Of a DNA stretch of 64,000 nucleotides, positions 1 through 64,000 are shown one piece after another; the first letter of the stretch is position 1, and the number at the start of each line of letters is the position of its first letter. The notes under the pieces are model-generated. The model did no database searches, was not told the origin of the DNA, and saw only the letters and a program-made list of their open reading frames with translations. The stretch covers positions 1-64,000 of the forward strand of contig JAAXGN010000014.1 of NCBI GenBank assembly GCA_012267415.1. The letters are read 5' to 3'. The translations under genes and the position numbers were made by a program. This DNA is from Candidatus Poribacteria bacterium. GTDB taxonomy: Bacteria; Poribacteria; WGA-4E; WGA-3G.

Positions 1-75
1 ATTCATACCGTTGATTTGAACTCCGCTTCCCGACTATCAAAGGGTTTGGTCGCGATTCGGAGATCGCTCCTACAA
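1..75. repeat. Interspersed hairpin repeat (CTCCG-TTCCCGACT family)
   Basis: The first 25 bases are identical to those at 3721-3745. The element continues with a CTCCG-TTCCCGACT arm, then an inverted arm TCGCGATTCGGAGATCGCTC ending in CTACA. The same family recurs at 3652-3828 and 8383-8434. It is noncoding and may form a stem-loop. Confidence 0.75.
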
Positions 76-151
76 ACAAGGTGTATAATCATTTTCCTGT
101 TTCACCATAAATAGATAAATTGGACCAATCTCACAAAGAAGAGATGAAATC

Positions 152-619
152 ATGCACTTTGATAATCTTGAACCTATCGAACATAAACCTAATCCTTTAT
201 ATTCAGATCTCCGTATTCAGCAAGATGAAATCTCAAAACAATTTGATGCTATAAAGGAATGGAAAGAAATCTGGGATGAGTATGGATTTCAAAGACCTAA
301 TGATCTAACTATATCTCATGCAGAAACTGTAATAGAAAAACTATTAGACCTGATCATTTCTACTGACTATAGATTTATTACGCCATTCATTTCTGGCGAT
401 GGGGATGGTAATGTAACAGTAATATGGTATAACCAAAAGCGTCAACTACATTTTAAAATCGGAGAAAATGATGTCCAATACTTTAAAGTTTGGGGGACGA
501 ATATTGATACAGAAATGGAGGTCGATTTTCTAAAATCTGAACATTGTTTAGACCTCTGGAAATGGCTAATTAAAGTGAAATACAAAAACAAATGCACACT
601 TTGGGTCCATTGGACTTAA
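152..619 (+). CDS. Hypothetical protein, 155 aa
   Basis: This is a soluble protein of 155 residues with no signal peptide and no membrane segment. The start ATG follows a purine-rich AAGAGATG stretch that can act as a ribosome site. The first 70 residues look helical and charged. The second half is rich in aromatic residues and beta-like, with a Gly/Asp stretch (SGDGDGNVTV, about residues 87-96) and several Trp near the end. I do not recognise the family. It stands alone between repeat-rich stretches, as accessory genes such as immunity-type proteins often do, but nothing in the sequence proves that role. A hairpin repeat begins 20 bases after its stop codon. Confidence 0.6.
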   Translation: MHFDNLEPIEHKPNPLYSDLRIQQDEISKQFDAIKEWKEIWDEYGFQRPNDLTISHAETVIEKLLDLIISTDYRFITPFISGDGDGNVTVIWYNQKRQLHFKIGENDVQYFKVWGTNIDTEMEVDFLKSEHCLDLWKWLIKVKYKNKCTLWVHWT

Positions 620-638
620 CCGACAGGCTTTACCGTGC

Positions 639-696
639 TGTAGCATAAACTTTTAGTTTGTGCAGTAGTGTACGCAAACTAAAAGTTTACGCTACA
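639..696. repeat. Inverted repeat, 24-bp arms (TGTAGCATAAAC family)
   Basis: The left arm 639-662 starts TGTAGCATAAACTTTTAG. The right arm 673-696 is its reverse complement apart from two changes. The loop is about 10 bases. The same sequence, with C for T in ACTTTCAG, is found twice in direct orientation at 10616-10702. It lies 20 bases after the preceding gene and could work as its terminator, but the family looks like a mobile or repetitive hairpin. Confidence 0.75.
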
Positions 697-933
697 ATCG
701 CGTGCAAGTAATTATGGATTTTACCATAATAATAATGGATGGATAATAGAACCAACTCCGCCTTAATTCAATACCTTCGCCATTTTTTAGTACTTCAGTT
801 GTATGAGAATATAGTGTTGATCTACCATAGATCTATCATATTACAGAATTGCATGAATGAAGATAGTTTCAGGTTTATGCTGAAGTGCTATTAACTATCG
901 TTAATAGGCATTGTGTTTGGGAGTGTCCCTCTT

Positions 934-1084
934 CAGTCCCGTAGGGACGATATGTTTATAGATCAGGATTGACCCCATTTCTTTTAGTCCCGTAGGGACG
1001 ATATGTTTATCTTCTATGCCGTTCCTACGGAACTCAAGAGGGCATCCACATTTTTTCTATAAATATATCGTCCCTACGGGACTG
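934..1084. repeat. Three copies of a GTCCCGTAGGGACGATAT repeat
   Basis: Direct copies lie at 934-960 and 986-1010, and an inverted copy at 1059-1084. The core GTCCCGTAGGGAC is itself nearly palindromic. The second and third copies face each other and could fold into a large hairpin. No open reading frame of substance covers this stretch. Confidence 0.75.
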
Positions 1085-1213
1085 AAAAACATAATGTGAA
1101 AGTGATAGTGCGGACGAAAGCACCTAAGTAGGAACAGTTTTTTGTTGTTAGTTTTTTGGTGAGTCACCCATTGAATAAAACCTGCTAAAAAAGGAATGCT
1201 AATGGTCAAAGCG

Positions 1214-1300
1214 GCAGCACCAGCGGTGCGAGAGGTGTATAGAAATGTCCATACCACCAGAAACCAAGCACCAGCGGGGCGAAAGGTGTATAAAAACATT
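1214..1300. repeat. Two copies of the AGCACCAGCGGTGCG repeat
   Basis: Copies start near 1216 and 1268, spaced about 52 bases. Each reads AGCACCAGCGG(T/G)GCG followed by A-AGGTGTAT and an A-rich tail. The core GCACC-AGC-GGTGC is a small hairpin. The same repeat occurs three times at 16565-16697, and both arrays are preceded by AATGCTAAT and CGGC, so a longer unit is shared. Confidence 0.75.
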
Positions 1301-1426
1301 TACAAACGAAAACACAGAAATTGTCCAAACCATAGTAATAGTAATAATTCAGGTTCTTATTTTGATTTGAAATTTCGTGTCTTCTGTGGCATAATGTTGT
1401 CAATACAGAAAGGTTAGAAAATTAGG

Positions 1427-1588
1427 ATGTCTATTATGACTCATTTGGATGCACAGTCTCAGGATACAATGAATATGAGATTATTAAAATTTAAAGAATT
1501 TAATAGAAGAATAGAAGAACAGTTAGATGAAGCACGGGAAGAAATGGACGATGTTTGCAGTGGAACTACAACGAAGGAACAACATTAG
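1427..1588 (+). CDS. Possible small ORF, 53 aa
   Basis: An ATG at 1427 opens 53 codons ending in TAG at 1586-1588. The middle of the product is a charged helix (KFKEFNRRIEEQLDEAREEM). There is a weak AGG ahead of the start and no convincing ribosome site. It could be a real small protein, an antitoxin-like remnant, or chance. The next 13 codons in the same frame run to TGA without recognisable content. I do not recognise it. Confidence 0.3.
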   Translation: MSIMTHLDAQSQDTMNMRLLKFKEFNRRIEEQLDEAREEMDDVCSGTTTKEQH

Positions 1589-2099
1589 AGAATGACATTT
1601 ACTTTAAACAGCGGAATAGTGACACGCTGAGATGTCAAAGGTTAGCAACAGAACTTGCTATGAATAGTGAATTGAAAATAACGCCCAATATTCCTACATA
1701 GGACAGAAATAAACACGGAAACACCTTACATTCCTATCCCTATCTGTTATCTTTCAAAACTACTGACTTCAAAACGTTTCAGAACCTCCTCAGTATTAAC
1801 TCTGGAAGTGTGTAAATAAATTGGTGGTTTTGATAATCTTACGCAATAAGTCGTTTTGAAACACACTTCCGCGTCTTCCGTGTTCTCTGTGTAATCCGCG
1901 ATTCAGACAAGAAAAGCGACAACAGCTTACACATCCTTCCATCCTTCCCTCTACTGATAGATATTTCTACAAAACTATACACAAACCAATTATCCTTGCA
2001 TCTTAGGAAATAAAATGATACTATAATTGGAATGTCAACACAGTTCCATAAATAAGCGTTATAGTGGTATGTTTATCACATATCACACAGGAGAAAGTC
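1589..2099. other. Gene-free stretch with inverted repeats
   Basis: No credible gene lies here. TTCAAAACG at 1768-1776 is matched by its complement at 1852-1860, and GGAAGTGTGT at 1804-1813 by ACACACTTCC at 1861-1870. These could pair into one long imperfect hairpin. A phrase ending TTCAGACAAG near 1903-1912 recurs near 16755. A TATAAT at 2022-2027 may be the -10 box of the lipoprotein gene at 2100; no good -35 box is visible. Confidence 0.5.
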
Positions 2100-2912
2100 A
2101 TGCTTAAAAAAATACAATTACTAATGTCGCTTCTAATGCTTATAATTCCAGCAATCGTCCTAAATGGATGTTATATTGAGACTGACGTTGGCAATGGCGA
2201 GTATATCGATCGTGAACCACCTGCTATCCCAAGAGGCGTAAGAACTATTACTGGTGATGGCTACGTTGATATTGAATGGTATCCCAATGCTGAATTTGAT
2301 TTAGCGGGTTACATTGTTTGGCGGAGCACCAACAACAGAGACTTTGATGCAATCGCCGATTTACCGGAAGACATAACACAATACACTGATACAGATGTTC
2401 GAAATGGCAGAACATACTATTATGCAGTTTCCGCCTATGACTCCAATAATCCGTCAAATGAGAGCGATCTTAGTCCGGAAAATGTTTGGGATACCCCGCG
2501 TCCAGAAGGTAGAAATATCATATTAGAAGACTACAATTTTGAACCGGACCGAAGTGGGTTTGACTTTTCCAACTTCGGTAAAGGTACAATTGCTTGGGAC
2601 GATAGAACGACTGATGTATATTTCGGTTTTGATACTGTGGTTAATGTTGCCTATCTTTATTCAGATAATCAAACTAAATTGCAGGATCTTGGCTTTCACG
2701 AAAGTTTTGATGGGATAGATTTCGTGCCAACACAAGGATATACGTCCCTGTTTGTTGAACTCCTTGAAGGACATATATACGCAATTGTTACACCTGATAA
2801 CAATTACGCGAAAATACATGTACGTAGACTTTCAGATTTTGATGTAGTTTTTGATTGGGCATATCAGACTGAACCGAGAAATACACAATTAGCACCCGCA
2901 TTACAACGTTAG
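2100..2912 (+). CDS. Lipoprotein with fibronectin type III domain, 270 aa
   Basis: The start is placed at the ATG at 2100 because AGGAG lies 6 bases before it. An upstream in-frame ATG at 2064 has no such site. Residues 1-24 are a lipoprotein signal (LKK, hydrophobic stretch, LNGC lipobox, Cys24). Residues about 40-130 form a fibronectin type III-like domain (VDIEWYPN, AGYIVWRS, YYYAVSAYDS). The last 140 residues are beta-rich and unassigned. The protein is probably anchored in the envelope and used for binding or scaffolding. The next gene starts 28 bases later and may be co-transcribed. The exact role is unknown. Confidence 0.85.
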   Translation: MLKKIQLLMSLLMLIIPAIVLNGCYIETDVGNGEYIDREPPAIPRGVRTITGDGYVDIEWYPNAEFDLAGYIVWRSTNNRDFDAIADLPEDITQYTDTDVRNGRTYYYAVSAYDSNNPSNESDLSPENVWDTPRPEGRNIILEDYNFEPDRSGFDFSNFGKGTIAWDDRTTDVYFGFDTVVNVAYLYSDNQTKLQDLGFHESFDGIDFVPTQGYTSLFVELLEGHIYAIVTPDNNYAKIHVRRLSDFDVVFDWAYQTEPRNTQLAPALQR

Positions 2913-2940
2913 TGTGATCAGATTTCCCTGAGGACAATTA

Positions 2941-3552
2941 GTGAAAAAATACACATTTCTTTTGTGCTTCACGCTTCTTGCTTTATCTATTTTTCAAATT
3001 GAGGCGTTATCGGTTGACCAAACAACGGAGACAAAGAGACGTTATCCGTATCCCGAAAAGGGTTCTGCTGCAACGGACACTGCTGCATCAGAAGAAAACT
3101 ATCCCCTATTCCGCACGCATAGAAAACAATACTATCCTGAACTCAGTACTCGCAAAGCGACAATACTATCCGCAACAATGCCGGGTTTAGGACAAGCTTA
3201 TGCCGATAACTATCTGAAGGCTACACTTTTTCTCGCCTCAGAAATCGGCGTCTTTTCTTATGCAAGTTATCATATTGCACGCTCGCTGCACTATAGAAAC
3301 CACAACAAATTTAACACCGGTTTCTATGATGAAAGAGCTGGTGGTTTCTTGACCGATGATCAAGTCAAAGCGAGATCCGTTGACCACGCGATTCAAGGCT
3401 CGCTTTTTGTGATGGTTGGTATCGGCATACATGTATGGAATATCATGGATGCCTCAAAAACTGCCGAAGCATATAATAATCGAAGAATATCAGTTCAAAT
3501 GCAACAAACTAATAGTGGATCACGCGCGCTTGTTTTCAATCTTATGTTCTAA
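2941..3552 (+). CDS. DUF5683-like membrane protein, 203 aa
   Basis: A GTG start at 2941 follows a TGAGGAC ribosome site. Residues 1-22 are a signal peptide. A conserved small-residue motif (SATMPGLGQAYADNYLKA, about residues 78-95) followed by hydrophobic segments (LFLASEIGVFSYASY and SLFVMVGIGIHVWNIMDA) is typical of the DUF5683 family of envelope proteins, whose function is not established. It follows the FN3 lipoprotein by 28 bases, which suggests one transcript. The C-terminus has a short soluble tail. Confidence 0.75.
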   Translation: MKKYTFLLCFTLLALSIFQIEALSVDQTTETKRRYPYPEKGSAATDTAASEENYPLFRTHRKQYYPELSTRKATILSATMPGLGQAYADNYLKATLFLASEIGVFSYASYHIARSLHYRNHNKFNTGFYDERAGGFLTDDQVKARSVDHAIQGSLFVMVGIGIHVWNIMDASKTAEAYNNRRISVQMQQTNSGSRALVFNLMF

Positions 3553-3651
3553 ACGCAACAACGATCAGATCTTTGTATCTTTCGGTCTTTCAACGGGAAT
3601 GTACTTTTCGATGTGCACCTGTTTCAATCTACTGCTTAGTCAACATACTAT

Positions 3652-3828
3652 TGTAGGTCGCGATTCGGAGATCGCTCCTACAGAATCTTTTGTATTATAG
3701 GCGGTGAATGCCTAAATGGTATTCATACCGTTGATTTGAACTCCGATTCCCGACTTTTGTATTGTAGGAGGGAACTCCGATTCCCGACTTTTGACTGGTA
3801 GGAGGGAACTCCGATTCCCGACTTTTGT
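3652..3828. repeat. Repeat cluster: hairpin copy plus three 34-bp direct copies
   Basis: At 3652-3682 a hairpin unit begins TGTAGG and ends CCTACA. From 3738 the phrase GAACTCCGATTCCCGACTTT occurs three times with a period of exactly 34 bases (starts 3738, 3772, 3806). The last copy ends 14 bases before the start codon of the DUF3108 gene, so the repeats form its leader. The unspaced, homogeneous layout and the palindromic unit argue against CRISPR. Confidence 0.85.
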
Positions 3829-3841
3829 ATGCTTTGGAGTT

Positions 3842-4672
3842 ATGAGTGTGGTTTATCTGAGGTGTTGCTCCCACATCGTTCTGTTTATTACGGTTCTTTT
3901 TCTGACCCTAATAAGTGTTTCAGGAAAGGCGCAACTTGTAAATAAAAACGCTACGAACCAAAAAAACACCGAAGTTGCACTTGTAGATGAAAAGGATATT
4001 TCTGCACCACACATTCGCGTCGGCGAAAAATTGACCTACAACGTCAAGTTAGGATGGGTATCAATCGGTAAACGAACCGATCATGTTATTGAAAAAATAC
4101 CATTTAATGGACAGCAAGCATATAAGGTCCGATCTGAAGCGAGAACGAGTTCACTTGCAAAAGTTTACAGTTTCCGTAATCTTCAGTATACATATCTCAA
4201 TGTAGATGGACTCAACCCTATCCATTTTAGAAATCAACTCAAAGATAGGAAATATACTGCCAAAGTAGGAATTGATTTTCGCGATGATGAAGCAGAATAT
4301 CAGAAAATCTCACAATTAAATCCAAAATCTAAAGAGAAAACTGAGAAGGAAACGTTAGAGATACCGACAGGCACACAAGATGAACTTTCAATGATATACC
4401 TACTGAGACGCAAGCAATTGGTGCCTGGAACGACATATTTCTTCCCACTCATTAGTAAAGGTAAAGTACTAAAAGTTCGGCTACAGGTCAAACGCGGAGA
4501 AACGATGAAGGTGAAAGGCTTGGGACGTATCAGAACACTTGTGGTGCAGACCTCTGAAGGGTCACGACTTTGGTTAACGGATGACCGACGGCATATCCCC
4601 GTAAGGATTGAAGCTGAAATGAAGATCGGTAAAATTAGAGCTAATCTGTCAAACATTGAACATATCAGGTAA
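3842..4672 (+). CDS. DUF3108 domain protein, exported, 276 aa
   Basis: The ATG at 3842 is chosen because TTGGAG precedes it. An in-frame ATG at 3791 would translate repeat DNA (MTGRRELRFP) and is unlikely. Residues about 8-30 are a signal peptide or membrane anchor. The mature part matches the DUF3108 pattern: RVGEKLTYNVKLGWVSIGK, then SSLAKVYSFRN and a C-terminal RTLVVQTSEG-RLWLTDD-RHIPVRIE stretch. Members are periplasmic beta-rich proteins of unproven function, often found in envelope gene neighbourhoods. Mfd follows after 22 bases. Confidence 0.8.
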   Translation: MSVVYLRCCSHIVLFITVLFLTLISVSGKAQLVNKNATNQKNTEVALVDEKDISAPHIRVGEKLTYNVKLGWVSIGKRTDHVIEKIPFNGQQAYKVRSEARTSSLAKVYSFRNLQYTYLNVDGLNPIHFRNQLKDRKYTAKVGIDFRDDEAEYQKISQLNPKSKEKTEKETLEIPTGTQDELSMIYLLRRKQLVPGTTYFFPLISKGKVLKVRLQVKRGETMKVKGLGRIRTLVVQTSEGSRLWLTDDRRHIPVRIEAEMKIGKIRANLSNIEHIR

Positions 4673-4694
4673 ATGATCAGAAGGATTTTCTTTC

Positions 4695-7600
4695 GTGCTG
4701 GAACATATTAAAAAAACAGAAAAATACCAGACCCTGGTTGATCGCATCAAGAATGGAGAAGCACTTCCATACATACGAGGATTGTTGAACGCATCACTTG
4801 CTTATTTATTGGCATCCCTAATGGAAGAATTCTGCGATAAATCTTTCCTTCTCGTGTTTCCATCTCGTAGAGAGTCAGAACAGGTTTTGGAAGAAGTCCG
4901 CACATTCCATAATACACAGTCTGAATATAGAGCAACGCAAGATATATCACATAGAGATTTTCTGCTGTTTCCAGCATGGCAAAATACACTGTTTGAGGGG
5001 GCAGCACCGAGTAAAAACATATCAGTTGAAAGAATGCGTTGTCTACACAGATTGATCTCAAAAGACTGTCAAACGGACGATGCTAATTCTTTACCAAGTA
5101 CATCTCACTGTGCAGTTTTTACATCTATCCGATCATTGCTGTATAAACTCGTTCCGAGGGAGATACTCATGGCAGCATGTCGCACCCTCAGAAAAGGGGA
5201 TGAAATAGAATTTCACGAGTTTGTATCTTTCTTGATCCGTAGTGGCTATCGTCAAGTTGAACTGGTAGAGGTAAAAGGGGAATTTGCACACAGAGGGGAT
5301 ATCGTTGATGTCTTCCCGCTAACTTCAGACTCACCTGTTAGGTTTGATTTTTTTGATGATGAGATTGATGATATACGTCTATTCGACACGACATCACAAG
5401 TCTCAATAGAGAGCGTTTCTGGCATGGTCATTACCCCAGTGTCCGAAGTTTGTCCCGCCGACATCTCTATATCGCACTGGAAATCTGAGACAGAAAAGTT
5501 GATGAATCAAGGTGGACAATCCACGGAAACCATCAATCACATTAAAAATATCACACAGAAGTTAGAGGAAAACCTAAAAAGATCACAGATAGAGAGTTGG
5601 GATGTAATGGATACCCCTCCTCTTGACGTTGATGGAATAGAGGCATTCTTGCCAATGCTATATCCGAAAACAGATATGTTGACAGACTACCTCCCAAACG
5701 ATACGATTGTTGTCTCGGTAGAACCGCGTTGGCAAATCCGCGAAGTGGATCAGATGCGTGAGCAACTACAGGAAATTATTGACAGTAAACTATCAGAAGG
5801 TAAATTGATACCGGCTCTTGATAGCATATTATTAGAACCAGATATGCTTCAGTCTAAGTTTGATGATTATGCTAACATCACAATCTCTTTAGCATCCTCC
5901 GCCATAAACAGCGAGGATACTGCTAAAGATAGTATAGTAGCAGGCACTCTCCGAGTGCCGTCTCTTGATATAAACAGCGAGGATACTGCTAAAGACAGTA
6001 TAGTAGCAGGCACTCTCCGAGTGCCGTCTCTTGATATAAACAGCGAGGATGAGATACATTTTGACATGAAACCGCTTGGTCTCGGCAGAGGCAACTATCA
6101 AATGGTGATTGACCACCTCAGCAGATGGACAAGAAAAGGTTATTTAATCAACGTTTTCTGTGAAACACCACAACAGGCGAAACGCGTTTCAGAAATCTTA
6201 ATAGAACGTGATCTGCCACCAGAAAATACTTCGGTCACGGTAGGGTACATCTCTGAAGGATTCTTGAGCGATTCTCTAAAGTTAATTGTTATCTCTGAAA
6301 ATGAAATATTTGGTAATCGTCAACGACGTCCCTTGGTAAAGAAGCGAAACACAAACGGAGCACCGATCCTAAGCCTTGTTGATTTGAAGGTAGGAGACCA
6401 TGTTGTTCATGTTTCCCACGGTATAGCAATTTACGAAGGTATCCGCAGAATTGATATAGACGAACAGGCGCAGGACTTTCTGATTCTTAGATATAGGGAA
6501 GACGATGTGCTTTATGTGCCGACATATCAAGTAAACCTTGTTCAAAAGTATATTGGCAACAAAGATGAATCCTATTCACCAAAGATTGATTATCTCGGCG
6601 GCAAATCTTGGCAAACCAAGAAGTCACGGGCAAAAGCCGCTGTGGAGGAGATGGCAACGGAACTTCTAAAACTATACGCTGCACGACAAGCGAACACAGG
6701 TTTTAGTTTCCCCAGCGAAGTACCATGGGAAGGTGAATTTGAGGCACTCTTTCCGTTCCAAGAGACTGACGACCAACTGCAAGCAATTGAAGATGTTAAA
6801 GCAGATATGGAAACAGAAAGACCGATGGATCGACTGATCTGTGGTGATGTCGGCTATGGTAAGACAGAAGTCGCTTTACGCGCTGCCTTTAAAGCTGTGA
6901 TGGCTGAAAAACAGGTGGCAGTCCTTGTACCAACAACAATTCTCGCACTCCAGCACTATGATACTTTTGAGAAACGGTTTAAACCCTTTCCTATCCATCT
7001 TGAAATGCTGAACCGTTTCAGAAGTCAAAAAGAGATTCGAACTATTAAAGAAAGGCTGGAAGAAGGCACATTAGATATTGTTATCGGCACGCATTCTCTG
7101 CTATCAAAAACTGTCTCATTCCATAATCTCGGTTTACTTGTAGTTGACGAAGAGCATCGTTTCGGTGTAAAACATAAAGAAAAGATCAAGCAATTTAAAG
7201 AGACGGTTGATGTACTTACACTCACAGCAACCCCGATCCCAAGGACATTACACATGTCGCTTGTTGGTATTAGAGATTTTAGTATTATCAATACGCCCCC
7301 TGCCAATAGATTACCAATTCAGACACATGTGATGCCGTATAGTCCGAAGGTAATTAAAGATGCTATCATGAACGAGCTGGCACGTGATGGACAGATATTC
7401 TTCGTGCATAACCGTGTTCAGAGTATAGCAATAATTGCCAAAACAATACAGGAACTTGTACCGCAAGCACGGGTCGCAATCGCACATGGACAGATGCCAG
7501 AACGTGAATTAGAGAATGTTATGTTAGAATTTGTCAGACACAAACATGATATACTCGTCTGTACTATGATCATTGAGTCCGGCTTAGATATTCCGAATGT

Positions 7601-8387
7601 GAATACAATCATGATAAATAGAGCAGATGCGTTCGGTTTAGCACAGTTGTATCAGCTACGTGGACGAGTCGGTCGCGCGGATGCACAGGCTTACGGTTAT
7701 CTCTTTTATCCACAAGATAAAGCGATTACCGAAGGTGCACAGAAACGACTTCGCGTTATCGAAGAATTCACAGACCTCGGCTCCGGTTTCAAAATTGCGT
7801 TAAGGGACTTAGAAATAAGAGGTGCTGGAAATATACTCGGTTCACAGCAACACGGACACATCACGAATGTTGGATATGAACTCTACTGTAAATTGCTGGA
7901 TGATGCTGTGAAAAAACTAAAAGGTCAAAAGGTTGAAGACGAAATTGAGACCAGTATCAATCTACCGATCGATGCCTTTCTACCAGATGAATACATACCT
8001 GACAGCAGGCAAAAAGTATCTATCTATAAGAAAATGTCTGCCATAAAATCTGAAATGGAAAAACGTGAATTGACGAATGAACTGATTGATAGGTATGGGG
8101 CTTTGCCTGAACCTGTTGAGATGCTGTTAGAAATATGCAGTGTCAAATATCTTTGTCAAAGGTTGGGAATTACATCAATTGTTGCGGGTGGCAAACGCAT
8201 AAAGGTGACATTTGATGACACAAATCCAAAGATTGACGTCGTACAATTTGTTGAAGCAATTCAAGATAACCCTCAACTGGAGTTACGTCCACCCGCGCAA
8301 CTCCTAATTAGTATAGAAGAAACGAATAGCAGAAAACTACTAAACGAACTGAAACAGAATCTTAATATGTTTACACCTCTTCTGTAG
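4695..8387 (+). CDS. mfd: Transcription-repair coupling factor Mfd, 1230 aa
   Basis: Mfd displaces RNA polymerase stalled at DNA lesions and recruits UvrA. The GTG start at 4695 has AAGGA upstream. Residues 1 to about 340 are the UvrB-like module. Residues about 562-632 are the CarD-like RNA-polymerase interaction domain (VGDHVVHVSHGIAIYEGI). The helicase follows, with Walker A GDVGYGKTEVALR near 717, DEEH near 818, LTATPIPRTLHMSL, and the QLRGRVGRA motif VI. A C-terminal TRCF domain ends the protein. Two oddities are visible. Residues 404-447 are two 22-residue tandem repeats inserted in the linker before the CarD-like domain. The stop codon TAG lies inside an interspersed repeat, so the last few residues may differ from the ancestral tail. 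Confidence 0.97.
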   Translation: MLEHIKKTEKYQTLVDRIKNGEALPYIRGLLNASLAYLLASLMEEFCDKSFLLVFPSRRESEQVLEEVRTFHNTQSEYRATQDISHRDFLLFPAWQNTLFEGAAPSKNISVERMRCLHRLISKDCQTDDANSLPSTSHCAVFTSIRSLLYKLVPREILMAACRTLRKGDEIEFHEFVSFLIRSGYRQVELVEVKGEFAHRGDIVDVFPLTSDSPVRFDFFDDEIDDIRLFDTTSQVSIESVSGMVITPVSEVCPADISISHWKSETEKLMNQGGQSTETINHIKNITQKLEENLKRSQIESWDVMDTPPLDVDGIEAFLPMLYPKTDMLTDYLPNDTIVVSVEPRWQIREVDQMREQLQEIIDSKLSEGKLIPALDSILLEPDMLQSKFDDYANITISLASSAINSEDTAKDSIVAGTLRVPSLDINSEDTAKDSIVAGTLRVPSLDINSEDEIHFDMKPLGLGRGNYQMVIDHLSRWTRKGYLINVFCETPQQAKRVSEILIERDLPPENTSVTVGYISEGFLSDSLKLIVISENEIFGNRQRRPLVKKRNTNGAPILSLVDLKVGDHVVHVSHGIAIYEGIRRIDIDEQAQDFLILRYREDDVLYVPTYQVNLVQKYIGNKDESYSPKIDYLGGKSWQTKKSRAKAAVEEMATELLKLYAARQANTGFSFPSEVPWEGEFEALFPFQETDDQLQAIEDVKADMETERPMDRLICGDVGYGKTEVALRAAFKAVMAEKQVAVLVPTTILALQHYDTFEKRFKPFPIHLEMLNRFRSQKEIRTIKERLEEGTLDIVIGTHSLLSKTVSFHNLGLLVVDEEHRFGVKHKEKIKQFKETVDVLTLTATPIPRTLHMSLVGIRDFSIINTPPANRLPIQTHVMPYSPKVIKDAIMNELARDGQIFFVHNRVQSIAIIAKTIQELVPQARVAIAHGQMPERELENVMLEFVRHKHDILVCTMIIESGLDIPNVNTIMINRADAFGLAQLYQLRGRVGRADAQAYGYLFYPQDKAITEGAQKRLRVIEEFTDLGSGFKIALRDLEIRGAGNILGSQQHGHITNVGYELYCKLLDDAVKKLKGQKVEDEIETSINLPIDAFLPDEYIPDSRQKVSIYKKMSAIKSEMEKRELTNELIDRYGALPEPVEMLLEICSVKYLCQRLGITSIVAGGKRIKVTFDDTNPKIDVVQFVEAIQDNPQLELRPPAQLLISIEETNSRKLLNELKQNLNMFTPLL
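5904..6050 (+). repeat. In-frame 66-bp tandem repeat inside mfd
   Basis: Copies start at 5904 and 5970, with a 15-base partial third at 6036. The two full copies differ at one base. Each carries a perfect hairpin GGCACTC-TCC-GAGTGCC (5943-5959 and 6009-6025). The unit is exactly 22 codons and encodes INSEDTAKDSIVAGTLRVPS plus LD, so the reading frame is kept. Confidence 0.95.
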
Positions 8388-8434
8388 GAGGGAACTCCGA
8401 TTCCCGACTATCAAAATGTTCGGTCAGGAATCGG
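8383..8434. repeat. Interspersed repeat at the mfd stop codon
   Basis: TGTAGGAGGGAACTCCGATT followed by CCCGACTATCAAA is the same family as at 1-75 and 3738-3828. It ends in an inverted TCAGGAATCGG arm. The mfd stop codon TAG (8385-8387) is the TAG of the repeat's first five bases. Confidence 0.85.
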
Positions 8435-8540
8435 CCAGAAATATGTTAGCTGGTCTCTTGCAGAAGAGAATGTCAAATTAATTCCATGTTCTACCATAAG
8501 AGGTCAGTTACCTCATAACAATTGAAAGGAGAATTTCAAA

Positions 8541-9518
8541 GTGAAAAAAATATTAATTGTTCCTACATTAATTGTAGTAACATGTCTACTCACTTGGTCA
8601 CTTGTGCAATCCGACAATCATGAAGCGGCAGAAGTTGAAATAGACAAAAATAGCATTATTATAGCCGAGTATAAATGGAACGGTGAACTTCATCAGATTT
8701 CACTCGCTGAACTTGAAGCTGCGATCGCAGAATTACCGACATACAGGCAACAAAACTATGCCAGCAAAAAAGGCAAAGCCGAATATCTGGAAACCTATAT
8801 TGACGAAAAACTCAAACTGCTACAGGCTAAAGATGAAGGTTTTGATAAGTTAGAAGACTTCCTGAAGAAAATGGAAGATTACTCCTATCAACTGATGGTT
8901 GAAAAACTTACAGAAATGGAAGTTGATGAAAAGATCTCCATTACCGATGCTGACTTGATGGCATATTATGAAAAGAACAAAAGTGATTACATTGAAGAAG
9001 AGAAAGTACGTGCAACTTGTATTACACTTGATGATGAAGACTTCGCAAATGAGACTTTAGACAAGATACTCGCAGGTAAAGACATAAAAGAAATGGCTAA
9101 AGAACTCACAGAAGCAAATAAGGTGGCGAGCGGTCCAGGTACAGGTCAGCAAGACCCGGGTAATACATATTTCTTTGGAAAATCTGCATCCCCTAATTGG
9201 TCAGAATTCATTGATGAAGTCTTTGAGATAAAGGTCAATGAAATGACCGAAACTGTTTTTGAAACAGATGTTGGAGAGGATACATTCTATCTGATTTTTC
9301 GCAAAGAGGAAGAGAAACCGGAACGCCAGAGAGAATTTGATGAAGTTAAATCGGATATTAATCGAAAGGTTGAACGCGAGAAAAAACGCTCACGTATTCT
9401 TGAATGGGTAGAGGAAATCTCAAATGCTGGAAAACTCAAAACCTATCCTGAGAATATACCACAAACGCTTCTACCAGAACCAGAAAATACGGAAAATGGT
9501 AAAGAATCTGACAACTAA
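8541..9518 (+). CDS. Exported parvulin-type peptidyl-prolyl isomerase-like protein, 325 aa
   Basis: A GTG start at 8541 follows GAAAGGAG. Residues 1-24 are a signal peptide. Residues about 45-155 resemble a SurA-like helical chaperone region (LAELEAAIAELPTYRQQNY, EYLETYIDEKLKLLQAKDEG, a repeated KLTEMEVDEKISITDADLMA segment). Residues about 155-265 resemble a degenerate parvulin domain (EKVRATCITL, GKDIKEMAKELTE, FEIKVNEMTETVFE, FYLIFRKEE). A charged helix closes it. Such proteins help fold outer-membrane proteins in the periplasm. The next gene is a clear tandem paralogue. Isomerase activity is uncertain because the domain is divergent. Confidence 0.8.
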   Translation: MKKILIVPTLIVVTCLLTWSLVQSDNHEAAEVEIDKNSIIIAEYKWNGELHQISLAELEAAIAELPTYRQQNYASKKGKAEYLETYIDEKLKLLQAKDEGFDKLEDFLKKMEDYSYQLMVEKLTEMEVDEKISITDADLMAYYEKNKSDYIEEEKVRATCITLDDEDFANETLDKILAGKDIKEMAKELTEANKVASGPGTGQQDPGNTYFFGKSASPNWSEFIDEVFEIKVNEMTETVFETDVGEDTFYLIFRKEEEKPERQREFDEVKSDINRKVEREKKRSRILEWVEEISNAGKLKTYPENIPQTLLPEPENTENGKESDN

Positions 9519-9550
9519 TGTCTGAAACTTATCCAAAGGAGGAAAAATAA

Positions 9551-10546
9551 ATGAAAAATTATCGTATTGTTCACACTATTTTGTTGGTTGCGCTCATTGC
9601 AACACTTCCATTCTTATACAGTTGTGGAGACAAAGCAATAGGCGCAGATGGAACCGTTATCGCTGAATTTGAATGGGACGGTAAACAGAGAATCACCCTT
9701 GAAGAAATGATGCAAGAAATCAGTGAACTGCCTGAATATAAACAACGACTATACCGAGATAAAGCGGGACTTGAAGAATACATGACACTTATGGCTGAAA
9801 GTCGACTCATCCTTTGTTTCGCTAAAGACCAAAAACTGAATGAAGACCCTGAGATCCTTAAGAAAGTACAGAATTATCTTATAGACTTAATGGTAGAAAA
9901 GATCACGGAACAAGAGGTAGAAAGCAAACTGCTCTTGTCAGAAAATGATTACCTTAATTACTATGAGTCAAATAAAGAGGATTATATTCGTCCTGAACAG
10001 GTCAAATTAATGTGCATCACACTCATGGATAAACAACGCGCAGATGAAGTTTTCGCTGAACTGAAAGCAGGGAAAGACATCGCTGTCGCAGCGCAAGAAC
10101 TATCTGATAGAGGTGAATTAGTAGGACCCGGTGCCAACCCTGAATCACCAGGGGATACCAATTATATCAGCAAAAATACCTATCCAACCGGAACAGAACC
10201 GTTCATAGAAGCTGCCTTCAATGCCGAGATAGACAAACTCCATCCTTCTGTCATAGAGGTAGAGGTACAGGGGGCAAAATACTACATGATGTTTGTCAAA
10301 AAAGAAGCCAGAGATGCCTTTCAAAGACCCTTCAGCGAAGAAGAGGTCCGCAGAAGCGTCGTCAGAAAAGCTGAACGTGAACGACGGGATATGCTCATGA
10401 AAGAGTGGACAACAAAACTCCGAGAACGAGCTGAAGTCAAAACATTCATAGACCGTATCCCTGAGGATAAAGCACCAGAAGCGGAACAACAGCAAGACGA
10501 ACAACAGACTGAAGAATCTTCTGAACAGAATACGCCAGAGAAATAA
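9551..10546 (+). CDS. Lipoprotein parvulin-type isomerase-like protein, 331 aa
   Basis: The ATG at 9551 follows AAAGGAGG. Residues 1-25 are a lipoprotein signal (lipobox LYSC, Cys25), unlike the preceding paralogue, which lacks a lipobox. The architecture is the same: helical SurA-like region (ITLEEMMQEISELPEYKQRL, EDPEILKKVQNYLIDLMVEK), then a parvulin-like part (EQVKLMCITLMDKQRADEVF, GKDIAVAAQELSD, YYMMFVKKE), then a helical tail and a Gln/Glu-rich end. It lies 32 bases after its paralogue, so the two are probably co-transcribed. The likely place of action is the periplasmic face of a membrane. Confidence 0.82.
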   Translation: MKNYRIVHTILLVALIATLPFLYSCGDKAIGADGTVIAEFEWDGKQRITLEEMMQEISELPEYKQRLYRDKAGLEEYMTLMAESRLILCFAKDQKLNEDPEILKKVQNYLIDLMVEKITEQEVESKLLLSENDYLNYYESNKEDYIRPEQVKLMCITLMDKQRADEVFAELKAGKDIAVAAQELSDRGELVGPGANPESPGDTNYISKNTYPTGTEPFIEAAFNAEIDKLHPSVIEVEVQGAKYYMMFVKKEARDAFQRPFSEEEVRRSVVRKAERERRDMLMKEWTTKLRERAEVKTFIDRIPEDKAPEAEQQQDEQQTEESSEQNTPEK

Positions 10547-10575
10547 CCTCAAGGCTAAGTCGTTAAATGATTATA

Positions 10576-10761
10576 CGGGCGGTGCCTTCATAATACCATT
10601 TCTAATTGAAAATTCATTAGTTGTAGCATAAACTTTCAGTTTGTGCTGTTCACAGTTTGATTAGTTGTAGCATAAACTTTCAGTTTGTGCTGTTCACAGT
10701 TTCATTACTAACTGATGGCAATGAGAGATAATCTAATAGAAATGGTATTCTATCCCGCCCG
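10576..10761. repeat. Composite element: two 44-bp direct repeats inside inverted arms
   Basis: ATTAGTTGTAGCATAAACTT and its continuation occur twice (10616-10658, 10660-10702; period 44). They are bracketed by inverted arms: CGGGCGG...AATACCATTTCTA at 10576-10604 and TAGAAATGGTATTCTATCCC followed by GCCCG at 10737-10761. The left arm has a few extra bases. The whole could fold as a stem with the repeats in the loop, or be a small mobile element. Confidence 0.7.
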
Positions 10762-10794
10762 TCTTACATTTACAAATTATCGGAGGTGAATAAA

Positions 10795-12126
10795 ATGAAG
10801 TCTAAAACAACAACCTCTATACTGCTTATCATACTCATACTATGCATCACTCTACCGACAAGTGACGCAAGAATATTTGACAAAATAATCGCTTATGTGA
10901 ATGACGATGTCATAACCAAACGACGGCTTGATTTAGTCGTTAAACAACGTGCTTTTGAACTACAACAGATGCACAGATACACTGAAAGTGAGGCACTTAA
11001 AGAAGCAGAAAAAGAACGAGGTGATCTGCTTGATAGACTTATCCGAGAGATGTTAGTTTTAGAAGCAGCCTTAACCCTAAAGGTTGAAGTGACCAACGTA
11101 GAAATTGAAGAACATGTTCAAAAGTACAAAAACCAATTTCAGATTCCATCGGATGAAGAATTTAAAAAACTCCTTAACCGAGAAGGATTAACGTTAGCAG
11201 CGTTTCGAGAACAACTACAGCGGAACTTGATGACTGAAAAACTGGTCATGGGGAGAATCTTGCCACGACTACAAGTACGTGATAGTGACGTTCAAAAGTT
11301 TTTTGAAGAAAACCGAGACCAATTACCAACTAAAGCAGATAAAGTCCATTTACGAAAGATATTCATTGCTTATGAACCGTCCGACGCTGAAAGAAAAACT
11401 GCTTATGACGAAGTGAAGCAAGCACTCGCTGATATTAAAACCGATAAAACACAATTTCAAGCGATTGCACGAAGTATTGCCGCTAAACATAACCTGAATA
11501 CACAAGTCGGTTTTCTAATTGAGACGACACCCGCAGAAATCTTGTCATATCCGAATGTGTTCCTTACAGTGCTTTCTAAACTGAAAGCAGGTGAGATGAG
11601 CGAACCTATTGAAGCGGAGGATGGTTATCATGTTTTCATGGTAGAAACACGAACGGATGAAAAGATAACTTTCAGACATTTAACAGTGCCATTCTCTTTC
11701 AGCCAAGAAGTTATCCAGAAAGCAAAAGATAAGATGCAGGATATAGTAAAAAAACTGGAAGCAGGTGAAAGTTTTGCAGAATTGGCGAAATTGCATTCAG
11801 ATGATACTGAGACCAAAGAAAATCAAGGGGACATGGGTATTCTTACGCTTACAGAATTAAATCCTATCATCCGGAAGATCGTTGAACCACTTGAAGTTGG
11901 TACATTCAGTGAAACGTTGGCATTAGATAATGGACTTCATATCTACAAAGTTGAAGACCGTAAAACGCCACAACTGACACTACAAGAGAAGCAACAGATA
12001 ATCGGAATCTTACGTCAACAACTTTTTGAAAAAGAATGGACAGCCTACACGGATTCACTGCTGGAAAACGCCTATATAAAAATTAAACCAGATGCTGTTC
12101 CATCAACCGAAACAAAAGATGAATAG
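10795..12126 (+). CDS. SurA-like periplasmic chaperone / peptidyl-prolyl isomerase, 443 aa
   Basis: The ATG at 10795 is preferred because CGGAGG lies 7 bases upstream. A GTG at 10786 overlaps that site. Residues 1-25 are a signal peptide. The SurA N-terminal domain spans about 28-175 (IIAYVNDDVITKRRLDLVVK, LLDRLIREMLVLEAA, FREQLQRNLMTEKLVMGRIL). Two parvulin-type domains follow, about 180-285 (VHLRKIFIAYE) and 290-400 (ITFRHLTVPF, AGESFAELAKLHSDD, QGDMGILTLTEL, DNGLHIYKVED). This is the SurA domain order, at SurA-like length. SurA escorts outer-membrane barrels, LptD among them, in Enterobacteria. Here the next gene is an LptD. Confidence 0.9.
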   Translation: MKSKTTTSILLIILILCITLPTSDARIFDKIIAYVNDDVITKRRLDLVVKQRAFELQQMHRYTESEALKEAEKERGDLLDRLIREMLVLEAALTLKVEVTNVEIEEHVQKYKNQFQIPSDEEFKKLLNREGLTLAAFREQLQRNLMTEKLVMGRILPRLQVRDSDVQKFFEENRDQLPTKADKVHLRKIFIAYEPSDAERKTAYDEVKQALADIKTDKTQFQAIARSIAAKHNLNTQVGFLIETTPAEILSYPNVFLTVLSKLKAGEMSEPIEAEDGYHVFMVETRTDEKITFRHLTVPFSFSQEVIQKAKDKMQDIVKKLEAGESFAELAKLHSDDTETKENQGDMGILTLTELNPIIRKIVEPLEVGTFSETLALDNGLHIYKVEDRKTPQLTLQEKQQIIGILRQQLFEKEWTAYTDSLLENAYIKIKPDAVPSTETKDE

Positions 12127-12127
12127 A

Positions 12128-12211
12128 ATCTGTTGTAGGGGCGAGGTCTCCTCGCCCGTAGAGAAAGCAAGATGTTGGATCTGTTGTAGGGGCGAGGTCT
12201 CCTCGCCCGTA
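12128..12211. repeat. Two direct copies of a GGGCGAGG-TCT-CCTCGCCC hairpin repeat
   Basis: Units at 12128-12160 and 12179-12211, 51 bases apart, each contain the perfect hairpin GGGCGAGG-TCT-CCTCGCCC. The same core is inside the mobile-like elements at 20102-20224 and 28175-28345, and a variant is at 16354-16374. After the SurA-like gene these hairpins could dampen transcription into lptD. Confidence 0.85.
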
Positions 12212-12324
12212 ACTAACCCTACGATAATTTGCTTTTGTGTTTAGAATTGCTATATATCAAACTCACGTTATAGTATTTCAATAGGAATCGTGTTAAGACA
12301 AAAGATATTAAGTCATAGTATAAA

Positions 12325-15300
12325 ATGAGCCAACATAAGAACACGTTATTGCAGAGAACTCTTTTGCATAACATTAAATCCAAGAATAAACAACCTACAC
12401 ACAGGTTGTTGTTTCTGTTTTCTATTCTCATTGTCCCACTCTCCTGCTTGTTATTACCGATACGGTCGATACACTCACAGACCTCTGAAACGCCTTCACA
12501 AGAATCATCTGACATTGAAACAGTTCCAGAGGTTGATACAAATGAATCTCAATCCGCAACAAAGCCTAAAGAGGTATTAGACCCTGAGACGATGACGCCT
12601 GAACCTGATACAGTCATTGGTGATGGAGATGAGGTAATTATTCAGGACAATATCGTGCGTATTCACGGTGATGCGCTTATCAAGTATGATAATGTGACGT
12701 TACGGGCAGATAACGTGTGGGCAGATTTCAATGAGAATCTGATGCGGGCAGCTGGCAACGTATATCTAAAAGTCGGTGAAGAGGAGACATTCTCTGATGA
12801 ACTCGTCTTTAACCTTGATACGAAGAAAGGAATTGCAAGAAATGGATTTACATATAGCGACCCCTGGTACTTCGGTGGAAGCGAAATCTTCAAAATAGAG
12901 GATAAAAAGTCGTATATCCGAAGCGGTTCCCTGACGACCTGTTCGCTGAAATACCCTCACTACTATTTCAGTGTGTCCGAAGTCATTATCAAAATGAATC
13001 AGGAGATGATAGCAAAGAATATCGTCATGAAAATCGGTGGTATTCCGCTTTTCTATTTTCCCGCAATTCGTCGTGATCTCCGCAAAGATAAAGTCGCAAA
13101 GATTGTCGTACGAGTCGGTACAGATAGTTATCAAGGTCCAAATATCAGCATCATATACCCTTTCTTACGACAAAGACGCTATGATGCTGCAATTCTCTAC
13201 GATAGAAGTGCACGAAGAGGACAAGGTTTCGGTTTTGAGGGGAAATATAGGTTCAACGATACGAAGTTTAGAGAAATATATATTCCAATTCCTCCAGACG
13301 CAACACCTGCACAACGCACGAAACTAAAAGAAAAAGCAGAAATGCTTCACGATCAACTTGAAGGTGACTATGACCGTTACTGGCTAAAACAACTCTTTCT
13401 GGAGTATCAGATTACTGAGGAAGATGCAAATAGGGCAAAAGAGGAAGCAGATAAAATACACCAACAACTTAATGAAGAAAACACTAAGTTTTCTGAAATC
13501 GCACAGAGAGAATCTGACCACACGGATACACGATACGAAGGCGGCGATATGGGATTTCTGACAAAAGGCGAAACGAATCAGGAAGGTGAACCAATCCTTG
13601 ACCCAATCTTAGATGAAGCTGCATTTTCTCTGAAAGAGGGAGAAATCAGCTCTGTTTTAAGAACAGATACGTCATTTCATATCCTAAAGGTAGAACGTAT
13701 ACTCAATGTCTATGGTGAAAAGGAGATAAGACTATCCCGTATTGACATTGCAGTCACCGCGAGCAATGAAACACAACAGAAGGTGAGAGAGATCGCAACG
13801 GATATCCATGAACGTGCAATTGCTGGTGAGACATTTGAAAAACTCGCTGAAGAATTCACTGAAGCAGAAGTATCTGAAATCAATGAAGGCAAAGGTCTAC
13901 CACTCAATGAAATGGCTTCAGGATGGCAGTATTCTGTCAGAAGATTAGAGAAACCAGGAGATATTACTGAACGAAATCCTGTTTTCTCACCTGAAGGACT
14001 CTATATCTTCCAACTCATCAAGAAAAACGAAACACCAACGTTTGAGGAACTCGCAGAAGGGTTTGAGACTGAATGGGAAACTTTCCAAGCTGAGGTATTA
14101 ACAACTCCCAGTGAAGAGGAAACGACTACCGACACAGATGATGAAGAAGGAAACAAACAAAAAAACAACCAACCGCAGCCTACATCAAACGGCAAGGAAC
14201 AAAACATTACATCTGAAGATTCTGATAAAACTGAAGAAATTACGGATGATGTAGCAGCTGATTCTTCTGACAATGAAGAAGACATGACAACCGAGACTAA
14301 AGAAGATGATAGTCAGTTACAGTCTGAATCGGCAGGGGATGATACAATTGATAAATCAGATCAACCCGCTGAAACTGAAGAAATAAATATTGGATCGGAA
14401 AATGGAGAAGAGGAAGAAGAGAAAATAGAGGTCTATAGAAAACACGGATTTCGCGGTAGATGGGAAGACCATAGACAGGTGGCTTCTGAAGCGCAAAGTC
14501 TCTACGCAGGAGAATATAGCAGATTAATTGATACAAAAGAGTCGTACCATATCCTCAAAGTTGACAGGAAACGTAGTTATTACGGAGATATCTATCTATA
14601 CGGTGCAGATGAATATTCCTTCAGCAGGCAGGATGCTACGCGTATCGGTAGACGTTGGAATATGCGGTGGGGACATAGACAATCCTTCTTCACACCCTGG
14701 GATAGTAAGAAAGACGGTCGACGTCCGATTAGTTTTGTAGGACGGACAGCATGGCGCGCTGAGCATTACAGAGAAGAATTGAAACTACCTAATGAATCCT
14801 CAATCAATTCATTTGGGATAATCACTTACGGTGCATCATTTTCTGCAGCAAGTGATAAAGACATTGATGAAGATGGAAACCTCCGCTTTTCACGAGAAAC
14901 CATCGGTGATTTTACCGGTAGACTTGAGGTCAGACATGTGCATGACTTCTCAGATGAGAACAATACCGCGCTACAAAAACTACCGCAATTAACCCTGAAC
15001 TTTTCTCGCATGCGTTTCAGTAGACTACCATTATTCGAGAATATCAATGACGGTTTAGTGAGCCTATCGGAAAAAGCAAAAACAGATATACCATTCCTCT
15101 CAGTTTTCGCAATTCCTACACTGGAAGACACTAGCTTTGATATGGATATTGAGTTTGGGAACTTCTATAGAAAAACATACCGTAACAAATTTAAGGAAGT
15201 AGAAAAGGACATATTCCTACAGTCTATAGATTTAGGGTTTGACCTGCGTAAGCAATCAAATTTATTCATAACACCGCTGCGAGAACTGAAAATAAGTGCC

Positions 15301-16257
15301 AATTTGAATACTAACGTAATATGGCATGCAAAAGACCAAGAGAAAAACAGGAATATCATCCGTGGTGTTTATAGTATGAGAGCCCAAGCAACGAATACGT
15401 TGTTCCGAATATACAGCACAAGATTTATTCCCGGTGTCAGAAAATTACGCCATGAAATGCAATCTTCATTGACTTTTGATTATCAGCCCCCCATTGATGC
15501 AAACGAAAATCTTTATCCATTTGGTCCAAGTACCTATTTCTTTGAGCGCAGAAGATTGACCTACAACTTTAACACAAACATTGAAATAAAAACCAGGCGT
15601 AGTCAATCTGCACATCGTATATTCCATTTTGATACGCGACTCACTGCAGATTTCACAGAATTTGAAGCACTCTATCGACGCAAATACGAACCTATAGAAA
15701 GTGATTTTACCATCATTCCACTTCCCAGTCGTAATCTGAATATGACAGTTCGACTTACACATGATCCCAATCCACATCCCGATGATGGGAAACAATTTAA
15801 AATGGTCGGGATAAGGACGAATATCAGATACACCCGTAAAACTTGGAATGTGAGTTTAGGTAATTCTTTTAGTAAGCGACATACCTCAATTCGTGCTTCT
15901 CGTTCAATGACTGCTAACGGTCGCTACAGAGTCAGCAAAGATCTGGAGTTCGATTTCAGTCTCATCTATTACCCGATAGAACGGCAGTTTTATTCTCAGC
16001 GCATCAGTTTAAACCGCAATTTACACGATTGGAATTTACGCATTTCTTGGAGTCGTGTCGGCATAAAACGGGACCCCCCGTTTGACAATGTCAGACAAGA
16101 TTTCACATTCCAGGTCAACTTAATAGGCGAGCCTGCAGTCTCAGCCGGTATCGGTTATGATGCAACTACCGAAACATGGGGACTCCACACCCTTCCTGCA
16201 GGTGTTCCGTATAATGCATTCGGCACAGGCAATTCACTCGGTAGGTCCTTCTTCTAA
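12325..16257 (+). CDS. lptD: LptD-type LPS assembly outer-membrane protein with internal parvulin domains, 1310 aa
   Basis: LptD inserts lipopolysaccharide into the outer leaflet. A hydrophobic export segment spans about residues 28-46. Residues about 90-200 are the OstA/LptA-type periplasmic fold (IVRIHGDALIKYDNVTLRAD). The LptD signature follows (SGSLTTCSLKYPHYYFSVSE, IGGIPLFYFPAIRRD), then the first barrel strands (FGFEGKYRF, to about 311). About residues 318-752 interrupt the barrel. One recognisable parvulin domain lies here (helix ANRAKEEADKIHQQL, GGDMGFL at 406-412, FHILKVERI), followed by a second degenerate one, an Asp/Glu-rich linker about 590-700, and a third parvulin-like tail ending YHILKVDRK. 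The barrel resumes at YYGDIYLYGADEYSF and runs to the end. The family is usually near 750-950 residues. No strong ribosome site precedes the ATG, so the exact start is uncertain. Confidence 0.88.
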   Translation: MSQHKNTLLQRTLLHNIKSKNKQPTHRLLFLFSILIVPLSCLLLPIRSIHSQTSETPSQESSDIETVPEVDTNESQSATKPKEVLDPETMTPEPDTVIGDGDEVIIQDNIVRIHGDALIKYDNVTLRADNVWADFNENLMRAAGNVYLKVGEEETFSDELVFNLDTKKGIARNGFTYSDPWYFGGSEIFKIEDKKSYIRSGSLTTCSLKYPHYYFSVSEVIIKMNQEMIAKNIVMKIGGIPLFYFPAIRRDLRKDKVAKIVVRVGTDSYQGPNISIIYPFLRQRRYDAAILYDRSARRGQGFGFEGKYRFNDTKFREIYIPIPPDATPAQRTKLKEKAEMLHDQLEGDYDRYWLKQLFLEYQITEEDANRAKEEADKIHQQLNEENTKFSEIAQRESDHTDTRYEGGDMGFLTKGETNQEGEPILDPILDEAAFSLKEGEISSVLRTDTSFHILKVERILNVYGEKEIRLSRIDIAVTASNETQQKVREIATDIHERAIAGETFEKLAEEFTEAEVSEINEGKGLPLNEMASGWQYSVRRLEKPGDITERNPVFSPEGLYIFQLIKKNETPTFEELAEGFETEWETFQAEVLTTPSEEETTTDTDDEEGNKQKNNQPQPTSNGKEQNITSEDSDKTEEITDDVAADSSDNEEDMTTETKEDDSQLQSESAGDDTIDKSDQPAETEEINIGSENGEEEEEKIEVYRKHGFRGRWEDHRQVASEAQSLYAGEYSRLIDTKESYHILKVDRKRSYYGDIYLYGADEYSFSRQDATRIGRRWNMRWGHRQSFFTPWDSKKDGRRPISFVGRTAWRAEHYREELKLPNESSINSFGIITYGASFSAASDKDIDEDGNLRFSRETIGDFTGRLEVRHVHDFSDENNTALQKLPQLTLNFSRMRFSRLPLFENINDGLVSLSEKAKTDIPFLSVFAIPTLEDTSFDMDIEFGNFYRKTYRNKFKEVEKDIFLQSIDLGFDLRKQSNLFITPLRELKISANLNTNVIWHAKDQEKNRNIIRGVYSMRAQATNTLFRIYSTRFIPGVRKLRHEMQSSLTFDYQPPIDANENLYPFGPSTYFFERRRLTYNFNTNIEIKTRRSQSAHRIFHFDTRLTADFTEFEALYRRKYEPIESDFTIIPLPSRNLNMTVRLTHDPNPHPDDGKQFKMVGIRTNIRYTRKTWNVSLGNSFSKRHTSIRASRSMTANGRYRVSKDLEFDFSLIYYPIERQFYSQRISLNRNLHDWNLRISWSRVGIKRDPPFDNVRQDFTFQVNLIGEPAVSAGIGYDATTETWGLHTLPAGVPYNAFGTGNSLGRSFF

Positions 16258-16303
16258 TGTAATACACATTAGGACTTACATATTTTCTATTAAAAAACCT
16301 TTG

Positions 16304-16374
16304 AATGAAAATTGAATAAATATTTTGGTAATCCAATCCATAAAAATGTTCGTAGGGGCGGGGTTTCCTCGCCG
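16304..16374. repeat. Partial copy of the AATCCAATCCAT element
   Basis: AATGAAAATTGAATAAATAT, then GGTAATCCAATCCATAAAAA and CGTAGGGGCGGGGTTTCCTC, closely follow the left two thirds of the element at 24330-24450. The right-hand inverted end is not recognisable here, so this is probably a decayed or truncated copy. Confidence 0.6.
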
Positions 16375-16564
16375 CATAAATCTCAAATAGCAACTTTTGA
16401 ACCCCTCTACCCTTAATTTCAGCCGTAGCCCATTCATCTTGATTGTGCTTCTTTCTACATCACATTCATCATGTTTGGACTTCTCTGTATCCCATCTATC
16501 TTGAATTATTTGTATCCCATCATTTGCATGAAACTCACGAAAAAAATGCTAATATCCAATCGGC

Positions 16565-16697
16565 AGCACCAGCGGTGCGGAATGTGTATAGAAAACGTAT
16601 CCCATCAAAACATAAGCACCAGCGGTGCGGAATGTGTATAGAAAACGTATCCCATCAAAACATAAGCACCAGCGGTGCGAAAGGTGTATAGAAATGT
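16565..16697. repeat. Three copies of the AGCACCAGCGGTGCG repeat, 50-bp period
   Basis: Copies begin at 16565, 16615 and 16665. The first two 50-base units are identical; the third is shortened and has AAAGGTG as in the copies at 1214-1300. Each holds a GCACC-AGC-GGTGC hairpin. The units abut with no unique spacers, so this is not CRISPR. The preceding 16375-16564 holds only T- and C-rich text with repeated CCCATC phrases and no credible gene. Confidence 0.85.
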
Positions 16698-16824
16698 AAA
16701 TGCTCAGCCTTTCTTCCCCTCTTATCCTGAAAATCCTATAATCCTGAAAATCCCGGTTCAGACAAGTAACCATAACTTTACACACCGCTACTCCTTGATT
16801 ACATTTCATTTTTATTCATAATCA

Positions 16825-16833
16825 TGGTATAAT
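16825..16833 (+). promoter_or_regulatory. Putative extended -10 promoter of aspartate kinase
   Basis: TGGTATAAT fits an extended -10 box (TGnTATAAT). It lies about 38 bases before the TTG start at 16872. No good -35 box is seen at the usual spacing, which extended -10 promoters tolerate. Confidence 0.45.
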
Positions 16834-16871
16834 TAACGTTGATATAACAAACAAGTACTGGAGGATATGGA

Positions 16872-18239
16872 TTGTTAAAAGTATCAAAATTTGGGGGTAG
16901 TTCTCTTGCAACTGGAGAACAAGTGAGACAAGTCTGCGACATCATCACTGCTGATCCAGATAGAAGGTTAGTCGTTGTCTCGGCGCCAGGAAAGCGACAC
17001 AGCCAAGATATAAAAGTTACGGATCTGCTCATCGCAGCAGCATCAGAAAGACTCATGGGAAAAATCGGTGCTTCTGAATGTGCCGAAGCAATAGAACGTT
17101 ACAGAAACATCGCAACAGAATTAGAACTCCCGGCCAAGGTAGTTGACCCTATTGCAAGTGATCTAACACAACGGTTGGAATCAGATACGGACGACACCGA
17201 TCTTTATATGGATATCATGAAGGCAGGTGGTGAGGACAACTGTGCAAGGCTTATTGCGCAAGTGTTGCAAGCACATGGTGTAGAAGCACATTACGTAAAT
17301 CCAAAAGACGCCGGCTTACTTCTGTCAGATGAACCGGGGAACGCTCAAATCCTTCCTGAAGCTTACACCCGTTTGCGAAGTTTAAGTGAACGTCCAGGGA
17401 TTACGATCTTCCCAGGATTCTTCGGCTATTCAAAAGATGGACACATTGTGACGTTCTCACGCGGTGGATCAGATATTACAGGTGCAATTCTCGCAGGTGC
17501 TGTGCGTGCAACAGTCTATGAAAATTTTACCGATGTTGACTCCGTATTCGCAGCAAATCCGTCCATAGTTTCAAATCCTACTCCGATCTCAGAACTCACA
17601 TACCGTGAAATGCGGGAACTCTCTTATGCAGGTTTTTCAGTATTTCACGATGAAGCACTTGAACCTGTATACCGCGCCATGGTACCAGTTCACATCCGTA
17701 ATACAAACAATCCGGATGCAGCAGGAACACGAATTGTCCCGAAACGGACAGCAAATGATAACCCTGTTGTTGGCATCGCTGCAATGAACGATGTCTGCTT
17801 TGTCTACTTAAGCAAATATCTGATGAACCGCCAAATCGGTTTTGGGAGGCGATTGCTACAGATTTTAGAAACTGAGAATATCTCTTTTGAACATATCCCA
17901 TCTGGGATTGATAACATGTCTGTAATACTCCGCGAAGAGAACCTTCCACTTGACAAAGAGAAAAGAGTCGTAGAGAAGATACGACAAACACTTGCACCAG
18001 AAGACGTTTATGTAGAACGCGACCTATCTCTCATCATGGTTGTCGGCGAAGGCATGCAACATACTGTCGGTGTGGCATCAAGAGCAACAAGTGCATTTGC
18101 AGACGCAAATGTCAATATAGAGATGATAAACCAAGGATCAAATGAGGTCAGTATGATGTTCGGCGTAAAATCAACAGGAATGGAAGCTGCAGTTCAAGCA
18201 CTATATAAGGAATTTTTTAATGGTAGTTATAACAGTTAA
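16872..18239 (+). CDS. Aspartate kinase, 455 aa
   Basis: It phosphorylates L-aspartate, the first step to lysine, threonine and methionine. The TTG start at 16872 has GGAGGA upstream. The N-terminal kinase domain shows KFGGSS (residues 6-11), FSRGGSDITGA for substrate binding, and YENFTDVDSVFAANP. Two C-terminal ACT domains (about 305-455; ISFEHIPSGIDNMSVIL, NVNIEMINQGSNEVSMMFGV) imply allosteric control by an end product. Its length matches monofunctional enzymes such as LysC. No homoserine dehydrogenase part is fused. The stop overlaps the start of the next gene by 20 bases. Confidence 0.95.
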   Translation: MLKVSKFGGSSLATGEQVRQVCDIITADPDRRLVVVSAPGKRHSQDIKVTDLLIAAASERLMGKIGASECAEAIERYRNIATELELPAKVVDPIASDLTQRLESDTDDTDLYMDIMKAGGEDNCARLIAQVLQAHGVEAHYVNPKDAGLLLSDEPGNAQILPEAYTRLRSLSERPGITIFPGFFGYSKDGHIVTFSRGGSDITGAILAGAVRATVYENFTDVDSVFAANPSIVSNPTPISELTYREMRELSYAGFSVFHDEALEPVYRAMVPVHIRNTNNPDAAGTRIVPKRTANDNPVVGIAAMNDVCFVYLSKYLMNRQIGFGRRLLQILETENISFEHIPSGIDNMSVILREENLPLDKEKRVVEKIRQTLAPEDVYVERDLSLIMVVGEGMQHTVGVASRATSAFADANVNIEMINQGSNEVSMMFGVKSTGMEAAVQALYKEFFNGSYNS

Positions 18240-19047
18240 ACAGAGCGAATTAAACGATGGCAAACTATCAGAAACTCACGTCAAAAAGGCTGTTGAAGCG
18301 ATTCGGGTTGATGGATGTGTAATCATTGAGAACATAATCAACCATAAGAATTTAGATATATTACGTGAAAGAATGGATGCTGATTCACAAAGACTGATGA
18401 AAGCAGAAAAATGGGGTGGTGCAGGAATGCTAAAGGGACATCTTCAGCAAGGACCTCCTCCTTTTGCACCTTTTATCTTCAGAGACATCGTCGCGAACCA
18501 TTATGTAATCCAAGTAACAAATGAACTACTCGGTCCCGGCATCTACAATAACTTCTATAATGGAAACACGAACTGTCCTGGGAGTTCTACACAACCGCTT
18601 CATAGAGATAGTGACCATCTGTGGCAAAAGCAAGAAGTAGCGCACCCTACTGCAGAAGTAGTTGTCAATATCTCACCACAGGACACATCAGAAGATAATG
18701 GTAGTGTAGAATTGTGGCCCGGATCGCACTTGGATGTCAGTGGACGCAAAATAGATGAAGCACATGAGGCAGAACGCCGCAGAATCGCTCCTCCGATTAG
18801 AGGCAGTGCTAAAAAAGGAAGCGTCTTAATCCGAGATATGCGTCTATGGCACCGAGGAGTTCCAAACACATCCAAAGAACCACGGCACATGATTGCAATG
18901 ATTCACCGAATACACTGGCTACGATCAAGAAGACGCTTAAAGTACCAAATAGGTTGCGAAGCAGCTTTTGAAAACAGCGAACTTGACCATAACGCAGAAT
19001 TTGTTTCTGAGGAATTAGATGATTATCTCTTCAATCCAAAATTCTAA
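18220..19047 (+). CDS. Phytanoyl-CoA dioxygenase family protein, 275 aa
   Basis: This is a cytoplasmic Fe(II)/2-oxoglutarate-dependent oxygenase of the PhyH family; its substrate cannot be told. The iron-binding triad is visible as H128-x-D130 (in LHRDSDHLW) and H211 (LWHRGVPN), with R222 (PRHMIAM) as the likely 2-oxoglutarate contact. A double-stranded beta-helix core runs about residues 90-235. The ATG at 18220 overlaps the end of the aspartate kinase gene by 20 bases in another frame, which suggests translational coupling. Another 2-oxoglutarate oxygenase follows 160 bases downstream. Confidence 0.88.
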   Translation: MVVITVKQSELNDGKLSETHVKKAVEAIRVDGCVIIENIINHKNLDILRERMDADSQRLMKAEKWGGAGMLKGHLQQGPPPFAPFIFRDIVANHYVIQVTNELLGPGIYNNFYNGNTNCPGSSTQPLHRDSDHLWQKQEVAHPTAEVVVNISPQDTSEDNGSVELWPGSHLDVSGRKIDEAHEAERRRIAPPIRGSAKKGSVLIRDMRLWHRGVPNTSKEPRHMIAMIHRIHWLRSRRRLKYQIGCEAAFENSELDHNAEFVSEELDDYLFNPKF

Positions 19048-19209
19048 ACAGAATCCTTATACGGCGCAATTTCATGATCAGGTAATCGCTCTGACAGGAA
19101 CATAAAATAGAGAATTCAAAGTAAATATGAAAAGATTTGGCACACACAGTCCTGTCTGAATCCAGAGCACCTTAATATGCTCAAATCTTCTCAGGATAAG
19201 GAGATAACA

Positions 19210-20046
19210 ATGAATGATCAAACAGATTGGTTTCCAGCGGAACCTGATCTAAGAACGGTCCTTGAAAACTATCAGAACCCAATTTATTCCTTATCACAGG
19301 CAGAAATACCAGCAATCATATTGCGGAACGTATATTCACCTGAACAGTGTCAAGGTCTTATCAATAGATTTACAAATATGGGTCTGATGAGAGACGAAGC
19401 AGACATGAATTCTGCCGACAAACGCACGCGGATTGACATCGGAACAAGTCTTGGCAATCGCGGTGACAACAAAATACGCTTTTTAGCACACGCTGAGGCG
19501 ACCCACCATCTGTTCCAATTTCTATTTGATGGATATGATAATCCTGTAGACCTGATCTATCAATCTTTATCCGCACTTTCCCCTGGTAAGGATGTCCAAG
19601 TTGCTCGCGAACCTGATGGCTCTCTATACGGACCAGCAATATTTCGTGTCCATTACGAAACGCATAGCTATAAACCCCACATAGATAGTGTGAAATATCG
19701 CGAACAACGCACAGATTATGCTGTCTATCAATTCAAACATCAGTTCGCAGGTGTGCTGTGCATTCAAAATGCAGATGAAACTGGAGAAGGAACACAAGCA
19801 ATACTGCATAAATGTCTCTGGTCAGAAGATATACAACCCTATATTGCAGAAGAGACTTTTGACATGTATGCAACCGAAAACAAAATAGAACACTACCGAG
19901 TCAACTTAGAACAAGGAGACCTTTACTTTTTCAATACCCGTTGTATCCATGAGGTCCCCCCTGTCAAAGGCACGCGAGCAAGGATAGTATTAGCAGTATT
20001 TATCGGATATTCACCAGACGATGACGAAATATATGTCTGGTCATAG
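19210..20046 (+). CDS. 2OG-Fe(II) oxygenase family protein, 278 aa
   Basis: The ATG at 19210 is chosen because AAGGAG lies just upstream. An in-frame ATG at 19177 lacks a site. The protein has a jelly-roll core with H157-x-D159 (YKPHIDS) and H247 (CIHEVPP) as iron ligands. R256 or R258 (GTRARIVLAVF) probably binds 2-oxoglutarate. It is not similar in detail to the PhyH protein before it and looks closer to prolyl-hydroxylase-like members. It has no signal peptide. The substrate is unknown. Confidence 0.78.
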   Translation: MNDQTDWFPAEPDLRTVLENYQNPIYSLSQAEIPAIILRNVYSPEQCQGLINRFTNMGLMRDEADMNSADKRTRIDIGTSLGNRGDNKIRFLAHAEATHHLFQFLFDGYDNPVDLIYQSLSALSPGKDVQVAREPDGSLYGPAIFRVHYETHSYKPHIDSVKYREQRTDYAVYQFKHQFAGVLCIQNADETGEGTQAILHKCLWSEDIQPYIAEETFDMYATENKIEHYRVNLEQGDLYFFNTRCIHEVPPVKGTRARIVLAVFIGYSPDDDEIYVWS

Positions 20047-20101
20047 TATCGCTAATGTCACTTATCCTCATCTTGACTGTTTTTCATAATTTGATATCTA
20101 C

Positions 20102-20224
20102 TATAGTAAAGTTAATAATTGATGAGACATTTCACCCATACACCGATGACGAAGACCACCTAACGTAGGGGCGAGGTCTCCTCGCCCGTTGTGGCGTGTT
20201 TCATTAATTCTAAAGTTCACTATA
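20102..20224. mobile_element. MITE-like element, 123 bp, TATAGT...ACTATA ends
   Basis: The left end TATAGTAAAGTTAATAATTG and the right end (reverse complement TATAGTGAACTTTAGAATTA) form imperfect terminal inverted repeats of about 28 bases. The middle has CACCCATACACCGATGAC and the GGGCGAGG-TCT-CCTCGCCC hairpin. A second copy with the same ends lies at 28175-28345. The outer TA at each end could be a TA target duplication as made by IS630/Tc1-type transposases (inference). No coding capacity. Confidence 0.75.
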
Positions 20225-20290
20225 AATAACCCTAAAATCTGTAAAAATCAATTTGTAGAAATCATCATGCATCTTTTTTAAACAATTTAC

Positions 20291-20319
20291 TTGACAAATT
20301 ATTTTTTCTTATATACAAT
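20291..20319 (+). promoter_or_regulatory. Sigma-70-type promoter of the cytochrome c gene
   Basis: TTGACA at 20291-20296 and TACAAT at 20314-20319 are separated by 17 bases. The start codon lies 35 bases further on. Confidence 0.65.
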
Positions 20320-20354
20320 AGTAACGTTATTTAATGAAGTAAAGGAGATTTTTG

Positions 20355-21128
20355 ATGCGCAAATTTGTTTCGTTCTCAATTGCTGCAATGCTGATAACAG
20401 TTTTAGTATTCTTGACACAAGCACAACAGTTGTCAGATAAGGCACAACTTGGACGTGAACTTTTCCATGATCCAACGTTTAAGGGAACTATCAATCCTAA
20501 AGTTGCAACCGGACTCTCTTGTGCAAATTGTCATGCAGATTTTGATGATGAAGCTGAACCCGACGGCTTAATTCGTGCTGGACATAGTGTTATCGGTGTT
20601 CCACAACGTGGTTCTGCAAAGGGAGGTATGATTAAAGGTGCAGATTTCGCAAGAGCTGCAGGGGGCGGTGGTTTCTGTTACCAACACTTTTTACAGAAAG
20701 TACCAGAATCTAAAGTTAACCCAACAGCAATCCCAGCAGAACATGCAGAAGCACTCATGGCATACTTTGAGGCAATTTCTGAAGGCAAAAAGGGACCACA
20801 ATTTGAAATGCAAATGTTAGATGCTGCGGCAAAAACTGAAGCAGGAAAAAAGATCGCTGCTATGACCGGAGACACCAAAAAAGGATGGGAACTCTGGGGA
20901 CGCGCTTGCGTCATTTGCCACCCAACACCGAAAAAGGCAGGTATCGGTATCCAACTCGTGAGAACACGACCACCACGCGATATTGATAAGACTATTATTC
21001 GTTGGGCAACCAAAATTCGAGGTGGCGGTTCACTCATGCCATTCTACGCCTCCGATATTCTCAGCGACCAAGATATTGCCGACATCCTTGCATTTCTACG
21101 AGAGCAAATGGAAGGTACCGCCAGATAA
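20355..21128 (+). CDS. Di-haem c-type cytochrome, exported, 257 aa
   Basis: The ATG at 20355 follows AAAGGAG. Residues 1-23 are a signal peptide. Two haem-attachment motifs are visible: C56-ANC-H60 and C185-VIC-H189. The first domain begins GRELFHDPTFKG, as in cytochrome c peroxidase-like and similar electron-transfer proteins. The second is a class I-like domain with a late Met in SLMPFYASDILSDQDIADI, typical of the distal ligand loop. It is probably a periplasmic electron carrier or a subunit of an oxidoreductase whose partner is not next to it. It stands alone with its own promoter. Confidence 0.9.
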   Translation: MRKFVSFSIAAMLITVLVFLTQAQQLSDKAQLGRELFHDPTFKGTINPKVATGLSCANCHADFDDEAEPDGLIRAGHSVIGVPQRGSAKGGMIKGADFARAAGGGGFCYQHFLQKVPESKVNPTAIPAEHAEALMAYFEAISEGKKGPQFEMQMLDAAAKTEAGKKIAAMTGDTKKGWELWGRACVICHPTPKKAGIGIQLVRTRPPRDIDKTIIRWATKIRGGGSLMPFYASDILSDQDIADILAFLREQMEGTAR

Positions 21129-21310
21129 TCACAACAGATTATCGGGAAATATCTCTCGATAGACGACTTTTGAGTTTCACCTATTTATTTGTAACCCTTG
21201 ACTGTAAATTTCCGTATTAATTAATGCACTGTTTTATCAAGAATAATTAACGGGAAAAGTTACTTGAATAGATTGAATGTTCAGTAGCACGGAAATTAGA
21301 CAGATGGAAT

Positions 21311-21333
21311 TTTAAGGTAACTTTTACCTTAAA
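21311..21333. promoter_or_regulatory. Perfect 10-bp palindrome upstream of a lipoprotein gene
   Basis: TTTAAGGTAA (21311-21320) and TTACCTTAAA (21324-21333) are perfect complements around a 3-base CTT loop. It lies about 21 bases before the ATG at 21355. It could be an operator or a hairpin in the transcript leader; nothing distinguishes these. Confidence 0.45.
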
Positions 21334-21354
21334 TACAATTTAATGGGTGGACTC

Positions 21355-21867
21355 ATGCAAAAGTCTCTTCTACTTGGAATAGTTTATTTTGTTTGTTTAA
21401 GCAGTTTGGCACTTAACATATCAGGATGCGGTGGAAGTAACCTCAACAATCCTGTGTCAGACTCAGACACTATGGATGATACAGTCGTTGAATTAGATGA
21501 CACCCAGACCATAGAGGATACTGAAAATACAGGGGAACTTGACGTAACCGTAACTGTCACACAAAAGACAGTAAAACCGGGTGAGGAAGTAGAAATCACT
21601 GCCTCAGTCCAAGGCGTGAGAGGAACAAGCGTCACATTAAACTGGCTTAACATTACCGGGTACGGGGCTCTCTCTTCAGATGACGACCTGTCAGTCACAT
21701 GGACAGCACCCGACACATTAGATGGCGATAGTGCTAAAGTCGAAGTCATTCAACTTGTTGTGACTGTAATTAGTGAAATCGTTGCCATCAATGATAACGA
21801 AATACAAACGGAAACACAAATTATTTCTGACACAATAGAAATACTACTTAAGGTCGTCCGAGAATAA
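21355..21867 (+). CDS. Small lipoprotein with Ig-like domain, 170 aa
   Basis: Residues 1-25 form a lipoprotein signal with an ISGC lipobox followed by GGSN, a typical flexible linker after the lipid-bearing Cys. A Thr/Asp/Glu-rich linker follows to about residue 60. The rest is a single beta-sandwich-like domain (LDVTVTVTQKTVKPGEEVEI, VTLNWLNITG, LSVTWTAPDTLDGDSAKVEV) like bacterial Ig-like folds. Start is uncertain: ATG 21355 follows GGGTGG, and an in-frame ATG at 21343 is possible. The role is unknown, probably surface or periplasmic. Confidence 0.75.
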   Translation: MQKSLLLGIVYFVCLSSLALNISGCGGSNLNNPVSDSDTMDDTVVELDDTQTIEDTENTGELDVTVTVTQKTVKPGEEVEITASVQGVRGTSVTLNWLNITGYGALSSDDDLSVTWTAPDTLDGDSAKVEVIQLVVTVISEIVAINDNEIQTETQIISDTIEILLKVVRE

Positions 21868-22064
21868 GAGGTTAACGCAACAAATAACCACTATTTTTTA
21901 ATAATAACAACTTAGATTCGCATAATGAAAATAGAATTTCCTACATAACTACTTTTATTTACTTACTTTCATTTTATTTATATCTTATAGGATAAACCAT
22001 TTTCCAAAATATGTAATTAGTTAATTAATAGATTTTAGTTAGCATAACCAAAAATAGGTAAAAT

Positions 22065-22877
22065 ATGAAGAAAAACAAAATTCAAGTCACTATTCTCATC
22101 TTAATCATTGTTTTCATTTCAGCATCATTGACATCTTCATGTATTGGAATGCTACATCAGGTAAAGAGAGGGGAAACGTTATCTGAAATCGCCAGAAAAT
22201 ATGAAGTACCTATGAAATCTATTGCTCAGACCAACAGTTTGAAATCTATGAATCACCTGCAAATTGGAGACAAATTGTTGATACCCATCGGATCAAAACC
22301 CTCCAGTTCAAACGGGAATTCAGATGGCGTTTGGTATACTGTAACGGATGGAGACAGTTTATATAGTATTGCACAAAGTCACGGTATTAAAGACTGGAAA
22401 AAACTCCAATATCTAAATGGTATTTCTAATCCAAAACGTATCAAAATCGGGCAGAAAATATATATACCAGGTGAAACGATTGACGGTTTCGCAAAACCGT
22501 TGCGGATCCCGCTATATGTAACTTCAAGATACGGATATCGTCATCATCCAGTGAACCGAAAGTACTTGATGCATAGAGGCATAGATTTCCGCGCTGCCAC
22601 AGGAACAAGAGTGTACGCTTCCAAGACAGGTAGAGTTGTTTATGCTGCTTGGGAACGAGGATATGGTCGAATTATTAGAATAAAACACGCCGATAACTAC
22701 TCAACATGCTACGCACATTTGTCAAGATTCCGCGTTTCTGTTGGTGATATAGTCAAACAAGGTGAAGTTATCGGGTTATCCGGTAATACTGGCGTCTCAA
22801 CTGGTCCCCATCTGCATTTTGAAATCCGATACAAAGGTAAAAGTGAAAACCCAGCTCGCCACCTTGATCTACCGTGA
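22065..22877 (+). CDS. LysM / M23 metallopeptidase lipoprotein, 270 aa
   Basis: This is a peptidoglycan hydrolase or hydrolase activator. Residues 1-26 are a lipoprotein signal (TSSC, Cys26). Two LysM domains at about 31-76 and 90-135 bind peptidoglycan. The C-terminal M23 (LytM-type) domain, about 150-268, keeps the zinc ligands H170 and D174 (HRGID) and H249-x-H251 (HLHFE), plus H218 (YAHLS). It therefore looks catalytically competent, unlike EnvC or NlpD, whose sites are degenerate. The next gene, a barrel/transglycosylase fusion, overlaps its 3' end, so two wall-cleaving enzymes are translationally linked. Confidence 0.93.
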   Translation: MKKNKIQVTILILIIVFISASLTSSCIGMLHQVKRGETLSEIARKYEVPMKSIAQTNSLKSMNHLQIGDKLLIPIGSKPSSSNGNSDGVWYTVTDGDSLYSIAQSHGIKDWKKLQYLNGISNPKRIKIGQKIYIPGETIDGFAKPLRIPLYVTSRYGYRHHPVNRKYLMHRGIDFRAATGTRVYASKTGRVVYAAWERGYGRIIRIKHADNYSTCYAHLSRFRVSVGDIVKQGEVIGLSGNTGVSTGPHLHFEIRYKGKSENPARHLDLP

Positions 22878-24333
22878 CAATAGATGGCTATGCCTAATCA
22901 TCTTGCTCCTCTTGTTCACCGGTTCTCAAGGTGTAAGTACCACATTCGCTGAAACGAAAAATGATCAATCCAACATCGGCATCCCCGAACCGAGACCTGT
23001 AATCGGCACACGAGGAATCGGACTGAGCAGAGCTTATATTAGCAGCGCAGATGATGCTACAAGTCCACTCTGGAACCCAGCAGGACTCGCATCACTTGAC
23101 CGGGGCAACCTGATTTATGACCTTTCTCAGGGTGCCTTGTCTATCGCCTACCCTGTTAAAGTCGTTGGTACATTCGGAATTAACCTTCTCGATTTCAACA
23201 ACGTTGATCGATTCCTCATAGACCACAATTCCAATCCAATCGGCACGTTTGAATATGGATACAACCAAGCCTTACTATCGTATGCCAGGAAGTTCGGTGC
23301 CATACAACTCGGTGTGAGTACAGGTTTTAGTCGAGCTCCTTATGAGAATAGTCTTTGGGCACAAAACTACGATGTTGGAGCATTAATAACCCTTTCACCG
23401 AATGCACTAGTAGGTATGCAATTTCGCGATATTAGTGGCGTATCAATCCGAGATCAGAACGGTGTTATCCTCAATACATTTAATTCACAATTGGCATTCG
23501 GAACAACACTTATGCCACTGCAGCAAGTCAAATGGCATGCATGCTATAATGTTACCTCCCCAGGTTTTGGCACGAGTGTAGAATTCATAACCGGTATACT
23601 TTCGGCAAACGTCGGTTCACATTTTGTTTTTGATTCAGGTGAGTATGCACATTCATGGAGTATGGGATTCTCATTGAATAAATGGGGGAAGCAGACGTAT
23701 TATACCTATCTTAATCAAGGAGACCTAAACCATAAACATCTGCTCTCATTCGGTTTCACTTTTGGGGAATCGACCCAAGAATACACGGAAGAAACATCTA
23801 TTCATCAAACACCCACCAACACAACACATCATGAAACTGAACCTAAACAAAAGTCCTCAAAAAAGACAAGCATACAAATTGCAGAAAAACATAATATCTC
23901 CGTTGAATTAATGTTGGCAATCATTTATGTGGAATCAAAATTCAATCCAATTGCTGTGTCAAAAACAGGTGCTGGTGGTTTAATGCAAATATTACCTTCT
24001 ACAGCAAGAGAATACGGGTTGAGAGTACCACACTACACAAATAAAACAAAACCCAACATTGATGGGAAAGTAGATGAGAGATTTGACGCAAAGAAAAACC
24101 TTGAAGCAGGATTGACATATTTCAACTATCTATTAAACAGATATCAAAATAACAGGACTTTAGCACTCGGTGCATATAATGTTGGACCCGGCAGAGTCAG
24201 AATTAAAGGTCCTCTTCCAAGTAGAGGTAAAATATACGTTGACAAGGTACTATCCAGACAGAAAATATATCGTGACGATAAATCAGCATTGGAAACTGAT
24301 TTGAGTAGGTTAGAAATAATACTTAACAGATGA
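22843..24333 (+). CDS. PorV/UPF0164-like barrel fused to SLT lytic transglycosylase, 496 aa
   Basis: The GTG at 22843 is chosen: AAGG lies upstream and it gives a good signal peptide (hydrophobic LCLIILLLLFTG). It overlaps the M23 gene by 35 bases. A TTG at 22864 is the alternative. Residues about 45-300 resemble outer-membrane PorV/UPF0164-type barrels (TRGIGLSRAYISSADDATSP, LWNPAGLA). Residues about 343-490 are a lytic transglycosylase domain with catalytic E364 (YVESKFNP), GAGGLMQILPSTA, and LALGAYNVGPGRV. The enzyme would cleave glycan strands from an outer-membrane position. The joining of these two folds is unusual. The TGA stop lies inside the repeat element that follows. Confidence 0.85.
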   Translation: MKTQLATLIYRDNRWLCLIILLLLFTGSQGVSTTFAETKNDQSNIGIPEPRPVIGTRGIGLSRAYISSADDATSPLWNPAGLASLDRGNLIYDLSQGALSIAYPVKVVGTFGINLLDFNNVDRFLIDHNSNPIGTFEYGYNQALLSYARKFGAIQLGVSTGFSRAPYENSLWAQNYDVGALITLSPNALVGMQFRDISGVSIRDQNGVILNTFNSQLAFGTTLMPLQQVKWHACYNVTSPGFGTSVEFITGILSANVGSHFVFDSGEYAHSWSMGFSLNKWGKQTYYTYLNQGDLNHKHLLSFGFTFGESTQEYTEETSIHQTPTNTTHHETEPKQKSSKKTSIQIAEKHNISVELMLAIIYVESKFNPIAVSKTGAGGLMQILPSTAREYGLRVPHYTNKTKPNIDGKVDERFDAKKNLEAGLTYFNYLLNRYQNNRTLALGAYNVGPGRVRIKGPLPSRGKIYVDKVLSRQKIYRDDKSALETDLSRLEIILNR

Positions 24334-24450
24334 AGATTAAATAAATATACAGGTAATCCAATCCATCAAAATGATCGTAGGGGCTGGGTTCCCTCGTAGG
24401 GGCTGGGTTCCCCAGCCCGCATATTACCCAATTTGAATCTTAATCTTCAT
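24330..24450. mobile_element. MITE-like element with ATGAAGATTAA ends, 121 bp
   Basis: ATGAAGATTAA at 24330-24340 is the reverse complement of TTAATCTTCAT at 24440-24450. The inside has GGTAATCCAATCCATCAAAA and two CGTAGGGGCTGGGTTCCC units, the second followed by CAGCCC as a hairpin. It fills almost the entire space between two genes and provides the TGA stop (24331-24333) of the upstream one. Related sequences are at 16304-16374 and 32418-32524. Confidence 0.7.
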
Positions 24451-24465
24451 AAATAGAGACAGGAT

Positions 24466-25728
24466 ATGAAAAAAATCAGATTAGCAATTATCGGCTGCGG
24501 TGGTATGGGACACCGACACATGTACGGTTTAGCAGAACTGCATCGTGCCGGATGGGATAGATTTGAACTCGTTGCTGCATGTGATCCAGTTATTTCAAAT
24601 GCTGAATCTCTCGCTAAACAGGCAGAAGAACGGCTTGGTAAGAAACCAACTGTTGTTACCAACTTAGATGAACTTGCCAAAGTTAACGTTAACGCAGTTG
24701 ACGTAACGACAACGCCACCCTACCACCATACTGTTGCTGTTGAAACACTTGAACGCGGCTGGCACACTATGGTCGAAAAACCGATGGGTCTAACCGTTCG
24801 CGCATGCAACCTTATACGGCACGCAGCCGATAGGTCTGATGTTGTGTTGAGTGTCGCAGAAAACTACCGGCGCGATCCAATCAATAGACTGGCAAAAGCA
24901 TTACTCGATGCAGAAGTTATCGGTAAACCCCGGTTCCTCATGCACCATGCAATCGGTGGTTCAAACCGAATGCTAATCTCTGTATGGCGACATCAGAAAA
25001 ATCAGAGCGGCGTGCTGTTGGATGTCGGCGTTCACTATGCTGATATGATTGAGTATCTGCTCGGTGAAGTAGAAACCGTATATGCACAAACACGGCTTCA
25101 CGAACCAATTCGACACAATCCTGCTGCTGTGACAGGGGATTCCGGTTCCAATCCCGCTGGTGTTTATACAGAGTGGCAACGTAAAATGCCTGCCGAATTT
25201 AAGGCAACCGCAGAAGATGCAGCCTATGCAACGTTAACTTTCAAAAACGGAACGGTTGGACAGTATATTGAAGACCACGGCGCATGGGGAAAGGGTAGTT
25301 GGACACGACAGATACACGGGGCAAAGGGTTCAATGACGCTCCCAGGGGACAGAAGTGGAGGGGTAATCTCGCTTCAAATAGACGGACATGGGACGATTGA
25401 AGACGAGAAACTATTAGACATGGTGCCAGATTTCCGACTTGATGCTGTCACAACCGACCTGTTTGAGGGAGACCGTCTGTGGCAATACCACCTGCCATTT
25501 ACAGACACTGATGCAAAAATCATCGCAATTGAATACGGCGATTTCGCTGAAGCAATCGCAGGAAAGCGCACAATTGAAGTTGACGCATATCAAGGCACAC
25601 GTTCCGTTGCTATCTCTTATGCAATGCTTGAATCCGGTGCTACTGGACAGATTGTCCATGTAGACGATATGCTAAACGAATCCATCAACACATATCAACG
25701 TGAGATTGATGACGGTTTGGGAATTTAG
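24466..25728 (+). CDS. Gfo/Idh/MocA family oxidoreductase, 420 aa
   Basis: This is an NAD(P)-dependent sugar or polyol dehydrogenase-type protein. The N-terminal Rossmann fold shows IIGCGGMGHRHM (residues 8-19), and the family's conserved lysine is in EKPMGLT (about residue 106). The C-terminal alpha/beta domain binds substrate, probably with H at about 197 (GVHYADMIEYLLGE). At 420 residues it is longer than the usual 330-380. It has no signal peptide, so it is cytoplasmic. It is read alone: a mobile-like element precedes it and the tRNA pair faces it. Substrate unknown. Confidence 0.9.
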   Translation: MKKIRLAIIGCGGMGHRHMYGLAELHRAGWDRFELVAACDPVISNAESLAKQAEERLGKKPTVVTNLDELAKVNVNAVDVTTTPPYHHTVAVETLERGWHTMVEKPMGLTVRACNLIRHAADRSDVVLSVAENYRRDPINRLAKALLDAEVIGKPRFLMHHAIGGSNRMLISVWRHQKNQSGVLLDVGVHYADMIEYLLGEVETVYAQTRLHEPIRHNPAAVTGDSGSNPAGVYTEWQRKMPAEFKATAEDAAYATLTFKNGTVGQYIEDHGAWGKGSWTRQIHGAKGSMTLPGDRSGGVISLQIDGHGTIEDEKLLDMVPDFRLDAVTTDLFEGDRLWQYHLPFTDTDAKIIAIEYGDFAEAIAGKRTIEVDAYQGTRSVAISYAMLESGATGQIVHVDDMLNESINTYQREIDDGLGI

Positions 25729-25760
25729 TCACTTACCAGTCAAATGGGAATAAATGGAGA

Positions 25761-25834
<74 letters not shown>

Positions 25835-25855
25835 ATAAGATATATGAGAAGAGCA

Positions 25856-25941
25856 TGGTCGAGGAGGGACTTGAACCCTCACGCCTTTTTATGGGCGATG
25901 GATTTTAAGTCCATTGTGTCTACCGATTCCACCACTCGACC
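25856..25941 (-). tRNA. tRNA-Leu (TAA)
   Basis: The minus strand folds as an 86-base tRNA with acceptor GGTCGAG/CTCGACC plus A73, anticodon loop CTTAAAA (TAA), a long variable arm (GCCCATAAAAAGGCG region) as in leucine tRNAs, and T arm GAGGGTTCAAGTCCCTC. No encoded CCA. It reads UUA and probably UUG codons. Confidence 0.95.
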
Positions 25942-25956
25942 CAAAGAACATGATAT

Positions 25957-25985
25957 ATTATACACGGTTAAAAAGAGGATGTCAA
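25957..25985 (-). promoter_or_regulatory. Consensus sigma-70 promoter of the tRNA pair
   Basis: On the minus strand TTGACA (25985-25980) and TATAAT (25962-25957) are separated by 17 bases, a perfect match to the housekeeping consensus. Transcription would begin a few bases before tRNA-Leu at 25941. Confidence 0.9.
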
Positions 25986-26010
25986 CTTTTTTTAAACACT
26001 CACAATTCTC

Positions 26011-26038
26011 TTGACTTTTTTGTAGAATCCAATATCAT
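26011..26038 (+). promoter_or_regulatory. Sigma-70-type promoter of the aldo/keto reductase
   Basis: TTGACT at 26011-26016 and TATCAT at 26033-26038 lie 16 bases apart, about 50 bases before the ATG at 26088. It is back to back with the tRNA promoter. Confidence 0.6.
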
Positions 26039-26087
26039 GCAAGAAGAAAGGAGAAACGGGATAAGTTAAAATCCCATAAACAAACAG

Positions 26088-26855
26088 ATGAAAAACATTA
26101 CACTCGCATCAGGACACAAAATACCAATATTAGGTCTGGGAACCTGGCGACTTAATGGACACCAGTGTGAACAAATTGTCAAATCAGCTATCAACTTGGG
26201 ATATACACATATTGACACTGCATGGATGTATAAAAACCAACGTGAGATCGGTAAAGCACTGCGGGAAATCGGTGCTGAACGGGAAGAACTATTCATTACT
26301 TCTAAAATATGGCATACACATCTGAAACGGGACGATGTTCTCAGTCAATTTGAGGTATGTATAAATGACCTACAGATGGACTATGTCGATCTACTGCTAA
26401 TCCATTGGCCCAGCGATTCAGTCCCATTTGAGGAAACTTTCGGTGCTTTCAAGGAAATATACGACAATGGTAAAGTCAAGAGTATCGGCATAAGCAATTT
26501 TAGCATCGATCAGGTAAATGAAGCCTGTGAGAAATCTGAACTGCCAATCTGTACAAATCAGGTGGAGTACCATGTCCGAAACAATAAAGAAGATTTGCGA
26601 AAGCACTGTGTAGCGCGAAATATTCCTATCACTGCACACAGACCACTTTCTGCAGGAGGCATTGTCAATGATAAAGAATTGCGTGAAATCGGAGGTAGAC
26701 ATGGTAAAACAGCAGCACAGGTAGCATTGCGATGGCTAATACAAAAAGGAATCATTACAATCCCAAAGTCTGGTTCAGAACCACATCTACGAGAGAACTT
26801 AGACCTATTTGATTGGCAATTGACAGACACCGAAATGCAGACACTCGAAAAATAG
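26088..26855 (+). CDS. Aldo/keto reductase, 255 aa
   Basis: This is an NADPH-dependent carbonyl reductase with a TIM-barrel fold. The catalytic tetrad is complete: D43, Y48 (HIDTAWMYKN), K73 (TSKIW) and H106 (LLIHWP). The C-terminal phosphate-binding pattern IPKSGSEPHLRENL is also present. Length is close to the family's 260-330, at the short end. Cytoplasmic. The luciferase-like gene begins 22 bases after it and is probably co-transcribed. The physiological substrate is not evident. Confidence 0.93.
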   Translation: MKNITLASGHKIPILGLGTWRLNGHQCEQIVKSAINLGYTHIDTAWMYKNQREIGKALREIGAEREELFITSKIWHTHLKRDDVLSQFEVCINDLQMDYVDLLLIHWPSDSVPFEETFGAFKEIYDNGKVKSIGISNFSIDQVNEACEKSELPICTNQVEYHVRNNKEDLRKHCVARNIPITAHRPLSAGGIVNDKELREIGGRHGKTAAQVALRWLIQKGIITIPKSGSEPHLRENLDLFDWQLTDTEMQTLEK

Positions 26856-26877
26856 GTGAAAGGAACTACACTGATTT

Positions 26878-28161
26878 ATGAAATTTGGCTTGTTTTATGA
26901 GCACCAAATCCCACGACCTTGGCAAGAAGGAGCAGAGCATAAACTATTCCAAGACGCATTACAACAGGTTGAACTTGCTGACAAACTCGGGTTCGACTAT
27001 ATCTGGGAAGTAGAACACCACTTCCTTGAAGAATACTCACACTCCTCTGCACCAGAGGTGTTTCTTGCTGCATGTAGTCAACGCACTAACCAAATCCGCT
27101 TAGGACACGGAATCGTTCTGATGCCACCAGCATATAACCATCCCGCACGTGTGGCTGAACGAATCGCTACGCTCGACTTGGTGTCAAATGGACGGGTTGA
27201 GTGGGGAACAGGGGAATCTGCTTCACACATGGAACTCGGTGGTTTTAAAGTTGACCCAAAATGCAAAAAGGAGATGTGGGAGGAATGCACACGCGAAGCC
27301 GCAAAGATGATGACACAATCCCCCTACCCTGGATATGATGGAAAGCACTTCTCAATGCCACCGCGCAATGTTATACCAAAACCATTGCAAACACCACATC
27401 CACCCCCATGGGTCGCTTGCTCAAGTAGAGACAGTCTCCGATTCGCAGCAAGATATGGGTTAGGGGCACTTACATTCGCCTTTGTAGATGCAGCAGAAGC
27501 AAAATTCTGGGTAGAAGAGTACTATGAAATCTTTGAAAAAGAATGCAAACCCCTAACACAAAGAGTCAATCCAAATATCGCAATGGTATCAGGTTTTTCT
27601 TGCCATGAAAATGAAGAAACGGCACTTGCACGTGGCTTAGACGGTTTCCGCTTCTTCCGTTTTGCACTTGCACACTACTACTACAATGGATCACAAACAC
27701 CAGGTGAAACAGATATTTGGCAGCTGTATAAGCAATCTGAACAAGACCCAGCAGAAGCTCGCGCTGGAATCGGTACACCCGAACAAATTCGTGAACATTT
27801 AGAGATAATGGAGAACGCAGGTGTTGACCAAGTTGTTTTTATCCAGCAAGCAGGAATGAATCAACATGAGCATATATGTGAATCGCTAAAACTTTTTGCT
27901 GACAAAGTTCTACCTGACTTCAAAGAAAGAGACATTGAATATACAACACGCAAAAATGAACGACTTGCAGACGCAATATATGCTGCAGATGCACGAAAAC
28001 CTGAACTAACATCACGCAGTGAAATCCCTATTGTCGATTCTTATCCTGTTCTCAAGAAAAAACTTGAGGAGAACGTCACAGAAACGGATGAGGTAGAGAT
28101 GAGTGAAGACGGAAAGAAATTTCTACTCTCTATAGAAGGCGGCAGTAGAAAGAAAACATGA
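26878..28161 (+). CDS. LLM class flavin-dependent oxidoreductase, 427 aa
   Basis: This is a luciferase-like monooxygenase fold. The recognisable pieces are the N-terminal strand MKFGLFYEHQIPRPWQ, DKLGFDYIWEVEHHFLEEYS, RLGHGIVLMPPAYNHPARVA, SNGRVEWGTGESA, and the late GTPEQIREHLEIMENAGVDQ. Such enzymes oxidise substrates with reduced FMN or F420. At 427 residues it has an extra charged tail of about 70 residues beyond the usual 330-370. No signal peptide. It follows the aldo/keto reductase by 22 bases. The substrate cannot be inferred. Confidence 0.9.
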   Translation: MKFGLFYEHQIPRPWQEGAEHKLFQDALQQVELADKLGFDYIWEVEHHFLEEYSHSSAPEVFLAACSQRTNQIRLGHGIVLMPPAYNHPARVAERIATLDLVSNGRVEWGTGESASHMELGGFKVDPKCKKEMWEECTREAAKMMTQSPYPGYDGKHFSMPPRNVIPKPLQTPHPPPWVACSSRDSLRFAARYGLGALTFAFVDAAEAKFWVEEYYEIFEKECKPLTQRVNPNIAMVSGFSCHENEETALARGLDGFRFFRFALAHYYYNGSQTPGETDIWQLYKQSEQDPAEARAGIGTPEQIREHLEIMENAGVDQVVFIQQAGMNQHEHICESLKLFADKVLPDFKERDIEYTTRKNERLADAIYAADARKPELTSRSEIPIVDSYPVLKKKLEENVTETDEVEMSEDGKKFLLSIEGGSRKKT

Positions 28162-28174
28162 CAATGTGAACGGA

Positions 28175-28345
28175 TATAGTAAAGTCAATAATTAATGAGA
28201 CATTTCACCCATACACCGATGACAAAAAACACCCAACGTAGGGGCGAGGTCACCTCGCCCGTTGTAGTTGAGGTCACCTCGCCCGTTGCGGACAAGGTCA
28301 CCTCACCCGTTGTGGAGTGTTTCATTAATCCTGAAGCTCACTATA
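28175..28345. mobile_element. MITE-like element, 171 bp, TATAGT...ACTATA ends
   Basis: This copy has the same ends and left part as 20102-20224 but carries three GAGGTCACCTC-CCCGTTG units where the other has one, which accounts for its extra 48 bases. It ends four bases before the AAGGA ribosome site of the sigma-54 activator gene, so it forms almost the whole upstream region of that gene. Confidence 0.78.
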
Positions 28346-28358
28346 AAGGACGTTCAAT

Positions 28359-29804
28359 ATGAAAAATGTCTTAGTTGTTGACGATGACGAGAAAATCTGT
28401 TGGGCATTTCAGCAGTTCCTTGATGGTGAAGGATATAGCTCCAGCATCGCAAACAGTGCTGAAGAGGGGCTACAACGAATTGCTACCGATAAACCAGATG
28501 TTGTTCTACTCGATGTGAAACTGCCAGGAATGAGCGGGTTAGAAGCATTAAAAAGAATAAAAGCAGAACATCCAGGAGTGATTGTCGTCATAATTACTGC
28601 TTTTGATGACCTTGACACAACAATAGAAGCGATGCGACTACACGCTTTTGATTTTGTGCCGAAACCCATCGATTTAACTGTCGTGAAGAGTGTGCTTGAA
28701 CGCGCATTCCGAACGCAGTCTGTTAGAAGCATATTGCCAATTCAGACTGAAACCAACCAAAACCGTGAGGAGGTCGGACACAGACTTGTCGGTAAGAGCG
28801 AGCAGATGCGCGAAATATACAAACTCATCGGGGTCATGGCAAGCAACACAACAACAGTACTGATTGAAGGAGAAACAGGAACCGGAAAAGACCTCGTCGC
28901 ACGCGCTATACACGCAGGAAGTGAACGGAAAAACAACCCTTTTGTACCCGTGGATTGTGGAGCACTCCCAGATGAGTTACTGGAAAGTGAACTATTCGGC
29001 TACGAACCCGGCGCGTTCACCGGAGCAAAATCTGAAGGGAAACCAGGACGTTTTGAATTGGCAGATGAAGGAACAATCTTCCTTGATGAAGTCGCAAACA
29101 TGAGTCCAGCATTGCAAGTAAAACTATTGCGCACATTGCAAACCCAAGAAATTGAAAGATTAGGGGGGACGCAGGCACGAACAGTGGATGTCCGCGTGTT
29201 AGCCGCAACGAATCAAGAACTCGCACGATTGGTTGAACTTGGACAATTTCGTTCCGATCTCTACTACCGTTTTAAACGCATTTCAATACATCTACCACCC
29301 TTACGTGAGCGACAGGAAGATATTCCATTGCTTGTCGCACATTTCTTACAACTTATACAAACGGAACTCGGTAAATCAATTCGGGGAATCTCCGATAATG
29401 GAATGGAGCTGATAATGAAATACCCTTGGCACGGAAATGTGAGGGAATTAGAAAACTGTATTAGAAGTGCAGCTGCCCTCTCACGATCAGATGTAATACT
29501 ACCTGAACATTTACCAATTGAGATACGAACAGGTCGCAGCATAAACGAATCTGACACCACACATTTAGAATCCTCTCTCAAAACAGTTCTACAAGAAATG
29601 ACGAAAGCAGCTATTGCTGAAGGTAGAATTGATATATATAACGAAATAGTGTCCCTCTTAGACAAGACACTCATTGAATTGGCTTTGACTGAATGTTCAG
29701 ATAACTACAGCAAAACAGCTGAATTACTCGGTATCAGCCGAACGACCCTATCAAAGAAAATAAATCAACATCTAAATACCAGGAACTCTAATGACACCAA
29801 CTAA
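28359..29804 (+). CDS. Sigma-54-dependent response regulator, NtrC family, 481 aa
   Basis: A cytoplasmic transcription activator for sigma-54 promoters. The receiver domain (1-120) has the acidic pocket VVDDDE, phospho-acceptor D52 (LLDVKLPGMSG) and K102 (VPKPID). The AAA+ domain has Walker A GETGTGKD (171-178), the sigma-54 contact loop GAFTGA (218-223), Walker B IFLDEV (240-245) and an arginine-finger region. A Fis-type HTH lies at the end (YSKTAELLGISRTTLSKKIN). No histidine kinase is adjacent, so its partner is elsewhere. The next gene overlaps it by 14 bases, making it the first gene of a likely five-gene operon. Confidence 0.96.
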   Translation: MKNVLVVDDDEKICWAFQQFLDGEGYSSSIANSAEEGLQRIATDKPDVVLLDVKLPGMSGLEALKRIKAEHPGVIVVIITAFDDLDTTIEAMRLHAFDFVPKPIDLTVVKSVLERAFRTQSVRSILPIQTETNQNREEVGHRLVGKSEQMREIYKLIGVMASNTTTVLIEGETGTGKDLVARAIHAGSERKNNPFVPVDCGALPDELLESELFGYEPGAFTGAKSEGKPGRFELADEGTIFLDEVANMSPALQVKLLRTLQTQEIERLGGTQARTVDVRVLAATNQELARLVELGQFRSDLYYRFKRISIHLPPLRERQEDIPLLVAHFLQLIQTELGKSIRGISDNGMELIMKYPWHGNVRELENCIRSAAALSRSDVILPEHLPIEIRTGRSINESDTTHLESSLKTVLQEMTKAAIAEGRIDIYNEIVSLLDKTLIELALTECSDNYSKTAELLGISRTTLSKKINQHLNTRNSNDTN

Positions 29805-30534
29805 GAAGCAATCTGATAAAACCGATTTCATACGTATCGCACATCGTGGCGCATCAGGAATAGCACCAGAAAATACACTCACAGCATTTAAAACCGCAAT
29901 TGAGATTGGTGTGGATGCTATTGAACTGGATCTGCACGGCACGGTCGACAATCAGATTGTTGTGATACACGACCCTATTTTGGATAGGACATCAAACCTG
30001 AATGGATTGATAAAACAGACTACCTTGAACAAAATAAAACACGCTGATGCAGGATCATGGTTTGATAAAAAGTTTGAGGGTGAACCTATTCCCACACTCT
30101 CTGAAGTATTGGCATTTGCTGCTGACAAGACAATATCCGTTTTAGAAATAAAGGACACGACAATTACCAAACGGGTTGTAGAAATTGTGTGTGAGATGGA
30201 TATGCTTAACCGTGTGGTAATCATCTCATTTGATTTTTCAACCATAGAAACTGTTCGTAGTATAGAACCGAAAATCTCAACAGGTTTGTTGATCGGGGAT
30301 CGCAACAGAAGTGTCTGTCCAATCCAGTTGTGTCAGAAACTGTGTCTACTCGGTAGCAATATTCTCAATGTGCATCACCAACTCATAACACCAGAATTTG
30401 CTTATGAAGTCCGAAGACGTGGTATCACACTATGGTGTTGGACAGTGGACGATATTGATCGTATACGGGAATTGTTCTCTTACGGCGTTCAAGGGATTAC
30501 ATCAAACTATCCAGAGATTTTCGGAAAAGTATAA
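29791..30534 (+). CDS. Glycerophosphodiester phosphodiesterase, 247 aa
   Basis: It hydrolyses glycerophosphodiesters to glycerol 3-phosphate and an alcohol. The GDPD TIM-barrel signature is clear: IAHRGASGIAPENTLTAF, then IELDLHGTVDNQIVVIHDP with the metal-binding E-x-D and catalytic His, and late WCWTVDD. Length is normal and there is no signal peptide, so it is probably cytosolic and works on imported or recycled lipid head groups. Its start overlaps the regulator gene by 14 bases and the next gene starts 21 bases later. Confidence 0.94.
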   Translation: MTPTKKQSDKTDFIRIAHRGASGIAPENTLTAFKTAIEIGVDAIELDLHGTVDNQIVVIHDPILDRTSNLNGLIKQTTLNKIKHADAGSWFDKKFEGEPIPTLSEVLAFAADKTISVLEIKDTTITKRVVEIVCEMDMLNRVVIISFDFSTIETVRSIEPKISTGLLIGDRNRSVCPIQLCQKLCLLGSNILNVHHQLITPEFAYEVRRRGITLWCWTVDDIDRIRELFSYGVQGITSNYPEIFGKV

Positions 30535-30555
30535 CAACGTTGTGGGTAAGGCGCA

Positions 30556-31254
30556 GTGCGTAATTGTGTCATCGTTTTTGCAAAAAATCCGATACCGAAT
30601 CATGTCAAAACACGGCTTATCCCAAGATTGTCTGCTGAACAGGCTGCCGCATTATACCGAGCATTCCTAACGGATTGGTGCAAAACACTGTCGGAACTAT
30701 CAACGATAGACCTGATCGTTGCTTATACACCTGAAGGAAGTCAAGCTGACTTACAAGCCATAATTGGTGATGCTGTTACTTACATACCCCAAATAGGAGG
30801 TGGTCTTGGAGAACGTTTGACATCGGCAACACATTGGGCATCAGATGAGGGATACGAGAAGATCATTATCACGGGTTCAGACAGTCCAACATTGCCGCTT
30901 GCCTATATCTCCCAAGCTGTTGATGCACTTGACACTTGTGATATTGTTGTCGGTCCGAGTGTAGACGGTGGTTATTATCTTATCGGTTTTTCTACTCAGA
31001 ACATAACTGCCGTAGTTCCTGCTATCTATCAGGGAATTGCATGGAGTACAAAACATGTCTTTCAGCAGACGGTAGAACGTATTTATAAAATAAACGCAAA
31101 GTTGAAACTGTTGCCAGTGTGGTATGACGTAGATACACCTGAAGATTTGGGTTTTTTACAAGCACATTTATCTGCATTAAGACTCGCAGAGGGTAGTGTG
31201 CAAGCAGTTAGAACAGAGAAAATATTGCTCGAACTATCAAAGGAGAATTTGTAA
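30556..31254 (+). CDS. TIGR04282/DUF2064-type glycosyl- or nucleotidyltransferase, 232 aa
   Basis: The GTG at 30556 follows TAAGG. The sequence has the GT-A-like pattern of the DUF2064/TIGR04282 family: NCVIVFAKNPIPNHVKTRL, PQIGGGLGERL, IITGSDSPTLP, GPSVDGGYYLIG and YDVDTPEDL. TIGR04282 proteins are named for arsenosugar biosynthesis clusters, but no ArsM-like gene is in this window, so that role is not supported here. It overlaps the next start codon (TAATG). The name should be read as a family label. Confidence 0.8.
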   Translation: MRNCVIVFAKNPIPNHVKTRLIPRLSAEQAAALYRAFLTDWCKTLSELSTIDLIVAYTPEGSQADLQAIIGDAVTYIPQIGGGLGERLTSATHWASDEGYEKIIITGSDSPTLPLAYISQAVDALDTCDIVVGPSVDGGYYLIGFSTQNITAVVPAIYQGIAWSTKHVFQQTVERIYKINAKLKLLPVWYDVDTPEDLGFLQAHLSALRLAEGSVQAVRTEKILLELSKENL

Positions 31255-31985
31255 TGGGTCAATTAGATGGAAAAATTGCGATTATAACGGGAGGCAACAG
31301 AGGCATCGGAAAAGCTATAGCGAAAGGGTTTGCTGCTGAAGGTGCAAGTTTAACTATCGCTGCAAGAGATGCAGCCTTACTCACACAAACCGCAGAAGAA
31401 CTCCGAAACAGAGGTGCCAAAGTCCTCGCTGTACCAACCGATGTTACCGATGAAGAACAGATTAAAGATCTCTTTGAAAAAGCCATGAATGAATATGATC
31501 GTTTAGATATCCTTGTTAACAATGCGGGTGCGTTTGACGGTGGACCGATTGACGAACTTTCTACAGAAGCGTGGGACAAAGTCATTGGCGTGAATCTACG
31601 CGCTCCTTTTCTCTGTTCTCGTGAAGCGATGCGGATTATGAAAGCACAAGGTGAAGGTGGACGGATTATTAACGTCGGCAGTATTTCTGCACATCGGGTA
31701 AGACCCAATAGTGCCCCATACAGTTCAAGTAAATTCGGCATTTGGGGACTCACACAGGTGACAGCATTGGAAGGTAGACCACATGGGATTACTGCAAGTT
31801 GTTTACAACCTGGGAATACCCTTGTTGAACGTGTTCAGAATCGTCCACAGCCTCCCTCTGAACCGATGATGGATGTTGATGACCTTGCACAAGCCGCTGT
31901 CCTTATGGCAACGCTACCCCCTAATATGAACATGTTAGAAGCAACAGTATTACCCGTGGAACAACTCTACATAGGAAGAGGATAG
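31254..31985 (+). CDS. SDR family NAD(P)-dependent oxidoreductase, 243 aa
   Basis: A classical short-chain dehydrogenase. Visible motifs are ITGGNRGIGKAIAKGF (cofactor glycine motif), NNAGAFDGGP, and the catalytic Ser...Tyr-x3-Lys in GSISAHRVRPNSAPYSSSKF. Length is typical. The ATG at 31254 shares a base with the preceding stop and has AAGGAG upstream, so it is translationally coupled. Cytoplasmic; substrate unknown. Confidence 0.93.
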   Translation: MGQLDGKIAIITGGNRGIGKAIAKGFAAEGASLTIAARDAALLTQTAEELRNRGAKVLAVPTDVTDEEQIKDLFEKAMNEYDRLDILVNNAGAFDGGPIDELSTEAWDKVIGVNLRAPFLCSREAMRIMKAQGEGGRIINVGSISAHRVRPNSAPYSSSKFGIWGLTQVTALEGRPHGITASCLQPGNTLVERVQNRPQPPSEPMMDVDDLAQAAVLMATLPPNMNMLEATVLPVEQLYIGRG

Positions 31986-32004
31986 TATTGAGAGAACAAC
32001 AAAA

Positions 32005-32415
32005 ATGATCCAACAAATTGAAATAACGTTACCAGAATATGCTCGCGGTTTCCATCTTATCACCGATGAAGTCTTGAGATCCCTTGAGGATTTACCGAAA
32101 GCGGGAATTCTTCACCTATTTATTAAGCATACCTCAGCAGGTTTAACAATCAATGAGAATGCCGACCCAACCGTCCGTGTAGACTTTGCCAGCAGCTTCG
32201 ACCAACTCATCAAGGAACGTGAACCTTTCTATAAACACACGATAGAAGGAGACGACGATATGCCTGCACATATCAAAGCGTCTCTTGTCGGTTTTTCGGT
32301 TACCATCCCGATTACTGACCATCGTCTGAACTTAGGTGTGTGGCAAGGAATTTATCTATGTGAATTCCGTAATCAAGGTGGTAAACGAAACCTCATCGCG
32401 ACGATATACGCATAG
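32005..32415 (+). CDS. YjbQ/UPF0047 family protein, 136 aa
   Basis: A small trimeric fold of the YjbQ (UPF0047) family, called secondary thiamine-phosphate synthase enzyme in databases because members show weak activity of that kind; the true role is open. The signature LHLFIKHTSAGLTINENADP is complete, with later ITDHRLNLGVWQGIYLCEFR. Length is normal. It starts 19 bases after the SDR gene and ends the operon; a strong hairpin lies 36 bases downstream. Confidence 0.93.
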   Translation: MIQQIEITLPEYARGFHLITDEVLRSLEDLPKAGILHLFIKHTSAGLTINENADPTVRVDFASSFDQLIKEREPFYKHTIEGDDDMPAHIKASLVGFSVTIPITDHRLNLGVWQGIYLCEFRNQGGKRNLIATIYA

Positions 32416-32417
32416 AA

Positions 32418-32524
32418 AATGAAGATTAAGATTTAAAATGGTTAATATTTCAACGGGCAATAAATTACCCTACTACGAACACACCCGTTTGTAGTAGGGT
32501 AATTTATTGCCCGTTGATTACCCA
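32418..32524. repeat. Element with an ATGAAGATTAAGATT end enclosing a long hairpin
   Basis: ATGAAGATTAAGATTTAAAA with GGTTAAT after it matches, in reverse, the right end of the element at 24330-24450. GATTACCC near 32517-32524 resembles that element's internal GGTAATC in reverse. The interior is the 26-bp hairpin listed separately. It is probably the same repeat family with a different centre. Confidence 0.5.
32451..32516. terminator. 26-bp perfect hairpin between convergent genes
   Basis: Arms 32451-32476 and 32491-32516 are perfect complements (CAACGGGCAATAAATTACCC and onward), with a 14-base loop. It sits between the end of the YjbQ gene and the end of the GH32 gene, a natural place for a two-way terminator. 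No long T run follows either arm, so termination is inferred from position and strength. Confidence 0.6.
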
Positions 32525-32565
32525 AAGGACTTCTTTATCTCTATATGCAGATGATGGACTTATGT

Positions 32566-33912
32566 TTATATCCACGAGGATTTCAACTCATGCACTTTCA
32601 ACGACACGAGTGTAGCAGCACCCCCCTCAGCATAAATCCCAATGTCCGCGTTATCTAAGTCTGGCAAGAAATAGGATGTCATTGAGAGTGCACCTGCATT
32701 CCCAAATGCTTCAATAGAGATACGATCCACCAAGATTTGCAATTGAATCTTGCCATCTTGTGGTGTAAGAGGTCCACTCCTTTCAAGGAATGTCAACTGT
32801 TTTTCACCGACATCATATCGCACATCTTGACCACGTATATTGAACCCTACTGCTGAAGCATCGTTGAGTTCTATCTCAGCACGAATATCAAACAACTCTC
32901 CTGTCAAACCTGCCAGCAAGTTCTCGTCAGGATTTAGCGGGACATTTCGCCATGCATGCGTGTAGTCATGAATGTTCTCTATTTCAGAAACCGGTTCGCG
33001 ATGCAAACGTATACCATCATCTGTTGAGTGAAGAGTCAACACACATGGGAAACTCATCTGCTGATTAAACGGCATGTCGGGTGGATTACTCCCGTTCATC
33101 CAAGCGATCTGAATTCGGCGTCCATCAGAATCAGGAATATCACTCCATGTCTGTGCAGCGTAAAAGTTCCTTCCATAATCTGCCCGTTGCGATTCTCCAT
33201 CTGGCGTGAAAGTTTTGCCATCAAAATCCCCGACATAGTATTTTCCACCAGCACCCCAAAATACATATCTGGTATTATCTGGGTTGCCATCAACAGGGAG
33301 TTCAAAGATATCGGGACATTCACCATCAGGAATCTTAATATCTGAAAGTCGTTCCCACTCCTTAAGGTTTGTTGAGCCGAAGAATGTAAAATCGTTTCCA
33401 TCAAGAAAGAGAGTCATCACCCATTTTTGTGTTTCTTCGTGCCAAATCACTTTTGGGTCTCGGTTGCTTGCGACGATATGTTCTATCACAGGGTTGCCAT
33501 CATATTTTGTCCAACTCCGTCCACGGTCGTTGCTATAGGCGATACTCTGAGTAAATGGAACCTTCTCTGGTGCATGGCTCCCAGCAGAAGTATAGAAGAC
33601 CACAAGCACCGCTTCATCCCCTGTTTGGAAGCCTGCCGTATTATTCCAATCCACAACACCCGAACCTGAAAAAATAGTTCCCAGTTCATCGGGATGAATA
33701 GCATGCGGTAGTTGTTTCCAGTGAACAAGGTCGGGACTAACGGCGTGTCCCCATGTCATGTTTCCCCAGTTGATACCGAATGGATTGTGTTGAAAAAAGA
33801 GGTGATATTCCCCTTTATAGTAGATCAATCCATTTGGATCGTTTGTCCAGTTCGTTTTCGGTGTGAAGTGATATTGTGGACGATATGTCTCTTTATAGGC
33901 TGTTTGAATCAT
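32566..33912 (-). CDS. Glycoside hydrolase family 32 (levanase/invertase-type), 448 aa
   Basis: It hydrolyses beta-fructosides such as sucrose, fructo-oligosaccharides or levan. All three GH32 signatures are present: WTNDPNG with nucleophile D25, R151-D152-P153, and E198-C199 with the acid/base Glu. The N-terminal five-bladed propeller is followed by a C-terminal beta-sandwich (about 320-445, with the late SIEAFGNAGALSMTSYF). There is no signal peptide, so it should act on imported sugars. No transporter or fructokinase is next to it. A short palindrome lies 42-62 bases upstream of its start. Confidence 0.95.
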   Translation of the reverse strand: MIQTAYKETYRPQYHFTPKTNWTNDPNGLIYYKGEYHLFFQHNPFGINWGNMTWGHAVSPDLVHWKQLPHAIHPDELGTIFSGSGVVDWNNTAGFQTGDEAVLVVFYTSAGSHAPEKVPFTQSIAYSNDRGRSWTKYDGNPVIEHIVASNRDPKVIWHEETQKWVMTLFLDGNDFTFFGSTNLKEWERLSDIKIPDGECPDIFELPVDGNPDNTRYVFWGAGGKYYVGDFDGKTFTPDGESQRADYGRNFYAAQTWSDIPDSDGRRIQIAWMNGSNPPDMPFNQQMSFPCVLTLHSTDDGIRLHREPVSEIENIHDYTHAWRNVPLNPDENLLAGLTGELFDIRAEIELNDASAVGFNIRGQDVRYDVGEKQLTFLERSGPLTPQDGKIQLQILVDRISIEAFGNAGALSMTSYFLPDLDNADIGIYAEGGAATLVSLKVHELKSSWI

Positions 33913-33953
33913 TTTGAGTTCCTTCTTAATATAGAATGTGCCATTAGATAGAC

Positions 33954-33974
33954 TCTTATGTCTTAGACATAAGA
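33954..33974. promoter_or_regulatory. Palindrome upstream of the GH32 gene
   Basis: TCTTATGTC-TTA-GACATAAGA has 9-base arms that are perfect complements. It lies 42-62 bases before the GH32 start codon (minus strand), a usual place for a repressor operator. No repressor gene is adjacent. Confidence 0.4.
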
Positions 33975-34107
33975 ATGCGAGAATTCCACTCCTATTCAGT
34001 CTTGATTAATTGGCATTCTATACATGTTCCTCTATTTTGTCAAGGGAGGTGTATATATGGGTGTGTAAAATTTTGATGTATTAAAAGACAAAATTCTTGT
34101 AAAATTA

Positions 34108-34138
34108 TGCACCCGTATTATCATCTCACGCGTCACTA
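34108..34138 (+). promoter_or_regulatory. ECF-type promoter of the sigma-WD40 gene
   Basis: TGCACCC at 34108-34114 and CGTCACTA at 34131-34138, 16 bases apart, resemble ECF sigma promoters (a -35 box with an AAC/ACC core and a -10 CGTC). The same pair precedes the paralogous sigma gene at 37690-37721. In both cases the -10 box begins 53 bases before the start codon. Confidence 0.55.
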
Positions 34139-34183
34139 CGTGATAAATGAATTGTTGAGATAGTCCTTTCTCGGAGATTATTG

Positions 34184-35629
34184 ATGAAAAACAAAGACAT
34201 TGAACTGATTAACCGCACGCTTGAAGGTGATGATAATGCATTTTCTGAATTAGTCAAAAAATATCAAAAGCAAGTTCATGCACTTGTATGGCGGAAAGTG
34301 AGTGATTTTCACATAGCCGAAGATATTACACAGGACACGTTCCTCAAAGCATATCAAAAACTTCACACACTAAAAGAACCGCATCAATTTGCCGGTTGGC
34401 TCTATGTAATTGCTGCGCGAGAATGTCTCGCTTGGTATCGCAACAAACGTCTGCAGAAAAAAGTTCTGGAAAAAGTTGATACGACACCAACAAACAGAGA
34501 TGTCTATTCACAACATATTTCAGAAGAAAAAGCAAAAACTGCTGAAATGGAAACACGCGAAGTTGTCAAAAAGCTTCTTGAAACGCTTAAGGAGAGTGAA
34601 CGTACCATCATCACGCTTCATTATTTTGGGGAAATGACATGTGAAGAAATGAGCAAATTCTTAGGCGTATCTGCAAATACGATAAAGAGCCGCCTCCGTC
34701 GGGCACGCAACCGTTTGAAAAAGGAGGAACCCTTGATCCGTGAAGCTATCACAAACTTCCAGATGTCTCCAAATCTTACAGAGAACATTATGCAAGAAAT
34801 CGCAAATGCAAAACCCATAACACCCTCCGTCAATAAACTTTTGATGCCGTGGGTCATCGGATTATCAAGTGCAGTTATGATTGTACTTATGCTCGGTGTT
34901 GGGGGCCACTACTTAGCGCGTTTACAAGAACCTTATAGCTTGGATTCGCAGGTTGAGATGGAAGTTGAACTTGTTGAAGCACCTATAGTAAAAGAGATAG
35001 AGAAAGTAAATGATGTACGAAATCAGTCAGGTCAACTTGCCGATTTTGAAGGTAGAAGGAATGGTGATGGAGACAACGCTAATCAAGTATCAGCAGATAA
35101 AGGAGATTATACAAGGTGGAATCTGCCAGATGGAGCAAAACGGAGATTGGGGAAAGGTATATTGAACGACATGCAGTTTTCTCCTGATGGAACGCGATTA
35201 GCAATAGCAGGTACTGTAGGTGTCTGGTTATATGATGTTAACACGGATGACGAGATTGCCATCCTGGCAGGACATACGCAAAAAACTCAGTACACTATCC
35301 CACGCGTTCTGTTCTCTCCAGACAGCAAAAAAATCGCAACCAGTGGATATGATAATACGATCCGAATTTGGGATGCTATGGCTGGGAAAAGTATCCTCTC
35401 AATTGATATGCCAAAGGGTCCTACAAGGCTATTCAAAGTCCTATCTGATGGTACATTGACTACATACATTCCACCACCTAACAAGGTATCCAAGGTAGGT
35501 GATTATTTCAAGGTAGGTGAAACTGGGTCGTTACAGATTACATCTGACGGTTCTCTTAAGTCACTTAAATTCTTACAGGATAGCAAAACTCTGGTGATAC
35601 AGAATAGGATGGGGGAAATATGGCTGTGA
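34184..35629 (+). CDS. ECF sigma factor with membrane segment and truncated WD40 domain, 481 aa
   Basis: ATG 34184 follows CGGAG; a TTG one codon earlier is less likely. Residues about 1-95 hold sigma region 2 (ALVWRKVSDFHIAEDITQDT). Residues about 125-190 hold region 4 with its HTH (EEMSKFLGVSANTIKSRLRR). A single membrane span lies at about 222-243 (VIGLSSAVMIVLMLGVGG), and WD40 blades begin near 325 (MQFSPDGTRLAIAG, IRIWDAMAGKS). Translation stops at TGA 35627-35629, where the frame calls for the Trp of a WD motif (IWL-stop-DITSGRE). The sigma part is whole. As an active gene it would give a membrane-tethered sigma factor with a shortened sensor. Confidence 0.88.
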   Translation: MKNKDIELINRTLEGDDNAFSELVKKYQKQVHALVWRKVSDFHIAEDITQDTFLKAYQKLHTLKEPHQFAGWLYVIAARECLAWYRNKRLQKKVLEKVDTTPTNRDVYSQHISEEKAKTAEMETREVVKKLLETLKESERTIITLHYFGEMTCEEMSKFLGVSANTIKSRLRRARNRLKKEEPLIREAITNFQMSPNLTENIMQEIANAKPITPSVNKLLMPWVIGLSSAVMIVLMLGVGGHYLARLQEPYSLDSQVEMEVELVEAPIVKEIEKVNDVRNQSGQLADFEGRRNGDGDNANQVSADKGDYTRWNLPDGAKRRLGKGILNDMQFSPDGTRLAIAGTVGVWLYDVNTDDEIAILAGHTQKTQYTIPRVLFSPDSKKIATSGYDNTIRIWDAMAGKSILSIDMPKGPTRLFKVLSDGTLTTYIPPPNKVSKVGDYFKVGETGSLQITSDGSLKSLKFLQDSKTLVIQNRMGEIWL

Positions 35630-37563
35630 GACATTACTTCGGGGAGAGAAACAGCTTCGTTCAGTCCAAAACTCCCAAAACCTAAATTTAATGAATATAG
35701 GAAGTGGCTTAGACTAGATAGGATGCCCGCGCCAGAAAGATGGATGCTTAAGACAGATGCTTATGTCAATTTAGAAAACGGTTCTGACGTTAAATTTGCA
35801 TTTTCTGTCGGAGATAAAAACGGTACAATCAGTATTCGTGATGGTCAAACGGGTAAGGAGATTACCTCTCTTAGTCCACAAATGCCATCTATAGAAAATA
35901 GGCATAATGACTTGACTTCACCTGTTCAAAACCGTGTGCGACGTCCAGGAGAGAATCGCTTTATACCAAATACACCTGCATCTGGTTGGGTAAAATGGAT
36001 AAGTAAACTGCAATTCTCTCCAGATGGTAAAACTCTCGTTAGTTGGTGTGACTACCGGACAGCAAGTAAACAGAGCTCTGGATTGGAATGGTATCAAGGT
36101 CCGACAGAGATTTGGGATGTAACTACAGGTGAGCGACTTGGAACGCTCTCTCTATTTGAATCGCACCGTTCGAATGTAGATGTAACGTATTCAAGAGATG
36201 GAAATTACATTGCAGCTACAGGTGATGACGGTTGTGCAATATGGGATGTTCAAGCGCGTCGCGAAATTGCTGTATTCTTAGGTAAGACAAATTTAAAGTT
36301 CTCAGGAAATAGCAAGTCTTTTGCCTCTATAGAGAGTGGAAATATTGCAATATCGAATATTCTCACACAACATCAAATCGCCTCAACTCAAGTAGTTGCA
36401 GAGAGTATAAGACTTGAATCAAAAAGCACACAGTGGAAAGCAGAAAAACCTGTCTTTTCCGCTATTTCACCTGATGGTTCAATTCTTGCCGTAGTTAATA
36501 GACAAGGCTCAGTAAGGTTATGGCAACCACATATCAATACACAACTAAAAACACTCACTACGGGTTTTACTAATCCAATTACAGCATTAGCTTATGCAAA
36601 TAATAGTAGTAAACTTGTAAGCGGTGATAGTAAAGGGAACATCAAACTATGGGATTTAAACACAGGGGCTGAACGCACAATTAACACATCACACATTGAA
36701 AAACCTATCGGAGGATTAGCCTTTGCAACTGACGACACCACTATCACGAGTGAGAGTGATGGTGTAATTGAAGTATGGGACGTTAACACTCAAAAAAAGA
36801 TTGATAGTTACACCATCTTAGGTGCAGCTGGAAACGGGAGAACTAAGATGGCAACAAGTACTAATTCTTCAGAAATTTATTTCTCGTATGGATTAACAGC
36901 ATTAAACGCAAACGGTGGAAAACTTGCTGCATTTAACGATTTTCAACATAGGAAAGCAGGTGAGAAGATAAAGGTTTGGGATGTTCCTACTGGTAAACAC
37001 TTATGTACAATCGTTGAAGCATCTCTTAGTAATATAATATTAGCGTTATCCCATGATGGTAAGACTATCGCGACTGGAGGTAAGGACGTAACATATTTGT
37101 GGAGTACAAATACTGGAGAACGACTCGCTACTTTCAAGATGTCAAAGAAGCGGAAGCCACCAACTGGAATCTCGACCGCTGTTTATGCTGCAGCGTTCAC
37201 TCAAGATGGCAATATACTGGTTGTTGGTGGACGCACCAATGAAAAAGCCATTATCTTATGGAATATTAACACACAAGAACAATTGCAACCCTCAAAGGCC
37301 ATGAATACACTATTTCACAATTGGCGTTCTATCCAAATGGTACAATTCTCGCAAGTGGAGATGCAGGTGGAACAATTCGTTTATGGGATATCTCCACCGG
37401 CAAATCTTTAAAGACATTTAACACTTCTGGAGGGTACGTTAGCAAATTACTATTCGCTCCCGATGGTACGACACTCACCAGTACCAATAGTGGTGGTTCA
37501 TTGCAAAATCATGTCGGAACTATATTTGTCTGGGACATGCCGTCAAAGCAAATGTTAAAATAG
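35630..37563 (+). pseudogene. Detached remainder of the sigma-WD40 gene (WD40 blades, frameshifted)
   Basis: The frame of the sigma gene continues directly after its TGA (DITSGRETASFSPKL...) through several WD40 blades (TEIWDVTTGERLGTLSLF, IKLWDLNTGAERTI, IEVWDVNTQKKID, IKVWDVPTGKHL). Near 37285, NTQEQL jumps frame: restoring one base (TTGCAA to TTGGCAA) gives EQLATLKGHEYTISQLAFYP, which continues to the natural stop at 37561-37563. An ATG at 35723 could start a separate product in the first part, but there is no convincing ribosome site. One ancestral gene of about 1126 codons (34184-37563) is the simplest reading. Confidence 0.85.
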
Positions 37564-37689
37564 CCTTATTTCCTAACTTATCAACGAACTATTCAAAACG
37601 CACCTCCACAAAATACCTACCAATTAAACCATACCTTGACACATTAGCATAATTTAGGAAATAATATTCCAGCAAAACCTGCAGAATTA

Positions 37690-37721
37690 TGCAACCGTTT
37701 TCCTCATAAGTCGCGTCACTA
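37690..37721 (+). promoter_or_regulatory. ECF-type promoter of the sigma-BNR gene
   Basis: TGCAACC at 37690-37696 and CGTCACTA at 37714-37721, 17 bases apart, match the motif at 34108-34138. AATTATGCA before and GCGTCACTA after are shared word for word. A possible TTGACA at 37636-37641 lies further upstream without a clear -10 box. Confidence 0.6.
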
Positions 37722-37766
37722 AGTTTCAATATCAATGATTTAGCTCAACCTTTCAGGAGGTACAAC

Positions 37767-40715
37767 ATGAAAACAGACGATGCTGAACTAATCCAACGTG
37801 TGCTAGATGGAAATGATGATGCTTTTGCCCAACTCATGAAGAAGTATCAAAAGCCGGTTCAGGCATTGGCATGGAGAAAGATTGGAGATTTCCACGTCGC
37901 CCAAGAAATCACTCAAGATACCTTTCTGATTGTATATAAGCGGCTCCATACTTTGAAAGATCATCGCCAATTTGCTGGTTGGATCTATGTGATAGCGACG
38001 CGCCGATGCCTCGCTTGGCTTCGCAAAAAACGTATACGTACCAAACCATTGGAGGATGCTGAAACAACCATGATACATAGAGATGCTTACTCTAAACATG
38101 TCGTAGAAGAAAAAGCCAGAACAGCAGTTGAAGCACAACGTGAAGTCGTTAAGAAGCTGCTTGCAAAATTGAAGGAGAGTGAACGAACAGTGATGACGCT
38201 CCACTATCTCGGTGAGATGACTGTTGAAGAAATTAGCAAGTTTATTGGTGTATCTACGGGGACGATTAAGAGTCGACTAAGACGCGCACGGAATCGTTTA
38301 CAAAAGGAGGAAACGATGATTAGAGAAGCACTTGAGCATTTCCAAATTTCACCAAGTCTTACCGATAACGTTATGCAAGAGATTTCCCGTATAAAACCTG
38401 GCTCTCCATCCAGCAGCAAACCATTGGTACCGTGGGTAGTAGCTGCATCAAGTCTAATCTTGATTGCATTAATGTTTGGCATAGGGAGTGAGTACTTAGC
38501 ACATTTTCAAAAGCCTTATAATTTAGATGCACAGTCGGAGACAACTATTGAACTCGTTGATGCACAAATCGTTCAAAATCTTGAGGTGAAACCGATCATG
38601 CGAAATCGACTTGATGTGCGAAATGTGCTTGGTAATAGTCACAACAACGGTCAAAAACCCCACAACGTTTCTGGGGCTGCGCAATATGAAGGAGAAGACA
38701 TGACAAGTCAAAAACAACAGTGGATTCGAACAACACCGATTAAAGGCACACCAGCATGGAACCTATACGCTTCCCCTGATGGGGAATTATTCGTTATTAC
38801 AAATTATTTCTCGGTCCATATATTATCAGCAGATGGCAAGACTTGGAAACACTTCCGTGGTGATCAAAAACTTAGGACTTCTTCGGGAGGACGGCTTCCT
38901 ATAGCCAAGTGGAAAAATACTTTGTATCTTGTGCCATACAATGAACTCTTTATTTCTAAGGATGACGGTGACACTTGGGATTTACTCTATTCTTGGAAAG
39001 AAGAAAAGTATAGGTCTGGCGTTCAATTGGTGACAACGGAACAAGCGTTTTACCTCGCTTTTGAGAATGGTGTTCTTCAATCTGAAGATAACGGGAAAAC
39101 ATGGAAAACGATGAACAATGGGTTGACAGAAAGGATCGATTCCTTTATTGAGACCCAGAACACGCTTTTTGCGGGTACTGCCAACGGTCTTTTCCGATAT
39201 GGTGGGGACAGTTGGGAACGATCAAAATTCCCTGTCAGAATTCAACGGGTCATTTCAGTTACATCAACCGATGGAAAGCTCTATGTTGCCGCGGGATTGG
39301 GATGGGATGTATCTGAAGAGTTAGAACGTGAATGGGGGATATTTCGATCAACAGACCTCGGAGATTCATGGAAAGATATAACACCTACAAATGCATGGCA
39401 TCTAAATGAGTGGCCCCCGCATGTTAAGCTTGTTGCTGCAGGTGATACACTTCTGGCAATGGAAGAAGGGATGGTTCGATCAATTGATGGTGGAGATACT
39501 TGGCTAAATCCACTTGCACATAACATTTCACCTCCAATGGATAATCTTTCTCCAGTTGCGGTAACAAAAAATAATACTATTTATATCGGGAGTAATAATG
39601 GACTCCATTATTCTACCAATCGCGGTGAATCGTGGGACAAGATCAACGTCAAACCAACAGATGCAAGTATACATAACCTAATTGCTTTAAAAAAGACTGA
39701 AAAAGGTCAGAGTAAACCTGCTCTTCTCTACGCGAGAGTAGATGGAGGAACAGTTACGGGAAATGACATTCAAACAACTGATGATGGAGGAAATTCTTGG
39801 AAACCCGTTCAAATTTCAATATCAATGACAGATCCCAAAAGAAAAGAATCACCAAACATCACCCAAATTGGTAACTATGGTGATGTCTTCTATGCAACGG
39901 GTCGGGAATCGGAATTCGACCCATTTGAATTGCAAGTCTATACTGTATCCAGTGATGGTAGCACACTTGTACCAATTCAAGGAATGCCGGTTTTTAGTTC
40001 AGAACGGTTTGATCGCCAGTTATCTAATGGACGTGCTATTGGTGCAACTCAATTCATCAAACGGTTAGAACAACCTGATATTGGTCGGGACAGATATGGT
40101 CGGTACAATGACTTTCTTAAAACAGGAGTACGGGGTGCTTTTGCTGTTTACAATGACACGTTTTTCATGGAATACAACCTTAAGCTTTTCCGTTGGAAAC
40201 ATGGTGATACTGAATGGTATGATACCGGTCTGGAAGAAACCGTTGAATTATATGGGGAAATTATGAACAGAGACCTAAAACTCGCAGTGTCAGGAAACAC
40301 TGTTTGTGTAGGAAAACGAGATGGACACCTCGTTATTTCGTTTGATAGAGGAGATAATTGGATTGATCTCACACCAGCACTACCATTTAGAGTCAACACT
40401 TTCAAAGAGATAATATTTGTCGGTACAACAGTATATGTAGCAACGGATGCCGGTATCATTACATCAGATGGTGGAAAAAACTGGGAAGTGTTTACTAACA
40501 CTGAAGGGAAAAATCTTATCATGGAGCATTTAGCAGCTGATGGCACAATACTCTATGGTGTTACAAAAGACACGGGAATCTATCGCTTAGAAGGCAGCAC
40601 TTGGGAACAAATTATTTTTGAGACACCAGATCATGCAACTTCCCTTGCTGTTGATGGGGACACCATTTATATTGGAACAGAAAATGGAATGTTCCAATAT
40701 GTTCTTGATGAATAA
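37767..40715 (+). CDS. ECF sigma factor fused through a membrane span to a BNR/Asp-box beta-propeller, 982 aa
   Basis: The ATG at 37767 has CAGGAGG upstream. Sigma region 2 (ALAWRKIGDFHVAQEITQDT) and region 4 (EEISKFIGVSTGTIKSRLRR) fill residues 1-195 and closely follow the paralogue at 34184. One membrane span lies at about 222-244 (WVVAASSLILIALMFGIG). From about 320 to the end are repeated blades with Asp-box motifs (SKDDGDTWDLLY, SEDNGKTWKTM, STDLGDSWKDIT, SIDGGDTWLNP, STNRGESWDKI), as in BNR/sortilin/Ycf48-type propellers. Inside-sigma, outside-propeller topology makes it a candidate one-protein signal relay: ligand binding outside, sigma release inside, perhaps by proteolysis. Intact reading frame. 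Confidence 0.92.
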   Translation: MKTDDAELIQRVLDGNDDAFAQLMKKYQKPVQALAWRKIGDFHVAQEITQDTFLIVYKRLHTLKDHRQFAGWIYVIATRRCLAWLRKKRIRTKPLEDAETTMIHRDAYSKHVVEEKARTAVEAQREVVKKLLAKLKESERTVMTLHYLGEMTVEEISKFIGVSTGTIKSRLRRARNRLQKEETMIREALEHFQISPSLTDNVMQEISRIKPGSPSSSKPLVPWVVAASSLILIALMFGIGSEYLAHFQKPYNLDAQSETTIELVDAQIVQNLEVKPIMRNRLDVRNVLGNSHNNGQKPHNVSGAAQYEGEDMTSQKQQWIRTTPIKGTPAWNLYASPDGELFVITNYFSVHILSADGKTWKHFRGDQKLRTSSGGRLPIAKWKNTLYLVPYNELFISKDDGDTWDLLYSWKEEKYRSGVQLVTTEQAFYLAFENGVLQSEDNGKTWKTMNNGLTERIDSFIETQNTLFAGTANGLFRYGGDSWERSKFPVRIQRVISVTSTDGKLYVAAGLGWDVSEELEREWGIFRSTDLGDSWKDITPTNAWHLNEWPPHVKLVAAGDTLLAMEEGMVRSIDGGDTWLNPLAHNISPPMDNLSPVAVTKNNTIYIGSNNGLHYSTNRGESWDKINVKPTDASIHNLIALKKTEKGQSKPALLYARVDGGTVTGNDIQTTDDGGNSWKPVQISISMTDPKRKESPNITQIGNYGDVFYATGRESEFDPFELQVYTVSSDGSTLVPIQGMPVFSSERFDRQLSNGRAIGATQFIKRLEQPDIGRDRYGRYNDFLKTGVRGAFAVYNDTFFMEYNLKLFRWKHGDTEWYDTGLEETVELYGEIMNRDLKLAVSGNTVCVGKRDGHLVISFDRGDNWIDLTPALPFRVNTFKEIIFVGTTVYVATDAGIITSDGGKNWEVFTNTEGKNLIMEHLAADGTILYGVTKDTGIYRLEGSTWEQIIFETPDHATSLAVDGDTIYIGTENGMFQYVLDE

Positions 40716-40828
40716 GATAGACGAATTCCAGTCAAATTTCAAATGGGTGTGTAAGGTTTTTGTAAAATACCAAACCCCAGGAATCAACGCTAAATGCGCT
40801 CTTGATATTCGACGGGTATGAATGCCTT

Positions 40829-41770
40829 TCAGTCATTTTCTTCTTTCTGTAGGAAAGTTATGAATATATCTATCTCTTTAGAGAGAACCGGAAACAATTC
40901 CTTCACCAACGTAGCATTTATCAGCATTTTATCGTAATCCAGTTCATCTCCATAAATATATAGGAAAACGTGCCGAAATCCGAGTAGTTTTCTTAACGCT
41001 AAATAAGTTTCTTGAGAAAGTACAGGGGGTCGTATCGTATTTGGTTCTGACATTTGTTGTAGCAGATCTTTATGCCACTGTCCTCCTGTAGGCACTACTT
41101 TGTCTACATCTTGAGCGATGCGTTCAAATATGTTTTCCAATTGCTTATAGAAATCGTAAAGATATCTGGAGATTTCAACTTCTATGCTACGTCTATACCT
41201 ATCAGGTGCGTCCTTGAGGTTCTGTACTGCATGGTCAATACGTGTAACTGCCTCTTTTACGTTTGTAAATCCATCAGAAATACGTTGGATTAATTCTGTT
41301 TTCGCCAATGTGTCTGTCACCTTTCCCTTTATAGTTATTTGAGAATTTGTGATTGCGGCAGTTTTGTCCTTTTGAATTGGAATCGCCTGCTTCTCAATCC
41401 GTTCAAGAAACAGTCCTTTGCAATTCTCGTATTTAACCAAGTCAATTTTGAATTCCTGACTGAAACCTATTGTTTCCGATACTGCGCTCAAATACTCGTC
41501 AGGTGAAAGACCCCAAACAACTATATCAATATCTGACCGTTCTGAGAACAGATTCTGTTGTGCAAGAGACCCGAATACAGCGACTTGTGTTGCTCCGAAC
41601 TCTTCATAGAACATGGCTGCTATTTTGTGTGCGGTATACCAAGCGCGTTGCAGCAATTTCGCATCTACCTTGCGTTTTTGACAATGCTGTTCAAGGTATT
41701 TACGGGAATCCTGTTTTGCTTCTGGTGATAGGTCTTCTATGGTGTGATAGGTGTCTTTGTGTTGGTGCAT
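40829..41770 (-). CDS. Fused MNT nucleotidyltransferase-HEPN (MntA-HepT-like) protein, 313 aa
   Basis: The ATG at 41770 has GGAG 7 bases upstream. An in-frame ATG at 41842 has no ribosome site before it. Residues about 30-130 are a minimal nucleotidyltransferase with G67-S68 and D80-x-D82 (FGSLAQQNLFSERSDIDIVV). Residues about 155-313 are a HEPN-type helical bundle ending in LLGFRHVFLYIYGDELDYDK. In the HepT-like family as I recall it this segment reads RHxFRHAYG. Here the expected catalytic His is Tyr271. In MntA-HepT systems the transferase AMPylates the HEPN ribonuclease. Here both are one chain, and the nuclease site looks altered. An adjacent HigBA locus also lies here. Confidence 0.78.
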   Translation of the reverse strand: MHQHKDTYHTIEDLSPEAKQDSRKYLEQHCQKRKVDAKLLQRAWYTAHKIAAMFYEEFGATQVAVFGSLAQQNLFSERSDIDIVVWGLSPDEYLSAVSETIGFSQEFKIDLVKYENCKGLFLERIEKQAIPIQKDKTAAITNSQITIKGKVTDTLAKTELIQRISDGFTNVKEAVTRIDHAVQNLKDAPDRYRRSIEVEISRYLYDFYKQLENIFERIAQDVDKVVPTGGQWHKDLLQQMSEPNTIRPPVLSQETYLALRKLLGFRHVFLYIYGDELDYDKMLINATLVKELFPVLSKEIDIFITFLQKEEND

Positions 41771-41973
41771 TTCAAAGCTCCATTCAACTACCATTTTGGA
41801 TTGTCTTCTCTTTTGGGAATCGGTAGTTGACTTACCCTCCATCTATTAATCGGTTTTATGGTAGCAGCAATCCAACTTTCACTCACCCAAACTTCAACTG
41901 TGGCAGAGTTAGTCTTTATCGTCAAATCAAACTTACTTATCCTAAACTTATAGTGAATTATTATTGATAGTCT

Positions 41974-42354
41974 TTAGTTTTTGGCAGCAAATTCAATGTT
42001 AGAATTAACAGAATCAATCGTGATGTTTTCATACATGTGTTCACAGGGTGCTATTGGTTGAATCATAATATGACATCCAAGTGCGTTGAGGATAGCAGTG
42101 AGAATCTCAATACGGGGTAACTCTTTGCTATTGAGTATCTCCGATATACTTTGCTGAGACATTTCAATTTTTTTCGAAAGTTCTGTTATTCCGCCTTGTG
42201 ATTCTACAACAGTATGAAGTGCTAACAGAAATACTGCAGGATCTCTGTGGATTTGGTATTCTTCAAAAGCAGCTTGAAGATAACCACCTGCTCTCTCAGG
42301 TTGAGATGCAAGTCGATTGATTAGATATTCTCGCCAGGTTCTATATTTGCTCAT
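41974..42354 (-). CDS. higA: HigA-type antitoxin, XRE family HTH, 126 aa
   Basis: A helix-turn-helix protein of the addiction-module antidote family. Residues about 20-50 are the antitoxin's N-terminal helices (YLQAAFEEYQIHRDPAVFLL) and residues about 52-95 the HTH (GGITELSKKIEMSQQSISEI, LNSKELPRIEILTAILNAL). It would neutralise HigB and repress the operon. The toxin gene comes first and overlaps it in an ATGA arrangement, the usual HigBA order. The toxin is broken by a stop codon, so the antitoxin may now be an orphan. Confidence 0.85.
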   Translation of the reverse strand: MSKYRTWREYLINRLASQPERAGGYLQAAFEEYQIHRDPAVFLLALHTVVESQGGITELSKKIEMSQQSISEILNSKELPRIEILTAILNALGCHIMIQPIAPCEHMYENITIDSVNSNIEFAAKN

Positions 42355-42689
42355 TGCTGTGATTCCTTATATTGATCCCAATAGGATTTCGCCCTTTGAA
42401 TATCTTGTCTTTGCGATGATTTGTCACCACTACACAAAAGGAGTACAATTGTGTTACCAATTTCACCATAATACACACGATAGCCAGCACCAAAGTGAAA
42501 TCTCAACTCATAGACACCTGCACCAACAGATTTACGATCTCCTAGATTTCCGAGAGCAATTAAGTCAAGTCGGGATTGTATCCTGTCTTGTATCCTTTGA
42601 TCTCGTATTGATTCAAACTAATCTGTAAAGGGTTCCCTGCCATTCGGCATCTTATATACTTGTAACTCTCTAACATATGTGTTATGCAT
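42351..42689 (-). pseudogene. higB: HigB-type toxin with an internal TAG, about 112 codons
   Basis: Reading the minus strand from ATG 42689 gives MHNTYVRELQVYKMPNGREP then FTD, a TAG at 42620-42618, and in the same frame FESIRDQRIQDRIQSRLDLI through VYELRFHFGAGYRVYYGE, IVLLLCSGDKSSQ and AKSYWDQY to a TGA that overlaps the antitoxin start. This is a full HigB/RelE-fold mRNA interferase (addiction module killer family) except that the family's PFTDWF now reads PFTD-stop-F. A TGG to TAG change explains it. Everything else looks conserved, so the loss is recent or a sequence error. Confidence 0.85.
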
Positions 42690-42836
42690 AGATGGGAACC
42701 ATTCCTCTGCACGTTCATCACCAATCAAAGATAATATTGGAAAATCTATACATGCACTATAACACAAGACAACAGGAATCGCAATTAAATCGCACGCAAA
42801 ATATACATAAGCCAACATAAGCTCAATAGAACTAAC

Positions 42837-43832
42837 TTACAGTGGAAAATCTATCGCTTTACCTTGTTCAGAGGACATATAGAACGCCTGCATTAGTTCT
42901 GTCAAATTACGTCCATCTTGGATAGTGATCGTCATCGGTTCATCGCGGAGGATAGCATTGATCCACTGCTGCATCGGTGGCGGTGGTGCTGCAGGTGCAT
43001 CCACAACGTATTTTGCCTTCTCTTCATCGGAGAGTTTTCGCGTCTGAAAATGTATCTCACCGTGTCCAACAGCAAACGAACCTTCTGTGCCGTATATCTC
43101 AAGCATATTCGGACCGGAGCGGTGTGTCCAGGCAACATCAATCACACCGAGTGCTTTGTTCGCAAATTCCACAACCGAGACGCTGTTGTCATCAATCGGA
43201 AAATTGCCTGTGAAGTTATTTATCTTAGCGATTGCACTTTTCGGTTCACCCATCAACCATCGTATAACATCTACGCGGTGGCAACCTAAATCAAAAAGTG
43301 CACCACCACCCGCACGGACAGGATCTGCAAACCACGCACTTGTGCCACTGAACCATTTATCAAGCGCAGCAGAGTGCGCAATCCGTCCTCTACCGAATGT
43401 TATATCACCGAGCAGTCCATCATCAATGACTTTCTTTACAAACTGAATCTCAGCATTCGCGCGAGACGGGAGTGAAATCATGAATTTGACACCCGCTTTT
43501 TCAACTGCCTCAATAATCTGATCACATTCTGCAACCGCGATAGCCAGTGCTTTTTCGGTGAATATATGTTTACCCGCTTCAGCGGCAGCAATAATCACCC
43601 GTGGATGGTCAGATGTAATAGCATCCACTGCAACAGCATCAACATCATCACGGCTTAACATCTCATCAAGGTCGGTATAGAAAGGCACATCGTAATTTTC
43701 AGCGGCACCTTTGCCACCATACTCATCCTCGTCCCAAACGGCAACGAGTTCGGTTTCTGGATTATCGTTAATCTGTCGTGCATATCCACCTGCGTGAACA
43801 TGCGCCATACTAATCTTTGCAACTCTTATCAT
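42837..43832 (-). CDS. Gfo/Idh/MocA family oxidoreductase, 331 aa
   Basis: A Rossmann-fold dehydrogenase-type protein. The N-terminus (RVAKISMAHVHAGGYARQIN) replaces the usual GxGxxG with an AHVHAGG variant seen in some subgroups. The family Lys lies in TEKALAIA. The C-terminal domain has GGGALFDLGCHRVDVIRWLM, with the His that supports catalysis. Length is normal. It is the last gene of the minus-strand cluster 46419-42837, 18 bases after the PhyH gene. A sugar- or inositol-type substrate is likely but not shown. Confidence 0.88.
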   Translation of the reverse strand: MIRVAKISMAHVHAGGYARQINDNPETELVAVWDEDEYGGKGAAENYDVPFYTDLDEMLSRDDVDAVAVDAITSDHPRVIIAAAEAGKHIFTEKALAIAVAECDQIIEAVEKAGVKFMISLPSRANAEIQFVKKVIDDGLLGDITFGRGRIAHSAALDKWFSGTSAWFADPVRAGGGALFDLGCHRVDVIRWLMGEPKSAIAKINNFTGNFPIDDNSVSVVEFANKALGVIDVAWTHRSGPNMLEIYGTEGSFAVGHGEIHFQTRKLSDEEKAKYVVDAPAAPPPPMQQWINAILRDEPMTITIQDGRNLTELMQAFYMSSEQGKAIDFPL

Positions 43833-43850
43833 TTAATTCTCCTTTAATGT

Positions 43851-44624
43851 TTATCTGATTCTTCCAACAGAGGAACGGGTGGCGAAGTGATTCCAACCCC
43901 GTAACACTAACTGCACGTTGGTGTGTCTATTTTCATCTTGAATCTGATCGTCACCTGCATGCATCTGAACGAGAACACTTTTTCTCATCTTTTTTGACCT
44001 ATTCGGCATTGAACCGTGCAGTGTGAAGTAGCTAAAGAAAAGCACATCTCCCGCTTCCGCCTCTAATACCGTAGCATTCTCAATTGGGTATCTATCTGTA
44101 ATCTCTTCGTTCTGACCACTACCCATCATGCCGTCAGTCCGTCCAAGTTCTTTGTGAGAACCGGGATATACGCGAACACAACCCATCTCATCCGTTGCAT
44201 CGGATACATAGATGATAGCAGCGATCATCGTGTCCTTAACAGATGGAAAATACTGCCAATCCTGATGCATCGGGAATGGAGAACCCTTCTCGGGTGGTTT
44301 ACAGAAAAGTTTTGAATGGTGCAACATAATATCCGGTCCGAGAATGGCTTCAGTATTATCAAGAAAATTGTCTTGTAGAAACGCCTGCAACCATACAGCA
44401 GAAAAACTCTGTATATTATGCGTGTGGATAATAATGGATTCACCGCCATCAAGGGCATCCATCAGCCTACCACCCCAACGCGCATTGATGTTCTCATCGC
44501 TTTTAACCAACTGGTCTACGACGCGATCAAAGTCATTTTCCATAACTCTAACTTCATCGGGTGAATAGACACCTTTTGCGAAATAGTATCCGTTTTCCTG
44601 AAAGAATTGTCCAATATCTGACAT
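43851..44624 (-). CDS. Phytanoyl-CoA dioxygenase family protein, 257 aa
   Basis: A second PhyH-type Fe(II)/2-oxoglutarate oxygenase. The metal triad is H120-x-D122 (PMHQDWQYFP) and H203 (TLHGSMPN), and R214 (MRKSVLVQ) is the likely 2-oxoglutarate contact. The GCVRVYPGSHKELG strand is typical of the family. Cytoplasmic. Its ATG overlaps the stop of the ABC ATPase gene by one base (TAATG), and a Gfo/Idh gene follows after 18 bases, so these genes are read together. Confidence 0.9.
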   Translation of the reverse strand: MSDIGQFFQENGYYFAKGVYSPDEVRVMENDFDRVVDQLVKSDENINARWGGRLMDALDGGESIIIHTHNIQSFSAVWLQAFLQDNFLDNTEAILGPDIMLHHSKLFCKPPEKGSPFPMHQDWQYFPSVKDTMIAAIIYVSDATDEMGCVRVYPGSHKELGRTDGMMGSGQNEEITDRYPIENATVLEAEAGDVLFFSYFTLHGSMPNRSKKMRKSVLVQMHAGDDQIQDENRHTNVQLVLRGWNHFATRSSVGRIR

Positions 44625-45397
44625 TACGATTTTGTAACCTCCAAATAAAGTTCAGCAAGCCAATTCGACTTAAGGTCTTCTGATTCATTCTTTGCTATCT
44701 GTTCTTGTTGCAACTGACGTATAGTATTCAATACAGCGAATTTCCCATCTTTGAGAATACCGAGATAGTCCGTCTGCGGTGAAACCTCAGTACCAATCCC
44801 ACAAAGTTTATACGCATCCTCCAAGCGATTGGTTGCGATGACGAGTGTTTTCCCCATTGCTTGGAGTTCACGCAGTAATTCTAACATCTCAATTTGTCCA
44901 CGCGGGTCTAACGGTGTTAACGGCTCATCAAGTAGCCACAGCATCGGTTCGTGCAGAAAAGTTTTCGCAAACAAAAGACGTTGCCGTTCCCCATTTGACA
45001 ATACCCCAATTAGAGTTTCTCGGAGATGCTGAATGTCCATTAATTCAAGCACTGTATCAATTGCCGCAGAACGTTCCTGTTTCTCTAATTTGTAAGCAGA
45101 AGCGAAAAAATTAAGGTAGTCAACTACAGATAAATCAGGATAACCTTCAAACCCAACCGGTATATACCCGATATGTGGACGCACCTGTTTTAAGTTTGAA
45201 AACGCATTCATTTCAAAAATAGAGACAGTACCTGATGTCGGTTCAACAAGCGTTGCCAAGATATTGATGAGAAGAGTCTTACCTGAACCGTTTTCACCGA
45301 GCAGAATGAGGGACTCTCCTGTTGCTACCTGAAAAGTAAGTTCTGAGAGAATTGACTTTTTGTCAATGGATTTACTGAGGTTTTGGACATCAAGCAA
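44624..45397 (-). CDS. ABC transporter ATP-binding protein, 257 aa
   Basis: A complete nucleotide-binding domain: Walker A GENGSGKT (34-41), signature LSNGERQRL, Walker B MLWLLDEP, and a switch region (LVIATNRLEDAYKLC). It resembles the NatA/CcmA-like class of single-domain ATPases that pair with a separate permease. No membrane partner gene is adjacent, which is unusual for this class. The permease may be elsewhere, or the protein may have another role. It sits between an oxidoreductase gene and a PhyH gene, with a one-base overlap with the latter. Confidence 0.92.
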   Translation of the reverse strand: MLDVQNLSKSIDKKSILSELTFQVATGESLILLGENGSGKTLLINILATLVEPTSGTVSIFEMNAFSNLKQVRPHIGYIPVGFEGYPDLSVVDYLNFFASAYKLEKQERSAAIDTVLELMDIQHLRETLIGVLSNGERQRLLFAKTFLHEPMLWLLDEPLTPLDPRGQIEMLELLRELQAMGKTLVIATNRLEDAYKLCGIGTEVSPQTDYLGILKDGKFAVLNTIRQLQQEQIAKNESEDLKSNWLAELYLEVTKS

Positions 45398-45417
45398 TTA
45401 CATTCTCCCCTGGACAT

Positions 45418-46419
45418 TCAACTAAGATCAACCTTAACAGGTCTGCCAAGTTCCGCAGATTGCCATGCAGCCTCGGTTAGTTGAATAACACGCAATCCAT
45501 TTTCAACGCCAATCGGATTCTCTGTGCGTTCACCCCGTATCAACTCAATGAAAGCGACATCTTTGTTGCCACCTTTCGGCAAATCAGCATTATCAACAGG
45601 AGTCGGTTTACCACCCGGTCCTTGACGAAGAAGTTGACCGTCGCGCAGAAAGAGTCCTCCATCCTCCAACCAGATGGAAAAGTCTTCTTGAACACCACCC
45701 TGGGCATGTCCAACAATACTGATATTACACAACGCACCCGTGTCAAACTTGATGGACATTGCAGTGAGGACATCCACCTCAATATCAAGGTTATCAATCA
45801 TCGCAAACACCTTGTCTGGCCTGGCTTCCAACACCCAGAGAAGAATGTCAATAAGATGGCTACCAGAATCGTTTAACTGTCCACCACCACCGAGAAATGG
45901 GTCCTGTCGCCATTTTCCTTGTTGGTTGCGATACCAATGCTGCGATTGGTGTGCAGCAACAAAGTTAACTTTACCAAGTTCACCACTCTGAACGACATTC
46001 CGGCAATATTGATAGGCAGGACTCAGATGGCGTTGATAGCCGATCATCAGGTGTAGACCAGTTTCTTCAACTTTTGCCATCACCTGTTTTGCGTGGTCAA
46101 CGGTACAAACCATAGGTTTTTCCGTATGCACGTGGCATCCAGCATCTAGTGCCGACATGATATGCTCAAAATGTAAACCGTGTGGTGAGCTAATAACGAC
46201 TGCATCCGGTCTAACCGTTGCTAACATCTCATCGTGGTCAGCATAAGTAGGGACGGAGTCATCTAAACCGACGGTTTCCCTGAACGCTTTGAGTGCGTTT
46301 TCACTCGGGTCGGCAAGTCCCACTATTTCTATATCTTCATCACGGGAGACACCCCGTCCGTGTCCGCGCGCATTTCCACCACATCCGATAAAACCAAATC
46401 TTAATTTCTGTTTTGGCAT
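45418..46419 (-). CDS. Gfo/Idh/MocA family oxidoreductase, 333 aa
   Basis: The first gene of the minus-strand cluster. The Rossmann motif is GFIGCGGNARGHGRG (residues 8-22), with the family Lys in EKPMVCT and the C-terminal LNDSGSHLIDILLWVL with the catalytic-region His. Length is normal, with no signal peptide. The ABC ATPase gene starts 20 bases after it. Together with the second Gfo/Idh gene and the PhyH gene this looks like a small catabolic unit for an unknown polyol or sugar derivative. Confidence 0.92.
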   Translation of the reverse strand: MPKQKLRFGFIGCGGNARGHGRGVSRDEDIEIVGLADPSENALKAFRETVGLDDSVPTYADHDEMLATVRPDAVVISSPHGLHFEHIMSALDAGCHVHTEKPMVCTVDHAKQVMAKVEETGLHLMIGYQRHLSPAYQYCRNVVQSGELGKVNFVAAHQSQHWYRNQQGKWRQDPFLGGGGQLNDSGSHLIDILLWVLEARPDKVFAMIDNLDIEVDVLTAMSIKFDTGALCNISIVGHAQGGVQEDFSIWLEDGGLFLRDGQLLRQGPGGKPTPVDNADLPKGGNKDVAFIELIRGERTENPIGVENGLRVIQLTEAAWQSAELGRPVKVDLS

Positions 46420-46577
46420 ATATATTCCTCATTCACTGCTTTTTGTTAAAAGTTACCACGACCTGTAACAAAATGCAAGGAATTAATTGTATTCTGCCAA
46501 CTGTTCAGAAAATGGACATCACTGCACAAAATGTGACAGAAGCAGCATAAAATACAACCAGTTTATACTAATTTCCA

Positions 46578-46594
46578 TTGGCATATAATTTGCA
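46578..46594 (+). promoter_or_regulatory. Sigma-54-like promoter of the TonB-dependent receptor
   Basis: TTGGCATATAATTTGCA fits the -24/-12 pattern YTGGCAC-N5-TTGCW, with GG and GC exactly 10 bases apart. It ends 72 bases before the ATG at 46667. A TATAAT lies inside it, so a sigma-70 reading is possible, but no good -35 box is at the right distance. Confidence 0.5.
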
Positions 46595-46666
46595 CTATAG
46601 ACTCATAAAGACGATATTGGAAATGCAGAATAGACCTTGAAGTAAGAAGCGATGGAGAATATTAGA

Positions 46667-49015
46667 ATGCAAAAAGCACTTTATCTTTTTTTCGTAATAA
46701 GTTTGGGGTGTATGCTAAGTTGGCTTCCGCAAGTTTTCGCGGATGGACATACCGACAGTGAAGTAGTGGGTGATGATGAAATCGTGCAACTACCAGAGAT
46801 TACAGTGACTGCCACACGCACCGTAAAATCTCCCTATAAAACCCCAAACGCAATTACTGTTCTTGATCAAAAACATTTTCAAAGAACCAATGCAGAACAT
46901 GCCGCTAACCTGCTCCAAGATGTCGTCGGTGTAATCGCACAGGAGACGACAGTCGGACAAGGTTCCCCAATGCTCCGAAGTCTAACGGGCTATCAGACAG
47001 TGATACAAATAGATTGGGTGCGACTCAATAACGCAACATTTCGCTCAGGACCGAATCAATACACTGCAACTATCGCACCAGAAATGATAGAAAGAGCAGA
47101 GGTACTACTCGGATCAAGTTCTGTTTTGTACGGAAGCGGCGCGATGGGTGGTGTTGTTAACTTCTTTACGAAAGATATTCCACTTGATGCTTCACAGGGC
47201 TCTTGGACGATACAACCGCGAGCCCTTGCTCGCTATTCAACAGCGACACAAGAACGACTCGGAAGATTACAAGTGACAGGGATCCGAGGACAGTTCGGAT
47301 TCAGCATCGGGGGAGGGCTGCGATACTACGGAGACATAAACTCTGGAACGGGTTATGACCTTCATTACAAAAATCGCAAGTACGAAATCGTAACTGAAAT
47401 GCCGAATAACGTGCAACTCTATACTTATGACGATATCCGAGAGGTATCAAAAAAGAATATCCCAGAAGCATGGCTCATTGACGACGAAGGTCCATTAAAC
47501 TGGCATGCGTATGATGCAGATGCAAAAATCGCATACCAACTCAACGATACAAGCAAGATAAACATCGCATATCAGATGTGGAGACAACCACAGACACCTC
47601 GCTACGATAAGATAGCACCCCAAGAGTTTGACGAATTCTTTTTTGAACCGCAAAATCGAGACCTCGTTTATGCTACCTATCTTGCAATTCCTGAAAGTCA
47701 TACCATAGACCAATATCGCATAACCGCCTCTTTTCACCGTCAAGAAGAGGGACGTAATGAAGTTCAACGTGATGCGGATTCCCGCAGACATAGAAACGAT
47801 ACAGTCAATACCATCGGGTTAAGCGCACAACTTGTCAGCTCCGTTTTACCTAAGCAACGGATTGTCGGGGGTGGTGAATTCTATTTTGATACACTGCAAA
47901 GTCAAACCGTAAGAACAGACGCTCAAGGAAATGAAACTATCAACGACAACCTGGCACGTTTCATTGACGGTTCTCAGTTTTGGGATGCCAGTCTATATCT
48001 ACAAGATGAAATAACGATTCACGATAAAGTTGAACTGACACTCGGAGGACGTGCAACGTTATATCAAACCAATGCCGACCTTTCTATCCGGGCTGAGGAT
48101 TTTGACGTGTTCAATGAACTTGACAGTAGTTTGACAGGTAGTGCCGGGGTAGTTATCGGTCTGACAAATTCGGTCAACCTTGTAGGTAATATCGCTACAG
48201 CGTTTCGCGCACCTTCACTCAATGACACAACAGCAGTTGAAGTCACCAATGAAGGTGTTACCGCACCAAGTCCCGATCTTAATCCTGAAACTTCGTGGAC
48301 AATTGAGGGCGGATTCAAAGTAGATCATTCCGACTTTCGCGGCACACTCACACTGTTCCACAGCAGAGTTAACAGCTTAGTCGCACGCAGACCTGTCCAA
48401 GAGGTATACGCAGAAGGTGAAATACCCCAACTCCACCAAGACCTGATTAGTCAATACGAAGGTATTGATGTTCTTGTTTTTGACAACGTTGACGAAGCAC
48501 AATTTCAGGGGGTTGAAATTGCAGGTTTAGTACCAATTAATTCTACTTTCTCTATCTTTGGTAATGCTGCATTCATGCGTGGCGAAGTGCTATTGATTAA
48601 CGGTGTAGCACCAGACCCAGAGAAACCGTGGGAAGCACGCACGCGGAGAGAACCGCCATTAAACGGAGTCGTCGGTATTCAGTGGGAACCGGTCAATACA
48701 AACTATTGGGGGACCCTATTTGTACGCGGTGCTGCCGAACAGAGAAGACTAAATCGTAGTGACATACGCGATCCACGGATACAAGGAAAAACACGGGATC
48801 CCGCAGAAGTCGAATTTGATGAAAAGGGGAATGCAGTTGATGCAGGAACACCCGCATGGTGGACACTCAACCTGCAAGGTGGAGTCAAACTATTCGGTTA
48901 TTCACGTCTAACGATAACGCTTGAAAACTTATTGGATCGCCGCTATCGTGTACACGGATCAGGTGTGAATTCACCCGGATTCAATTTGAGCATAAGTTTA
49001 GATAACCGATTCTAA
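46667..49015 (+). CDS. TonB-dependent outer-membrane receptor, 782 aa
   Basis: It imports a scarce nutrient across the outer membrane using TonB energy. ATG 46667 is chosen because GGAG lies 9 bases upstream; ATG 46652 has no such site. Residues 1-25 are a signal peptide. A TonB-box-like segment (PEITVTATRT) opens the plug domain, about 40-170 (LLQDVVGVIAQ, IERAEVLLGSSSVLYGSGAM, GGVVNFFTK). The 22-strand barrel runs to the end, closing with LENLLDRRYRVHGSG and a terminal Phe. The ligand is not evident. No TonB, ExbB or periplasmic binding protein is adjacent. Confidence 0.95.
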   Translation: MQKALYLFFVISLGCMLSWLPQVFADGHTDSEVVGDDEIVQLPEITVTATRTVKSPYKTPNAITVLDQKHFQRTNAEHAANLLQDVVGVIAQETTVGQGSPMLRSLTGYQTVIQIDWVRLNNATFRSGPNQYTATIAPEMIERAEVLLGSSSVLYGSGAMGGVVNFFTKDIPLDASQGSWTIQPRALARYSTATQERLGRLQVTGIRGQFGFSIGGGLRYYGDINSGTGYDLHYKNRKYEIVTEMPNNVQLYTYDDIREVSKKNIPEAWLIDDEGPLNWHAYDADAKIAYQLNDTSKINIAYQMWRQPQTPRYDKIAPQEFDEFFFEPQNRDLVYATYLAIPESHTIDQYRITASFHRQEEGRNEVQRDADSRRHRNDTVNTIGLSAQLVSSVLPKQRIVGGGEFYFDTLQSQTVRTDAQGNETINDNLARFIDGSQFWDASLYLQDEITIHDKVELTLGGRATLYQTNADLSIRAEDFDVFNELDSSLTGSAGVVIGLTNSVNLVGNIATAFRAPSLNDTTAVEVTNEGVTAPSPDLNPETSWTIEGGFKVDHSDFRGTLTLFHSRVNSLVARRPVQEVYAEGEIPQLHQDLISQYEGIDVLVFDNVDEAQFQGVEIAGLVPINSTFSIFGNAAFMRGEVLLINGVAPDPEKPWEARTRREPPLNGVVGIQWEPVNTNYWGTLFVRGAAEQRRLNRSDIRDPRIQGKTRDPAEVEFDEKGNAVDAGTPAWWTLNLQGGVKLFGYSRLTITLENLLDRRYRVHGSGVNSPGFNLSISLDNRF

Positions 49016-49054
49016 AAGTTCACACTATGAAGCACGATTTATATCCTGCACAAC

Positions 49055-49567
49055 TTACGACACCTGAAACTTCTTCTTGATGTGTTCAACAACAATCGGC
49101 GGGACCATCTCCAGCAACTTATCCTCACTAACCCTTCCTTGTCCCATCTCCACAACCTCCATCACGAGTGTTGAACTGATATGTGCGTATTGTGTATTCG
49201 CGACCATAAAAAGCGTATCAATCTCCGGTGCGATCTGCTGATTCATCCGTGCCATTTTGAATTCCCATTCAAAGTCGGTAATTTCGCGTAACCCACGGAT
49301 GATTGAGCATGCACCGCATGCTTGTGCATAATGCACAGTCAATCCCGCATACCCGTCAATAGTAGCTTTCGGATAAGGTTTGACTACCTCTTCAAGCATC
49401 TGGATACGTTCCTCAAGCGTGAAACGTTCCGGCTTCGCAGGATTCACACCGATAACAACAACAAGTTGATCAAAAACATCAAGCTTACAGACCCTGTCAA
49501 TCAGGTCCGTGTGTCCATTAGTGACAGGATCAAAACTTGCGGGAAAGATTGCTATTTTCTTGGACAT
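49055..49567 (-). CDS. coaD: Pantetheine-phosphate adenylyltransferase, 170 aa
   Basis: It catalyses the fourth step of coenzyme A synthesis (ATP + 4'-phosphopantetheine to dephospho-CoA). The nucleotidyltransferase motif is FPASFDPVTNGH, with the T-x-G-H set ending at H18. RGLREITDFEWEFKMARMNQ and the ISSTLVME stretch are also typical. Length is normal (about 160-170). AAAGGAGAAAAA lies upstream of the ATG. It starts 26 bases after the WD40 gene, so it may ride on that transcript. Confidence 0.97.
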   Translation of the reverse strand: MSKKIAIFPASFDPVTNGHTDLIDRVCKLDVFDQLVVVIGVNPAKPERFTLEERIQMLEEVVKPYPKATIDGYAGLTVHYAQACGACSIIRGLREITDFEWEFKMARMNQQIAPEIDTLFMVANTQYAHISSTLVMEVVEMGQGRVSEDKLLEMVPPIVVEHIKKKFQVS

Positions 49568-49593
49568 CTTTTTCTCCTTTCTTGTATATTTTA

Positions 49594-51741
49594 TTACTCT
49601 TTATCGGGTTCTGCTGTTTTCTCTGTTATTCTGAATTCTCGCGATGCTATGTTTCCAAGCATATCCATCATACGAATTTCACCACGTTTTATTTTTGGAT
49701 CAGATATTTCAAATTCAACGGTCGCCTTCTTTTTACCGTTGAGGACTTGACAATTAAGAAGTTTGTTTCCCAGATATTCCTTTTCTGTATCTTTAGGAAC
49801 AAACAGCTGGAGTTGATGTATCCCATCTTCATCAGAAGCGGTAAATTGGAAAAGTTGCGAACGTGTCTTTTCGTTTGATACGTTCATCTCAATCTTTGGT
49901 CGTTTGTCAAAGTAGGATTGGCTTGGGTTAAAGAAACGACTCTTATCCAACCATTCTGCCTCACACCTGGACAATCTTACCCATCCCTTTCCCCACGGCA
50001 TCTTTCTGTGCACGTTCAAGAAAAAACGCTTAAACTTATTTAGCTCATATAAATTCGAACGATGTTTTTTATCTAATCCAGCAAATAGATACTTAAGTTC
50101 GTATGCTGTTAACCTCCATTCAAAACCTTTCTTTTTAGTAAAGAGATAATTACTGCTTCCAACGGATCCTTTAATATAGTCCATCCAAATTTTGTCTTTG
50201 ACAATAGTTCTCTTAGATGTTGGGTACGTAAATGTTTCATCATAAAGATAAGAACTAAGTTCAGTTGAAAACATGCCAGGATTATTAGCAGCTTGGGTCG
50301 TTCTATCCAAAATGGCAGACTGGAAATGTTCACTTTTATCAACGAAAAAAAGCCAGACATTGTTCAACTGCAAATGATAATTGTCGATTTGATTTTCATT
50401 CATAGCGTATATCTTTGCTTTCCCATTTTCATCGGTTTCAAACGTAAATGTTTTCCGCCCGAAACCGTGACGTTCCATCTCATCCGCGTAGAACTTTTGT
50501 ACTTTTCTAATCATTTTATCTAATTTTTGTGTAATGTTTGGCGTGGGTTTTTTGTCTTTCGGTAGGTAGTAAACTAATCGTACAACATCATTACGGATTT
50601 TGGTTGAATCTAATTGTGATTGTTCAAGTTGCCAAACTTTCACATTACCGTCGTTATTTCCAGTAGCGAGAAGGGTGCCATCTTGTGATTGTCCGACAAC
50701 TCTTGAATCCGTTGGTAATGACGCAATTGGTTCTCCATTCGCAGTTGACCATATTTCTATCCCCCTTCCATATCCAGGCCAACCATTTGCCATTACGCAC
50801 ATTTTCCCATCCGGGGAGAACGCCAAATCCTCAACATTTCCTCGAAATACTTCACCTTTACGTTGCCAACTTGGTAATTCCCACATGTTATACCACTTCG
50901 TAGAACTATAACTATATTCTTTAGGGGCACGACCACCAGCGACCATATACCTTTTGTTAGGACAAAACTTTATATAATCCATGTTATGAAAGGATGTTTC
51001 CAAGGTCTTTACAAGTTGCTGATTCTGTAGGTCCCATACGTCAATAGTCCCGTTGGAATATCCAGCAGCGATCCATTTACCATCCGATGAAATGTCTACA
51101 GCGCAAGGCCAACCAGAGACTCTATGTGTCTCATCAAAAGGTAGAGTAGCAATTTCAATGATTTTCTTTGGATTCTGAATATCCCAGATTTTCACTTCAG
51201 TCTTCCGTGATTCTTTACTTTTATTAGACACTGTTGCAAGTTGGTGTCCATCTGGAGAAAAAGCAAATTGACGGCTTAATGCCTTAAACGTGTTGATTTC
51301 CATTCCTGAAGCAACGTCCCATATTACTAATTTTCCAAACCCCGTACTCACAAGCAATTTTCCTGTAGGGGAAAAACCAATGGTTGGAAATATACCGGGA
51401 TGTCCAAGAATTCTCACTGGTTCTTCAGTGTTGTCTGTGTTCCAAAACTTAATGGTTCCGACTGCATTAACACTCGCTATCAAACCGGGATCTTCCGGGG
51501 ATATTGTGACTGAATAAATCCTTGCTGCATCTCTGGGAGATAGGTCTTCTGGGTTCCCTATCTCAGGAGCAATTGTTGCCCCGTGGCGAAAATTCGCAAT
51601 GCGTTTAGGTTTTTCAGGCAGCTCCGCGAATGTTTGTGGCAATAATTCTTCTTCCTGCTGCGTCCGCGAAATAAAAAATACGACAATACCAACAACGATA
51701 AATAATGAGATGAGAAAGAACAGTATTTTTTTATTTCTCAT
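49594..51741 (-). CDS. Membrane-anchored WD40 protein with a metzincin-like tail lacking the zinc motif, 715 aa
   Basis: Residues about 5-24 are an N-terminal membrane anchor. About 60-385 hold WD40 blades (IKFWNTDNTEEPVRIL, LVIWDVASGMEI, IDVWDLQNQQLVKTL, VKVWQLEQSQL). From about 395 the protein follows the metalloprotease encoded just upstream: VRLVYYLPKDKKPTP, FYADEMERHGFGRKTF, later CEAEWLDKSRFFN and DEDGIHQLQLFV. The HExxHxxGxxH stretch of that paralogue is missing; an unrelated segment (SKRTIVKDKIWMDYIKGSVG) takes its place. It probably binds rather than cleaves. GAGGGAAG precedes the ATG, which overlaps the protease gene by 11 bases, so the pair is co-expressed. Confidence 0.83.
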   Translation of the reverse strand: MRNKKILFFLISLFIVVGIVVFFISRTQQEEELLPQTFAELPEKPKRIANFRHGATIAPEIGNPEDLSPRDAARIYSVTISPEDPGLIASVNAVGTIKFWNTDNTEEPVRILGHPGIFPTIGFSPTGKLLVSTGFGKLVIWDVASGMEINTFKALSRQFAFSPDGHQLATVSNKSKESRKTEVKIWDIQNPKKIIEIATLPFDETHRVSGWPCAVDISSDGKWIAAGYSNGTIDVWDLQNQQLVKTLETSFHNMDYIKFCPNKRYMVAGGRAPKEYSYSSTKWYNMWELPSWQRKGEVFRGNVEDLAFSPDGKMCVMANGWPGYGRGIEIWSTANGEPIASLPTDSRVVGQSQDGTLLATGNNDGNVKVWQLEQSQLDSTKIRNDVVRLVYYLPKDKKPTPNITQKLDKMIRKVQKFYADEMERHGFGRKTFTFETDENGKAKIYAMNENQIDNYHLQLNNVWLFFVDKSEHFQSAILDRTTQAANNPGMFSTELSSYLYDETFTYPTSKRTIVKDKIWMDYIKGSVGSSNYLFTKKKGFEWRLTAYELKYLFAGLDKKHRSNLYELNKFKRFFLNVHRKMPWGKGWVRLSRCEAEWLDKSRFFNPSQSYFDKRPKIEMNVSNEKTRSQLFQFTASDEDGIHQLQLFVPKDTEKEYLGNKLLNCQVLNGKKKATVEFEISDPKIKRGEIRMMDMLGNIASREFRITEKTAEPDKE

Positions 51742-53932
51742 TTACTTCCCTCGCTTTCAAATCCGCCCACCTTGTCGTTAGTTTACCGGTTGCAGATACA
51801 AACCCACGCAAGCGGACGGTGGCTAACTTCTCACGTTCCCCCGCATGTGAAACATCCTCTATCCGATAATAGTAGACGGTATTCGGTTTAGCGGTGGTAT
51901 CTGTCCACGTATATTCGTTGCGTTCACCTGTAGTACCTGCGCCTCGGATCATTATCGGGTTGACGACTTTGAACTCGTCACCTTTTGTTGGACTGCGATA
52001 GATGTAGAAACCCGCATTGTCCACCTCTGATTCGGTTGTCCATTTGAGGACAACGCCTGCATCGGTATTTTCTGCTTGGAAATATGATAATGTGACTGGC
52101 AAAGCCCCTTTTCCTTTCTTGATATATATTTTTACTTCTGGATTTTTTCGTAGAAGTGTGAGGAGGGGTTTTCTATTGTTAATCAGATTTCCGTGAAGGA
52201 CTATGTATTCAAGATTTGTCATTTCTGCTAATAGACTCACATCACGAATCTGGTTATCTGGTAGATATAAGGTCTGTAATTCCTTCATTTTTGCCAAGGG
52301 GCTGATGTCGGTGATTTGATTGTTGTTAAGATATAATTGTTTGAGCGATACCAATCCTGTAAGGGGACGAATATCCTGAATCTGGTTATTCCTAAGAGAT
52401 AACTGATCCAACTGCGTTAATCTTTCAAGGGGACTGATGTCTCGGATATCATTATTATCAAGATCTAAATATGTTAATTGTGGCAGTTTGCTAAGTTGAG
52501 TGATGTCCGTAATTCCATTTCCACGCAGTAATAGGACTCTTAAGTTAGTGAGAGCTAATAGAGGTGTAAAGTTGTTTATACCAGTTTCATCAAGAAACAG
52601 TGTATTTAATCGCGTCAGTTTTGCCAAATGTGTTACGTTTTGGATCGGGTTACTATTGATCAACAAGGTTTTAAGTAATGTTAAGTTTGATAGGGGTTTT
52701 ATGTCCTGTATCTGATTATGATTCAGATTAAGTGCCCTTAGTCCCACAGCCTGTTCAAGACCAGTGATGTCTTTTATACCGTAATCCTGACCATCTAACT
52801 GCTGGAGTCTTGACAAATCAAATATTGTGATCGGTTTTTCTGGTGCATACCCTAATGCCTTGTTTATTGCTGAAGTTAAGTTTGTATCGGGTATCACGGC
52901 AATTTCTGAATCCGGAGTTTTCAATGTATTCACTATATTAAAGCCTTGATTTAGCACGTTGCCTTGCTTGTCTATTACAATGATCGTTGCAATCCTTAAC
53001 GGATGAGTTGTTGTAAATTCAATAATATCTTGAGTGCCTTGTAACGATTGGCAATCTACATATTGAGAATAGTTTGCTTCACCCCTTGTAATTAGTAGTG
53101 CTTGATGTAATCCATCTGTGTCATTTACTTCAAATTTTAGTTGTAGCGCATAAGGGGGTGTTGTATCATAAGAACTTGATAGCATCTGAAGACTTGTATT
53201 TTTGTTCGAATCTATCGCTTTGTCAGTGTTGAAATGAGGAGAAACATCCAACCATTCCGCAGCACAAGCAGATATTACACTCTTCCTATACCCACCATAG
53301 GACATTGTGTAAATACCATCATTGAAATTGTGAGTTAATCCAAACCCATGTCCGAGTTCATGTGCAACTGTACTGACAGCAAAACACCTACCTGACGCAG
53401 GTACCGATGCTACTCCCACACTAAAAATTCCGCAAAATTTCTGTGCACTCAATCGTCCTGTGCTAACATCAATTGCCTCTAAAAAAATATATTTCTTAAT
53501 ATCATAGTCATCGCCAAAATATTCTCTGGCTGCCTTAGAATCCCCTGACCACTCCTGAAAATGCTGATCGTCTTGCTTACTTTTAATACGATGAACGATT
53601 GCATCTCCGTTTTCATCTGCTTCGAATCTAAAAGTCTTTCTGCCATATCCGTGACGTTCCATCTCATCAGCAAAGAACTTTTGTGTTTCCTTTATCAACG
53701 CATCAAATTTAGCATCAAAATCGGGTTGTGGTTCCCGATCGTTTGGTACTAAATAGATAAGCCGAACCATGCGGTCAACTGCGTTTGTGGCTGGAATAAA
53801 ATAAGGTTCTGGGTCTAATACCTCCTCCTCTTCAGATATTTCAATAATGACGTCTTCTTGTGCCAAACTGATCGGTAAACCGATAAGGATAATCAATAAT
53901 AATTGGATTACAAAGACCATTTGCGTTTTCAC
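51731..53932 (-). CDS. Secreted metzincin-type metalloprotease with leucine-rich repeats, 733 aa
   Basis: The GTG at 53932 is chosen because GGAGG lies 5 bases upstream; the in-frame ATG at 53944 contains that site. A signal peptide covers about residues 1-25. The protease domain has HELGHGFGLTH near residue 190, the HExxHxxGxxH zinc motif of metzincins, followed by a Met-turn (YTMSYGG). Residues about 365-620 are internalin-type LRRs of about 22 residues (LDLDNNDIRDISPLERLTQL, LYLNNNQITDISPLAKM). A fibronectin-like domain closes it (LKWTTESEVDNAGFYIYRSP, YYRIEDVSHAGE). It could grip and cut a surface or host protein. Two Cys-containing loops flank the zinc site. Confidence 0.88.
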   Translation of the reverse strand: MKTQMVFVIQLLLIILIGLPISLAQEDVIIEISEEEEVLDPEPYFIPATNAVDRMVRLIYLVPNDREPQPDFDAKFDALIKETQKFFADEMERHGYGRKTFRFEADENGDAIVHRIKSKQDDQHFQEWSGDSKAAREYFGDDYDIKKYIFLEAIDVSTGRLSAQKFCGIFSVGVASVPASGRCFAVSTVAHELGHGFGLTHNFNDGIYTMSYGGYRKSVISACAAEWLDVSPHFNTDKAIDSNKNTSLQMLSSSYDTTPPYALQLKFEVNDTDGLHQALLITRGEANYSQYVDCQSLQGTQDIIEFTTTHPLRIATIIVIDKQGNVLNQGFNIVNTLKTPDSEIAVIPDTNLTSAINKALGYAPEKPITIFDLSRLQQLDGQDYGIKDITGLEQAVGLRALNLNHNQIQDIKPLSNLTLLKTLLINSNPIQNVTHLAKLTRLNTLFLDETGINNFTPLLALTNLRVLLLRGNGITDITQLSKLPQLTYLDLDNNDIRDISPLERLTQLDQLSLRNNQIQDIRPLTGLVSLKQLYLNNNQITDISPLAKMKELQTLYLPDNQIRDVSLLAEMTNLEYIVLHGNLINNRKPLLTLLRKNPEVKIYIKKGKGALPVTLSYFQAENTDAGVVLKWTTESEVDNAGFYIYRSPTKGDEFKVVNPIMIRGAGTTGERNEYTWTDTTAKPNTVYYYRIEDVSHAGEREKLATVRLRGFVSATGKLTTRWADLKAREVNEK

Positions 53933-53988
53933 AGTAACCTCCATATAGAGTGATTATAAATAGATCGCTATTGTTTACCAACTGACGA

Positions 53989-56900
53989 CTATTTCCGTAT
54001 CAACATCTTACGTGTTGCAGTAAAATCTTCTGTAGATAAAGTGTAAAAATAGATTCCACTTGCTACACCCTCACCTGCCATATTTTTGCCATCCCAAAAA
54101 GCAGCACGGCTTCGACTTTGATAAATACCTGCAGACTGATGTCCTAATGCCAGTGTCCGAACAACCGAACCGTTTGCGCCATAGATAGTTAACGTAACCT
54201 CTGTAGGTTTTGAGAGGTGATAAGGTATCCACGTTTCAGGATTAAAGGGGTTGGGGTAGTTTGGCAACAATGCAGTCGTTTCCGGACGCATCGTAAGTAA
54301 GAGATTCTGTAGCACACGGATACCTCTACGGAAGGCAAGACTATCATCATCCGCTTGCATTGCTTGTGTAATCCAACTTTGAATTTGGTTGGCAGTTGTA
54401 CCATTCGCAGTAGGTGCAGCTACGTTTTCCTCATTGAGATGACTGGCGGCGTATATTAAATCCAGAATATCAACAATGCCATCACCGTTGACATCAGCTT
54501 TCTCATTGTAATCTTCAAACGCTTGGGCAATGAATATCAGATCAAGGATGTCGATCTTTCCGTCTTCGTTGACATCAGATTGAGTATAGACAGTCCCATC
54601 ATCCACCCTAAAGCGAACGATTTCAGTAAAGTCTACCCGAAGTTTATTCTCTGCCCTATCCTCAACTCTCATATTTGCAAGTCCCCATGTGCCTGGAACA
54701 CTGCCAACCGGTAAAGTAATAGCCAATTTATAGGTTTGATAGACAGTGGGATCCCCAATAAAATATATGTGTTCTCCCACAGACCTACTGTAATCAAAGA
54801 GGCGGTCGACGTCAGGTCGGTGCTGAAAAGAGTATGTTACTCCCTGCGGATCGCGTAGCGATAGAACTGAAAAAAAATATCCGCTAATATTATCTTTCAC
54901 TCTGAAGGTAATATCAACCTTTGTTTCACCATTCGGGTCCTCAGGACGAGTAGGTTCTGCTTTGATCGTAATTTGGTTTAAATCAAGCACAGGCGGCGTG
55001 CTATCTGGGTTTGCTGTCTGAATGTTAATAGTAGCTGGCAATTCATCAATGCTTATATTCTCATCCCCCAGACTGTGGTTTGGGTCAGTAAAATATACAC
55101 CCATTCCATTTAACGCTATGTCCTGCATTTCTAGAAAATTAAGGGAGTATGTACCACTCTGAAAGTAATCTGGGAAGACGAATTTTGCCGTTGCTTTATT
55201 AGTTTCTGGATTATATTTTGCTAAACCCGCATTACGAGAATAGGTTTCCATGTTTTTGTCATTCATATGTGCATAGATTCTTCTTATGCCGCTCTTCTCA
55301 ATAACTTGCCATTGAGCGGTAACAACTTGAAAAGGTCTACCCTTATCAGTCGTTTCTTCTGATAAAGAGAGACGCATTGAGTTTTTAACATATTTTGGGG
55401 GTTCACAATCTGCAAGTGGATTGTCAATATAGAGTTGCCATCCGAAATCATTTTGAGATACGTATCGCTCATTAAGGTTAGCATCCGCTAATTCAATAGT
55501 ATCAGGTGCCCAGCGACCATTTGGCGCATAACGCGATAAGGTGAAACGTGTGTGAAAAATGTGTCCTTGGGTAGTATATTTACCATCAGAGTCTATAGGT
55601 GTCAGTGCAATAAACAGAGACGTGCCTTTTTTATTAAACAACTCCATGCTACATTTGGTTGCTGTATCTAAATTGCTTTCACTATGTATTTCAATCACCA
55701 TTGTTATCACCTTGTCTTCTTCAGGTTCACCTTCAACCTTTGTATCAATCCGTATGATCCGTCCGGGATAAATATAGTCTGGGTAGAGATTATAGACTTG
55801 AAACGTCAAATCTTCGCGTATCTTTGAAATGTAGCGGGTACCGTGCATCACTCGATTTTGGATAAATTCGTATTTGGCAGGGGACCGAGAACGTAACTTG
55901 TCAGGTCGGACGATGTAGTGACTAATACTCTCCGCCATATCTTCATTCGGATTTACACCGTGTGCATAGGCGGATACGAACTCGGTCTGTTTAGTGGTTG
56001 ACCAACCATGCATATCGTCAGGATTTTTATACCAACCGCCGAGTTCAATCCAATCCTGTTTGAGTTGTTCGTCAAAGAGATGTTCCCATAAGAAATGAGC
56101 CTTTTCATGCAGAATCAAGCGGTGAATAAAGTCAATATCTGTTTCTTTAAAGGCTAATTCCATAAATTCAATATACCCAGCACTTGTCCAGGCAACCGCA
56201 GCTGCGTTTGGAGCAAGTGGATGTCGTGTTCCATCTAAACGTCTAACCAAATAGTTCAGTCCAGGTGTTTTAAGCATGCCTTGTGGGTACTCTTCAAGCA
56301 TTGATACGAGTGCCATCAGTTCTTCGTTCTTAAATTCAGTGAACCGTGAAGCATGTTCAGCTGTTGTATGCCGCGTGAGTTCTGTGTAGTCCGGAACATC
56401 TATACTGACATCGTAACGCTCTCTCAGAATTCGTTTAATAGCGTATCTGTTTGTGCCACCGTCAGTTACGAACCGAACGACTGCGCGATGAAGCCGTTTA
56501 GAGAAATATCTACCTCGAATACCTTCAATTTCGGCTAATAACGGTTGGGCATAAGTAAAAGCCTCTGCAGCAACGGTGACAATCTTTGTGTCACCTTGAA
56601 ATTCAATCTCAATGTCATCTTGGATGTGTCTATCGCTGAGTTTCCATAGTGATATCGGCACCCGAGGGTCCTTATCATAAGAACTGTTCCTTTCTTGCGG
56701 TATAGATTCAAAGGTTTGTAGTAGTTTATATGCATGTGCGCCGCTCCATTCAGTACCGAGGTGAACGGAGTACCGCCTCATCAACCATAGTGATGCGCTG
56801 TGAGATGCAATTTCTATCTGTTCATCAAGTATCGTTACTTGTACAGGTTCAACTACGGTAGCACTCTCTTGTCCCTCTGGTGTTTCGTCGATTTCCCAAT

Positions 56901-56994
56901 GGTACTCAAAAGCGTTACCAGAGGAAACGATACAACAGAAAATAAAAACTGATAAAAATGTAAAAAGAATTGACTTGCAGAAATGTACTTTCAT
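53989..56994 (-). CDS. Secreted metallopeptidase-like protein with dockerin and sorting domain, 1001 aa
   Basis: Residues 1-28 are a signal peptide. LILHEKAHFLWEHLFD near residue 294 has an HExxH zinc motif within a large helical domain (about 90-380). Beta-sandwich-like regions follow. At about 800-850 a pair of dockerin/EF-hand repeats reads DVNEDGKIDILDLIFIAQAF and DVNGDGIVDILDLIYAASHL, which bind calcium and would dock to a cohesin. The end is a FlgD/T9SS-like sorting domain (LPNYPNPFNPETWIPYHLSK, VASGIYFYTLSTEDF, ATRKMLIRK). So it is exported and probably held on the surface. No cohesin gene is seen in this window. Substrate unknown. Confidence 0.82.
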   Translation of the reverse strand: MKVHFCKSILFTFLSVFIFCCIVSSGNAFEYHWEIDETPEGQESATVVEPVQVTILDEQIEIASHSASLWLMRRYSVHLGTEWSGAHAYKLLQTFESIPQERNSSYDKDPRVPISLWKLSDRHIQDDIEIEFQGDTKIVTVAAEAFTYAQPLLAEIEGIRGRYFSKRLHRAVVRFVTDGGTNRYAIKRILRERYDVSIDVPDYTELTRHTTAEHASRFTEFKNEELMALVSMLEEYPQGMLKTPGLNYLVRRLDGTRHPLAPNAAAVAWTSAGYIEFMELAFKETDIDFIHRLILHEKAHFLWEHLFDEQLKQDWIELGGWYKNPDDMHGWSTTKQTEFVSAYAHGVNPNEDMAESISHYIVRPDKLRSRSPAKYEFIQNRVMHGTRYISKIREDLTFQVYNLYPDYIYPGRIIRIDTKVEGEPEEDKVITMVIEIHSESNLDTATKCSMELFNKKGTSLFIALTPIDSDGKYTTQGHIFHTRFTLSRYAPNGRWAPDTIELADANLNERYVSQNDFGWQLYIDNPLADCEPPKYVKNSMRLSLSEETTDKGRPFQVVTAQWQVIEKSGIRRIYAHMNDKNMETYSRNAGLAKYNPETNKATAKFVFPDYFQSGTYSLNFLEMQDIALNGMGVYFTDPNHSLGDENISIDELPATINIQTANPDSTPPVLDLNQITIKAEPTRPEDPNGETKVDITFRVKDNISGYFFSVLSLRDPQGVTYSFQHRPDVDRLFDYSRSVGEHIYFIGDPTVYQTYKLAITLPVGSVPGTWGLANMRVEDRAENKLRVDFTEIVRFRVDDGTVYTQSDVNEDGKIDILDLIFIAQAFEDYNEKADVNGDGIVDILDLIYAASHLNEENVAAPTANGTTANQIQSWITQAMQADDDSLAFRRGIRVLQNLLLTMRPETTALLPNYPNPFNPETWIPYHLSKPTEVTLTIYGANGSVVRTLALGHQSAGIYQSRSRAAFWDGKNMAGEGVASGIYFYTLSTEDFTATRKMLIRK

Positions 56995-57033
56995 ATAAAC
57001 CCTGTTGCTTAGTATTATCCCCCATTGTTAAAC

Positions 57034-58371
57034 TTACTTCAGTATTAACATTTTACGCGTGGCAAAATATTCGCCTGCTATGAGCGTATAAAAATACACA
57101 CCACTTGCCACAGACTCACCTACCGCATTCTTACCATCCCAAAAAGCAGCACGGCTTCGACTTTGATAAATACCTACCGATTGATGTCCTAATGCCAGTG
57201 TCCGAACAACCGAACCGTTTGTTCCATGTATAGTTAACGTAACCTCTGCAGGTTTTGAGAGATGATAAGGTATCCACGTCTCAGGATTGAAAGGATTCGG
57301 ATAATTCGCAAGCAGTACAGTCCGTTTCGGGATTAAGTCAGCAGAGGTGAGACGAAACTCCGTGAACGCACGGTGAACATCCACGGCACTGATTTTGTGT
57401 TGGAACGTACGAATCAGAGCATCGGTTGTGTCACGTACTTCAATCCTCAATGTATCCCCAGCTGAGACAACTGCTTCACGGTTCATGTCTGCCCAAGCAG
57501 CATGAAAATTATTACTCTCGACTGCCTCTGCTACTCTGGTGTGTCCGTTATAGACAAAGAGTTTCACGCCACTGATACCTTCAAGGTAAGCGCGGAGGAC
57601 AAATGCCCACGTCTTAGGAATTAATGGCTGCTTCGGAGCCGCTACCGCTGAGGTTGTGTCTTGCCAAGCACGACCACTGAAACGGACAGTCTTTGGGGCA
57701 GAGACGTTGATAATATATCCCATTCCACCCTCAATTGAAAATCCATTGCCGGTAGAATTTGCTGTCCATCCGATAAACTTTTGCGAAGCAGCATCCAATT
57801 CAATGATCATTGTCGCACTAGTTTTTTCCATGAAAGAACGCGCGGTGTAAGGTACGTTCGGCATCAGCGGTAGACTGATCATATTCAAACCTATGTTGAG
57901 TGATATGTCATAAGTATCCTCGCGTGTCCCAGGCATTATCAGACTATCAGCACGAAACGCGAGATTCTGAATGCGTTCATCGTTCTCGGGACTAACATCC
58001 GGAATCGCAAATGGTTCTTCAGAGAAGTTCGCCGCAAGATACTCTGCAAGCGCGTCCTGCTCAGTACCGGGAGCAGCAAAAGTCGCTTGTCCTCCAGATT
58101 CTTCCTCTGTCATCACTTCAACGAGGTCAACACGATTCGTGTTCGGAAAATGAGAATATGGATAGTCGTCTCCGCCATCAACAAGGAAAGTTATCGTGAC
58201 CATTCGGTAAGTGCGATCTGCATCTCCCACGATTTCACCATTCTGAGCAATTGTGTCCATCGGATTTCCAGCCGCGTTGGTAATCACAAGCGACTGAACT
58301 CTTGAACCTGCTGGTAATGAAGGATCAAAACTGAACGCCATACCTGCAATCTGCGGGAAACGTCCGGGGAT
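57034..58371 (-). pseudogene. C-terminal part of a split 5'-nucleotidase with sorting domain
   Basis: Directly after the TGA at 58374-58372 the same frame continues IPGRFPQIAGMAFSFDPSLP, the standard continuation of the 5'-nucleotidase C-terminal domain (TYRMVTITFLVDGGDDYPYS follows). About 435 residues remain from the internal ATG 58341. They include a beta-rich region (YDISLNIGLNMISLPLMPNV) and a FlgD/T9SS-like sorting domain almost identical to that of the neighbouring 1001-residue protein. On its own it has no export signal and no catalytic half, so it is unlikely to work unless the stop is read through or is an error. Confidence 0.82.
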
Positions 58372-59916
58372 TCAACCTGCATCAGAGGCAGAGACCGCAT
58401 GTTCAATGACGTCAAGCAGTTCCGCTGCGCTTAAGGTTAAAAGTGTTAATCCGTTGTTGAATCGGAGCGTATTCTCAATGTCAATCTGTGAAATCTGACC
58501 CATCGCTTTACCAACCAATTCATTAGCAGGGGGTGGGAGCAATTCTCCATAGACGGACACGCCAATTGAGGCGCGAATACCCCCACCATTCTTCAAAGAG
58601 ACACTTACGCTCGGGTCAACCCGTTTCCCCGCGGCAAGATTTGCCTCCGCGATCAGGTTACCGATGTTGGTTTCCTCCGTGCGGACAGCACCACGGTTCC
58701 CGTTTAAATAGACACGCGTCTGTCCAAATATATTGCCATCCTTTATCGTCACAACATTCCGTACCGCTTCCGTAATTTCGACCACACGTGCTGATGGAGC
58801 CGCATTACCAGTGTCTACCACACCTTGTGCATCGGTGACAAAGGCACCACTAACGGCAACGTCAATTGATTCAGGAATTATAACACCTGCTGCGTCAAAA
58901 TCGACGACCAACCGTCCAACGTATCGATAATTACCATCTGTTCCAACAATTGCGATCGGTTCATGCGTTGCCGATTGCGTCAAGATCGGATAGGGACGGT
59001 CTGCTATATCGCCGGGATGAAGGCGATCTGTTTCATCGGCGAGGAGCGTGTTTGATCCTCCCGAAATGATAATGTCAACATCCTTGATGTATCCTGCGAT
59101 TTCTTCATCAAGACTAATCTGCTGCAGGTGTCCGGTAAAGATAATCTTATTGATACCCACCGCCATTAGGGCATCAACGGATTCTTGAACGATAGCTGCC
59201 AACGTCACCATATCGTTAGGGGCTGCTGGTGCAATTCCGACATTCCCAGACACAGAAAGACTACCGAGCCGCGGTGTCGTCATACCGACTACGCCGACTT
59301 TTACACCAGAAGACATAGTGATAACGACACTCTTAGTAATACTATTCGGGATTGTGCTTGCCTCCTGACCTGGATCAACAACAAGGGAAGCGAGATTACT
59401 ATCAGAACTAAAATCTAAGTTCGCACTCAGGAATGGAAATGCTGTTCCGACGTAATCTCTATCTGCTGCGATCAAACTTGCAAGTGTACCGGTGCCTGCG
59501 TCAAATTCATGGTTTCCAAGTGCACCTGCCATGAAACCCATCGCGTTCAGCATCAGAATATCGGCGCGTCCTGAACCTTCTCTACCCAATACTTCGCGAA
59601 GACTCTGGTTATTGGCAGCTGCAAAAAACGGACCAGGAATATAACTATCACCAGCACCGATGACCACTGTATCTTTCACTTCGGCTTTGAGCGCATTCAG
59701 TACAGATGAGAAGCGGGGAGCATTTTCGAGTGCCTCAATACCACCCTCCATGTCTGCCGCGTGGAGAAGTTGAAGTGTCGTTTTAGACAAGGGAGACTCT
59801 TCGCTTTGGGAAAAGACTGGCATGAGAATACCCAACATTAAAATCGAAAAAACTATATTTGTAATGTTGCCCTTTAGTCCTATAACATTTGGAACCAAAA
59901 GTTCCTTATTCTGCAT
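58372..59916 (-). CDS. 5'-nucleotidase/2',3'-cyclic phosphodiesterase-like, N-terminal part, 514 aa
   Basis: ATG 59916 is chosen because AAGGAG lies 9 bases upstream; a TTG at 59940 is further out and lies before that site. A signal peptide ends near VFSQSEE. The calcineurin-like metallophosphatase domain has LLHAADMEGGIEAL, VIGAGDSYIPG, GALGNHEFDAGTG (metal ligands), and IIFTGHLQQI. The C-terminal substrate domain (RTEETNIGNLIAEANLAAGK, VSLKNGGGIRASI, LTLSAAELLDVIEHAVS) stops short at TGA. The product would lack the last part of that domain and the sorting signal. It would scavenge phosphate or nucleosides outside the cell if restored. Confidence 0.88.
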   Translation of the reverse strand: MQNKELLVPNVIGLKGNITNIVFSILMLGILMPVFSQSEESPLSKTTLQLLHAADMEGGIEALENAPRFSSVLNALKAEVKDTVVIGAGDSYIPGPFFAAANNQSLREVLGREGSGRADILMLNAMGFMAGALGNHEFDAGTGTLASLIAADRDYVGTAFPFLSANLDFSSDSNLASLVVDPGQEASTIPNSITKSVVITMSSGVKVGVVGMTTPRLGSLSVSGNVGIAPAAPNDMVTLAAIVQESVDALMAVGINKIIFTGHLQQISLDEEIAGYIKDVDIIISGGSNTLLADETDRLHPGDIADRPYPILTQSATHEPIAIVGTDGNYRYVGRLVVDFDAAGVIIPESIDVAVSGAFVTDAQGVVDTGNAAPSARVVEITEAVRNVVTIKDGNIFGQTRVYLNGNRGAVRTEETNIGNLIAEANLAAGKRVDPSVSVSLKNGGGIRASIGVSVYGELLPPPANELVGKAMGQISQIDIENTLRFNNGLTLLTLSAAELLDVIEHAVSASDAG

Positions 59917-60079
59917 TAGAAAATACTCCTTATCAGACAATACCTTCCCAAAAATGATTGAATAAATGCCGTTGTTCTCATTACGTTATGCTCTATTATC
60001 TTGATGCTCTCATGATTATATCATATCACAATACAGGTAGGTATGTCACTTTATTTTAGCAACATCCATCCGTTTTAAT

Positions 60080-60108
60080 TTGGAATTCTAAGGGATATAT
60101 GGTATCAT
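60080..60108 (+). promoter_or_regulatory. Sigma-70-type promoter of the peroxiredoxin gene
   Basis: TTGGAA at 60080-60085 and TATCAT at 60103-60108 are 17 bases apart. The start codon is 49 bases further on. Confidence 0.5.
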
Positions 60109-60157
60109 TTAAATAGAAATTCATTTATCATTTTTTGAGTTACTATAGGAGGTTATA

Positions 60158-60625
60158 ATGGCAGAAATAGGAAATGCTGCTCCTGATTTCAGTTTATCAG
60201 GATCAACAGATCAGGAAGATACAAATGATGTTTCATTGTCGGATTATCAAGGTAAAAAATTGGTCATACTCTTCTATCCGTTAGATTTTTCACCCGTATG
60301 TTCCGAGCAAGTACCGGATTTTAACGAAAATTTAGAGGCGATACGAGCAAAAAATGCGGACGTTATCGCCATAAACCGTGATTCAACTTTCGCACACAAA
60401 GCATGGAGTAAAGACCTTGGTGGTGTCAATTTTCCGCTGCTTTCAGACATGAATCTTGAGGTATCAAAAGAATACGGCATGGCACTTGAAGAAGTAGGAA
60501 TCACAACACGCGGTGTCTTTATCGTTGACGGTTCTGGAAAGATCGCCTTCAAACACGTAGAGAATGCCCCACCCGATAATACGTTGACAGCAGAGCAGGT
60601 ATTGAGCGAACTTGACAAAATATAA
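60158..60625 (+). CDS. 1-Cys peroxiredoxin (AhpC/TSA family, AhpE/Bcp-like), 155 aa
   Basis: It reduces hydroperoxides. The active site is PLDFSPVC with peroxidatic C48, where the usual Thr is Ser (P-x3-S-x2-C). C48 is the only Cys in the protein, so the sulfenic acid must be resolved by an outside thiol. The thioredoxin fold is complete (APDFSLSG, KLVILFYPLDF, VNFPLLSDMN, TTRGVFIVDGSGKI). AGGAGG lies before the ATG. It is a single gene: its promoter lies upstream and a hairpin terminator follows. Confidence 0.94.
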   Translation: MAEIGNAAPDFSLSGSTDQEDTNDVSLSDYQGKKLVILFYPLDFSPVCSEQVPDFNENLEAIRAKNADVIAINRDSTFAHKAWSKDLGGVNFPLLSDMNLEVSKEYGMALEEVGITTRGVFIVDGSGKIAFKHVENAPPDNTLTAEQVLSELDKI

Positions 60626-60649
60626 ATGTGGATGTCACATAAATGTTGT

Positions 60650-60678
60650 GTAGGTGGGTAGTTCATTTACCCACCTAC
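60650..60678 (+). terminator. Hairpin terminator after the peroxiredoxin gene
   Basis: GTAGGTGGGTA (60650-60660) and TACCCACCTAC (60668-60678) are perfect complements around a 7-base loop, followed by CTTATTTTAA. It lies 25 bases after the stop codon. Confidence 0.7.
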
Positions 60679-60725
60679 CTTATTTTAACCCAAGTTGACA
60701 CCGTTGAAACACACCACAATCTTCA

Positions 60726-60754
60726 TTGACTTTTTTCAATTTATGTGGTATTTT
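60726..60754 (+). promoter_or_regulatory. Sigma-70-type promoter of the first HEAT lipoprotein
   Basis: TTGACT at 60726-60731 and TATTTT at 60749-60754 are 17 bases apart, 57 bases before the ATG at 60812. Confidence 0.5.
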
Positions 60755-60811
60755 TTATTAGTGAACTGAAGATGCAGTTATTACTTATATGAAGGAGGAA
60801 CAGAAAGAGTT

Positions 60812-62032
60812 ATGAAGTATTTCAAAATTATTCCGATGCTGTTAATCTTATTTACATGCTTTGCTTGTAAAACGCAGCAAAAAGGACCAAGCCATTTGTC
60901 GGTAGGCAGAGCTCGTCTTATCCAGAGTGGACTTGCAATTGAAGCAGTCGATCATCTTACGAAAGCAGAAAAGAATGAGGTAGATAGAGACGAAGCACGC
61001 GCACTACTTATCATTGCCTACTCTTATGCACTTTCAACGGGAGCAGCAAAAGCACAAAAGGTTGAGGATAAGTATAAACAACAGAGAAGTGAAAGAATAG
61101 CCGCACTGAATGACGCTGAGATGACTATAATGATAGAGATTATCAGTAAACGTTCACAGGTACAACAAGATGGGTTTCAAGCATTAGCCGATAAGGGGGC
61201 GGATGCTGCAGTTGTTATCTTAAACCATTATGCCGATGGAACATCACCTGATGCTCATAAACATTTCCCATTAATTCTGACAAAGATGGGAGCTGAAGCT
61301 GTTGACCCTATCATGAACAGAATTACAGATGCAGCAATTACTCCCGAAGACAAGATCACACTTGTCCGTGTGATCGGTGAAATCGGTGATAAGAAGGCTG
61401 TAGAAAAGTTGAAAGCAATTGATTTAACAAATATGTCAGAAGCTTTCAAATTGGAAGTCTACACAACACTCTATAGACTCGGTGATAGCAGCTATCAGAC
61501 GCAGATCCTGACAGGGTTAAAATCGGATGATGTTGATGTTCGACGCGCATCAGCAAAAGCAATGCCAAATCTAAAGAACGTCAATACAAGTACACTCATC
61601 AATGCACTAAAAGACGAAGATTTTCAGGTTGTTGCCGACATCGCAAAGGCATTAGCAGTTCATAAAACCAAAGATGCACATCAACTGTTACTAAATGTAT
61701 TCAGACGTACCCACGATCCAGAATCAAAGGACGCACCAAAAGCAAAGGCAGCTGTTCTAAAAACACTCGAAACCTATACTGAAGCAGGCGGAGAACTCAG
61801 AAAAGGATTAGCAGGATCTATGGCTTTATTGCTGATTAGTCAAGAGGTAAAAAGTGATCAAGACCGGATAAATTTGGCGAATTTTCTTAAAGACCATCTC
61901 GTAACGCAGTTAAAAGCAGCGATGCTGCTTGATGATGATCTTGAGACCAAACTTTACGAATATGCCACAAATGTTGAAGAGAGCGAATTTGTAAAAAGTG
62001 CACTACATGACCTTCTCAATGCTCTCAGATAA
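60812..62032 (+). CDS. HEAT-repeat lipoprotein, 406 aa
   Basis: The ATG at 60812 follows AAGGAGG. A lipoprotein signal ends in FTCFAC, with Cys19 the likely lipidated residue. Residues about 30-120 are helical (TPR-like: GLAIEAVDHLTKAEKNEVDR, ALLIIAYSYALS). Residues about 130-330 are HEAT repeats (AAVVILNHYADG, KITLVRVIGEIGDKKAVEKL, DDVDVRRASAKAMPNLKNVN, EDFQVVADIAKALAVHKTKD). These make a solenoid for protein binding. A paralogue with the same layout follows. The role is unknown, probably envelope scaffolding. Confidence 0.87.
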   Translation: MKYFKIIPMLLILFTCFACKTQQKGPSHLSVGRARLIQSGLAIEAVDHLTKAEKNEVDRDEARALLIIAYSYALSTGAAKAQKVEDKYKQQRSERIAALNDAEMTIMIEIISKRSQVQQDGFQALADKGADAAVVILNHYADGTSPDAHKHFPLILTKMGAEAVDPIMNRITDAAITPEDKITLVRVIGEIGDKKAVEKLKAIDLTNMSEAFKLEVYTTLYRLGDSSYQTQILTGLKSDDVDVRRASAKAMPNLKNVNTSTLINALKDEDFQVVADIAKALAVHKTKDAHQLLLNVFRRTHDPESKDAPKAKAAVLKTLETYTEAGGELRKGLAGSMALLLISQEVKSDQDRINLANFLKDHLVTQLKAAMLLDDDLETKLYEYATNVEESEFVKSALHDLLNALR

Positions 62033-62092
62033 TAGGATGTGTGCTGGCAGAACAGATAAAACAAAATCACGCGTCCCAGCATAAATATTAAC

Positions 62093-62121
62093 TTGACACA
62101 AAAATGTAAATGTTTTATCAT
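62093..62121 (+). promoter_or_regulatory. Sigma-70-type promoter of the second HEAT lipoprotein
   Basis: TTGACA at 62093-62098 and TATCAT at 62116-62121 are 17 bases apart. The transcript leader would be about 90 bases and includes an ACCGG inverted pair. Confidence 0.65.
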
Positions 62122-62218
62122 AGTCAAATAGTTGAATACGGAAAAACGACGCGTTCCGGTATTAAACTATACACCGGTTCTTGTAATATGTTGAGTTAGG
62201 AGGAAAAACAAACGGAAC

Positions 62219-63436
62219 ATGAAAAAACTTGTAACGATATGCCTCGTTTTAGCATGGGTTGTGTCATTGGGATGTAAACGGGATCAGATCATTCCTGAAC
62301 TATCACCAGGCAGAGATAAACTGTTATTAGCGGGTCTTGCAGTAGAGTCTATTGAACATCTCACACGTGCTGAAATAGATGAAAAAGATAAGGCTGAACC
62401 ACGAGCATTATTGCTTATTGCTTATAGCCACGCACTTTCAAAAAACCTTGCATATTTAAAAAGTAGTAACTTAGAAACAGAATATCGAAACCAGCGTAAG
62501 GCAAGACTTGATGCGCTGAATGCTGATGAAATTGATGAGATTTTTAAGGTTCTTAATGAAAGACATCGTGTGCAAAACAGTGCCCAACAGGTTCTAATTC
62601 TTAAAGGAACGCCAGTTATACCGCTCATTGTAGAGGATTTTCTCAACAATCGGCATCCCAATGCACACAAAGGTTTTGATGATGTTTTGACACAGATCGG
62701 CTCCGATGGACTTGAACAACTCTTAACTGCTATTGACGCAGCAGAAACACCAAAAAATGTTAAGAGACGATTGATTCGAGTGATAGGTGATATAGGAGAC
62801 CCCGCTATACAAGAAAAATTGGAAGCATTAAAAAAGACAATCAATGACGAGGCTTTACTGACTGAAATTAATGTTGTTCTATATCGTATCGGAAACAAGG
62901 CATACAAAAATGAAATTGAAGCAGGTTTGGATTCAAATAATGTGTTAGTTAGACAAGCCGCAGCAAGGTCTATGGTTCTGCTGAATAAACCTGCCACTTC
63001 AAAACTCATAGTCGCTCTCAAAGACACGGATGACCAAGTGCGGAGAGATATCGTAGAAGCATTAAGGGAACATGTTGATGCTAATGCTGTGGATAATTTA
63101 GTTCATATACTTACGAACAACTCAAGTGGAAACACAAAGCAGGTGGCTGTTAATACTTTAGAGTACTATGCTGAAAAGGGACTTGCAGACGGATTAGCAC
63201 CACGTCTAATCAATTTGTTGACGCAAACCGAGATCACCAATCATGAAGATAGAATTCGTATCGTTCAACTTTTGAGTACACCTGTACTTATAAAGCAAAT
63301 TGAAGCTGCAGACCGTTATGATAATTTGCCTTATAGGATTTCTGATTACTATGAGACTAAGGAAAACAACGATCTGGTTAAAGATGAGTTGATCAAACTA
63401 CTCCGTGAACTTCCTGAAGATGAACAAGCAGAATAA
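62219..63436 (+). CDS. HEAT-repeat lipoprotein, 405 aa
   Basis: This is a paralogue of the protein encoded at 60812, similar along its length (LSPGRDKLLLAGLAVESIEH, LTRAEIDEKDKAEPRALLLI). The lipobox is SLGC (Cys19). HEAT repeats fill about 130-330 (KRRLIRVIGDIGDPAIQEKL, NNVLVRQAAARSMVLLNKPA, TDDQVRRDIVEALREHVDAN). The ATG at 62219 is 14 bases after a strong TAGGAGG, a little far, but no nearer start codon in frame exists. The enolase-superfamily gene begins 15 bases after its stop. Function unknown. Confidence 0.87.
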   Translation: MKKLVTICLVLAWVVSLGCKRDQIIPELSPGRDKLLLAGLAVESIEHLTRAEIDEKDKAEPRALLLIAYSHALSKNLAYLKSSNLETEYRNQRKARLDALNADEIDEIFKVLNERHRVQNSAQQVLILKGTPVIPLIVEDFLNNRHPNAHKGFDDVLTQIGSDGLEQLLTAIDAAETPKNVKRRLIRVIGDIGDPAIQEKLEALKKTINDEALLTEINVVLYRIGNKAYKNEIEAGLDSNNVLVRQAAARSMVLLNKPATSKLIVALKDTDDQVRRDIVEALREHVDANAVDNLVHILTNNSSGNTKQVAVNTLEYYAEKGLADGLAPRLINLLTQTEITNHEDRIRIVQLLSTPVLIKQIEAADRYDNLPYRISDYYETKENNDLVKDELIKLLRELPEDEQAE

Positions 63437-63451
63437 ATGGAGATTGAATCC

Positions 63452-64000
63452 ATGCCGAATTATCCAACCGATATCAAGATCACCAAAATTGATCACGTTA
63501 CAATAGAAATTGACCAACCCGCAATCGGCTGCAATTCAGGTGCAAAGGAGATAAAACAACCCGACCCAAACGGTAAATGGCGTGAAGGAATTACGCGCAT
63601 CTATACAAGTGACGGCACACTTGGATGGGGACCGACAAGTTGGGGATCAGCTGCTGAAGAAGCAAAAACTGCTATAAACAAGAACCCTTTTGACCTGCTC
63701 AATCCTGAAAACGGAGTCGTTGAAGAATACCGGGGTTTCGAAAACGCATTATGGGATACTATCGGAAAAATACTGGATAAACCCGCATATCAATTGATGG
63801 GAACTGAAGTCCATGGGAACGGTTTACCCGCTTACGACAGCACAATCTATTTCAATGACCTGCTCTACGAAACGAAAACGGAAGGTCTTAAACGGATTGA
63901 GAACGACGTGAAAAAAAGTTTAGCAGATGGATTCACCGCATGCAAAATGAAGATGGGACGCGGAAATCATCTCATGGAACGAAAACAAGGACTCGAAAGA
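63452..64000 (+). CDS. Mandelate racemase/muconate lactonizing enzyme family protein, 5' part
   Basis: The gene runs off the window, leaving 183 codons. ATG 63452 has GGAG 9 bases upstream; an in-frame ATG at 63437 is the alternative. The visible part is the enolase-superfamily capping domain (KITKIDHVTIEI, YTSDGTLGWGPTSWGS, FENALWDTIGKILDKPAYQL, MGTEVHG) and the start of the barrel with the catalytic-strand pattern ACKMKMGRG, where K-x-K fits the base pair of the mandelate racemase subgroup. Such enzymes dehydrate or epimerise sugar acids. That suits the oxidoreductase-rich surroundings, but the substrate is unknown. Confidence 0.88.
   Translation, partial: MPNYPTDIKITKIDHVTIEIDQPAIGCNSGAKEIKQPDPNGKWREGITRIYTSDGTLGWGPTSWGSAAEEAKTAINKNPFDLLNPENGVVEEYRGFENALWDTIGKILDKPAYQLMGTEVHGNGLPAYDSTIYFNDLLYETKTEGLKRIENDVKKSLADGFTACKMKMGRGNHLMERKQGLER

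Follow-up and report, generated by a model that had tools for sequence, protein, structure and literature searches.

An open reading frame on the forward strand of the window (the whole stretch of 64,000 nucleotides of poribacterial DNA analysed here) encodes an LptD whose barrel carries an insert of about 440 residues, bounded at about residues 311 and 752 of 1310. The insert consists of three parvulin domains, A, B and C; domain A is split, and B and C lie within it. No LptD with this layout was listed in searches of full-text literature, as the initial annotation had supposed. We tentatively favour a putative function as a non-catalytic periplasmic brace that would assist assembly of the barrel and hold the jellyroll. 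The genes and the parts of the protein are as follows.

8541-9518, forward strand: parvulin-family protein (Rotamase_2, 41.8 bits)
9551-10546, forward strand: parvulin-family-like protein (Rotamase_2, 23.8 bits, under the cut-off of 27)
10786-12126, forward strand: surA, the upstream neighbour of lptD, with a SurA N-terminal domain and two parvulin domains (Pfam)
12325-16257, forward strand: lptD with the nested parvulin insert, 1310 residues, frame open throughout (Pfam, phmmer, AlphaFold2, Foldseek)
12637-13089, forward strand: N-terminal LPS-feeding beta-jellyroll, residues ~105-255 (AlphaFold2 strands; alignment with 7omm and 5iv9)
13090-13254, forward strand: barrel strands 1-4, residues ~256-310 (strand 1 modelled at low confidence)
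13255-13371, forward strand: N-terminal half of parvulin A, beta1-alpha1, residues ~311-349 (join tests; AlphaFold2 strand 189-211 and helix 218-236, model numbering)
13372-13710, forward strand: parvulin B, residues ~350-462 (best family match; Pfam Rotamase at 364-457)
13711-14031, forward strand: parvulin C, degenerate, residues ~463-569 (AlphaFold2; PF00639 at 13756-14019, E 2.1e-6)
14032-14100, forward strand: C-terminal half of parvulin A, helix alpha2 (TPTFEELAEGF...), residues ~570-592 (AlphaFold2, sequence tests)
14101-14433, forward strand: acidic linker inside parvulin A, predicted disordered, residues ~593-703 (pLDDT, dN/dS)
14434-14580, forward strand: rest of the C-terminal half of parvulin A, residues ~704-752 (AlphaFold2 strand 630-654)
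14581-16134, forward strand: barrel strands 5-26, residues ~753-1270 (AlphaFold2, Foldseek)

Identity of the protein

Comparison of models and sequences confirms the product as LptD, as had been annotated. When the AlphaFold2 model of residues 111-1310 was compared with the PDB using Foldseek, all of the best 15 matches were LptD (E 4.8e-16 to 4.7e-12), with 1207-1265 alignment columns covering jellyroll and barrel and TM-scores by target length of only 0.36-0.45. The model of a relative, L114, gave the same ranking. Both models have a pTM of 0.50-0.53 and were read as strand and helix assignments with pLDDT. The solved LptD 7omm was matched by phmmer over residues 87-343 (E 6.5e-5) and by a fragment of the protein (E 4.9e-5), and Pfam LptD_2 matches the phylum relative L118 (E 4.7e-9). 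The window protein has no LptD family match in Pfam up to E 1, and a PF04453 profile search of its genome gave 0 matches, so the identity rests on the folds together with weaker sequence matches. Its residues 106-313 resemble the barrel family CT351_fam (NCBIfam NF052235; E 2.9e-6) with 26.1 bits, far under the family cut-off of 900, and membership is not claimed.

The protein shares with solved LptDs (9rpr, 4q35, 5iv9, 7omm) the jellyroll, the beta2 proline and a barrel in which 26 strands were counted, including a short strand 1 with pLDDT near 50 and excluding two short strands in the C-terminal tail that were modelled at low confidence. The L114 model has 25 barrel strands, strand 1 being unassigned there. 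The genome likewise contains two adjacent LptF_LptG matches and LpxC, which belong to the LPS pathway. Unlike the solved proteins, the poribacterial one has the insert in the periplasmic beta4-beta5 turn and lacks the beta1 proline (judged by eye), the LHC-turn cysteine and a match to PF04453. LptE (PF04390) was not matched in the window's own genome; since 36 of 84 phylum genomes, G060 among them, do have LptE, the idea that the insert stands in for it was rejected as a general explanation.

Structure of the insert

Pfam Rotamase (PF00639) matches the protein in three stretches with E 1.1e-28, the whole protein scoring 100.5 bits against a cut-off of 21.7, and PPIases of known structure appear both in the sequence and in the fold matches. 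The initial annotation had described a parvulin-type insert at residues 318-752 with a clear parvulin domain, a degenerate one, an acidic linker and a parvulin-like tail. All of these pieces are present and the end at 752 stands; the start is revised to about 311, and the three parvulin parts do not simply follow one another, for the tail (704-752) belongs to the C-terminal half of domain A, the N-terminal half of which (311-349) opens the insert.

Several sequence tests show that domain A is split, with B and C between its halves. Joining the two halves raised the Rotamase score from 40.4 to 52.8 bits in L034, from 52.7 to 62.6 bits in L118 and, with the linker left out, from 19.7 to 33.9 bits in the window protein, and each time nearly the whole model was covered; with the halves in reversed order L034 scored 44.9 bits. 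Against a SurA-only profile, the joined domain of all seven linker-free relatives was equalled or beaten by 0, 2, 0, 1, 0, 4 and 6 of 300 shuffles. The window's own joined domain did no better than shuffles against this profile (406 of 500 reached its score), perhaps because the cut at the linker removed residues. Barrel strands 4 and 5 are predicted to extend without a break into the first and last strands of A, as residues 189-211 and 630-654 in the window model and 279-301 and 598-622 in the L114 model.

The linker, which has pLDDT below 50 over model residues 485-589, averages 37% D/E in 61 sequences of the window's order. It is 32-185 residues long in all 61 and 7 residues long in all 11 sequences from other families. 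The three-domain layout is the same in the window's class and in two genomes outside it, and a second parvulin, permuted in order and situated in a different periplasmic turn, is found in two genomes outside the class.

Insertion site

The models place the insertion site in a periplasmic turn that joins barrel strands 4 and 5; an early turn on the periplasmic side had been proposed from the sequence. From the insert to the LH(C/D)W turn, 20 strands were counted in both models. In solved LptDs this LHC turn (beta24-beta25) is periplasmic and has two consecutive cysteines, according to PMC8983717; as the strand count is even, the insert would be on the periplasmic side. An extracellular insert, which would follow when counting from the N-terminus if strand 1 were no strand, was rejected, because the count from the cysteine turn omits strand 1. 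The site itself was fixed by eye on raw sequences, since the MAFFT outgroup alignment scatters 60-83 outgroup residues into the insert columns. A second HMM stretch in L128 (profile 630-710), which would place the site, reaches only 0.7 bits and was not used as evidence. When the site was placed by hand on what we take to be the E. coli LptD sequence, three published pairs of extracellular-loop boundaries all fitted with a constant offset of 15, and the strand after the insert would be the strand before EL3. These boundaries are Tyr291-Trp311, Lys333-Thr356 and Phe377-Ser389 (PMC12685063).

Active-site residues and cysteines

Active-site positions of the parvulin domains were placed by eye, both histidines being taken from what we presume to be the arrangement in Pin1 and Par10. 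None of A, B and C has the first catalytic histidine in any of the 61 sequences of the order (E, Q/E and R stand there). Domain B retains GGDxGF-type residues, has D in 55 of 61 sequences at the position taken as Pin1 Cys113, and has its last histidine (His2) in 61 of 61; none of the 11 sequences aligned from other families keeps this histidine, and one of them, L114, carries H at the first active-site position of C. The free SurA proteins of the phylum, too, have both histidines in only 9 of 62 P1 and 9 of 62 P2 domains, so the insert is not alone in having an incomplete pair.

The only cysteines of the window protein are Cys41, in the presumed signal peptide, and Cys206, and the LHC-turn position is D1235; as judged from its residues, the usual jellyroll-barrel disulfide cannot form. 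L118, outside the class, keeps both disulfide cysteines alongside the insert. One of 11 outgroup sequences displayed, L133, has D in the LHC turn and no insert, so that cysteine loss does not need the insert, and these cysteines are treated as a variable feature.

SurA and other parvulins

The surA gene lies upstream of lptD in 67 of 77 loci. Like SurA (1m5y and the neighbouring gene), the insert has parvulin domains in series, and comparison of profile A1 with 1m5y gives a match at positions 301-550 (E 2.3e-14). It differs in that no SurA N-terminal domain was matched by Pfam in the LptD protein, in the splitting of the third parvulin around the others and in being fixed in a membrane protein. 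With PrsA/PpiC-type parvulins (2jzv, 3gpk) it shares sequence type and fold, B matching 2jzv with E 2.6e-10, but it lacks the first active-site histidine and is no free enzyme. Most B domains group with SurA P1 domains of two genomes outside the class, L118's B lying outside the other B domains, in a tree that has no support values and is a hint only. PMC13067283 describes a structure of SurA PPIase-1 with the peptide WEYIPNV and credits chain expansion mainly to the SurA Core. A guessed 24-base pattern for a repeat inside the presumed mfd gene had 0 matches in the window.

Conservation

The insert is joined to LptD sequence in 80 of 84 genomes of the phylum. A single match runs through it in 75; in 5 the join is present, but a contig end interrupts the locus or the match comes in several pieces. 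Contig ends cut the locus at the insert in G010, and G048, G064 and G067 have only weak matches, with no LptD found. Among the matches listed for 204 genomes outside the phylum, none spans LptD and insert. The initial annotation had named two genes wrongly merged by assembly as an alternative. The frame is split in individual relatives (G012/L051, G057) and no support for an artefact was found, whereas independent assemblies, the chromosome-scale L056, L062, L078, L079, L089 and L093 among them, have one open frame. Together with the recurrence of the single-gene layout in the phylum, this refutes a merged gene, the probability of which is negligible. Structure prediction, suggested as a further check, gave parvulin-type fold matches and an LptD fold overall.

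Values of dN/dS indicate that the insert is under purifying selection, being 0.05-0.09 in four pairs. Between the window protein and L064, the insert has a value of 0.09, the barrel that follows 0.06 and the linker 0.47. Parvulins B and C have 62-63% identity and the jellyroll 77%.

Function of the insert

A set of SurA-type parvulin domains may have entered an ancestral poribacterial LptD at the periplasmic turn that joins strands 4 and 5. These strands, extended into the first and last strands of A, would form a stiff stalk from which B and C hang. The parvulin domains would not work as isomerases; they would bind peptide without catalysis and serve as a fixed brace, keeping LptD competent for assembly at the BAM complex and holding the jellyroll, the LPS-feeding domain, under the barrel. 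Such a brace would do work that elsewhere leans on SurA and the jellyroll-barrel disulfide; contacts of the insert with jellyroll, barrel, BAM and SurA are putative. It could also follow gate opening, since the site lies within the six N-terminal strands reported, in PMC8983717, to shift when the gate opens. Against this brace count the retention of SurA next to lptD, the lack in the insert of the SurA Core, and the invariance of B's His2 within the order, which would be consistent with that domain retaining some active-site function. It is possible, if doubtful, that everything holds jointly: a built-in non-catalytic brace, present in LptD throughout the phylum, that steers the protein's own barrel through BAM and keeps hold of the jellyroll, a disulfide checkpoint made dispensable in one class, and nested and permuted domains derived from parvulin halves recombined at one helix boundary.

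Rather unlikely, in our estimate, is a docking platform that binds a partner (SurA, BAM lipoproteins, an LptA bridge, peptidoglycan or another protein) and does no chaperoning of LptD. It would suit the phylum-wide retention of parvulins with incomplete active sites, the conserved order of the parvulin-family genes just upstream and the confinement of the acidic linker to the window's order; however, the linker evolves fast and the partners are candidates. An active prolyl isomerase or foldase acting in cis on LptD, the folding helper of the initial annotation, is given a low probability, despite the residues kept in B, the PPIases among the matches and the similar loss of histidines in the phylum's SurA. 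An active isomerase or "own SurA" is unlikely because none of the three domains has the first histidine and the insert lacks the SurA core; the SurA gene itself adjoins. Activity of B is also unlikely as the ancestral reason for keeping the insert, because its last histidine is not kept in the other families.

A putative role at the gate near the LPS entry site, which had also been proposed, is possible. A stalk coupling the opening of the gate (strands 1/26) with the jellyroll or with the arrival of LPS would draw on the position of the site among the moving strands, the strand continuity of stalk and barrel in both models and the beta2 proline P279, invariant in 15 of 15 sequences, yet the beta1 proline is absent, and this regulator appears improbable. 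Least credible among these functional readings is an old tolerated insertion with little function of its own, retained because losing it would break the hairpin of the barrel: domains A and C are degenerate, B and C are less conserved than the jellyroll and the linker varies in length, but the low dN/dS of the insert and the constant three-domain layout within and outside the class argue against it.

Implications

In E. coli, LptD cannot do without helpers and disulfide shuffling. A phylum with SurA-type domains fixed in LptD, and with the usual disulfide lost in one class, is a natural experiment on the role of these helpers. Closure of a barrel with a folded module of about 440 residues in an early periplasmic hairpin is also a sharp test for BAM. 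A parvulin arm in the LPS export gate may show a different way to assemble or steady an essential gate.

Identity of the protein

The open frame at positions 12325-16257 (+) encodes 1310 residues; L051 and L064 are near-identical proteins (96% and 92% identity, respectively, over the best segment). No Pfam LptD model matches the protein up to an E-value of 1, and the Pfam LptD model PF04453 has no match in the window's own genome. The solved LptD of N. gonorrhoeae (7omm) is matched by residues 87-343 (phmmer, E 6.5e-5), CT351_fam matches the protein with an E-value of 2.9e-6, far under the family cut-off, and the relative L118 is matched by Pfam LptD_2 (E 4.7e-9).

For the window protein the AlphaFold2 model covers residues 111-1310 (37 sequences, mean pLDDT 74, pTM 0.53); that of the relative L114 covers the entire chain (1163 residues, 30 sequences, pLDDT 71.5, pTM 0.50). 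The best 15 PDB hits found with Foldseek are LptDs for both models (best E 4.8e-16 for the window protein and 5.5e-18 for L114); 4q35, titled only "membrane protein" in the PDB, is the Shigella LptDE according to passages of PMC8983717. The same searches also retrieve the PPIase 8hm4 and SurA (1m5y), ranked below the LptDs in both lists. The TM-scores of the window model with LptDs are low (0.36-0.45, normalised by target length), so the likeness is one of layout and not of exact shape. On the 7omm and CT351_fam matches, LptD_2 in L118 and the fold, the protein is an LptD, as initially annotated.

The LPS pathway is represented in the same genome by two adjacent LptF_LptG matches and LpxC. LptE (PF04390) was found in 36 of the 84 phylum genomes and was not recognised in that of the window, where a divergent LptE is possible. 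By eye, residues ~259-271 lack the beta1 proline found in the LptD gate, while all 15 aligned sequences share the beta2 proline (P279).

Architecture of the insert

The Pfam parvulin model Rotamase matches the protein in three stretches with an E-value of 1.1e-28. The parvulin content noticed initially is thus borne out, but the domains do not follow one another in series: in the aligned relatives parvulin A is split around B and C.

Segments of the insert in the window protein (alignment of 15 sequences)
Residues 311-349: parvulin A, N-terminal half
Residues 350-462: parvulin B, complete
Residues 463-569: parvulin C, degenerate
Residues 570-592 and 704-752: parvulin A, C-terminal half, with the acidic linker inside

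When the halves of A are joined, a single Rotamase match spans nearly the whole model in L034 (another relative), L118 and the window protein. The score of L034 rises from 40.4 to 52.8 bits, that of L118 from 52.7 to 62.6 and that of the window protein, its linker removed, from 19.7 to 33.9; the L034 halves in reversed order score 44.9 bits. The N-terminal half of A was also shuffled and the joined score compared, using a profile built from SurA domains only. In seven linker-free relatives the joined domain was matched or beaten by 0, 2, 0, 1, 0, 4 and 6 of 300 shuffles. None of 500 shuffles reached the score of L034 or L118, the best L034 shuffle coming within 0.4 bits, and the window's own joined A fails this test (406 of 500 equal or better). 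As a yardstick, cutting B at the corresponding position and rejoining it gave a far larger gain than for A, reached by 0 of 300 shuffles in four of four cases.

The predicted secondary structure in both models runs beta-alpha, then B and C, then alpha-...-beta-alpha-...-beta. Several tests show domain A to be nested around B and C. The strand before the insert is predicted to run unbroken from the barrel into A (model residues 189-211 in the window protein, 279-301 in L114), as is the strand after it (630-654 and 598-622), so that barrel strands would be continuous with those of A. The mean pLDDT is 74-93 in the insert blocks (window model residues 201-480) and falls below 50 at residues 485-589, within the linker.

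Insertion site

Outgroup LptDs have a short turn where the insert sits. By eye, the outgroup L128 reads ...GTLFEYQKDSVNSGSIYLYG... and the window protein ...GFEGKYRFND[insert]YYGDIYLYG.... The phmmer alignment with 5iv9 extends as far as the strand just before the insert. The flanking strands are numbered here as barrel strands 4 and 5; by count, 20 strands separate the insert from the LH(C/D)W turn in both models, leaving out two short low-confidence strands past strand 26. In solved LptDs this beta24-beta25 turn is periplasmic and carries two cysteines, according to passages of PMC8983717. By this parity the insert is periplasmic, in agreement with the side guessed initially.

Distribution and a second insert

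A single match runs through the insert in 75 of the 84 phylum genomes, including G012, which has a stop within the match. Five more (G047, G054, G057, G059, G060) also join the insert to the LptD flank, the match being interrupted by a contig end or given in pieces; in G010 contig ends cut the match at the insert. Only weak matches were found in three (G048, G064, G067), where LptD was not found. In all, the insert is joined to LptD in 80 of the 84 genomes.

The wider search covered 288 genomes, 204 of them outside the phylum (17 of these without any match). Among the matches listed there, with two candidates scored per genome so that a divergent case could escape, none spans LptD and insert; the LptD matches stop at profile positions 251-341, mostly near 300, the best scoring 134 bits. 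Fourteen outgroup LptDs (L124-L137) have no parvulin match above 0 bits, whereas the same profile gives two to four matches in each of 15 poribacterial LptDs. Of 72 aligned poribacterial LptDs, 61 are placed in the window's order, assigned by identity and kinship and not record by record; the linker is 32-185 residues long in all of these and 7 residues in the 11 others.

Two lptD genes of single MAGs lie in two frames (L051:3319-7267, apparently the locus of L003/G012, and G057:C4:36065-39548), either real breaks or assembly errors. The G066 bin (contamination 9%) holds two full-length parvulin-LptD copies and is perhaps two mixed genomes.

G060 (L118) and G059 (L119/L120), the only genomes of the phylum set outside the window's class, have the first insert and a fourth parvulin, D.

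lptD genes with parvulin D
L118:1-3786 (-)
L120:1-2334 (+)

D lies between strands numbered 10 and 11, by parity a periplasmic turn, and is permuted, its C-terminal half preceding its N-terminal half; it is broken at the same helix boundary as A. Restoring the usual order in L118 raises the score from 56.9 to 71.2 bits (Rotamase_3) and from 50.9 to 64.3 (Rotamase); with the SurA-built profile, none of 500 shuffles scores as high as the rejoined domain. In the window protein a helix is predicted at this turn.

LptD is known; its architecture with a parvulin insert is new as far as full-text searches of mostly open literature show, since among the papers listed no title or abstract opening reports such an LptD, in line with the initial annotation, which knew of none.

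The only cysteines of the window protein are 41, in the presumed signal peptide, and 206; with D at the LH-turn position, 1235, the protein cannot make the usual jellyroll-barrel disulfide. Both cysteines are kept in L118, the one aligned sequence that has C in the LH turn; it also has the insert, which on this alignment seems to predate the cysteine loss. However, the outgroup L133 (one of 11 displayed) has D in the LH turn and no insert.

Gene neighbourhood

In 67 of 77 loci, a set that counts two contigs twice, lptD has surA upstream. In six of the remaining ten lptD is the sole recognised gene; four lack a recognised lptD C-terminus, three of these having surA. Of the 73 loci in which an lptD C-terminus was recognised, 53 show the complete order mfd, two parvulin-family genes, surA, lptD, many of the others being shortened by contig ends; mfd was named by eye, not by search. 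In the window, four consecutive parvulin-type genes (two Rotamase_2-like, SurA, LptD) occupy 8541-16257 behind the presumed mfd. Within the mfd coding sequence, at 5904-6035, a 66-base unit occurs twice in tandem and in frame (98% identity between the copies), which adds 2 x 22 residues (INSEDTAKDSIVAGTLRVPSLD).

Function of the insert

The first and last active-site histidine positions are taken to be those of Pin1/Par10 and were placed by eye. Across the order (61 sequences), the first position holds E in every A domain, Q in 58 and E in 3 of the B domains, and R in every C domain; the last histidine is present in all 61 B domains but in only 5 of A. Among the 11 sequences of other families the last histidine is found in none of the B and two of the A domains (L117, L032), and one (L114) has H at the first position of C. 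From sequence, the missing histidines argue against robust isomerase activity. Free SurA is mixed too: among 62 distinct sequences, both histidines are present in nine P1 and nine P2 domains (the two SurA parvulins), P1 having mostly the first only (43) and P2 mostly the last only (41); both are kept in P2 of the window's SurA. Thus their loss does not separate the insert sharply from SurA, and these counts leave the standing of the functional readings as it was.

The insert has no SurA N-domain match and no full active site, and is therefore not read as a private SurA or isomerase; the folding helper envisaged in the initial annotation is not upheld in the SurA sense, and a foldase is very improbable. 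The insert is under selection. Between the window protein and L064, dN/dS is 0.02 in the jellyroll and strands 1-4, 0.09 in the parvulin segments (A-N/B/C/A-C1), 0.06 in the remaining barrel and 0.47 in the linker; the insert gives 0.05-0.06 in three deeper pairs, where several regions are saturated. That it has been kept by history is the least probable reading.

Strands 4 and 5 belong to the six N-terminal strands reported to move on opening, and the PPIase-1 of SurA has been crystallised with the peptide WEYIPNV, chain expansion by SurA being credited primarily to its Core (passages of PMC8983717 and PMC13067283, respectively). Regulation of the gate by the insert is improbable, and a docking platform is a better, still rather unlikely, candidate. 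Tentatively, we favour a brace or clamp built of non-catalytic parvulins that would bind peptides and be rigidly connected to the side of the barrel that moves.
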